Of a DNA stretch of 39,931 nucleotides, positions 1-39,931 are shown in pieces. Position 1 is the stretch's first letter, and the number at the start of each line of letters is the position of its first letter. The DNA comes from Candidatus Epulonipiscium sp. GTDB lineage: Bacteria > Bacillota > Clostridia > Lachnospirales > Defluviitaleaceae. The translations under genes and the position numbers were made by a program. The notes beneath the pieces were generated by a model. The model had not been told where the DNA came from and made no database searches. It was given only the letters and a program-made list of their open reading frames with translations. Where the stretch lies: NCBI GenBank assembly GCA_012518815.1, contig JAAYRK010000009.1, forward strand, positions 1 to 39,931, read 5' to 3'.

Positions 1-92
1 ATATTAAACAATGAAAGCTATAGCATAACTATTATTAAACTATATTATTATAAAGAATTATTGTCAAGCAATTATGCTTTAGGCTCTTTTTT

Positions 93-110
93 AAAACAGA
101 AGCTGTTTTT
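93..110 (+). terminator. Possible terminator of an upstream gene
   Basis: AAAACAG (93-99), a 3-base loop and CTGTTTT (103-109) form a short hairpin followed by T residues. It would end transcription entering from the left edge. The stem is only 7 bp, so this is tentative. The rest of 1-201 is AT-rich leader DNA for the next gene, with a TATAAT at 137-142 but no good -35. Confidence 0.35.
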
Positions 111-201
111 TAATAGTATATTCATTTTTTGTATTATATAATATTGATTAGTTGATGTATATATCTTTTAGTTTTTTTTATTAAACATAAGAGGTGAGCA
201 T

Positions 202-1536
202 ATGGATCTTTTTGAATATAATAGAAAAATGACTATGGAAAAGGAATCTCCTTTAGCAGCCAGAATGAGGCCAACTAGTTTAGAGGAGTTTGTAGGACAA
301 GAACATATTATAGGAAAGGACAAATTACTTTATCGGGCAATTAAGGCAGATAAGTTAGGCTCAATTATTTTATATGGACCTCCTGGGACGGGAAAGACGA
401 CTTTGGCAAAGATAATTGCCAATACAACTAAAGCAGAATTTGTCCAAATTAACGCAACATCTTCTGGTAAAAAAGAAATTGTTGAAATTGTAGAAGATGC
501 CAGAGTCAGACTAGGAATGAATCAAAAGAAAACTATTGTGTTTATAGATGAGATTCACCGTTTTAATAAAGCACAACAAGACGCCCTTTTACCTCATGTA
601 GAAGATGGAACCATTACCCTTATTGGAGCTACTACTGAAAATCCTTACTTTGAAGTAAATAAAGCTTTGATTTCAAGATCAAGAGTATTTCAACTTAAGC
701 CTCTATCTAAAAATAATATTAAAGAGTTAATATTAAGGGCAATTAAGGATGATAAAAAAGGATTGGGAAGTTATGGGGCTCAGATATCAGAGGAGGCCTT
801 AGAATTTCTTGCTGATCTAGCCAATGGGGATGCAAGAGCTGCAATTAATGCTGTAGAACTGGCAGTTTTAACAACGGAAGTATCAGAGGATGGGAAAATC
901 TATATTAATTTGGAAGTTGCCCAGGAATGTATTCAACAAAGGGCACTTAATTATGATAAGGATGGGGATAATCACTATGACACTATATCTGCTTTTATAA
1001 AAAGCATAAGAGGTTCGGATCCCGATGCAGCTGTTTATTATCTTGCAAGGATGTTATATGCAGGGGAAGACCCAAGGTTTATTGCAAGAAGAATGGTAAT
1101 ATCAGCAGCAGAAGATATAGGAAATGCTGATCCTAATGCACTACAACTGGCTGTTGCTGCAGCTCAAGGTGTAGATTTTATTGGGATGCCTGAAGGAAGG
1201 ATTTTATTATCTCAAGCAGCAATTTATTTAGCTTGTGCTCCTAAAACTAATAGTGCCATTACTGCAATTGACTTGGCTATGGAAGATGTTATGAATGTTC
1301 AAATAAGTGGAATTCCTGCTCACTTAAGAGATGCACATTATAGCGGGGCTTCACAATTAGGAAACGGAGAAGGTTATAAATATCCTCATGCATATCCTAA
1401 TAATTATGTTAGTCAGCAATATTTGCCTGAAGAATTAATTAATAAAAACTATTATTATCCTAGCCAAAATGGTTATGAAGCTACCATAAGAAAAATTCAA
1501 AATTTAATGAAAAGTAAAAACAATAACAATAAATAG
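202..1536 (+). CDS. rarA: Replication-associated recombination protein A (RarA/MgsA family AAA+ ATPase)
   Basis: Cytoplasmic AAA+ ATPase of the clamp-loader-like RarA/MgsA/WRNIP1 family, which acts at stalled replication forks. The 444 residues match the usual family length. Visible motifs are Walker A GPPGTGKT (residues 59-66), Walker B IVFIDEIHRF (111-120), sensor 1 GATTENP (141-147) and an SRSR arginine finger (157-160). The C-terminal half has the MgsA-type oligomerisation region with RDAHYSGA and GYKYPH. The ATG follows AAGAGGTGAGC at a normal distance. The gene stands alone, with a terminator hairpin after it. The family call is secure; the precise in vivo role is taken from homologues. 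Confidence 0.95.
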   Translation: MDLFEYNRKMTMEKESPLAARMRPTSLEEFVGQEHIIGKDKLLYRAIKADKLGSIILYGPPGTGKTTLAKIIANTTKAEFVQINATSSGKKEIVEIVEDARVRLGMNQKKTIVFIDEIHRFNKAQQDALLPHVEDGTITLIGATTENPYFEVNKALISRSRVFQLKPLSKNNIKELILRAIKDDKKGLGSYGAQISEEALEFLADLANGDARAAINAVELAVLTTEVSEDGKIYINLEVAQECIQQRALNYDKDGDNHYDTISAFIKSIRGSDPDAAVYYLARMLYAGEDPRFIARRMVISAAEDIGNADPNALQLAVAAAQGVDFIGMPEGRILLSQAAIYLACAPKTNSAITAIDLAMEDVMNVQISGIPAHLRDAHYSGASQLGNGEGYKYPHAYPNNYVSQQYLPEELINKNYYYPSQNGYEATIRKIQNLMKSKNNNNK

Positions 1537-1571
1537 TCTTTAATCAAGGAATATTTTATTAGATATATTTT

Positions 1572-1613
1572 AAGTGAAATCGTAGATAATAATATATGAT
1601 TTCACTTTTTTTA
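1572..1613 (+). terminator. Rho-independent terminator after rarA
   Basis: AAGTGAAATC (1572-1581) pairs perfectly with GATTTCACTT (1598-1607), and a run of T follows. It separates rarA from the small spore-type genes. Confidence 0.75.
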
Positions 1614-1652
1614 TGTGAAATTAATTTAGGCAAGTATAAGGAGGAATAAAAT

Positions 1653-1856
1653 ATGCCCACTCATACTAAACTTGAAAAAGCTCTTGCCAGTGCACAAGGC
1701 TTATGTGCCGATTTAAAAACTTTTTCTCAAGATACTGATGATCAATCTGCAAAACAAATGTTTAAGCAGTTATCGGACACAGCAGATAATATAGCTCAAT
1801 CTATTCAAGGTAGGCTAGATTTTGTAAAACAACAAGAACCTCAGTATAATCAATAA
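1653..1856 (+). CDS. DUF1657 family small protein
   Basis: A 67-residue soluble, Gln/Ala-rich, largely helical protein. The pattern LEKALASAQGLCADLKTF followed by a helix ending in GRLDFVKQQEPQYNQ is that of DUF1657. In Bacillus and Clostridia, DUF1657 genes are commonly found with spore-membrane genes, including mobile spoVA operons, so a spore role is the usual guess; its biochemistry is unknown. Here no spoVA gene is adjacent, but the next small gene is also spore-like. Strong ribosome site AAGGAGG lies before the ATG. Confidence 0.8.
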   Translation: MPTHTKLEKALASAQGLCADLKTFSQDTDDQSAKQMFKQLSDTADNIAQSIQGRLDFVKQQEPQYNQ

Positions 1857-1889
1857 TTTTTGCATGGAAAAATATTATATCTAATGAAT

Positions 1890-1918
1890 AAATAATTATT
1901 TGTTTTTTGTCTATACTA
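1890..1918 (+). promoter_or_regulatory. Possible promoter for the Asn-rich small gene
   Basis: TATACTA (1912-1918) is close to the CATACTA-type -10 of forespore sigma factors, and AAATA lies 17 bases upstream (1890-1894). No good sigma-A -35 is present at the right distance. The reading as a sporulation promoter is inference. Confidence 0.3.
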
Positions 1919-1958
1919 ACTTTGTAATTACTATTAAAAATATAAGGAGGCTTCTTTG

Positions 1959-2117
1959 ATGAGCAAGAACAATAACAAAAATAACAGAAATAACAACAAA
2001 AATAACAATGTGAATGTAGATTTTGCTAATGAGTTAGTTCCTAATAAGGATACTAATAAAACAAACAAAACTAATAAAACTGATAGAACAAATAATAATC
2101 GCAATAACAATTGCTAA
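1959..2117 (+). CDS. Asn/Lys/Thr-rich small protein, possible gamma-type SASP-like
   Basis: A 52-residue ORF begins MSKNNNKNNRNNN, has the central stretch VNVDFANELVPNKD, then NKT/NRT repeats, and ends in NNNC. TAAGGAGG (1943-1950) sits 8 bases before the ATG, and a strong terminator follows the stop, so it is very likely a real gene. Composition (about 40% Asn) and the FANE motif recall gamma-type small acid-soluble spore proteins (EFASE motif), which serve as amino-acid reserves in spores. That likeness is compositional and could be coincidence. The neighbouring DUF1657 gene supports a spore context. Confidence 0.6.
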   Translation: MSKNNNKNNRNNNKNNNVNVDFANELVPNKDTNKTNKTNKTDRTNNNRNNNC

Positions 2118-2126
2118 CTAAAAAAC

Positions 2127-2156
2127 AATCCCCGTGGCTAAACATGGGGATTTTTT
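2127..2156 (+). terminator. Rho-independent terminator
   Basis: AATCCCCGTG (2127-2136) pairs with CATGGGGATT (2143-2152) with one G-U, loop GCTAAA, then T residues. It ends the small spore-type gene. Confidence 0.85.
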
Positions 2157-2208
2157 ATAATTTAATATATTAAGTTAAATAATATTAATAATTATTATCA
2201 GTATGGCA

Positions 2209-2237
2209 TTGACCTTTGACATAAAAAGTAATATAAT
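2209..2237 (+). promoter_or_regulatory. Promoter of copA
   Basis: TTGACC (2209-2214), a 17-base spacer and a perfect TATAAT (2232-2237). The predicted transcription start is near 2244, immediately before the inverted repeat described next. Confidence 0.75.
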
Positions 2238-2244
2238 AAAAGCA

Positions 2245-2263
2245 ACCCCTCGTAGGGAGGGGT
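2245..2263 (+). promoter_or_regulatory. CsoR-like copper operator
   Basis: A perfect GC-rich inverted repeat, ACCCCTC (2245-2251), GTAGG, GAGGGGT (2257-2263), sits at the predicted transcription start. Its form matches the TACCCC/GGGGTA half-sites bound by the copper-sensing repressor CsoR. Repression at low Cu(I) and release when copper rises is the expected logic. No csoR gene lies in the window. Confidence 0.6.
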
Positions 2264-2284
2264 ACAAATCTTGAGTGGGGAACG

Positions 2285-4804
2285 GTGAAAAGTATGGAAA
2301 AAAAACAATTTGAAATAAGCGGAATGACTTGTGCTGCTTGTGCCAGAGCAGTTGAGAGAACTGTTAACAAGTTAGACGGTATCATAGAAGCTGATGTAAA
2401 CTTGGCTTCTGAAAGACTAAATGTTAAATATGATGAAAACAAACTTAATATAGAAGAAATAATTCAAGCTGTAGAAAACTCAGGTTATGGGGCAGAAGAA
2501 TATATAGAAAATAAAAAAAGAGATGATAAAGATAAAGAAATAAAATCATTAAGAAATAAACTTATTTTCTCTGCTATTTTTGTAATTCCTTTATTTTATA
2601 TTTCTATGGGACATATGATTGGTGCTCCTTTACCTTCATTTTTATTAGGTCATGAAAATGCCTTAAATTTTGCTTTAATTCAATTAGTCCTTACAGTACC
2701 TATAGTAATAGCAGGATATAAGTTTTATACAGTAGGATTTAGGACTTTATTTAAAGCTTCTCCTAATATGGATTCTCTTATAGCATTAGGAACTGGAGCA
2801 GCAATTGTTTATGGTCTGTTTGCCATTTATAAAATTATTACAGGAACTCCTGATGAAGTGATAGCTTATTCTATGGACTTATATTTTGAATCTGCTGGTG
2901 TTATCATTACCTTGATACTACTAGGAAGATATTTTGAAGCTTTAGCTAAAGGTAGGACTTCTGAAGCTATTAAAAAGCTTATGGGCCTTGCACCAAAGAC
3001 TGCTATAATTATAAAAGAAGGAAAAGAAATAGAAATTCCTATTGAGGAAGTAAAAGTTGGAGATATTATAGTTGTAAAACCTGGACAAAAAATACCTGTA
3101 GACGGGGAAGTTGTTAAAGGTAATACTGCTGTAGATGAATCCATGTTAACAGGCGAAAGTATTCCAGTAGAGAAAAAAGTAGGTGACCAAGTTGTAGGTG
3201 CAAGTATAAATAAAACTGGATCTATTCAATTTAAAGCAACTAAAGTAGGTAAAGATACGGTTTTAGCTCAAATTGTAAAACTAGTAGAAGAAGCTCAAGG
3301 CTCAAAAGCTCCTATTGCTAAAATGGCTGATATTATTAGTAGTTATTTTGTTCCTATTGTTTTAGTCATAGCCTTTGCTTCGGGTGTATTGTGGTATATT
3401 TCAGGAGAATCTTTAGTGTTTTCTATGACTATGCTTATTTCTGTATTGGTTATTGCTTGTCCTTGTGCTTTAGGCTTAGCAACGCCTACAGCTATTATGG
3501 TTGGTACAGGAAAGGGAGCCGAATATGGAGTTTTAATTAAAAGTGGTACGGCTCTTGAAAGCTCTCATAAGGTAAATACCATTGTGTTTGATAAAACAGG
3601 AACAATTACCCAGGGAAGACCAGAGCTTACAGATATAATTTGTTATAATGATATGTCAGAAGACGAACTTTTGATTTTGGCAGCTTCAGCAGAAAGAGCT
3701 TCGGAACATCCCTTAGGAGAAGCTATTGTAAGAAAAGCTCAAGAAAAAAACCTTTCTTTTTTGGAACTTGAAGAATTTAATGCTATTCCTGGATATGGTA
3801 TTGAAGTAAAAATAAAAGGACAAGATTTAGTCTTAGGTAATAAGAAACTAATGCTTAAAAGAAAAATTGATATTAACGAAGCAGAAGAAATAGCAGATCA
3901 GCTAGCCCTAGAAGGAAAAACACCAATGTATATTTCTGATAATAATAGCTTGCTTGGTATTATTGCTGTAGCAGATGTATTAAAGAAAAATAGTATAACG
4001 GCTATTAAAAAACTTCATGATATGGGTATTGAAGTAGTTATGCTTACAGGTGATAATAAAAGAACTGCTCAAGCAATTGCAAAACAAGTAGGAATAGATA
4101 GAGTTATTGCAGAGGTATTACCTCAGGATAAGGCCAATGAAATTAAAAAGATTCAAGATGAAGGCAAAAAAGTTGCTATGGTTGGAGATGGCATAAATGA
4201 TGCTCCTGCTTTGGCAATGGCAGATGTAGGTATTGCCATTGGTTCTGGAACAGATGTTGCAATGGAATCTGCGGATATAGTGCTGATGAAAAGTGATATT
4301 TTAGATGTTGTAACAGCCCTTAAGTTGAGTAAAAGTACTATTAGAAATATTAAGCAAAATCTTTTCTGGGCATTTTTTTATAATACTTTAGGTATACCTT
4401 TAGCTGCAGGTGTTTTTTATATTTTTGGAGGACCTAAATTAAATCCTATGTTTGCAGCAGCAGCCATGAGTTTTAGCTCCGTATCCGTTGTATTAAATGC
4501 TCTTCGATTAAAAGGCTTTAAGCCAGATTATAATATAGATAAAGAAGAAATAATTAATAAAGAAACAAAAAAAGAGGGTGATATCATGAGGAAAAAATTA
4601 TATATAGAAGGTATGAGTTGTAATCACTGTGTCAATCATGTTAATAAAGCTTTAAGTGGCATAGCAGGGGTTAAATCTGTTAATGTTGATCTTGATAATA
4701 AATATGCTTTAGTTGACATGGAAGATGAAATTTCTGATGAGCTATTAAAAAATGCTGTTGTTGATGAAGCAGGATATGAGCTTATAAAGATTGAAATAGT
4801 ATAA
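2285..4804 (+). CDS. copA: Cu(I)-exporting P1B-type ATPase with C-terminal CopZ-like domain
   Basis: Membrane copper exporter. Order of parts: N-terminal heavy-metal domain with GMTCAAC (13-19); membrane helices; actuator TGES (289-292); the CPC ion-site motif (392-394) in helix 6; phosphorylation motif DKTGT (Asp436); a SEHPLGEA nucleotide-site motif; GDGINDAP (634-641); then YN in helix 7 and a Met...Ser helix 8, the Cu(I) signature. After a linker, residues 768-839 form a second heavy-metal domain with GMSCNHC that looks like a complete CopZ chaperone. That segment has its own Met and an upstream GAGGGTGAT. The GTG start at 2285 has GGGG only four bases upstream; the ATG at 2294 is an alternative. 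Confidence 0.95.
4586..4804 (+). CDS. copZ: Possible internally initiated free CopZ (72 aa), in frame with copA
   Basis: This is the last part of the copA reading frame, not a separate ORF. ATG at 4586 is preceded by GAGGGTGAT (4574-4582), a good ribosome site unlike ordinary coding sequence. From there the product would be 72 residues, the normal size of the Cu(I) chaperone CopZ, with GMSCNHC near the N terminus. Either copA and copZ fused after loss of a stop, or both a fusion and a free chaperone are made. Which occurs cannot be decided from sequence. Confidence 0.4.
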
Positions 4805-4810
4805 TTTAAA

Positions 4811-4840
4811 AAATCTCTTGGAAAATCCAAGAGATTTTTT
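4811..4840. terminator. Bidirectional terminator between copA and spoVB
   Basis: AAATCTCTTGG (4811-4821), loop AAAAT, CCAAGAGATTT (4827-4837), with A residues before and T residues after, so it can serve both convergent genes. Confidence 0.85.
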
Positions 4841-6374
4841 ATAGGTTTTTTCTTATTATATTGATATCTTCTACAGTAATACTTTGGAGTAAAAATAAGA
4901 AAAATACATAACTAATAGCAAGAATGAATAGTATAATAAACAGGCTATAGCTTAAGGAAAAATTAGTTAAGAGGTAATTGTTCATAATATATTTTGATGT
5001 TAAACCAGTAGCAGTTGCAGCTAGGGCGGGTTTTATTATCCATTTGTTTAAGTCTAAGCTAATGGAGGTAAACTTCAAAACCTTTCCTAAATGAAGCAAG
5101 GTAACGGCTACTGAGCTTACTATTACGCTCCAAATAAAACCTAAAAGTCCTAGTTTAGGTATCAAAAAATAAATAAACCCAATACTTATTAAAGAGCCTA
5201 TTATGTTATTTTTAAACAAAACCATTTGTTGACCTAAGCCGTTAAGTATTCCAGATAATGTAGATTGAAGGTAAAAGAAAGGACAAATCCAAGCCATAGA
5301 ATAAAGCATATCTCCTACATTTTCCTGATTATAAAATACCAAGCCCAGTTCTTTTGAAAAAACTATAAAAATACATGTAGCTCCTATTCCTATCAAAGAA
5401 CTAAAGTGAATAGATTTTGATGTAGTAAGGTGAATTTGTCTTGAATTTTTAATTGCTTTAGCTTCAGAAACTGCAGGTACTAAGGTCATGGATAATGCTC
5501 CTGTAAGAATAGAAGGGAAAAAGATTAATGGCATTGCCATACCACTAAATTGTCCGTAAATACCAATGGCTTCATTTGCTGACATGCCAAACAGTTGAAG
5601 CTTTTGTGGAATCATAATATTTTCTATGGAGCTAAGAAGAGAAGTAATAAATTTGCTTATAGTTAAAGGAATGGCCATTGATAATAAAAGAGAGTATGAC
5701 TTTAATATGCCAATGGAAGGCTTTTTTGTATGTTTTTTTCTATTTTTATCATAACGATAAGCTATAAATATATATATAAAAGAAATGATTTCTCCAGCAC
5801 TTAATCCAAGGACTGCAAGGGCACAAGCATAAGAAATACCTCTGTGTATAAATAAAGAAGAAAAAAGAAATATTACAGCCATTCTACTTATTTGTTCTAG
5901 TACTTGGGCAATTGCAGGCTTTGACATTTCTTGTAATCCGTAAAAATATCCCTTTATAGATGAAGCAGCAGCCATAAAGGGAATACAACAAGCTAGGATT
6001 CTTAATGAAAGATAGGTTCGCTCTTCTTTAATAACCGATGTTGCCAGAAAGGATGCAAAAAAGAAGATAAATAATGAAATAATAAAACCAATTCCTGCAG
6101 AAATAATTACAGATATTTTTAGTATTCGGCCACTATTGCCGTATTCTTTTTTTGCATTTTCTTGAGAAACGAATTTAGAAACACTAAGGGATATACCAGA
6201 TCCAGATATGGTCCAGGCAAGGATAAAAATAGGAAATATTAATTGATAAAGACCCATTCCTTCAGCACCAATTATATTTGACATATATATACGATAAACA
6301 AATCCTAATATTCTTGTTATTAAGTTAGCAGAAGTAAGAATCAAGGCTCCTGTAACTATATTTTTTTTATTCAT
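4839..6374 (-). CDS. spoVB: SpoVB-type polysaccharide/lipid II flippase (MOP superfamily)
   Basis: Integral membrane protein of about 511 residues with roughly 14 hydrophobic segments, the size and layout of the MurJ/SpoVB branch of the MOP exporter superfamily. The N terminus, TGALILTSANLITRILGFVYR followed by GAEGMGLYQLIFPI, is characteristic of SpoVB and its paralogues, which are thought to move lipid-linked precursors during spore cortex formation. The start is chosen at 6374: AGAGGG lies 7 bases upstream of that ATG, whereas the in-frame ATG 18 bases earlier (6392) has no ribosome site. Clostridia often carry several paralogues, so exact equivalence to B. subtilis spoVB is likely but unproven. 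Confidence 0.85.
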   Translation of the reverse strand: MNKKNIVTGALILTSANLITRILGFVYRIYMSNIIGAEGMGLYQLIFPIFILAWTISGSGISLSVSKFVSQENAKKEYGNSGRILKISVIISAGIGFIISLFIFFFASFLATSVIKEERTYLSLRILACCIPFMAAASSIKGYFYGLQEMSKPAIAQVLEQISRMAVIFLFSSLFIHRGISYACALAVLGLSAGEIISFIYIFIAYRYDKNRKKHTKKPSIGILKSYSLLLSMAIPLTISKFITSLLSSIENIMIPQKLQLFGMSANEAIGIYGQFSGMAMPLIFFPSILTGALSMTLVPAVSEAKAIKNSRQIHLTTSKSIHFSSLIGIGATCIFIVFSKELGLVFYNQENVGDMLYSMAWICPFFYLQSTLSGILNGLGQQMVLFKNNIIGSLISIGFIYFLIPKLGLLGFIWSVIVSSVAVTLLHLGKVLKFTSISLDLNKWIIKPALAATATGLTSKYIMNNYLLTNFSLSYSLFIILFILAISYVFFLFLLQSITVEDINIIRKNL

Positions 6375-6455
6375 AATAATACCCTCTTTCATTTGGACGG
6401 TACTACAATTTATTCTTATTTAAGTTGTACTATGACAAATAATATTCTATTTTTA

Positions 6456-6484
6456 TTGTTTATTGCCTAGATTTTCTATATAAT
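6456..6484 (+). promoter_or_regulatory. Promoter of the alarmone synthetase gene
   Basis: TTGTTT (6456-6461), 17-base spacer, TATAAT (6479-6484), about 70 bases before the ATG. Confidence 0.55.
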
Positions 6485-6552
6485 AATAAATGGAAATAGT
6501 AATAAACATGCTTTAAGATATAGTTAAAATTAAAGTAAGGAAGTGAGCAGCT

Positions 6553-7362
6553 ATGGATATTAATGATTGGAGAAGATTACTTATTCCTTATGAACAAGCT
6601 GTAGAAGAACTTAAAGTTAAGTTTAATGGTATTAGGGAAGAATATATAAGACTAGAGGAATATTCTCCTATTGAATATGTAACAGGAAGAGTTAAAAAAA
6701 TATCTAGTATTTTAGAAAAAGCTAAAAGAAAAGGAATAGCAATTGAAGATATTGAAGAAAGAATTGAGGATATTGCAGGAATAAGAATTATATGCCAATT
6801 TGTTAAAGACATTGATAAAGTTGTTCATCTTATTAGAAATAGAGACGGAAAAGATTTAAAAATTCTTGAAGAAAGAGATTATATAAAAAACATTAAGCCT
6901 AGCGGCTATAGGAGTTATCACATTATTATAAAATATCCAATACAAACTTCTAAAGGAGAAAAAGAAGTATTAACTGAAATACAAATTCGTACTTTAGCTA
7001 TGAATTTTTGGGCTACTATAGAGCATTCTTTAAGATATAAATATAATAAAGATATGCCTGATTATATTCATCAAAGATTGCTTAATGCTGCAGAAGCTGC
7101 TTTTACTTTAGATAAAGAAATGTCTGAAATAAGGCAAGAAGTGCTAAAGGCACAAGAACAATTTGAAGCAAGAACAAATATGATAGCAGAAATTTTTACT
7201 AATATCCAAAATTTATCTAAAATTAATGAAATAAAAGAAGCAGGAAAGTTATATAAAAAGTTTTGGGAACTTTGGGAAGAAGGAGATATGGAAAAATTAG
7301 AAGAATTTAATAAAAAATTGGATATAATGGCAGAAGTATACGGAGCACAAAGGCTCCGTTAA
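6553..7362 (+). CDS. relQ: Small alarmone synthetase (RelQ/YjbM-type GTP pyrophosphokinase)
   Basis: Cytoplasmic (p)ppGpp synthetase that transfers pyrophosphate from ATP to GDP or GTP. Only the RelA/SpoT synthetase fold is present: RVKKISSILEK (46-56), DIAGIRIIC (73-81), SGYRSYH (117-123) and EIQIRTLAMNFWATIEH (142-158). There is no HD hydrolase domain and no TGS/ACT region, as expected of the SAS1 (RelQ) class. At 269 residues it is longer than typical RelQ (about 210); the extra C-terminal part is helical and charged. Its stop overlaps the stop of the convergent gene. RelQ is a better fit than RelP, given the C-terminal helices after the catalytic core, but the distinction is not certain. 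Confidence 0.88.
   Translation: MDINDWRRLLIPYEQAVEELKVKFNGIREEYIRLEEYSPIEYVTGRVKKISSILEKAKRKGIAIEDIEERIEDIAGIRIICQFVKDIDKVVHLIRNRDGKDLKILEERDYIKNIKPSGYRSYHIIIKYPIQTSKGEKEVLTEIQIRTLAMNFWATIEHSLRYKYNKDMPDYIHQRLLNAAEAAFTLDKEMSEIRQEVLKAQEQFEARTNMIAEIFTNIQNLSKINEIKEAGKLYKKFWELWEEGDMEKLEEFNKKLDIMAEVYGAQRLR
7341..7358. terminator. Hairpin inside the converging gene ends
   Basis: CGGAGC (7341-7346), loop ACAAAG, GCTCCG (7353-7358) lies in the last codons of relQ and just past the stop of the minus-strand gene. It is followed by only a broken T tract (TTAATTT), so termination is plausible but not strong. Confidence 0.4.
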
Positions 7363-8492
7363 TTTGAAGGTTTAGGGCCGAAGTATTGATAATAGTCAAC
7401 TTTAATTCGGCCATTATAAAGCTTTCTTTTTTTATTGGCTTTTTTACCAAAATAGCTTTCGAATTTTTCAACAGAAGTTAAAAAGTATAAAGACCAAGTT
7501 GGCTCTTTTTCAAAAATTTTTCCAAGGCTTTGATATAGTTTTATTATTTCTTTTTTTTCTCCAATCCGCTCTCCATAAGGAGGGTTAGTGATTAAGATAC
7601 CATAAGCTTCTTTAATTGATATTTTTGTTGCATCTTTAACTTCAAAGCTTATGCAATCATCTACGCCTGCTTCCAGGGCGTTTTCTTTTGCAATACTAAT
7701 AGCTTCTGAATCTATATCATAAGCTTTTATATTAAGTTTAATATTTTGGTCTATTGCTTTAAAGGCTGCGGTTTTTTCTTTTTTCCATATGTCTTTTGAT
7801 ATTTGAGGCCAATCCATGGATACGAAAGTTCTATTTAAACCTGGGGCTATATTTTTTCCTATTAGGGCAGCTTCTATAGGAATTGTACCTGAACCGCAAA
7901 AGAAATCATAAAGGATTCTATTTTTATTCCAATAGCTAATTTGTATTAAGGCTGCTGCTAAGGTTTCTTTTAAGGGGGCTTCTACGGATTTAAGCCTATA
8001 GCCTCTTTTGTGTAGGCCAACTCCTGTGGTATCAATAGTTAGGCTTGCTATGTCTTTTAAAATAGAAACTTGAATAGTATATTCAGGTCCAGTTTCACTA
8101 AACCAGTCTACATGATATTTACTTTTTAATTTTTCTACAACGGCTTTTTTTACAATAGCTTGGCAGTCAGGAACACTATAAAGCTTTGATTTAACAGACT
8201 TTCCTGTAACGGTAAATTTGCCGTCTATAGTAATCCATTTTTCCCAAGGAAGGGCTTTTGTTTTTTCAAACAGCTCTTCAAAACTAAGAGCTTTAAATTC
8301 TCCTAATTCTAACAATATACGATCAGCAGAGCGGAGCCAAAGGTTGGTGCGGACAATATCCTGCGTAGTTCCTATAAAAGCGACCTTGCCATCACAGACT
8401 TCAAGGTCTTTATATCCTAAATCCAAGAGTTCTTTTTTGACTATGGCTTCTAATCCAAAGCTAGTAGTTGCAATTATTTTTAGATTTTTCAT
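7359..8492 (-). CDS. THUMP-domain class I SAM-dependent RNA methyltransferase (RlmL/YpsC family)
   Basis: A 377-residue cytoplasmic enzyme of COG0116. The N terminus carries a ferredoxin-like/THUMP RNA-binding region (about 1-160, with TGVGLHKRGYR at 156-166). The Rossmann methyltransferase part has DFFCGSGTIPIEAALI (196-211) for SAM binding and the catalytic NPPYGER (303-309), typical of guanine-N2 methylation. Homologues include B. subtilis YpsC and the N-terminal half of E. coli RlmKL, which methylates 23S rRNA G2445; the RlmK half is absent here. The target is inferred from homologues. The ATG follows AAGGAGTATTACA on the minus strand. Its stop shares TTAA with the stop of relQ. Confidence 0.87.
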   Translation of the reverse strand: MKNLKIIATTSFGLEAIVKKELLDLGYKDLEVCDGKVAFIGTTQDIVRTNLWLRSADRILLELGEFKALSFEELFEKTKALPWEKWITIDGKFTVTGKSVKSKLYSVPDCQAIVKKAVVEKLKSKYHVDWFSETGPEYTIQVSILKDIASLTIDTTGVGLHKRGYRLKSVEAPLKETLAAALIQISYWNKNRILYDFFCGSGTIPIEAALIGKNIAPGLNRTFVSMDWPQISKDIWKKEKTAAFKAIDQNIKLNIKAYDIDSEAISIAKENALEAGVDDCISFEVKDATKISIKEAYGILITNPPYGERIGEKKEIIKLYQSLGKIFEKEPTWSLYFLTSVEKFESYFGKKANKKRKLYNGRIKVDYYQYFGPKPSN

Positions 8493-8661
8493 TGTAATAC
8501 TCCTTATCTTTTGATTAAATAATTAGATAGTAATATTCTAATTCATATTGGTAAAAATGAAAATAATAGATTTTAAATTTGATATTGATATAATTAGTTT
8601 TGCCATTCTTTTTTTATATAATAGTATTATTAAATATTATAATTGAAAAAAGTAAAACATA

Positions 8662-8690
8662 TTGACAGTAAAATCATAAAGTGATATTCT
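8662..8690 (+). promoter_or_regulatory. Promoter of the isc-mnmA operon
   Basis: Consensus TTGACA (8662-8667), 17-base spacer, TATTCT (8685-8690). Just downstream, around 8701-8721, lies an imperfect repeat containing ACTAATAAACTAG, a candidate site for autoregulation by the Rrf2-type first gene; the symmetry is weak, so only the promoter is called. Confidence 0.7.
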
Positions 8691-8740
8691 AATATGGAAA
8701 ACCGACTAATAAACTAGGAATTAAATCTTGAGGTGAGTGT

Positions 8741-9190
8741 ATGAAATTATCAACTAAAGGAAGATATGGTTTAAAGGCAATGGTGGACTTGGCAATTCAT
8801 AGTCAAGATAAGCACATTGCTTTAAGGCATATTGCTGAAAGACAAGACATTTCTGAGCATTATTTAGAGCAGTTAATTGCAGTTTTAAGAAAATCCGGTT
8901 TAGTTAAGAGCGTAAGAGGGGCTCAAGGTGGTTATAGCCTGGCTTTAGCTCCTGATGAAATAACTGTCGGAGATATTCTTAGAGCTTTGGAAGGTTCTTT
9001 AGCTCCGGTTGCTTGTGTTGATGAAAATGTAACTGAAGAATGTTCTGAATGGGATTTTTGCGTAACTAGAGTTGTTTGGAAAGAAATTAGTGATAAGGTA
9101 AATGAAGTGGTTGATTCTATTACGCTTTCTGATTTGTTAGAGGAATATAATAAGAAAAATTCTGGCAAAGAATATATGTACTATATTTAG
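8741..9190 (+). CDS. iscR: Rrf2-family Fe-S cluster regulator, IscR-like
   Basis: DNA-binding repressor of 149 residues. The N terminus MKLSTKGRYGLKAMVDLA starts the winged helix-turn-helix typical of Rrf2 proteins (IAERQDISEHYLEQL recognition region). Three cysteines, in PVACVDENVTEECSEWDFC, have nearly the spacing by which IscR binds a [2Fe-2S] cluster. CymR, the related cysteine regulator, lacks such cysteines. It heads an operon with iscS, iscU and mnmA, so it probably senses Fe-S supply and adjusts its own operon. Ribosome site GAGGTGAG precedes the ATG. Confidence 0.88.
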   Translation: MKLSTKGRYGLKAMVDLAIHSQDKHIALRHIAERQDISEHYLEQLIAVLRKSGLVKSVRGAQGGYSLALAPDEITVGDILRALEGSLAPVACVDENVTEECSEWDFCVTRVVWKEISDKVNEVVDSITLSDLLEEYNKKNSGKEYMYYI

Positions 9191-9221
9191 TACTAGCTTG
9201 CAAGTGAGGAGTGGTTGATGA

Positions 9222-10400
9222 ATGCATAAGATATATTTTGATCATGCAGCTACGACTTCTACTAGAAAAGAAGTAGTGGATGCAATGCTGCCTTATTTTA
9301 TAGAGGATTTTGGAAATCCTTCTAGCATTTACGAAGTTGCAAGAAGAAGTAAACAAGCTGTAGATGAATCTAGGCAAAAAATTGCCGACCTTTTAGGTGC
9401 GGATTTTAGTGAAATATATTTTACTAGTGGAGGAACTGAATCCGATAACTGGGCAATAAAAGGAGTAGCAGAAAGTTATAAGAATAAAGGAAATCACATT
9501 ATTACATCCTCTATTGAACACCATGCAGTTCTTCATACTTGTCAGTATTTAGAAAGCCAAGGTTATGAGGTGACTTATTTACCTGTGGATGAATATGGAC
9601 AAGTTAATCCAGAAGATGTAAAAAAAGCAATTAAAAATACAACGATACTTATTTCAATTATGTATGCCAATAATGAAATTGGTACCATTCAGCCAATTGA
9701 AGAAATAGGTCGTATTGCTAAAGAAAGAGGAGTATTATTTCATACTGATGCTGTCCAAGCAGTAGGTCATATTCCTATTGATGTAAAAAAAGCAAATGTA
9801 GATTTGCTTTCTCTTTCAGGGCATAAGTTCCATGGACCCAAAGGAATAGGGGCTTTATATGTTAGAAAAGGTGTTAGAATTAAAGCTATTTTACATGGAG
9901 GTGCTCAAGAAAGAAATAGAAGAGGAGGAACAGAAAATGTTCCTGGCATTGTAGGTTTGGCTACTGCATTAGAATTAGCTATTAAAGATATGGATGAAAA
10001 CAATAAAAAAATGCTTGAACTTAGAGATTATATTATAGAAGGGATAAGCCAAAAAGTTGATTTTGTAAAATTAAATGGTCATCCTACAAACAGGCTTGCC
10101 AATAATATTAATTTTACTTTTGATTTTATTGAAGGCGAATCACTTTTATTATTACTAGATAGTAAAGGTATTTTTTGTTCTAGTGGTTCAGCATGTACAT
10201 CGGGTTCTTTAGACCCGTCACATGTATTATTAGCTATTGGGCTTCCTCACGAAAAAGCTCATGGTTCTTTAAGGGTTACTATTGGTGATGAAAACACAAA
10301 GGAAGAAGCTGACTATTTCCTAGAAGTGCTTCCACCAATTGTTCAAAGATTAAGAGATATGTCTCCTTTATATGAGGATTTTAAAAAAAGAAAAAATTAA
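9222..10400 (+). CDS. iscS: Cysteine desulfurase, IscS/NifS type
   Basis: PLP enzyme that removes sulfur from L-cysteine as an enzyme persulfide and gives alanine. The 392-residue chain shows FDHAATT at the N terminus, the EHHAV histidine region (99-103), HTDAVQ with Asp176, the PLP lysine in SGHKFHGPKG (Lys202), and the mobile persulfide Cys325 in SSGSACTSGS. The partners are adjacent: IscU (Fe-S assembly) 27 bases downstream, then MnmA (tRNA thiolation), so sulfur from one desulfurase probably feeds both. GTGAGGAG is the ribosome site. The spacing after iscR (31 bases) indicates one transcript. Confidence 0.96.
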   Translation: MHKIYFDHAATTSTRKEVVDAMLPYFIEDFGNPSSIYEVARRSKQAVDESRQKIADLLGADFSEIYFTSGGTESDNWAIKGVAESYKNKGNHIITSSIEHHAVLHTCQYLESQGYEVTYLPVDEYGQVNPEDVKKAIKNTTILISIMYANNEIGTIQPIEEIGRIAKERGVLFHTDAVQAVGHIPIDVKKANVDLLSLSGHKFHGPKGIGALYVRKGVRIKAILHGGAQERNRRGGTENVPGIVGLATALELAIKDMDENNKKMLELRDYIIEGISQKVDFVKLNGHPTNRLANNINFTFDFIEGESLLLLLDSKGIFCSSGSACTSGSLDPSHVLLAIGLPHEKAHGSLRVTIGDENTKEEADYFLEVLPPIVQRLRDMSPLYEDFKKRKN

Positions 10401-10427
10401 TAAATATAGACTAAAAGAGGTGCTTTT

Positions 10428-10868
10428 ATGTATAGTGAAAAAGTAATGGATCATTTTATGAACCCTAGAAATATGGGAGAACTTGAAAATGCGTCAGGAG
10501 TAGGTGTTGTAGGAAATGCAAAATGCGGGGATATTATGAAAATATACCTTGATATAGAAGATGATATTATTAAGGATGTTAAGTTTAAAACTTTTGGCTG
10601 CGGTGCAGCTGTTGCAACAAGCAGCATGGCAACAGAATTAGTGAAGGGTAAGACCATACAGGAAGCAGTTAAGTTAACTAATAAAGCAGTTTTAGAGTCT
10701 CTTGACGGTCTTCCCCCAGTAAAAGTACACTGTTCTGTTTTAGCTGAAGAAGCTATTCATGCAGCTTTATGGGATTATGCACAAAAAAACGGAATTGAAA
10801 TTGAAGGACTAAAGCCTCCTACTGATAATGACGATCATCACCATGATATCCATGATGATGAGGAATAG
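10428..10868 (+). CDS. iscU: Fe-S cluster scaffold protein IscU/NifU-N
   Basis: Cytoplasmic scaffold on which [2Fe-2S] clusters are built from IscS sulfur. The three ligand cysteines are in GNAKCGD (Cys33), FGCGAA (Cys58) and HCSVLAEEA (Cys102), with Asp35 next to the first. The N terminus [14 protein letters not shown] is standard. At 146 residues it is about 20 longer than E. coli IscU; the extra C terminus is acidic and His-rich ([14 protein letters not shown]) and might bind metal. It lacks the SufU-type insertion, so it is of the IscU/NifU kind common in Clostridia. Confidence 0.94.
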
Positions 10869-10885
10869 TTTTTTGGGGTGAAATA

Positions 10886-11980
10886 ATGCCAAAAGAAAAA
10901 GTTGTTGTAGGGATGTCTGGAGGAGTTGATAGTTCCGTTGCTGCATATTTATTAAAAGAGCAAGGTTATGAAGTAATTGGTATGACCATGCAGATTTGGC
11001 AGGAAGAATCCACAGAAGAGATGGAAAACCAAGGAGGCTGCTGTGGCTTGTCTGCAGTAGACGATGCCAGGAGAGTATGCCAAAAATTAGGCATCCCTCA
11101 TTATGTAGTTAATTTTAGGGATGTGTTTAGTAATAAAGTTATTGATTATTTTGCTAATGAATATTTTAAAGGTAAAACTCCTAATCCATGTATTGCATGT
11201 AATCGTTATATTAAATGGGAATCAATGCTATTTAAAGCTCTTCAATTAGAAGCGGATTATATAGCTACAGGGCATTATGCTAAAGTAGTTTATTTACCAG
11301 AAAAGAAAAGATATACTCTTAAACTTTCTTCAGCTTTAGCAAAAGATCAAACTTATGCCCTTTATAATCTTACTCAAGAGCAGTTAAAGCATACTTTAAT
11401 GCCTTTGGGAGATTATACTAAAGAGCAGGTAAGAAAAATTGCTAAAGAAGCTGGACTTTTAGTGGCATCTAAACCTGACAGCCAAGAAATATGTTTTATT
11501 CCTGATAATGATTACGGTAAATTTTTAGAAGAAAATTACGATATGCCTATACGACCTGGAAATTTTGTAGATACAAAAGGTAATGTATTAGGAATGCATA
11601 AGGGAATAATATATTATACAATAGGACAAAGAAAAGGTCTTGGAATTTCTTTTGGAAAACCTATGTTTGTTGTGGAAATAAGACCTGAAAAAAATGAAGT
11701 TGTATTAGGCGAACATCATGAAGTTTTTAGAAAAGTATTATATGCTAATGAGCTAAACTTTATGTCTATTGAAAAGCTTGAAGGACCAATGAGAGTTACT
11801 GGAAAAATCAGATATAGTCATGATAGAGTTTTATGTACTATCGAGATGAAAGCAGAAGATCTTTTAAGATGTGAATTTGATGAACCTCAAAGAGCAATAA
11901 CTCCAGGACAAGCTGTTGTCTTTTATGATGGAGATATTGTTGTTGGGGGAGGAACAATTTTATATGGTAAAAACAAATAA
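10886..11980 (+). CDS. mnmA: tRNA-specific 2-thiouridylase MnmA
   Basis: Makes 2-thiouridine at the wobble U34 of tRNA Lys, Glu and Gln, using ATP and persulfide sulfur. The PP-loop ATP motif is SGGVDSS (11-17). Catalytic cysteines are Cys102 in NPCIACN and Cys203 in SQEICFIPD. The C-terminal PRC-like and beta-barrel parts ([11 protein letters not shown], then [16 protein letters not shown]) are present, and 364 residues is normal. It lies 17 bases after iscU with GGGGTG as ribosome site, so it is co-transcribed with its sulfur donor. Confidence 0.96.
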
Positions 11981-11981
11981 A

Positions 11982-12006
11982 ATCCTTGGGAAACCAAGGA
12001 TGTTTT
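11982..12006. terminator. Terminator between mnmA and the glutathione genes
   Basis: ATCCTTGG (11982-11989), tetraloop GAAA, CCAAGGAT (11994-12001), T-rich on one side and A-rich on the other, serving both convergent operons. Confidence 0.85.
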
Positions 12007-12010
12007 TATC

Positions 12011-13000
12011 TTATAAATTTAATAAGTCTAATACTTTCTTTTCAACCTTTCTATTTTTTCCTATGTAAGGATAATCATGAATGTGAAGAGCAGGGTTAAA
12101 GTTTAATTCTATAATGCTGTAATTATCCTTTGAAGCTTTTTCATTAATATCTTTAATAATGATATCTGCCCCGCAGATTTTGGCTCCTACTGCCTTAGCT
12201 GCTTTTACAGCTATTTTTTTATAATCATCAGAAATATCATCAGTAAAATCTATACTGTCTCCTCCAGTACTGATATTAGAGTTTTTACGTAAATAGACGA
12301 CTTCATTTTCTAAGGGGATATAATTGAAATCTTTTCCCTGGGCTTTTAAAAATTCTTCTTCAGCATGACCTAAATTAATTTTTTCAAGAGGGGTGGTGTA
12401 ATTTTTTCCTCTTAAAGGATCTTGGTTTTTTATTTCTACTAATTGTCTAATGCTATGAATACCATCGCCTTTTACATTTGCTGGTACCCTGTGTAAAATT
12501 GCTGCTACTTCATCTCCTATAACTAAAAATCTATATTCTTTTCCTGGAATGTATTCTTCTATCAATAGGTAACTGTCCTCTTTAAAAGCAAATTTTGCAG
12601 CATCTAAAAATTCTTCTTTAGATTGCATATTTTTTATAATGGTAATTCCTTTTCCAAAGTTTGTGGATTTTGGCTTTACCACTATGTCGCTGCCTAATAA
12701 ATTTGGATATTCGGCTAAGGCATTTTCAATAGAATGAATTGTAACAGATTTTGGTACACAAAGACCGTGTTCTTTTAAAACAAGCTTTGTTACTTCTTTA
12801 TTTTCCATAATTAAAGGAGCAATATAAGAATCAGCAGAGGTCCTGGTTGCTTGTTTAATATATTCAACTTTATCATTTTTTTTTAAACGGATAAAATTAT
12901 CATGCCAATCAAGTACTTCTACTTCTATATTTCTTTCTAATGCTTCTTTAATTATTAATTGTGTCGATAGTTCTAAGCTTTTATAGTCTTTTGAAATCAT
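12011..13000 (-). CDS. gshB: ATP-grasp glutathione synthetase-like protein (GshF C-terminal type)
   Basis: A 329-residue ATP-grasp ligase. The ATP-binding stretch VVKPKSTNFGKGI (107-119), IEEYIPGKEYRFLVIG (147-162) and the metal-binding IIELNFNPAL (296-305) resemble the C-terminal half of bifunctional GshF, not E. coli GshB. It should join glycine to gamma-glutamylcysteine. It follows gshA by three bases, and its ribosome site GGAGGT is made from the last codons of gshA, so translation is probably coupled. Cyanophycin-synthetase-like ligases have the same fold, but the linkage to gshA favours glutathione synthesis. Confidence 0.85.
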   Translation of the reverse strand: MISKDYKSLELSTQLIIKEALERNIEVEVLDWHDNFIRLKKNDKVEYIKQATRTSADSYIAPLIMENKEVTKLVLKEHGLCVPKSVTIHSIENALAEYPNLLGSDIVVKPKSTNFGKGITIIKNMQSKEEFLDAAKFAFKEDSYLLIEEYIPGKEYRFLVIGDEVAAILHRVPANVKGDGIHSIRQLVEIKNQDPLRGKNYTTPLEKINLGHAEEEFLKAQGKDFNYIPLENEVVYLRKNSNISTGGDSIDFTDDISDDYKKIAVKAAKAVGAKICGADIIIKDINEKASKDNYSIIELNFNPALHIHDYPYIGKNRKVEKKVLDLLNL

Positions 13001-13003
13001 GCT

Positions 13004-14458
13004 TTACCTCCAAAGATTGTTTTTTGCACATCTTAACCCAAATTCAAGAAAAGTTTCATTGTTGTTTTTTGTTTCATTATAAATTAGTGATGAAGGAAGT
13101 AGAGAAATATCAAAGAGTTTTTCTTTTTCTTTTAATACACTTTTTGTATATTTATTATCCTTTACAGCTTTGTCCATCAATAAAGCAACAATTTCTAATT
13201 TTTTAAATGTTTCCGTCCCATAGTCGGTTAATGATTTTATCTTGCTATTGTAATCGTATAATACTAAATCAGATCTTCTGCCTGATAAGGCTACTAGATG
13301 ATGATTTAAGTTTATTTCTGTTAACTCTTCTTCAGAAATAGCTTTGTTTTCTTCAAACAAACAAAAAATCATAAAAACATGGAGAAAATATAATTGACTT
13401 AAGCTTAAGCCAGTTTTTTCAAAGGGATTTAAATCTAAAATTCGTATTTCGATATATTTGACTCCCCTTTTTTCCAGGGCATCTAAAGAATTTTCCCCTT
13501 TATTAAGATATTGTTTAAAGCGTATTGGTGAATAAAATTCACTTTCTTTTTGAAGAACATTTGTATTTAATTGTGTAATTTCGCCGTTAATAACAGTACC
13601 TAGTTTTAAGTATTCTTTGCAAGGAGTATTTAATAATTTACGCAGTCCTAGGATATATTCCTTTAGACTATTATATGAAATACTATATTTACCTTGAAGA
13701 GTACTAGAGTAGCCAAAGCGACTTAGTCTAAGGGATGTAGCATATTGTTCATACTTGTCAACAAAGTTTAAATCCTGGGGACAACAATGTTTAATAATTT
13801 CTAATTCTTTGGTTAATACTGAGTTATAACTAGAATCAAAAGAAGGAGATGCCCCAAAAAGATATATTAAGAGCCATTTATACCTTAAAAAGTTCCTTCC
13901 TAAAGAAAAATACAAATCATTAATAAATTCTTGTTTAGGAATCTTTAAAGTCTTTTGTTGATATAATAAATCAAGGAGTCTGTCACTAAAAGAAAAATTA
14001 TAGTGAACTCCACAAATCATCTGCATTTTTTTACCGTATCTTAGGGCTAAACCTTTTCGGTATATTTCTTGTTCTTTTCCTTGTGGACTATTATTAAATT
14101 TTGCAATAGGTATTAATTTTTCATCAGGAAGTTTTGGGGGCATACTAAGAGGCCATAGTAATTCATTATCTAATATTTTATTTGCTTTATTGTGAAGTTC
14201 ACAAAGGAAATCATAGCTCTTCTCAATAGATTCAAAGGGTGGTGTAATGAATTCTAGTTGGCTTTCTGAAAAATCAGTTGTAATATAAGGATTTGTAAGT
14301 TTATCTCCAAAAGCTTTAGGATGGGGAGTAAGAGCAAGTTCCCCAGATGACAAGACTCTTTGGGATTCTTTTTCTAGTCCCCAGTAGCCTTTTACTAAAA
14401 GCTTACGATTTTCTCTATTAGAAAATAATTCGATGTAGTTTGCAAAGTTTTGATTCAT
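13004..14458 (-). CDS. gshA: Glutamate-cysteine ligase GshA
   Basis: Makes gamma-glutamylcysteine from Glu, Cys and ATP. The 484-residue protein begins with the class I features GLEKESQRV (27-35) and DFSESQLEFITPP, and has YIEIRILDLNPF further on, matching the N-terminal ligase half of GshF and E. coli GshA. In GshF this module is fused to an ATP-grasp module; here the two are separate neighbouring genes. Transcription is leftward, away from the phosphate transporter. The ATG has AAAGGTG upstream on the minus strand. Low-molecular-weight thiol synthesis suggests redox or oxygen stress tolerance. Confidence 0.93.
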   Translation of the reverse strand: MNQNFANYIELFSNRENRKLLVKGYWGLEKESQRVLSSGELALTPHPKAFGDKLTNPYITTDFSESQLEFITPPFESIEKSYDFLCELHNKANKILDNELLWPLSMPPKLPDEKLIPIAKFNNSPQGKEQEIYRKGLALRYGKKMQMICGVHYNFSFSDRLLDLLYQQKTLKIPKQEFINDLYFSLGRNFLRYKWLLIYLFGASPSFDSSYNSVLTKELEIIKHCCPQDLNFVDKYEQYATSLRLSRFGYSSTLQGKYSISYNSLKEYILGLRKLLNTPCKEYLKLGTVINGEITQLNTNVLQKESEFYSPIRFKQYLNKGENSLDALEKRGVKYIEIRILDLNPFEKTGLSLSQLYFLHVFMIFCLFEENKAISEEELTEINLNHHLVALSGRRSDLVLYDYNSKIKSLTDYGTETFKKLEIVALLMDKAVKDNKYTKSVLKEKEKLFDISLLPSSLIYNETKNNNETFLEFGLRCAKNNLWR

Positions 14459-14763
14459 AGATTCACCTTTTATTATTTATTATAAATTATAGTTAATATC
14501 ATACCATGATTTTAAATTGATGATAATGTAACTTTTAAATATTGTAAAGTAAATTATTAGAAATACATTTAATAGAAATTAATAGCCTGCGAAATGATAA
14601 TAATTTATATTAATACTTAAAGAATTACAAAAAGATGATTTGAAAAAGAATAATTTTGTATATATATGATAAATAAAAGCTTAATATTTAATAAAGTCTT
14701 GCTTAGCTTTTTTAGTCCATGATAGAATACAACAGAAAGTATTTATAAACTAGGAGGTATGAC
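14459..14763. other. AT-rich divergent intergenic region
   Basis: About 305 bases between divergent gshA and the phosphate symporter. Apart from the promoter called at 14699-14728, I see no ORF with a ribosome site, no strong hairpin and no riboswitch. The gshA promoter must lie here, but I cannot place it confidently. Confidence 0.6.
14699..14728 (+). promoter_or_regulatory. Promoter of the Na/Pi symporter gene
   Basis: TTGCTT (14699-14704), 18-base spacer, TAGAAT (14723-14728). AGGAGG before the ATG follows about 25 bases later. Confidence 0.5.
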
Positions 14764-16422
14764 ATGGGAGAGTACATTAAGGTAATTTTTACTCTTGTTG
14801 GAGGATTAGGCCTTTTCATTTATGGTATGCAAATAATGGCTGACGGGTTACAAAAGTCTGCTGGCAATAAAATGAAAAAGTTATTAGAGGTTCTAACTAA
14901 TAATAAATTTATGGGAGTATTAGTTGGGGCAGTAGTTACTGCAATTATTCAAAGCAGTTCTGCAACAACTGTTATGGTTGTCGGCTTTGTTAATGCAGGC
15001 TTAATGAATTTGGCACAAGCTGTAGGAGTTATTATGGGGGCCAATATTGGGACAACCGTTACAGGATGGTTAGTATCTAGTGCAGAGTGGGCAAAGTTTT
15101 TAAACCCTTCAGAATTAGCTCCCCTTGCCATAGCAATTGGTGTAGGAATGATACTTTTTGCCAAGAAAAAATCTGTTAAACAAGTTGGAGAAATTATTGC
15201 AGGATTTGGTATCTTGTTTATTGGTTTAGATATGATGGGTGGTGCAGTTAAACCATTTAGAGAATCACCAGTTTTTAAAAATGCATTTTTAACTTTAGGA
15301 AAAAACCCCATATTAGGGATTTTAGCAGGTTTTGCAGTTACTGCAATTATTCAAAGTAGTTCTGCTTCAGTAGGTATTTTACAATCTTTAGCTAGATATT
15401 CCTTAGTACCTTGGAATGCTGCAGTTTATATCATTATGGGACAAAATATAGGAACTTGTGTTACAGCTTTATTTTCTAGTATTGGTGCTAGTAAAAATGC
15501 AAAGAGAACTGCATATATTCATTTACTTTTTAATGTAATTGGAACGATTGTTTTTGCAGTTATAGGGATTGTTTATTTTAAATATATTAATCATACTTTT
15601 GGAGAATCTTTAATTACTATGACACAAATCAGTGTTGTACATACTATTTTTAATATTGGAAATACTATACTCTTATTTCCCTTTGCTGGAATGCTTGTAT
15701 ACTTAGCTAGTAAATTAGTAAGGGGTGAAGACGAAGAAGATGAAAGTGCCCTTAGACATCTTGATGATAGAATACTAGAAACTCCTTCTTTTGCAGTAGA
15801 AAATGCTATTAAAGAAGTTGTAAGATTAAGTAAAATGGCAGGAGAAAATGCAAAATTAGCCATGGAGGCATTGCTTGAGAAAAATGAAGAAAAAGCTGAA
15901 CAAGTTTATAAAAAAGAAAAAAGTATTAATGCCTTAGAAAAAGCTATTACACCTTACTTAGTAAAAATATTAAATTCATCTATTAATGAAAAACAAAATA
16001 AAATTATTACTAGTTTATTTCATATAACAAATGATATTGAAAGAGTAGGCGATCATGCTGAAAACATTGCTGAACTTGCTCAATTTGCTATAGATGGAAA
16101 AGTTGAATTTTCAGAAATGGCTATCGACGAACTAATAACCTTATCAGAAAAGAGTTTAGACTGTTATAAGCTTGCTTCAAGAGCAATAGAAGAAGATAAC
16201 GTAGAATTTGCAAGAAAAGTTGAACCGCAAGAAGAAATGGTTGACAAATTGGAAGAAGAATTTAGAAAGACTCATATAGAAAGACTTTCACAAAATAAAT
16301 GCAGTGCTAATTCAGGAGTTGTTTTCTTGGATATAATAAGTAATTTAGAAAGAATTTCTGACCATGCTTCTAATATTGCCTATGCTGTTTTAGATCAACA
16401 CAAAAAAATAAAAAAAGCTTAA
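14764..16422 (+). CDS. Na/Pi cotransporter family protein (NptA-like) with PhoU-like C terminus
   Basis: A 552-residue membrane protein of the SLC34-like PNaS family. It has two inverted-repeat units each carrying the signature QSSSA (QSSSATT at 63-69 and QSSSASV at 197-203), followed by GANIGTT and GQNIGTC. Residues from about 340 onward are soluble, helical and PhoU-like, with two repeats containing ERVGDHAENIAEL and ERISDHASNIAY. The family takes up phosphate with sodium; the PhoU-like tail is presumed regulatory. The gene is monocistronic, between the glutathione genes and the glycolytic operon. Confidence 0.92.
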   Translation: MGEYIKVIFTLVGGLGLFIYGMQIMADGLQKSAGNKMKKLLEVLTNNKFMGVLVGAVVTAIIQSSSATTVMVVGFVNAGLMNLAQAVGVIMGANIGTTVTGWLVSSAEWAKFLNPSELAPLAIAIGVGMILFAKKKSVKQVGEIIAGFGILFIGLDMMGGAVKPFRESPVFKNAFLTLGKNPILGILAGFAVTAIIQSSSASVGILQSLARYSLVPWNAAVYIIMGQNIGTCVTALFSSIGASKNAKRTAYIHLLFNVIGTIVFAVIGIVYFKYINHTFGESLITMTQISVVHTIFNIGNTILLFPFAGMLVYLASKLVRGEDEEDESALRHLDDRILETPSFAVENAIKEVVRLSKMAGENAKLAMEALLEKNEEKAEQVYKKEKSINALEKAITPYLVKILNSSINEKQNKIITSLFHITNDIERVGDHAENIAELAQFAIDGKVEFSEMAIDELITLSEKSLDCYKLASRAIEEDNVEFARKVEPQEEMVDKLEEEFRKTHIERLSQNKCSANSGVVFLDIISNLERISDHASNIAYAVLDQHKKIKKA

Positions 16423-16452
16423 AAAATTAATTGATATTTTTAAATATTTTCC

Positions 16453-16481
16453 TTGATATTTTGTATCATTTTCGTTACAAT
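16453..16481 (+). promoter_or_regulatory. Promoter of the cggR glycolytic operon
   Basis: TTGATA (16453-16458), exactly 17 bases, TACAAT (16476-16481): a strong sigma-A promoter. It lies about 40 bases upstream of the CggR operator. Confidence 0.85.
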
Positions 16482-16520
16482 ATAAGCGGTGATACAGAAT
16501 ATCTTTTTTTTACGAATAAC

Positions 16521-16556
16521 TGGGACGAAAATTGTCGTGCGGGACAATAATGTTCC
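16521..16556 (+). promoter_or_regulatory. CggR operator
   Basis: The pattern is TGGGAC-N6-TGTC (16521-16536), three bases, CGGGAC-N6-GTTC (16540-16555). This reproduces the tandem CGGGAC-N6-TGTC half-operators bound by B. subtilis CggR, and occupies the same place between promoter and cggR. Binding is expected to block elongation and to be relieved by fructose-1,6-bisphosphate. Confidence 0.85.
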
Positions 16557-16571
16557 CGAGGAGAGATTATA

Positions 16572-17606
16572 ATGAGAAATCTTTCTCTGACATTACAGAA
16601 GATTATTCCAGAAGGTGTTTTGACTTTAGAGAGAAGATACGAGATTTTAAGAGCAATTAGTTATTTTCAGCCTGTTGGAAGAAGGATTTTAGCTAATCAT
16701 TTAGGCATATCAGAGAGGATTATCAGAAACGAAACAGATTTTTTAAAACAAAATGTTTATATAAAAGTGACTTCTTTAGGCATGGAAATTACCCAAGAAG
16801 GACATAATATCCTTCAGGAGTTAGAAGGTTTAATATATGATTTAAGAGGACTTACTGAGCTTGAAAAACAACTTTCTAAAATATTAAATATAGATAAAGT
16901 AGTTGTTGTTCCTGGAGATACGGACAAAAATGAAATGGTTAAAAAAGACATTGGAAAAGCTGCTGCCCGTATATTTAGGGATATCATAAAACCAGGAAAT
17001 ACAATTGCAATTACTGGTGGGACAACTGTGGCACAAATGATTAATTCATTTCAGCCATTAAATAATAATTACGAAGATGTTTTTGTTCTTCCTGCCCGAG
17101 GTAGTATTGGTAATAAGGTAGAATATCAATCAAATACTTTGGCATCTCAATTAGCATATAAATTAGGTGCCGATTATAAACTTTTAAATATTCCAGATCA
17201 TTTAAGTAAAAAATCTTTAGAGAGTATTAGTAAGGAACCTGAAATTAAAGACACACTTCAAAAGGTTTCTAATACAGATATATTAATTTTTGGTATAGGT
17301 AATGCTCTTAAGATGGCAAAAAGGAGAGGGCTTTTAGAACCTGTTATTGATTTTTTAAGACGTAAAGAAGCTGTTGCTGAAGCCTTTGGTTATTACTTTA
17401 ATCTTGAGGGGGAAATAGTATATAATTCCCGTTCAGTAGGAATACAATTGGATGAAATTAAAAATATTTCCTATATGATTGCTGTAGCTGGTGGTTCATC
17501 TAAGGCAGAAGCAATTATGGCGGTAGAACATCTTCTTAAAAAGGGTTGTATAGTCATGGATGAAGGTGCAGCCAATGAAATCATCCGATATAAAAGAAAT
17601 AAATAA
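16572..17606 (+). CDS. cggR: Central glycolytic genes regulator CggR (SorC family)
   Basis: Repressor of 344 residues. The N-terminal winged helix includes the helix-turn-helix RRILANHLGISERIIRNE (36-53). The remainder is a SorC-type sugar-phosphate-binding domain (VVVPGDTDKNE, AITGGTTVAQM, GIGNALKMAKRR, VAGGSSKAEAIMA). In B. subtilis CggR senses fructose-1,6-bisphosphate and represses the gap-pgk-tpi-pgm-eno operon. Gene order and operator are the same here, so autoregulation is almost certain. The ATG is preceded by GAGGAGAG that directly adjoins the operator. Confidence 0.95.
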   Translation: MRNLSLTLQKIIPEGVLTLERRYEILRAISYFQPVGRRILANHLGISERIIRNETDFLKQNVYIKVTSLGMEITQEGHNILQELEGLIYDLRGLTELEKQLSKILNIDKVVVVPGDTDKNEMVKKDIGKAAARIFRDIIKPGNTIAITGGTTVAQMINSFQPLNNNYEDVFVLPARGSIGNKVEYQSNTLASQLAYKLGADYKLLNIPDHLSKKSLESISKEPEIKDTLQKVSNTDILIFGIGNALKMAKRRGLLEPVIDFLRRKEAVAEAFGYYFNLEGEIVYNSRSVGIQLDEIKNISYMIAVAGGSSKAEAIMAVEHLLKKGCIVMDEGAANEIIRYKRNK

Positions 17607-17615
17607 GTTAGATTA

Positions 17616-17640
17616 TTGTAAGCATATTTTATGTTTACAA
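17616..17640 (+). other. Hairpin between cggR and gap
   Basis: TTGTAAGCATA (17616-17626), loop TTT, TATGTTTACAA (17630-17640), one G-U pair. There is no T tract, so it is not a good terminator. In B. subtilis the cggR-gapA mRNA is cut upstream of gapA and a 5' stem-loop stabilises the gapA portion; this hairpin is well placed for that. Confidence 0.5.
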
Positions 17641-17676
17641 TTATAATAAATTAAATTTTATAGGAGGAATGTAAAA

Positions 17677-18663
17677 ATGGCAAAAATTGCAATCAATGGT
17701 TTTGGACGTATTGGAAGAAATGCTTTCAAAATAGCAGTAGCAAAAGGAATGGACATAGTAGCAATAAACGATTTAACTGATGCAAGTACTTTAGCGCATT
17801 TATTAAAATATGATACTTGTTTTGGAAAATTTGAAGGTACTGTTGAAGCTAAAGAAGGTGCTTTAGTTGTTAATGGAAAAGAAATCAAAGTATTAGCAGA
17901 AAGAAATCCTGCTGATCTACCCTGGAAAGAACTTGGAGTAGATATTGTAATCGAGGCTACAGGTATTTTCAGAAAGAAAGAACAAGCTCAATTACATATT
18001 GATGCAGGTGCAAAGAAAGTTATCATTTCAGCTCCTGGAAAAGGAACTAAATCAATCGTTATGGGAGTTAATGAAAACGACTACAATCCTGCAGAAGATA
18101 ATATCGTTGACAACGCATCTTGTACTACAAACTGCTTAGCTCCATTTGCTAAAGTTCTTCATGATAAATTTGGAATTAAAAGAGGAATTATGACAACTGT
18201 TCACTCTTATACAAATGACCAAAGAATTTTAGACTTACCTCACAGTGATTTAAGAAGAGCTCGTGCTGCTGCAGAATCTATTATTCCTACAACAACTGGA
18301 GCTGCTGAAGCAGTTGCAAAAGTTATTCCTTCTCTTAAAGGAAAATTAACAGGTATGGCTATGCGTGTTCCTACACCTACAGTATCTGTTGTTGACTTAA
18401 CTGCAGAATTAGAAAAAGATGTAACTGTAGAAGAAGTAAATGCTGCTCTTAAAGCTGCTGCTGACGATGTAGTATTAGGTTATACAGAAGAGCCATTAGT
18501 ATCTGTTGACTTTAAAAAAGATCCTCGTTCTTCTATCATTGATGGTTTATCAACTATGGTTATTGAAGGAAATATGGTTAAAGTTGTTTCTTGGTATGAC
18601 AATGAATGGGGATACTCTAATAGAATTGTTGACTTAACTAATTATATTGCAGAACGTCTATAA
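17677..18663 (+). CDS. gap: Glyceraldehyde-3-phosphate dehydrogenase, glycolytic NAD type
   Basis: Oxidises glyceraldehyde-3-phosphate to 1,3-bisphosphoglycerate with NAD+. The 328-residue chain has GFGRIGR (8-14), NDLTD with Asp32 (NAD preference), and catalytic Cys149 in [15 protein letters not shown] and the [12 protein letters not shown]-terminal motif are intact. Asp32 and the position after cggR fit the glycolytic GapA rather than the gluconeogenic GapB. GGAGGA gives a strong ribosome site. Codon use is biased toward a restricted set, as expected for high expression. Confidence 0.97.
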
Positions 18664-18684
18664 TTTATAATAGCTATAGACCTT

Positions 18685-18724
18685 AAGGTCCGGTTTTGTA
18701 GTAGTATCTATAGGACCGGACCTT
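18685..18724 (+). other. Intercistronic hairpin between gap and pgk
   Basis: AAGGTCCGGT (18685-18694) pairs perfectly with ACCGGACCTT (18715-18724) across a 20-base loop. The left arm also belongs to the 12-bp palindrome GACCTTAAGGTC (18679-18690), so an alternative fold exists. The following GTTTATC is a weak T tract. It may partly terminate or act as an RNA-stability element that raises gap over the downstream genes. Confidence 0.55.
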
Positions 18725-18791
18725 GTTTATCATTAAAATATTTGGATAATATTCACATTGAAAAAATTACCGAGGAGGGAATATAAATACC

Positions 18792-19988
18792 ATGTTAAAT
18801 AAAAAATCCGTAGATGATATTCAGGTTAAAGGTAAAAGAGTATTAGTTCGCTGTGATTTTAACGTACCAATTATCGATGGAAAAATTACAGATGAAAATA
18901 GATTAGTTGCTGCATTACCAACTATTAAGAAATTAGTTAATGACGGTGGGAAGGTAATATTATGTTCTCATTTAGGAAAACCTAAAGGAGAACCAAAGCC
19001 AGAATTATCTTTAGCTCCTGTTGCTAAAAGATTAAGTGAATTATTAGAAAAAGAAGTTGTATTTGCAAAAGATGATAATGTAGTAGGCGAAAATGCTAAA
19101 AAAGCAGTAAGTGAAATGAAAGAAGGAGATATTGTTCTTCTTGAAAATACAAGATATCGTAAAGAAGAAACAAAGAATATCGATGATTTTAGCAAAGAAC
19201 TTGCTAGTCTTGCAGATGTATTTGTTAATGATGCTTTTGGTACAGCTCACAGAGCTCACTGCTCCAATGTTGGAGTTACAAACTTTATCGAAGGAGATTG
19301 TGCTGTAGGATACTTAATGCAAAAAGAAATTGAATTCTTAGGTAACGCAGTTAACAATCCTCAAAGACCTTTTGTAGCAATTTTAGGAGGAGCAAAAGTA
19401 TCCGATAAAATTAATGTAATCAATAATCTTCTTGAAAAAGTAGATACTTTAATTATTGGTGGAGGTATGGCATATACTTTCTTAAAAGCAATGGGATTTG
19501 AAGTAGGTAATTCACTTCTTGAAGAAGATAAGATAGATTATGCTAAAGAAATGATTGAAAAGGCTAAAGAAAAAGGAGTAAACTTCTTGCTTCCTGTTGA
19601 TAATGTTGTAGCAAAAGAATTTAAAAACGATACAGATTTTAAAGTGGTTCAAAGAGGTGGAATTGAAGCTGATTGGGAAGGCTTAGATATTGGACCTGAA
19701 ACAAGAAAGCTTTATGCTGATGCTGTAAAAGATGCAAAAACTGTTGTTTGGAATGGACCTATGGGAGTTTTCGAATTTGAAAACTTTGCAAAAGGAACTA
19801 TTGCAGTAGCTGAAGCTTTAGCAAAAATTGATGCAACAACAATTATCGGTGGTGGAGATTCAGCAGCTGCAGTTAATCAATTAGGATTTGGAGATAAAAT
19901 GAGTCATATTTCTACCGGTGGCGGTGCTTCTTTAGAATTCCTTGAAGGTAAAGAATTACCTGGTGTAGCCGCTGCAGACGATAAATAA
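18792..19988 (+). CDS. pgk: Phosphoglycerate kinase
   Basis: Converts 1,3-bisphosphoglycerate and ADP to 3-phosphoglycerate and ATP. The 398 residues cover both Rossmann-like domains. Seen motifs are [12 protein letters not shown] near the N terminus, the SHLGKPKG substrate loop, [19 protein letters not shown] and the C-terminal GGGDSAAA / STGGGASLE nucleotide loops. GAGGAGGGA lies about 11 bases before the ATG, slightly far. It is the third gene of the cggR operon. Confidence 0.97.
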
Positions 19989-20003
19989 TTATAGGAGGTT
20001 ATT

Positions 20004-20753
20004 ATGCGCAAAAAAATAATTGCTGGTAACTGGAAAATGAATAAAACTCCAGATGAAGCGGTAAAACTAGTTGAAGAATTAAAGCCCTTAGTTAATACAG
20101 ATAAAGTTGATGTAGTGTTTTGTCCGCCTTTTGTATGTCTTCCTGGAGTAATAGAAGCAGTAAAAGGTAGCCATATTGCAGTTGGAGCTCAAAATATGTA
20201 TTTTGAAGAAAGTGGTGCTTATACTGGAGAAGTATCACCACAAATGTTAACTAACTTAGGTGTAAAATATGTTATTTTAGGACATTCTGAAAGAAGAGAA
20301 TACTTTAATGAAACAGATGAAATCGTTAATAAAAAAGTACTTAAAGCAATTGAACATAACTTGATTCCTATTATTTGTGTAGGAGAAACTTTAGAACAAA
20401 GAGAACAAGGAATTACTATTGATTTAGTTCGTTTACAAACTAAAATTGCTTTAAAGGATGTTTCAGCAGATAAGGCAAAAGAAGTTATTATAGCTTATGA
20501 GCCAATATGGGCTATTGGAACAGGTAAGACTGCTAGCTCTGAGCAAGCTGAAGAAGTTTGTAAGGCTATTCGTGAAGTTGTAGCTGAAATTTACGACTCA
20601 TCTGTTGCAGAAGCAATCCGCATTCAATATGGCGGCAGTGTTAATGCTTCTAATGCAAAAGAACTTTTTGAAATGAACAATATTGACGGGGGCTTAGTCG
20701 GAGGAGCAAGCTTAAAAGTTGATTTTAGTAAAATTGTAAATTATAATGACTAA
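20004..20753 (+). CDS. tpiA: Triosephosphate isomerase
   Basis: Interconverts dihydroxyacetone phosphate and glyceraldehyde-3-phosphate. The 249-residue TIM barrel has GNWKMNK at the N terminus, HSERR with the catalytic His, [12 protein letters not shown] with the catalytic Glu and loop 6, YGGSVN and GGLVGGASL phosphate-binding loops. It is separated from pgk by 15 bases containing TAGGAGG. The usual Clostridia gene order is kept. Confidence 0.97.
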
Positions 20754-20778
20754 GAAACACCATAGAAGGAGTATTGTA

Positions 20779-23689
<2,911 letters not shown>

Positions 23690-23746
23690 TATGAACTTTT
23701 AATCAATAAAAATTATTTATGATTTATTAAAGATTTTTTAGTGTAA

Positions 23747-23787
23747 ATTAGGATGCCTGGTTTAGCCAGGTATCCTAATCTTTTTTA
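23747..23787 (+). terminator. Terminator of the glycolytic operon
   Basis: ATTAGGATGCCTGG (23747-23760), loop TTTAG, complementary arm to 23779 with one G-U pair, then CTTTTTT. The long stem marks the operon end. Confidence 0.9.
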
Positions 23788-23887
23788 TTACAGGCAATAA
23801 AAATACTTCCAAGCAGATCATCTAATTACAGTCTGTTTTGGAAGTATGTTCAGGAAAGTTATCTTATTCAGGCATTTGTAATATTTT

Positions 23888-24636
23888 TTACTCTTGAGCT
23901 AATACATCAAAATGATAATAATCACACTCCAAAGTGAAGCCACACATACGGTTATCATCAAAATCAATAGAGAGCTCATATTTTTCATCTTCTGTTTTAT
24001 AACTGAATGATTTTATTTTATCACCCAGGCAGTTGCATTATATGGTTTTCCATATGCATTAAGGACTTCTTCCGGGCTGGCACCAAAAGTGATTCCTTTT
24101 GGTAAAATAATATCAACGTAGTTATCTTCATCATAGATCGTGCGCATGTAAACTTCACAAACCCAAGCCTTATCAAGACTGACAGGAGGTGATGAATAAT
24201 ACGGATTAAAAACATCAACCATAATATTAGCACCTTTTCCATTATTACTAAGAAAATAAAAATCGATTTGCTCTTCATACTGTACTTCAGTTGGAGGGTC
24301 ATAAAGGTAGCTATGTACTATATCTTCGATTTCTGTCCACTTAAAAGGTAATGTAAATTTTTTGCCATCAATTTTAATTTCAAAGGTATCTATTGCGAGA
24401 TATGAGTCGGGATCTTCTAAAAGAGCCTCTATATCTTCCACTTGTACTTCAGAAAGTTCATCGTTTGCATTGACCGAATTGTTTTTGGAAAGATCATCAT
24501 TAGTATTTACTTGATTGGTTTCGGAATTGTTATCAGAATTTGATGTCTGATTGGTTTCCTTTTTACTGCAGGCAGTAAAAGCAATTGTCAAAATGACAAT
24601 GATTAATAAATAAATGAACGCGTGTTTCTTTTTCGT
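23888..24636 (-). pseudogene. Decayed lipoprotein gene (start codon ACG, 3' frameshift)
   Basis: Read on the minus strand, AGGAGG is followed at 24636 by ACG instead of ATG, then codons for KKKHAFIYLL, a hydrophobic stretch and FTACSKK: a complete lipoprotein signal with lipobox Cys. The frame stops at 24013 right after NATAWVIK. In the -1 frame, coding-like sequence continues from GGT GAT at about 24024 to a stop at 23888 (GDKIKSFSYKTEDEKYEL, then a segment with FDDNRMCGFTLE). Adding one G to the GGG run at this point restores one reading frame. Two independent lesions suggest a pseudogene, though ACG initiation or a sequencing error is possible. The family resembles Clostridial lipoproteins with a KFTLPFKWTEIED segment. 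Confidence 0.65.
24013..24591 (-). CDS. Open part of the lipoprotein gene (hypothetical)
   Basis: This is what an ORF caller would report: a TTG start at 24591 in the middle of the signal peptide, 192 residues, with no ribosome site at that point. After the lipobox FTACSKK comes a low-complexity Asn/Ser/Thr/Asp linker (about 12-45), then a globular domain with FTLPFKWTEIED and GITFGASPEEVLNAYGKPY. It would sit on the outer face of the membrane if secreted. The function is unknown. The start choice is very likely wrong; see the pseudogene entry covering the full span. Confidence 0.5.
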   Translation of the reverse strand: MTIAFTACSKKETNQTSNSDNNSETNQVNTNDDLSKNNSVNANDELSEVQVEDIEALLEDPDSYLAIDTFEIKIDGKKFTLPFKWTEIEDIVHSYLYDPPTEVQYEEQIDFYFLSNNGKGANIMVDVFNPYYSSPPVSLDKAWVCEVYMRTIYDEDNYVDIILPKGITFGASPEEVLNAYGKPYNATAWVIK

Positions 24637-24954
24637 TTTTTATTACCTCCTCTTTTACGTCTATAATTTAATGATCGCTTTTAGTTTTTGAAAGTGATTT
24701 CAAATCATGCATTATAAATCTATCCGGACAATAGAATTGTTTTGATCATTATCCAGAATGCTTACAGTTATTGATGATTCCTCCTTTCATAGAATACATA
24801 TAGAAACATTTTAATCATGTTGAGTAGTAAATCAAGAAAAAAGATACAATTTAGAAACAATTCAATATTAATTGCAAGCTATTTACTTATTTTTATTGCA
24901 CAATTTATTACTTTATGCTAATATGTTAATGTCAAGAATTTAGGAGGGGTACAA
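24637..24954. other. Intergenic region before secG
   Basis: About 318 bases between the lipoprotein remnant and secG. A good ribosome-site-like GAAAGGAGGAATC occurs on the minus strand near 24778-24790. It is followed by about 20 open codons in one frame (24715-24786) without a start, possibly another gene fragment. The secG promoter is at the right end. I see no riboswitch or RNA gene. Confidence 0.4.
24896..24924 (+). promoter_or_regulatory. Promoter of secG
   Basis: TTGCAC (24896-24901), 17-base spacer, TAATAT (24919-24924), about 30 bases before the ATG. Confidence 0.6.
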
Positions 24955-25197
24955 ATGAATACTCTTACAATTATTATAACGGTGGTTTATGTATTATTAG
25001 CAATAGGACTTATTACAATTGTAATGCTTCAAGAAGGAAAATCAGCAGGTTTAGGAAGCATTACAGGTGGAAGTTCAGAATCTTACTGGGGAAAAAATAA
25101 AGGCTTTTCCTTAGAAGGTCAACTTGAAAGAATTACAAAAATAGGAGCAGGATTATTTATCGTTCTTGCGTTAGTTCTTAATATTTTAATAAAATAA
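24955..25197 (+). CDS. secG: Preprotein translocase subunit SecG
   Basis: An 80-residue membrane protein with two hydrophobic helices (about 3-25 and 58-79) joined by a Gly/Ser-rich loop containing MLQEGKSAGLGSITGG, the SecG hallmark. It assists SecYE during ATP-driven protein export. AGGAGGGG precedes the ATG. Its stop codon lies inside the left arm of the terminator. The order secG-rnr-smpB-ssrA is common in Firmicutes. Confidence 0.95.
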   Translation: MNTLTIIITVVYVLLAIGLITIVMLQEGKSAGLGSITGGSSESYWGKNKGFSLEGQLERITKIGAGLFIVLALVLNILIK

Positions 25198-25225
25198 AAC
25201 ACACTTATTAAGTGTGTTTTATTTT
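25191..25225 (+). terminator. Terminator of secG
   Basis: A 16-bp perfect stem, ending ACACTT (25201-25206), 3-base loop, AAGTGT onward (25210-25225), with an A-rich left and T-rich right arm. It overlaps the secG stop codon. Confidence 0.9.
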
Positions 25226-25302
25226 ATTTATTCATGTTTAGTTTTGTTAATAATTGATATACTAAAGATAAATAGTTTTTTGCTAAAAAAGAGGTGAAAA
25301 TA

Positions 25303-27465
25303 ATGGAAACAGTAGAAAGAATAGAAGAAAAGAAACAATTGATTCTTGATTTAATGCAGCATAAAGATTACAAGCCTATGAAAATTAAAGAGCTTAGTAT
25401 ACTTTTGCAAGTACCAAATAATGAAAGAACCCTTTTGGAAGAGGTTTTAGATCAGCTTATTTTGGAAGGCAAAATTATTAGAACAAAAAGAGGTAAATAC
25501 AGCCTTCCTGAAACTTTAAATATGGTTATAGGTATTTTTCAAGGTAATGCTAAAGGATATGGTTTTTTAATCTTAGAAGATAGTGATTCTAATGATATAT
25601 TTATCCCTGCTGATAGAGTTAATGGTGCTATGCACAAGGACAAAGTATTATGTAAAATAATTAAGTCTGAACATGGTGGAAGAAAGGCTGAAGGGGAAGT
25701 TGTACAAATTCTTGAAAGAGGTTCAAAACAAATCGTAGGTACATACGAAAAAAGCAAAAATTTTGGTTTTGTAATTCCTGATGGCAAAAATTTTTCTAGA
25801 GATATTTTTATTCCTAAAGGTGATAGTTTAGGAGCAGTTACTGGCCATAAGGTAGTTGTAAAAATCACTGATTGGGGAAAGGACAGAAGAAATCCTGAAG
25901 GAGAAATAATTGAAATCTTAGGCCATATTAATGATCCTAAAACCGATATACTAGCTATTATTAAGGAATTTGACATGGACTTGGATTTTCCTGAAGAACT
26001 AATGAAAGAGTTAGAATCCATTCCTGAGGAAGTTACTAAGGACGATATCCAAGGAAGAGAAGATTTAAGAGATGTAAGAATGGTTACCATCGATGGAGAA
26101 GATGCTAAAGACTTAGATGATGCTATTTCTTTAGAAAAGCTTCAAAATGGTCTATATAGACTAGGAGTTCATATTGCAGATGTATCTCATTATGTTAGAG
26201 AAAATACTGCCTTAGATAAAGAAGCTTTTAAGAGAGGAACTAGTGTTTATTTAGTTGATAGGGTTATACCAATGCTTCCTCATAAACTTTCTAATGGCAT
26301 TTGCTCATTAAATGAAGGGGAAGATAGACTTGCACTTAGCTGTATCATGGATATAGATAGCAGTGGAATTGTAAAAAATCATAGAGTGGTAGAATCGCTT
26401 ATTAATATAGATAAGCGGATGACTTATAATGATGTTAAAAAAATTCTAGAGGATAAAGATAAAGAATTAATAAACAAATATGAAGCATATGTTGACTTTT
26501 TTAAGCTTATGGAAGAGTTATCTGTTATCCTTAGAAATAAAAGAGTAAAAAGAGGAGCAATTGATTTTAACTTTGAAGAAGCAAAGATTAGCTTAGATGA
26601 AGAAGGTAGAGCTATTGATGTACAAGTAGTAGAAAGAAATATAGCAACTAGAATCATCGAAGAATTTATGCTAATATGTAATGAAACAATAGCAGAGGAT
26701 TATTTTTGGAGAGGACTTCCTTTTATATACCGTTCTCATCAAGACCCGGATCCTGAAAAAATATTAAAACTATCTACATTTATTCATAATTTCGGCTATA
26801 GGATTAAAGGAGCAAATAATGTTCATCCAAAGGATTTACAAAAGATTTTGTGGGATATTGAAGGAAAGCCCGAGGAAGCGGTTATTAGCCGCTTGGTTCT
26901 TCGCTCTATGCAGCAGGCAAGATATACTTTTAACAATGATGGGCATTTTGGTTTAGCAGCTAAATATTACTGCCATTTTACTGCCCCAATTAGAAGGTAT
27001 CCAGACCTACAAATTCATAGAATTATAAAGGCTGCGATAAATGAAAAACTAGATAATAGGGCGAATAATAGACTTAATAAGAAGATTCCAGAGGTTGCCA
27101 AACATTGTTCCATTAGAGAAAGAATTGCTGAAGAAGCCGAAAGACAAACAGAACAACTTAAAAAAGTTGAGTTTATGAAAGATAAAATAGGCCAGGAATT
27201 TGATGGTATTATTTCAGGCCTTACTTCTTGGGGTATGTATGTAGAGTTACCCAATACAATTGAAGGCTTAATCCATGTTACAGAAATGGATGATGATTAT
27301 TATATCTTTGATGAACAGCATTATTTATTTATTGGTGAAAGAAGAAAGAAAATATATCGTTTAGGAGATAAGATTAGGGTAAAAGTGCTTAAAGCTGATA
27401 CCATTCAAAGAACTATTGATTTTTCAATAGTATTACCTGATGATGATGATGCAGAAGAAGAATAA
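25303..27465 (+). CDS. rnr: Ribonuclease R
   Basis: Processive 3'-5' exoribonuclease that degrades structured RNA, including mRNA released by trans-translation. With the ATG at 25303 it has 720 residues: an N-terminal winged helix (1-70), two cold-shock domains (about 75-135 and 145-207), the RNB catalytic domain with DGEDAKDLDDAIS (264-276) supplying the Mg2+-binding aspartates, and a C-terminal S1 domain (about 630-710). The upstream in-frame GTG (25294) is part of the ribosome site GAGGTG, so ATG is preferred. Its location next to smpB and ssrA matches its known partnership with them. Confidence 0.96.
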   Translation: METVERIEEKKQLILDLMQHKDYKPMKIKELSILLQVPNNERTLLEEVLDQLILEGKIIRTKRGKYSLPETLNMVIGIFQGNAKGYGFLILEDSDSNDIFIPADRVNGAMHKDKVLCKIIKSEHGGRKAEGEVVQILERGSKQIVGTYEKSKNFGFVIPDGKNFSRDIFIPKGDSLGAVTGHKVVVKITDWGKDRRNPEGEIIEILGHINDPKTDILAIIKEFDMDLDFPEELMKELESIPEEVTKDDIQGREDLRDVRMVTIDGEDAKDLDDAISLEKLQNGLYRLGVHIADVSHYVRENTALDKEAFKRGTSVYLVDRVIPMLPHKLSNGICSLNEGEDRLALSCIMDIDSSGIVKNHRVVESLINIDKRMTYNDVKKILEDKDKELINKYEAYVDFFKLMEELSVILRNKRVKRGAIDFNFEEAKISLDEEGRAIDVQVVERNIATRIIEEFMLICNETIAEDYFWRGLPFIYRSHQDPDPEKILKLSTFIHNFGYRIKGANNVHPKDLQKILWDIEGKPEEAVISRLVLRSMQQARYTFNNDGHFGLAAKYYCHFTAPIRRYPDLQIHRIIKAAINEKLDNRANNRLNKKIPEVAKHCSIRERIAEEAERQTEQLKKVEFMKDKIGQEFDGIISGLTSWGMYVELPNTIEGLIHVTEMDDDYYIFDEQHYLFIGERRKKIYRLGDKIRVKVLKADTIQRTIDFSIVLPDDDDAEEE

Positions 27466-27481
27466 ATACTAGAAAACAAAT

Positions 27482-27513
27482 AAATAACCCCAAAAAAATG
27501 GGGTTATTTTTCA
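27482..27513. terminator. Terminator shared by rnr and the S41 peptidase gene
   Basis: AAATAACCCC (27482-27491), 8-base loop, GGGGTTATTT (27500-27509), then TTT. It overlaps the last codons of the convergent gene. Confidence 0.85.
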
Positions 27514-28448
27514 TTAATATATTTAACTGCATAATCTATAATATCTTCATTATTATACTTAATATCTGGTTCAATACCAGTTCCTTGGATGTTATTGTTT
27601 TTTGGAGTGTTCCAAAGCATTACAGTTGCTTTTACAGCAAAATCATTTTTTAGTTTCATAGTAAGCTGTCCAGTTCCTTTTCCATAGCTGGTATCCCCTA
27701 TTAATACTACGTTGTCTAGATTGTCTTTTAAGGCAGCTATAAAACCTTCCGCAGAGCTTGCGGTATTATTATCTTGAAGAATAATTATGTTATCATATAT
27801 TAATTCTTGCTTATTTTTGCTTTTTACAGTCTTTGTGAAAAGTTTTGATCGGGTATTATCATAGGAAATAATCTTATCTTCAGGAAGAAATAAGCCTGAC
27901 ATATAATTTAGTACAGCTACGTCACCACCGGGATTGTCTCTAAGATCAATAATAATATTTGGATATTTTTCTAAAGTATCTTTTTGTTGTTTCATAAATT
28001 TCTTAGTATGTTTAGAGTAGTTAGTAATCTTTAGATATACAATATTATCACCTAATACATCTATTGAAGACTTCTCAGCTTCTTTTTTTTCATTTTCTTT
28101 GCTCTTTTTATATTGTTCAGGCAGATATTGATATGTGTAGCGGTCATTTTGTTCTTGTCTAATTTCTCTAGTAACTATAGAAATAACGAGATTATCAAAG
28201 TATTTATAGTATCTTCCATCAATGTCTCTTTTTAATTCTTTTTCATATAACTTGTCCAAGCTATCAGTATAAATATAATTTTGACTAATTAAATGCTTAA
28301 ACACTAAATAATCATAATTTAAATAAATGTAATATAAATTTCCAAGGATTAAAAGAGCAAACACACTAGTAACAATATAATATTTCCTTTTTAATTTTTG
28401 GTATTTTAAATCTGTAGAAATAAACATAGGCTTTTTTCGCGACCTCAT
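27504..28448 (-). CDS. S41-family (C-terminal processing) peptidase, membrane anchored
   Basis: A 314-residue protein with a basic N terminus and a single membrane helix (about 25-45), so the catalytic part probably faces outside. After a charged helical region comes the S41 core: IIIDLRDNPGGD, then the catalytic Ser in NTASSAEGF and Lys in GDTSYGKGTGQ, followed by WNTPKNNNIQGTGIEPD. The usual PDZ domain is missing between the membrane segment and the core, making it shorter than CtpA/CtpB (450-480 residues). Substrate unknown. AGGAGG precedes the ATG on the minus strand. It interrupts the rnr-smpB pair on the opposite strand. Confidence 0.87.
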   Translation of the reverse strand: MRSRKKPMFISTDLKYQKLKRKYYIVTSVFALLILGNLYYIYLNYDYLVFKHLISQNYIYTDSLDKLYEKELKRDIDGRYYKYFDNLVISIVTREIRQEQNDRYTYQYLPEQYKKSKENEKKEAEKSSIDVLGDNIVYLKITNYSKHTKKFMKQQKDTLEKYPNIIIDLRDNPGGDVAVLNYMSGLFLPEDKIISYDNTRSKLFTKTVKSKNKQELIYDNIIILQDNNTASSAEGFIAALKDNLDNVVLIGDTSYGKGTGQLTMKLKNDFAVKATVMLWNTPKNNNIQGTGIEPDIKYNNEDIIDYAVKYINEK

Positions 28449-28581
28449 AATAATCCTCCTAAGAACTAATATATTTATAGTTTATGTCATTATCTGACAA
28501 AGCACAATAACAATTTTAGCTAATTGGAAATACAAGAAGAAATATATACTATTAATTGAAAAAAAAGGTTATAGGAAACAC

Positions 28582-28609
28582 TTGAAATAGCCATAAAATA
28601 TGTTATAAT
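28582..28609 (+). promoter_or_regulatory. Promoter of smpB
   Basis: TTGAAA (28582-28587), 16-base spacer, TATAAT (28604-28609) with an extended -10 TGT just before it. It is close to consensus and fits high expression. Confidence 0.8.
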
Positions 28610-28651
28610 TAATTCTGCACCCTAAAAGGGAAGATGGGGGAGAGTATTCAA

Positions 28652-29125
28652 ATGACAAAATCAAAATCTGATTTAAGAATTGTAGCTCAAAATAAAAAAG
28701 CATATCATGATTTTTTTATTGAAGAAACTTTTGAAGCAGGGATTGTACTGGCAGGAACAGAAGTTAAGTCTGTTCGTATGGGTAAAGTCAGTATAAAAGA
28801 AAGTTTTATCCGTATAAAAAACGGGGAAGTTTTTATATTAAATATGCATATAAATCCCTATGAAAAAGGCAATATTTTTAATAAAGATCCTTTAAGAACA
28901 AGAAAACTACTCCTTCATAAAAGAGAAATATCTAAGCTTTTAGGTGCTGTAACTCAAAAAGGCTATACCATAGTTCCGCTTAAAGTTTATTTTAAAGGAA
29001 GCTTAGTAAAAGTATTAATTGGTATAGCAAGAGGTAAGAAATTATATGACAAACGAGAAGAAATAGCTAAAAAGGATCAAAGGCGTCAAGCTGAAAAAGA
29101 ATTTAAAGTTAAAAATTTATATTAG
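28652..29125 (+). CDS. smpB: SsrA-binding protein SmpB
   Basis: Binds tmRNA and delivers it to stalled ribosomes. The 157-residue OB-fold protein has the family motifs [58 protein letters not shown] and a basic tail ending [15 protein letters not shown] choose the ATG at 28652: GGGGAG sits 8 to 9 bases upstream. The ATG at 28634 would use part of that site as coding sequence. The tmRNA gene begins 8 bases after the stop, so both are probably made from one transcript. Confidence 0.96.
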
Positions 29126-29133
29126 TTTATTCA

Positions 29134-29483
29134 GGGGGTGTACTGGTTTCGACGGGAATCACGTGTATTGGGGTAGCCATTCGCAGACTCCGGAGCTGCG
29201 TTAACAATCTGGAACTTAAAATTAAACGCAGAAGATAATTTTGCATTTGCTGCCTAATTAATGGCAGCTGTCTCTCTTGGATTCCCGCGGTCTAAGAAGA
29301 GGCACCGACAAAGCGGGCAACTTTCTCTCCTAAGCTTTGCGGAGTAGATCGTATTTATGAAGCTACTGAGGTAAAAAGCCTGTCGTTAGGCGTTTTACTA
29401 AGGGAAATATAAAATAACGACTATAATGGAAGAGACCACAATATATGGGTTTTCGGACGGGGGTTCAACTCCCCCCACCTCCA
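29134..29483 (+). ncRNA. ssrA: tmRNA
   Basis: The 5' end GGGGGTG pairs with CACCTCC plus discriminator A at the 3' end, and GGTTCAACTCCCCCC forms the T-arm. TGGTTTCGACGGG follows the 5' end, as in other tmRNAs. CCA is not encoded (ATT follows). The tag reading frame at 29228-29257 reads AEDNFAFAA then TAA, assuming GCA is the resume codon. Pseudoknot-like GC-rich segments fill the remainder. It acts with SmpB and RNase R in rescuing stalled ribosomes. A terminator follows. Confidence 0.95.
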
Positions 29484-29492
29484 TTCAAGGTT

Positions 29493-29541
29493 ATTAGGCT
29501 AAAGCTGATGTAAAATTACATCTACTTTAGCCTAATTTTTA
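29493..29541 (+). terminator. Terminator of ssrA
   Basis: Outer arms ATTAGGCTAAAG (29493-29504) and CTTTAGCCTAAT (29525-29536), inner stem GATGT/ACATC, then TTTT. The outer arms recur downstream of the amidase gene. Confidence 0.85.
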
Positions 29542-29628
29542 TCTTATACTAAATAGAATATAAGTAGATAATTAATATTTGATATATTATACAAAAAATA
29601 ATAACAGGATTTCATAGAGGGATAATAA

Positions 29629-29913
29629 TTGAAGACTATAGGCTTAATCGGGGTATGAGTTGGAAAAGTACTATCACATTATAAAGTGATAAATGAACTA
29701 GTAAAGAGTCAACTTGGGGAGTACATTCCGCTAAAGTCTTTTTATATAGCAGAGAAATTAATCCAAGCAGGAATTGAAGTTCTAATTCCTGATGAGGATA
29801 ATATAGAACTAATAAATGATGTAATATATAATGAATTATGTTTAAGGATGATTTCGGACAAGTCTAAGAAAGACTACCTACGTGTTATCAATCAGATGGG
29901 CAAGAAACCATAA
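29629..29913 (+). pseudogene. Degenerate aspartate/glutamate racemase-family gene
   Basis: AGAGGG is followed by TTG and codons for KTIGLIG, then the frame breaks. A shifted frame gives MSWKSTIT, breaks again, and a third gives VINELVKSQLG. Together these follow the N terminus of amino-acid racemases of the aspartate racemase family (IGLIGGMSWEST followed by an INE.VK helix). The remaining open part (to 29913) contains AGIEVLIPDEDN and INDVIYNELC, which resemble the family's region well past mid-protein, so roughly half the protein is deleted internally, and the C-terminal cysteine GCTE motif is gone. The GTG ORF at 29686-29913 (75 residues) is the intact fragment only. Confidence 0.75.
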
Positions 29914-29940
29914 AAGACACGCAATAGAGTGTCTTTTTTT
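29913..29940 (+). terminator. Terminator after the racemase remnant
   Basis: AAAGACAC (29913-29920), 8-base loop, GTGTCTTT (29929-29936), followed by T residues. Confidence 0.8.
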
Positions 29941-30061
29941 GGGGCAATAAAATATTAAAGAGTAGTATTAAAAGCGACGTTTGTTATGAATAATATGACA
30001 TAAAGTGAGTCTATAAATCATAGAATAAATGATAATAGAACAGTTTTTTTGGAGGGGGAGA

Positions 30062-30733
30062 ATGAATATAACTGAAAAGTTTTTGGAGAAAAACATATAT
30101 AGCCGACCGGGTACAAAATTAAAAGCTGTTGAAAAAATAGTCATTCACTGGGTAGCAAATCCAGGAACATCGGCAATGTCAAATCGCAATTATTTTAATA
30201 ATCTTAGAGGAAGATATGCTAGTGCCCATTATGTAATAGATATTAATGGTTCAATAATACAATGTATCCCTACAACGGAGGTAGCCTATCATGCAGGAAA
30301 TAGTGAATGGAATAATAGCTCTGTAGGCATTGAATGCTGTCATCCGGACTGGACAGGTCAGTTTTCAAAAGCAACTATGGATAGTCTTATTGAGTTATGC
30401 TCATATTTATGCCAGACTTATAAGCTAGATCCCCTAAAGAATATATATAGACATTATGATGTTACAAAAAAGGATTGTCCTAAATTTTATGTAGAGAATC
30501 CAGAAGAATTTAAAAAGATTAAAGCAAGAGTTAAGGATCAAATGAAATCAGATGGAGAAATTAATCTAAAGATTAATGGTAAGCTTAGAAAAGTTAAGGG
30601 ATTTATTAAAGATGGGATAAATTATGTTAAAATTAACAATTATGATATTCCTATAAGAGATGTGGGTGAAAGCTTAGGATTTCAAGTTTCTTGGGAATCT
30701 AGCACAAAGACTGTAATATTTGATGATAAATAA
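30062..30733 (+). CDS. N-acetylmuramoyl-L-alanine amidase (Amidase_2) with Cu-amine-oxidase-N-like tail
   Basis: Zinc amidase that cuts the bond between muramic acid and L-Ala in peptidoglycan. From the ATG at 30062 it has 223 residues; GGAGGGGGAG directly precedes this start, so the in-frame ATG at 30029 is not used. Probable zinc ligands are His in VIHWVAN, His in YRHYDVT and Cys in KKDCPKF; SAHYVIDINGSIIQCIP and NSSVGIECCH are typical of the T7-lysozyme-like fold. Residues from about 165 resemble the copper amine oxidase N-terminal-like domain (YDIPIRDVGESLGFQVSWE), often wall associated. No signal peptide is visible, so it may be an endolysin, possibly of phage origin. Confidence 0.88.
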   Translation: MNITEKFLEKNIYSRPGTKLKAVEKIVIHWVANPGTSAMSNRNYFNNLRGRYASAHYVIDINGSIIQCIPTTEVAYHAGNSEWNNSSVGIECCHPDWTGQFSKATMDSLIELCSYLCQTYKLDPLKNIYRHYDVTKKDCPKFYVENPEEFKKIKARVKDQMKSDGEINLKINGKLRKVKGFIKDGINYVKINNYDIPIRDVGESLGFQVSWESSTKTVIFDDK

Positions 30734-31098
30734 TAATTACTCCTTAAATGGCTTAGGTTTTAGTGGAATTTATGCTTAAACTACTATTGGAGTAAGTTTA
30801 TAGGTAAAGTAAATTAGGCTAAAAGATACAAAAGGTATCTATTTTAGCCTAATTAATTATTTATACAAAAAATTAACTTAACTTTTTTTAAAATCAAAGA
30901 TTAAAAAGCTTTTGTAAGACCATGACAAAGGCTTTTATGTTTATTATGAATATTAAATTTGTTACCATTATAATTTATCTTCTAAAACTTTATTAATTAA
31001 AGATAATTGTTATTTGCCGTAAAAATTTGTTATGTTAAAATTAATAATTATTATTATATTATACCAAAGAATTAATTAATGTCAGTGGGAGGATTATT
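30734..31098. other. Non-coding stretch with hairpins
   Basis: About 365 bases. It contains the hairpin at 30812-30854 (listed separately) and a weaker one, AAAGCTTTTG (30905-30914) with CAAAGGCTTT (30926-30935). It also has a 7-bp inverted repeat TTACTCC/GGAGTAA (30737-30743 and 30789-30795). No convincing ORF is present. Confidence 0.5.
30812..30854. terminator. Hairpin with the same arms as the ssrA terminator
   Basis: AATTAGGCTAAA ... TTTAGCCTAATT with an inner GATAC/GTATC stem and a two-base bulge. The core TTAGGCTAAA/TTTAGCCTAA is identical to the ssrA terminator arms. No good T tract follows (AATTAATT), so its action as a terminator is uncertain. Confidence 0.5.
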
Positions 31099-31845
31099 AT
31101 GAGTGGGAACAATGTATTAGAGCAACTTTTTTTGGCAAAAGATTATTTCTTAAAGAGACAGGATTTGTTTGATGATATGGCCAATGCTAAGGCAAAGTAT
31201 GATAATATTGAAAGTTTTCGTAATGGAAGTACTGTCATGCTTTTTTTGTTGTTTGTGGGGTTTGTTATTTATTGCTGGAAGTGTTTTTTGCCTTTTGGTA
31301 GATGGTTTCTAAATGATTCAGAATCTGTAGTAGCTTTCTTTAATAAATTACGTACTATGATGCCACAAATCCTTGTTTTTATATTATGGCTTGTATTAGT
31401 TCCAGTAATTTTTTTAGGATTTTATTTATTAATAATGGTTATAGTATTGATTATTAGTTCAATTATTAAATCTATTATTACAGGACCATCTATTAAAAGA
31501 CAAATTCAAATAATAGATGAAAAGATGGATGAGATAGCTGCATATTATAACCAATATGAGAATGTGATGGGAGAAACGTGTCCAGTACCTCTTGAGCGAT
31601 GTCATCCTTTCCTTATAGAACAGATTATTGGTATGATTTCATCTAAGAGAGCTGAAAGTATTAAAGAGGCAATTAATTTAATTATTCAAGATGAGCATAA
31701 TCAAAAAATTGCTAATCTTGCAGAACAACAATTATTACAACTGGAGCAAGCTAATTATTATCTTAAAGCAATATCAAAAAATACTAAAAAGATTGCAAAT
31801 GATACTTCAGCTATTAAATGGAATACATTTTTTAATAATTTTTAA
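31099..31845 (+). CDS. Unrecognised two-helix membrane protein
   Basis: I do not recognise this 248-residue protein. A charged helical N terminus (1-43) is followed by a hydrophobic segment (about 44-66), a loop, and a long hydrophobic stretch (about 90-127) that could be one or two helices. The remainder is cytoplasmic-type, helical and coiled-coil-like (IKRQIQIIDEKMDEIAAYY and a Gln/Asn-rich C terminus), with a Cys-x(7)-Cys pair in GETCPVPLERCH. GGAGG precedes the ATG and a strong terminator follows, so the gene is real and monocistronic. Nothing nearby indicates a function. Confidence 0.75.
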   Translation: MSGNNVLEQLFLAKDYFLKRQDLFDDMANAKAKYDNIESFRNGSTVMLFLLFVGFVIYCWKCFLPFGRWFLNDSESVVAFFNKLRTMMPQILVFILWLVLVPVIFLGFYLLIMVIVLIISSIIKSIITGPSIKRQIQIIDEKMDEIAAYYNQYENVMGETCPVPLERCHPFLIEQIIGMISSKRAESIKEAINLIIQDEHNQKIANLAEQQLLQLEQANYYLKAISKNTKKIANDTSAIKWNTFFNNF

Positions 31846-31855
31846 ATTTACAAGT

Positions 31856-31896
31856 AAAGAAGCTCTTATCTAAAGTTAATAAGAGCTTCTTTATTT
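31856..31896 (+). terminator. Terminator after the membrane protein gene
   Basis: AAAGAAGCTCTTAT (31856-31869), 9-base loop, ATAAGAGCTTCTTT (31879-31892), then ATTTT. Confidence 0.85.
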
Positions 31897-32194
31897 TGCA
31901 AAATTATTTAATACTCATTATAAAAAAATAATATTTTGTAATTATGACAGTAGAAATATTTCAATTAATTATTTCGATTATGAATATCTAGATTTTTCTA
32001 TACATAATGGTATAATAATATAAGTATATAAATTTTATAAAGTATAATGAAAATCTTTTTTGGATATTAATAATTTTCATGATATTACTGAAAGGGGTGA
32101 ATTGTTAAGTAAAGCCAAAAAAGATTTACACTTATTATTACATATTATTTGGTATTAGATTAAACTAGAAATTTTTTAAAAAGGAGGCTTTATT
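31897..32194 (+). promoter_or_regulatory. Long leader of the cellulase gene, with promoter and possible leader peptide
   Basis: TGGTATAAT at 32008-32016 is an extended -10 element; the -35 region (CTAGAT) is poor. That would give a leader of about 170 bases. Within it GAAAGGGG (32090-32097) precedes a TTG-started ORF at 32102-32158 (18 codons, Leu/His-rich, LHLLLHIIWY at the end). Whether this is translated is unknown. I see no known riboswitch. Confidence 0.35.
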
Positions 32195-34654
32195 GTGTTC
32201 AAGAAAAAAATAGTTGTTTTTTGGGTTATCTTTGCAATGTTATTTGCTTTCACAGTTAGTGGAATTGCAGACACAACTTATGCATCTGAATTAGAAGACA
32301 ATCATTTAATTGTAGAAGCTGCTGTTAAACCATCGACAGGAGGAGCTTTAAAGGTTCTTGAAAAAGATGGAGTTATGACCCTTTGTGATGCATCAGGAAA
32401 TCCCATTCAACTGCGTGGAATGAGCACTCATGGATTACAATGGTTCCCTGAAATAATTAATCAAAATGCTTTTGCAGCTCTTGCTAATGATTGGAGTTGT
32501 AATGTAATCCGCCTTGCTATGTATGTAGGCGAAGATGGATATGCAACAAATCCTTCTGTTAAGGATAAAGTTATAGAGGGTATTGATTTGGCTATTGCAA
32601 ATGATATGTATGTTATTGTAGACTGGCATGTACATCAGCCTGGAGATCCAAATGCAGAAATTTATAGCGGTGCTATGGCTTTTTTTGAAGAAATATCTAG
32701 CCTCTATCCTAATCATCCAAATATAATTTATGAATTGGCTAATGAGCCTAATAGTGGAGAACCCGGTGTAACTAATGATGCGGCAGGTTGGCAGGCAGTA
32801 AAATCTTATGCCGAGCCAATTATAGAAATGCTTAGAAATAATGGTAATGAAAACTTAATTATTGTAGGAAGCCCAAACTGGAGTCAGCGTCCTGATTTAG
32901 CAGCTGATGATCCTATAAATGATGATAACGTAATTTATTCTGTTCATTTTTATACTGGTACCCATGAAGCATCAGAAGACAGTTTGGATAGAAATAATGT
33001 AATGAGCAATGCAAGATATGCTCTAGAAAATGGAGTGGCAGTTTTTGCATCTGAATGGGGGACAAGTGAAGCAACAGGACATAATGGGCCTTATTTAGAT
33101 GAAGCAGATGTATGGTTAAGTTTTTTAAATGAAAATAATATTAGTTGGTGTAACTGGTCTTTAACAAATAAAAACGAAACTTCTGGAGCATTTACTCCTT
33201 TTGAATTAGGAAAAACTGAAGCAACAAATCTTGATCCAGGATCAGATCAAGCATGGGATATGGAAGAACTTAGTGTTTCTGGTGAATATGTACGGGCACG
33301 TATAAAAGGTATTCCTTATGAGCCTATTGATAGAACACCTAAAGAAGAATTTACTGAACTAGTTTGGGATTTTAATGATGGAAGCGTACAAGGTTTTGGT
33401 ATAAATGGAGATAGTCCCTTACAAGATGTTGTCCTAACTAATGAAAATAATACCTTAAAGATTTCAAATCTATCTGCAAGTAGCGATGTTTCTGAAGGGA
33501 ATTATTGGGCAAACGTTCGTCTTTCTGCAGATGAAACGAGTGCAAGACCAGATATTTATGGTGCAGAAGTTATTAGTATGGATGTTATTGTAGATAATCC
33601 AGCGACTGTATCTATAGCAGCTATTCCTCAAAGTGCAAGTCATGGTTGGGCAAATCCAATTCGTGCAATTCAAGTTACGGCAGAAGATTTTGTAGCTCAA
33701 GAGGACGGCAAATATAAAGCTAGTTTATCTATATCAAAAGCAGATTCTCCTAATCTGCAAGCTATTGCTTCTGATACAGAAGATAGTATTATGACAAATA
33801 TTATTCTTTTTGTAGGAACAGAAGGCCTCGATGAAATTATGTTAGATAATATTACAGTTACAGGAAACAGAGCAGTTGTTGAAGCACCTATTGTTCACGA
33901 TCCATTAGGTGAACCTAGTTTACCATCTGATTTTGAAGATGGTAGCCGTCAAGGTTGGAATTGGGATCCAGCATCAGGAGTAAAAGGTGAAATGAAGATT
34001 AAAGAAGTTGCTGGTTCTAAGATGCTTAGTTGGGAAGTTGCTTATCCTGAAGTAAAACCAGATGATGGCTGGGCTTCAGCACCAAGAATGATACTGGCAA
34101 ATATTAATACCAATCGAGGTTCTAATGATTATTTGACCTTTGATTTTTATTTAGAGCCCGTTCGTGCTAATGATGGAAGTCTTGCTATTTATCTTGCTTT
34201 TGCTCCTCCAAGCCTTGGATACTGGGCACAAGCATCTAACTCTTTTGATATTAGTTTAAAAAATTTGGAACAGGCTGAAAAAACAGCTGATGACTTATAT
34301 CATTACAAAGTTTCTTTTGATTTAAATGATATAGCGGATAATAAAGTGCTTGAAGCTGATACCTTATTAAGGGATATTACCATTGTAGTAGCAGATGTTG
34401 AAAGTGATTATGCAGGCAGAATGTATATAGATAATATTAAATTTGAATCCAAGGCATCAACTTCTGCTTCATCAGACAGTACAAAGCCTGTTGTACAAGA
34501 AGAGCCTTCAGGAAATTATTACATAGTTCAACCTGGAGATGTGCTTTGGAAAATAGCTGAAAAGTATGGAACAACATTTGAAGAACTAGCAGAGCTTAAT
34601 AAATTAGATAATCCTCATTTAATCGTATCAGGACAAAAGTTAATTCTTCCTTAA
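32195..34654 (+). CDS. Secreted GH5 endo-beta-1,4-glucanase with CBM17, CBM28 and LysM modules
   Basis: An 819-residue secreted enzyme. A signal peptide (about 1-30, ending TTYA) leads to a GH5 catalytic domain (about 50-372) with acid/base Glu184 in ANEP, nucleophile Glu287 in SEWG, and HFY (251-253). Module two (about 387-560) is CBM17-like ([18 protein letters not shown]) and module three (about 578-751) CBM28-like ([20 protein letters not shown]-type end); both bind amorphous cellulose in related enzymes. A Ser/Thr linker precedes a LysM domain (774-819, [18 protein letters not shown]), which should hold the enzyme on peptidoglycan. GH5-CBM17-CBM28 is the order of alkaline endoglucanases from Bacillus. 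GTG start with AAGGAGG. Confidence 0.93.
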
Positions 34655-34661
34655 TTTAAAT

Positions 34662-34695
34662 AGGCTGCCTCAAAAATTTGGGGCAGCTTGTTTTT
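34662..34695 (+). terminator. Terminator of the cellulase gene
   Basis: AGGCTGCC (34662-34669) pairs with GGCAGCTT (34682-34689), one G-U, then GTTTTT. Confidence 0.75.
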
Positions 34696-34818
34696 CACAA
34701 CTTATTTAATAAATAAGATTACTTTTAATAATTTACATATTAAGAAGATTTATTGTAATATTATAAAAATTAATATATAATTTAATACTATAATATTTAG
34801 TAATTAAGGAGGTCCTAC

Positions 34819-35547
34819 ATGGATTTGTTTGGTAATTACATAATGAGGAACGAAGAGGAAATTATTAAAGAATTGATTGCCAAATTAGCCTGTGATTGTT
34901 CTATTCTTGAGATCAAAGACTTTCAAGAACTTATGTCTAAATATCATCAAGCCTTAGCTGAAGGGAAAAAAGAAGATTATACGCCTCTTTTTATTCTTCC
35001 GCCAAGAGAAGCATTAGGAGATGTAGAACTTAGCAGTGAAGAAAGAAAAGGAATTTTAGAAAAAGCAAAGGATATCGATGCAAAAACATTATTAAATCAG
35101 CTTTATGAAAGAAATATGGTTTTTCATGATATGTCTTTTGAAGAAGTTGATGAATTTGAAGAAAATCAAGAGCAAGAAGAAGGTTTTGCAGGTATAGGAC
35201 TAAATGTTGGAAGGAAAGTTATTTTAGCTAAGATTCCTACAGATAAACCCTGGGAATTGGCTGCATGGATTCCTATGGGTGGTTATAATGAATGTCCTGA
35301 ACCAGAAGAACAAGTTGCCATTTTTAAATATTGGTATGAAAAATATGGAGCTATTCCGGGCTTTGTGAGTCATGATATATGGGAATTTTATGTTGAAAAA
35401 CCACCTAAAAGTCAAGAAGAAGCAGAAGAACTTGCCAGGGAGCAATTTGCTTTTTGTGGGGATATCGTATGGCAAGGTACAGGAACTGTTAAGCAATTAA
35501 CAGGAACCTTGCTTAGTGCACGATATTGGTTTTTCTGGTGGGATTAA
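34819..35547 (+). CDS. DUF4253 domain protein
   Basis: A 242-residue soluble acidic protein. The C-terminal part carries the DUF4253 pattern: WIPMGGYNECP, IFKYWYEKYGAIP, EFYVEKPP, EEAEELAREQFAFCGDIV and the terminal SARYWFFWWD. The N-terminal third is helical and charged, with no family I recognise. DUF4253 proteins occur widely, sometimes among polymorphic-toxin immunity genes, but their function is unknown and no toxin is adjacent. AAGGAGGTCC gives a strong ribosome site. The same frame stays open, with coding-like sequence, for 29 codons after its stop. Confidence 0.85.
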   Translation: MDLFGNYIMRNEEEIIKELIAKLACDCSILEIKDFQELMSKYHQALAEGKKEDYTPLFILPPREALGDVELSSEERKGILEKAKDIDAKTLLNQLYERNMVFHDMSFEEVDEFEENQEQEEGFAGIGLNVGRKVILAKIPTDKPWELAAWIPMGGYNECPEPEEQVAIFKYWYEKYGAIPGFVSHDIWEFYVEKPPKSQEEAEELAREQFAFCGDIVWQGTGTVKQLTGTLLSARYWFFWWD

Positions 35548-35647
35548 ATATTAATATCAAATAAGCTTCCTGATCCGATGGAAGAATGGGCAGAAGGTTT
35601 AGAACTGGTAATTATATATAATTTCTATGAAGAATAAAATTTATGTT

Positions 35648-35691
35648 AGAGGGGCTGGCAGTAAAGTTACTGTAATAACAGTCTCTTTTTG
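35648..35691 (+). terminator. Terminator after the DUF4253 gene
   Basis: AGAGGGGCTG (35648-35657) pairs with CAGTCTCTTT (35679-35688) using G-U pairs, then T residues; an inner CAGTAA/TTACTG stem strengthens it. Confidence 0.6.
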
Positions 35692-35811
35692 TATTTAAAA
35701 ATAATTAAAAATTATGTAGAAAATTATCGCTTCATAAAGAGGGAAACGTAATTTTTTGAAGAATTATATAAATAGTGTTGTTTTTTAAACAATAAGATGG
35801 GGGGTTTTATT

Positions 35812-36192
35812 ATGGCAAAGGAGACTTTTAAAATTCTAATTTGTGACGACTCAATTTTAGTAAGAAAGAAGTTAAAGGAAGCTTTGTCTTTGTGTAGTAC
35901 TTTTGAATTTTTGGAAGCAGGCGATGGTCAAACAGCAGTAGATATTTACAAAAAAGAAAAACCTGATTTGGTCTTTATGGATTTAGTGATACCAGTAAAG
36001 GACGGCATAACAGCAGTAAAGGAAATAAAAGAATTTGATGATGATGCATTGGTGGTTATAGCTTCTTCTTCAGGAACACAAGAAAATTTAAAAAAGGCTA
36101 TTAAAGCTGGGGCTGTTGAATTTATTCAAAAGCCCTGGGAACAAGAACAGCTTGAAAATGTGGTTAAAAAGTTTTTGAAGAAAGGAGAATAG
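35812..36192 (+). CDS. CheY-like response regulator (receiver domain only)
   Basis: A single receiver domain of 126 residues. Acidic pocket ICDDS, phosphoacceptor Asp in VFMDLVIPVKDG, the conserved Ser/Thr region ASSSG and Lys in QKPW are all present. There is no output domain, as in CheY. ATG at 35812 is used because GGGGGG lies 7 bases upstream; the ATG at 35797 is within that leader. Three bases separate it from the next gene, whose C terminus looks like a CheX/CheC phosphatase, so the two form a signalling pair. No histidine kinase is nearby. Confidence 0.92.
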   Translation: MAKETFKILICDDSILVRKKLKEALSLCSTFEFLEAGDGQTAVDIYKKEKPDLVFMDLVIPVKDGITAVKEIKEFDDDALVVIASSSGTQENLKKAIKAGAVEFIQKPWEQEQLENVVKKFLKKGE

Positions 36193-36195
36193 CTC

Positions 36196-37068
36196 ATGTT
36201 TACGCAATACTTTGGAAATTATTTACTAAACAAAGGCTATCTTACCCCTAAACAATTGCATGAGGGCTTGGAACAGATAAAAGATACCAGGTTAAAATTA
36301 GGAGTTTTAGCTGTAAATGCAGGGTATATGACTGCAGAAGAGACGGAAAAAGTAAATGAAGCACAGAAGAAGCATGATAAAAGATTTGGTGAATTAGCGA
36401 TAGAGATGGGGTATTTAAACGAAGAACAGCTTGAGGAATTACTGTCTTCACAAAAGCTTGGCCATCTTTTGTTAAGTCAGGTTTTGGTAGATAAAGGAAT
36501 AATGACCCTTCAAGAGTTTGAAAAAGCAATCAATGAATATAAAAGAGACTACAGTATTTCAGACGAGGAATTTGAAGCTATACAAAAAGATGATATCAAT
36601 GAAATAGTAAACAAATTTACAAAATTTGAAGGCAGTAAGAATGAAACCATATTAAAAGACTATATTGCACTATTTGCAAAAAACCTAATTAGATTTATAG
36701 ATAGGGAAGCAGTAATAACTGAAGTTACTAAATTAGAAGATTATGAATGTCAATTTGCCGCTTTACAAGATATTAAAGGGGAAATATCCTTAGCTACTTA
36801 TATTGAAACCGATGAAGACTCTTTTATTAAATTTGCTTCTAAGTATGCTGAAGAAGACTTAACTTCTCTTAATGAAATGGCAGAGGCATCAGTTGGAGAA
36901 TTTTTAAACTTACATAATGGAATTTTCTTAGTTAACATTTCAAATCAAGGCATAGAACTTAAAATGACTCCACAAGAAGTATATAGGACTATAAAAGTAG
37001 ATAATATTTACAAGGTATCTTTTGATTTATCCTTTGGTAAGATTAATATATTGATAAAAGAAGGGTAG
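36196..37068 (+). CDS. CheX/CheC-like phosphatase-type protein with N-terminal helical repeats
   Basis: A 290-residue soluble protein. The N-terminal half has three repeats of the kind 'LLxKGYLTxxQLxEGLE...LGxLAVxxGYMT' (about 1-50, 50-90, 90-130), resembling the MshEN/GspE N-terminal helical module, which in some proteins binds c-di-GMP. The C-terminal half (about 145-290) resembles the CheX/CheC fold, with EASVGEFLNLHNGI similar to the E-x-x-N phosphatase motif. It is translated right behind the CheY-like gene (three-base gap, AAAGGAG inside that gene's end). A role in dephosphorylating that regulator is inferred. Confidence 0.65.
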   Translation: MFTQYFGNYLLNKGYLTPKQLHEGLEQIKDTRLKLGVLAVNAGYMTAEETEKVNEAQKKHDKRFGELAIEMGYLNEEQLEELLSSQKLGHLLLSQVLVDKGIMTLQEFEKAINEYKRDYSISDEEFEAIQKDDINEIVNKFTKFEGSKNETILKDYIALFAKNLIRFIDREAVITEVTKLEDYECQFAALQDIKGEISLATYIETDEDSFIKFASKYAEEDLTSLNEMAEASVGEFLNLHNGIFLVNISNQGIELKMTPQEVYRTIKVDNIYKVSFDLSFGKINILIKEG

Positions 37069-37080
37069 TATCAATATTAA

Positions 37081-37123
37081 TAAGCCTTCCTCTGACAAAA
37101 GTTTAAGGAAGGCTTAATTTTTT
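37081..37123 (+). terminator. Terminator of the CheY/CheX-like pair
   Basis: TAAGCCTTCC (37081-37090), 16-base loop, GGAAGGCTTA (37107-37116), then a run of T. Confidence 0.85.
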
Positions 37124-37268
37124 TTGAATAATTATTTAAAATACTAAATATGTGTTAATTATTCATTATAATTGTTTGTGTTATTTACTTAAAAGTAAAA
37201 GAGAACTAGAATAATATTAAAGCTTATATCTGAATATTAATGAGCTTTTAATTGTAAGGAAGGATAAA

Positions 37269-38084
37269 ATGAAAAAAATTATTATAAAGGTGCTTGTTTC
37301 ATTACTGGGTATAATTATGTATTTTACAAATTACAAGATAGGAAGCTCAAGTCATAGCATTACTGGTATTTTTATTATTTTTATTTTGAATTTAATTATT
37401 GGACTTGCAGTATTTAGACTAACAAAGAGTTATATTAATAATTTTATTATAACAGTTTTTTCAAACACTTTTTTTATAGTTATTAATGTTTTTACTATGA
37501 TATTTAGTCCTTCAACTATTGTTGGATATGAAGTCATATTGATTTTTTTAATAAGCAGTATAAGTATTAATATACCTTGTTTATTAAAAATCCTTATAGG
37601 TTGGGAAAATAAGCAGTCTAAAATTTATTTAAAATTATTATCTGCTTATTTTGCTATTGGTTATTTTATATTGTTAGCTAATTTATTATTTGTTTCGGGA
37701 AGATACGGAAGCTTATCTAAGAGGGTAAGTTTGATACCTTTTAAAACAATTTCTTCTTATTTAGAAAGCATATATTATTATAAGAGTTATGCTGCTATTA
37801 TCAATATAGTAGGCAATATTGTTTTATTTATTCCTATTGGCTTTATCATTTCAATATATATCAAGAATAAGCTTTTAGACTTAATTATATTATTGCTTAT
37901 ACCTATAAGCATTGAAATTTTACAATTTATCATGGCTTTAGGGGTAACAGATATTGATGATGTTATTTTAAACTTTTCTGGAGAACTAATAGGCGCTTTT
38001 ATATTTTTAGTTATTAAATTTTTATATAATAAAAAAAGTGCAAGTCGTTTTAGTCCAACAGCTACAGAAAAAATCTTGAATTAA
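37269..38084 (+). CDS. VanZ-family membrane protein
   Basis: A 271-residue membrane protein with about seven or eight hydrophobic segments. The C-terminal half has the VanZ features: a loop with SLIPFKTI, NIVGNIVLFIPIGF, then PISIEILQFIMALGVTDIDDVILNFSGELIGAF. VanZ of enterococci contributes to low-level teicoplanin resistance; most family members have no known function. The N-terminal 120 residues are extra membrane segments. AAGGAAGG precedes the ATG. There is no vancomycin-resistance gene nearby, so a resistance role should not be assumed. Confidence 0.8.
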   Translation: MKKIIIKVLVSLLGIIMYFTNYKIGSSSHSITGIFIIFILNLIIGLAVFRLTKSYINNFIITVFSNTFFIVINVFTMIFSPSTIVGYEVILIFLISSISINIPCLLKILIGWENKQSKIYLKLLSAYFAIGYFILLANLLFVSGRYGSLSKRVSLIPFKTISSYLESIYYYKSYAAIINIVGNIVLFIPIGFIISIYIKNKLLDLIILLLIPISIEILQFIMALGVTDIDDVILNFSGELIGAFIFLVIKFLYNKKSASRFSPTATEKILN

Positions 38085-38117
38085 TTAAAGGAAGTAAGTG
38101 TATAGGAGGATGCTTTT

Positions 38118-39014
38118 ATGAATATTTTCGTTACTGGAGGAACAGGTTTTATTGGTTCATATGTAGTAAATGAATTAGTAGCCAATGGCCATAATGTTAC
38201 GATTTTAGCTAGAAATCCTAAAAAGGTAAAGGGATTTTTAAATCATCCTAATATCCAGTTACTAAAAGGCAGCTTATATGATAATGATGTTATAAAAGAA
38301 GGGCTTTACGGTAAAGATGCATGTATTCATATTGCATTAGGCTGGGGAGATACGCCTATTGATATGCTTGAAAATGATACAAAAGCATCTCTATATATCT
38401 TTGAAAAAGCTGTAGAATTGGGAGTAAAACAAATCATTTATACATCTTCGACAGCTGCTATTGGTGAGTTTAGGCCTTTGATGAAAGTTGATATTGATTG
38501 CCGGCCTATTGATCTATATGGTGCAACTAAAGCCGCAACGGAGGCTTATTTACTAGCTATAGCAACTACTAAGGATATCCGCTGTAATATTATTAGGCCA
38601 GGATATGTTTTTGGAAATCCTGTCGTAGAAGGTGCCCCAATGCAGCCAGATGGGCGTTTTAGAAAGATAGTTGAAAATTCTAAACAAAACAAGCCAATCA
38701 ATCTGGTAAAAAATGATGGTACACAGTTTATATGGGCAGGAGATCTTGCTAAGATATATCTTAATTTAGTTAGTTCCCATCATAATCGTCAAATCTTTTT
38801 AGGACTATCAACTAAATTTGTAACTTGGGAAGAAATTGCTCAATATGCCATTGACTACATTGGATCAAAGAGTGATATTATTTTAGAAGATAAAGGCTTA
38901 GAAAAAGAAGGATCCTTGTTTGATGTTTCTTTATTAAAAGAGGAATTTGGATATGCCTTTACTCCTTTTGAACATATAAAAAGACATATAGAGTATATCG
39001 CTGATAATGAATAA
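38118..39014 (+). CDS. NAD(P)-dependent epimerase/dehydratase (extended SDR)
   Basis: A 298-residue cytoplasmic protein of the extended short-chain dehydrogenase superfamily. The nucleotide-binding GGTGFIGS is at 7-14, the active-site Ser region is TSSTAAIG, and the catalytic YGATK follows (Tyr and Lys of YxxxK). VFGNP and a C-terminal substrate-binding part are present. Substrate cannot be told: nucleotide sugars, dihydroflavonol-like compounds and others share this fold. AGGAGG ribosome site. It follows the VanZ-family gene by 33 bases and may share its transcript. Confidence 0.87.
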   Translation: MNIFVTGGTGFIGSYVVNELVANGHNVTILARNPKKVKGFLNHPNIQLLKGSLYDNDVIKEGLYGKDACIHIALGWGDTPIDMLENDTKASLYIFEKAVELGVKQIIYTSSTAAIGEFRPLMKVDIDCRPIDLYGATKAATEAYLLAIATTKDIRCNIIRPGYVFGNPVVEGAPMQPDGRFRKIVENSKQNKPINLVKNDGTQFIWAGDLAKIYLNLVSSHHNRQIFLGLSTKFVTWEEIAQYAIDYIGSKSDIILEDKGLEKEGSLFDVSLLKEEFGYAFTPFEHIKRHIEYIADNE

Positions 39015-39131
39015 GATGTAAATACGTTTTATATATAATTGATATTTAATGCAAAAAGATATCTTGTTTATAGCACAAAACATTAATAATAAGGTATGGT
39101 TTTAGCTGCGATATTGTTTATTAGTAAAAGT

Positions 39132-39737
39132 TTATATTTCAGAAGGTAACTGTTTCCATAATTCTTCTCTGCTTTTATAACTTGTTAATGCAGTAATTAC
39201 ACTGTTAATTGGATTAACAAAAATGATTGGGATATTTTCTTCTCCTAATTCTTTTCGCACAGGAAATGCAAGGATTTCTTTGTCTATAGAAAATTGGGCA
39301 TTTACTCCCTCCTTGTTTCCTCTAGCATCTAAGCGAATCCATTTATCTAATTCTTCTATATATACTCCGTTCAAACCATGAACTACTAAGTATGGATATC
39401 TGATATCATCAAGGATTAATCTTTGGTAACAAAAGCCGGTAGGGATTTTAAAGTAGCGAAGTAAAGCAGCCAGCAAATGTGATTTTGCAAAGCAAATCCC
39501 ATGCTTTTCTTTAAGAACCTCTGAGGCTATACAAGTTATGTGGTTTTCCATAATATCTGCTGAATGAGCTATTTTATCCCTGACATATTCATAGGTATTT
39601 TTAATATAGTCTAGTTGACCAGAGGACTTCTTATATATTTCTTTAGCTAAGTTTTGTATTTCATCATTATCAAAGTCAATAATTGAAGTTCTTTCTAAGT
39701 AATCAGTTAAGTTAGGGGACTCTAAAGTAATTTTCAT
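39132..39737 (-). CDS. Transglutaminase-like domain protein
   Basis: A 201-residue soluble protein with the transglutaminase-like/cysteine protease triad: Cys in EKHGICFAKSHLLAALLR, His in YLVVHGLNGVY, and Asp in KWIRLDARGN. The segment YEYVRDKIAHSAD before the Cys is also typical. Bacterial members usually act as proteases or amidases rather than cross-linkers. No signal peptide is visible. AAGGAGG precedes the ATG on the minus strand. It converges with the epimerase gene. Substrate unknown. Confidence 0.85.
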   Translation of the reverse strand: MKITLESPNLTDYLERTSIIDFDNDEIQNLAKEIYKKSSGQLDYIKNTYEYVRDKIAHSADIMENHITCIASEVLKEKHGICFAKSHLLAALLRYFKIPTGFCYQRLILDDIRYPYLVVHGLNGVYIEELDKWIRLDARGNKEGVNAQFSIDKEILAFPVRKELGEENIPIIFVNPINSVITALTSYKSREELWKQLPSEI

Positions 39738-39931
39738 TATAATCCTCCTTATATAGCAATATGCGCATAATTATACAATAAAGTGCATATATATTCAATA
39801 AATTTTGTTATAGATAGGTATTTGCTTTTTTCATAATATCATATTAAATTCTGTTTTTCACTACTAAAATCAAAAATCATCCAAAACAATATACATTTGC
39901 TTCATTTTTAAATAATAATCCCAAAATAATA
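39738..39931. other. Right-end AT-rich region
   Basis: Upstream DNA of the minus-strand transglutaminase-like gene. I see no ORF, RNA gene or convincing hairpin in it; the promoter of that gene should be here, but I cannot fix its position. Confidence 0.5.

Follow-up and report, generated by a model that had tools for sequence, protein, structure and literature searches.

In the window, a 39,931-nucleotide stretch of Candidatus Epulonipiscium sp. DNA analysed here at its full length, the locus under study lies on the minus strand of the gap between eno (22367-23689, plus strand) and secG (24955-25197, plus strand), as read from the sequence. A Shine-Dalgarno site, AGGAGG (24651-24646, minus strand), is separated on the minus strand by a 9-nt spacer from an ACG codon (24636-24634). 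The sequence after this codon (KKKHAFIYLLIIVILTIAFTAC) encodes a charged N-terminal segment, then a hydrophobic stretch, and lastly a lipobox cysteine with its codon at 24570-24568; read by eye, the segment 24568..24633 (minus strand) is a lipoprotein signal peptide ending in the lipobox ...AFTAC. The preliminary description of this DNA had placed such a signal peptide in frame behind AGGAGG with ACG at 24634-24636 as its first codon, and its coordinates are right. Because TAA TAA AAA stands in frame immediately upstream of the ACG, the signal peptide is preceded by no ATG, GTG or TTG, and the ACG is the sole candidate start at the Shine-Dalgarno site. Past the signal peptide, this frame (frame 0) encodes a polar linker and, according to domain profile matches, approximately the first three quarters of a lipoprotein domain (24013..24567, minus strand), and stops at a TAA (24015-24013) for a product of 207 residues. 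Elsewhere in the window, the gene at 32195-34654 encodes a secreted protein that resembles a family-5 glycoside hydrolase in sequence and has a C-terminal LysM-type domain. At 2285-4804, a copper P-type ATPase carries a CopZ-like metal-binding domain fused in frame at its C terminus, and the bases ahead of an internal ATG (AAAGAGGGTGATATCATG) resemble a former Shine-Dalgarno site and the start of a separate copZ.

An orthologue was found in a sister species (G001; L002 1489-1836, minus strand), likewise between eno and secG. It shares with the window gene its place, orientation, promoter-like site, Shine-Dalgarno site, lipobox, linker and the beginning of the domain, with 46% identity to the window protein over 113 residues, but it has an ATG start and is broken by a 3' deletion leaving 115 codons. 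By eye, the lipobox region reads KKK...LTIAFTAC in the window and ...CFTGC in G001, both in keeping with the lipobox pattern of bacterial lipoproteins. The ATG of the orthologue aligns base for base with the ACG of the window (AAAATGAAAAAGA versus AAAACGAAAAAGA) and also stands behind AGGAGG. The preliminary description had proposed looking for an ATG in homologues, and the sole orthologue found has one at the aligned position; ACG as a start is thus not conserved among orthologues (n = 1 found, with ATG). Since this ATG lies behind the same Shine-Dalgarno site, the ACG most likely marks the loss of a start codon. ACG start codons are rare and the one orthologue has ATG, so the direction of change would be from ATG to ACG, and the simplest reading would be a single start-codon substitution on the window's lineage.

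The earliest in-frame ATG, GTG or TTG is a TTG at 24591, 7 residues ahead of the lipobox cysteine. As the first such codon of the frame it could be taken as the start, with the short ORF 24591-24013 as the gene, yet this reading is very improbable: the TTG has no preceding Shine-Dalgarno site, and the orthologue has its start further upstream, at the ATG that follows AGGAGG and aligns with the ACG. The earlier remark that a TTG start would cut the signal peptide is borne out, as the codon sits within its hydrophobic part. The TTG start was rejected for the missing Shine-Dalgarno site and its place inside the signal peptide, and the short ORF was rejected as a complete protein because it cuts the domain at about position 118 of 158.

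How well an ACG might serve as a start can be gauged from an E. coli reporter library, in which ACG falls in the class of 0.1-1.5% relative to ATG, along with TTT, GTT and TAA (PMC6925171). The same study describes functioning pathway strains with ACG starts and unexpectedly high values for some other odd codons, so that ACG is not strictly null and the library is noisy (PMC6925171). Weak initiation at the ACG may occur at the locus, but its product would be no more than a truncated domain. A literature search for start-codon-loss pseudogenes gave no match with a narrow query requiring every term.

The domain is about 160 residues long and is scattered through Clostridia. Frame 0 matches an 11-segment profile (from nine loci) over positions 2-117 of 161, and profile A2 (seven segments from seven loci) with an E-value of 3.9e-16 over positions 2-118 of 158; L034, L036 and L037 were left out because they looked unrelated by eye. 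The segments stem from an order-wide search, which gave matches in 14 of 392 genomes at E <= 0.01, the own genome and G001 included. With A2, the class-wide search reached 38 of 391 genomes at E <= 0.001, a count that takes in the window's genome and one of those from which the profile was built, and some of the matches cover the C-terminal third only. A 35-segment profile was then made of matches beginning by position 15 and reaching 112, with the duplicate L003/L046 merged; its segments all come from genomes other than the window's. In a number of proteins (L046-L064 and others) the domain occurs in two copies.

Among the 28 open frames listed (27 distinct), a lipobox lies close to the N terminus in 16, and this suggests that the family acts at the cell surface. 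The single-domain examples L048, L051 and L053, whose open frames measure 229, 211 and 229 residues from stop to stop, begin like the window protein with a hydrophobic segment and a lipobox and share with it the signature ...LPgGItxGsTxEEvlxaYGxP..., but their frame is uninterrupted to the domain end and their similarity to the window protein is remote. Searches of Pfam and NCBIfam returned no match to the domain above the curated cut-off; the truncated G001 protein drew two Pfam models below cut-off (E 0.001 and 0.002), both falling on the signal peptide and linker. In the PDB, seven matches turned up, the best with an E-value of 0.11. Two further proteins of the window, encoded at 31099-31845 (248 aa) and 34819-35547 (242 aa), are without an NCBIfam match at E <= 0.01. 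Weak A2 matches (E 5e-5 to 0.16) fall on a separate protein of about 400-415 residues present in G000-G006, i.e. seven of the eight family genomes, the own one included. The G001 orthologue, which carries too little of the domain, is not among the A2 matches in these eight genomes. A literature query combining Defluviitaleaceae and lipoprotein led, among the matches listed, to studies of gut flora, mostly in connection with blood lipids or disease.

Beyond the stop of frame 0, the -1 frame continues. By eye it is open from 24037 to a TAA at 23890-23888, and it holds the C-terminal 45 codons of the domain (23888..24025, minus strand, including the TAA; residues counted from 24025), as assigned from translation and the domain profile. 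Frames 0 and -1 overlap by 25 nt (24013..24037, minus strand, read from the sequence), and the single-base frameshift falls somewhere within it. In random DNA of the same base composition, a stretch of 45 codons would be open with a probability of about 0.026. Of the 3310 wrong-frame stretches of this length in the genes of the window, 165 are open, and 31 of these equal or exceed the tail in codon-usage score, which is weak support for the tail being coding. Homology lends it strong support: with the 35-segment profile, the score is 60.0 bits for frame 0 alone and 71.7 bits once the -1-frame tail is joined to it (+11.7), a value reached by none of 5000 shuffled tails (mean 61.0, maximum 71.3), and continuation in the other two frames gives 59.2 and 61.2 bits. 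With the 11-segment profile, the score rises from 57.5 to 64.9 bits with the tail, and 17 of 2000 shuffles reach 64.9. The tail scores only when joined to the domain; alone it is not recognised by this profile (2.3 bits, equalled by 112 of 2000 shuffles).

In view of the gain of 11.7 bits, unequalled by shuffled tails, the domain on balance appears to have formerly run on into the -1 frame, with the tail as its original C terminus. This is in line with the earlier proposal that 45 codons of coding sequence continue in the -1 frame, now backed by the open frame to 23888 and the profile gain. The 35-segment profile continues into the tail, and the remote homologues behind it keep one uninterrupted frame across the position of the break; those spanning the break are all remote, and the searches found no intact orthologue. 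Homologues vary in how far the domain extends: of 36 listed matches to the 35-segment profile, 10 stop at or before position 142. The matches of L027, L062 and L063 end at 119-122, near the end of frame 0, with 41-204 further residues in the same frame. Among the homologues searched, including the single orthologue (n = 1, itself without the 3' part), none was seen to stop at this TAA, or to lack the signal peptide through a start at another position.

The preliminary description had put the frameshift at a GGG run near 24024. A single-base indel does split the domain over two frames, but the run (24026-24024) is just one candidate site, because the indel may sit anywhere in the 25-nt overlap 24037-24013. 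The overlap contains no long homopolymer or short tandem repeat, its longest runs being three Gs and four As. The suggestion of a phase-variable contingency gene, switched reversibly through a G tract and combined with ACG initiation, draws on the gene coding for a surface protein and on the short run of Gs beside its frameshift. It did not hold up and is hardly credible, given that the run is of three Gs and not a contingency tract, that this region is absent from the orthologue, leaving no length variation to be seen, and that neither a slippery heptamer nor a downstream stem was found. In the frame-0 codons of 24037-24013, no heptamer of the type X XXY YYZ was seen by eye, and no stimulatory stem lies downstream, the fold of 24012-23940 being less structured than its shuffles (z-score +1.95). 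Programmed -1 frameshifting was rejected on these two grounds.

Upstream of the gene, a scan marked a putative promoter, TTGATT - 16 nt - TAAAAT (24808..24835, minus strand), and a promoter-like site TTGATT - 17 nt - TAAAAT lies at the aligned place in G001 (L002 2056-2028). The scan found six sites in the window, against 8.6 expected from shuffles, and the position common to G001 is what singles this one out. Between promoter and gene lies a leader block of 31 bp, AAAGGAGnnnTCATCAATAACnGTnAGCATT (AAAGGAG + TCATCAATAAC + AGCATT; 24757..24787, minus strand), which is shared with G001 although the non-coding DNA around it is weakly conserved. It occurs in one copy each in G000 and G001 and in none of 55 other genomes at up to three mismatches. 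An Rfam search returned tmRNA only. Downstream, a terminator-like hairpin, ATACTTCCAA...TTGGAAGTAT, is followed by a T run (23798..23847, minus strand; -15.9 kcal/mol, z -3.57); the scan, with its loop limit of 8, left it unflagged. In G001 the hairpin is retained beside the deletion (-21.7 kcal/mol, z -6.96). Transcription is probably intact, since G001 has both the promoter-like and the terminator-like element in the corresponding places.

These retained elements, together with the strong and well-spaced AGGAGG, the 0.1-1.5% class of ACG relative to ATG in the E. coli reporter library and the working strains with ACG starts in that study (PMC6925171), would also suit a gene that is still expressed, with low-rate ACG starts and a functional 207-residue frame-0 or -1-frameshift product. 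We consider this quite unlikely, as the orthologue uses ATG, the frame-0 product is short by about 40 domain positions, the overlap lacks a slippery heptamer by eye, and the downstream RNA folds no better than 198 of 200 shuffles.

The distance from the start codon to the eno stop is 463 bp in G001 compared to 947 bp in the window; roughly 0.48 kb is missing from the 3' part in G001, whereas the start has been kept. Around 25 nt at the deletion resemble coding sequence and terminator alike, so its end cannot be placed to the base. The copy is therefore broken in both genomes of the genus examined, the window's own and G001. Among the 15 loci that a pattern scan with RNase R gave, the closest, at 79-84% identity, bear the names Candidatus Epulonipiscium sp. 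(metagenome-assembled genomes) and Defluviitalea phaphyphila, which would place the window in the family Defluviitaleaceae. A lipoprotein search of 57 genomes at E <= 0.001 matched three, namely the own genome, G001 and, with a remote domain homologue, G034. None of the six other family genomes (G002-G007) matched, and their eno-secG gaps of about 115-195 bp are too short for the gene in all six, the gaps of G004 and G005 being identical. Two named metagenome-assembled genomes, L011 and L012, were left out of this count because their gaps are the same as in family genomes. When genome contigs were scanned with the lipoprotein, no relative came up. In alignments with relatives, the flanking eno, secG and rnr each form a single unbroken segment. 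A further reading is that the ACG is retained as a very weak start behind a strong Shine-Dalgarno site, yielding a trace of truncated lipoprotein, with loss of the domain end favoured and reached independently in both species. This seems quite improbable; if true, the frameshift of the window and the deletion of G001 would both serve to remove the domain end.

Relative to G001, dN/dS is 0.35 over 107 codons, a value from one orthologue that has its first codons misaligned by one and reflects mostly the time before the lesions. For 27 codons of the domain it amounts to 0.18 and for 52 codons of the linker to 0.57, with synonymous sites strongly diverged; the signal peptide was left out, as the first residue of the window protein was aligned to the second of the orthologue. 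The comparison genes gave 0.06 (eno), 0.25 (secG) and 0.11 (part of rnr). These values point to some purifying selection on the protein before the damage.

The main rival explanation is that one or both lesions are consensus errors or a strain mix in the draft assembly, the real gene being intact and encoding the full lipoprotein. This would take no more than one substitution and one indel in a frame that is clean elsewhere and that was formerly under purifying selection, and the window is one whole contig of an incomplete 2.19-Mb draft genome in 117 contigs, 92% complete. Against this, neither lesion lies at a long homopolymer (runs of three G and four A at the indel), the neighbours eno, secG and rnr are unbroken, and two independent errors in a small gene that is also broken in a sister species would be a coincidence. 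An assembly error thus appears unlikely, though it deserves more weight than the other alternatives. Apart from the two lesions, the 207 + 45 codons contain no stop; such a clean frame fits very recent decay, and equally an assembly error or a functional gene.

Taken together, these observations support, with good probability, a pseudogene that is still early in its decay, a recently inactivated gene for a secreted, lipid-anchored protein. The gene would have had a promoter-like site, a strong Shine-Dalgarno site, a lipoprotein signal peptide, a polar linker and one domain. Both lesions would be real mutations, later than the split of the two species: the start change would bring translation down to trace level, and the product, missing the last strands of the domain, would not fold normally. 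That two lesions point to decay had been suggested from the sequence at the outset, and the suggestion gains from the ATG of the orthologue, from the domain continuing past the frame-0 stop and from the different 3' deletion that breaks the orthologue. Bacterial pseudogenes combining start loss and frameshift are a known class, and the window gene resembles them in its start substitution, its single-base indel and the damage to the gene in a relative. The mechanism is most likely an ordinary one, namely a pseudogene of an unnamed clostridial lipoprotein family.

Because the sister species independently lost the 3' part, the gene would be dispensable in the genus. For annotation, an automatic call from the TTG would lead to a short hypothetical protein being reported in place of a broken lipoprotein gene, and the finding otherwise means little beyond annotation; its general point is a domain that is matched by 38 of the 391 genomes searched in the class and is without a Pfam or NCBIfam model above cut-off.
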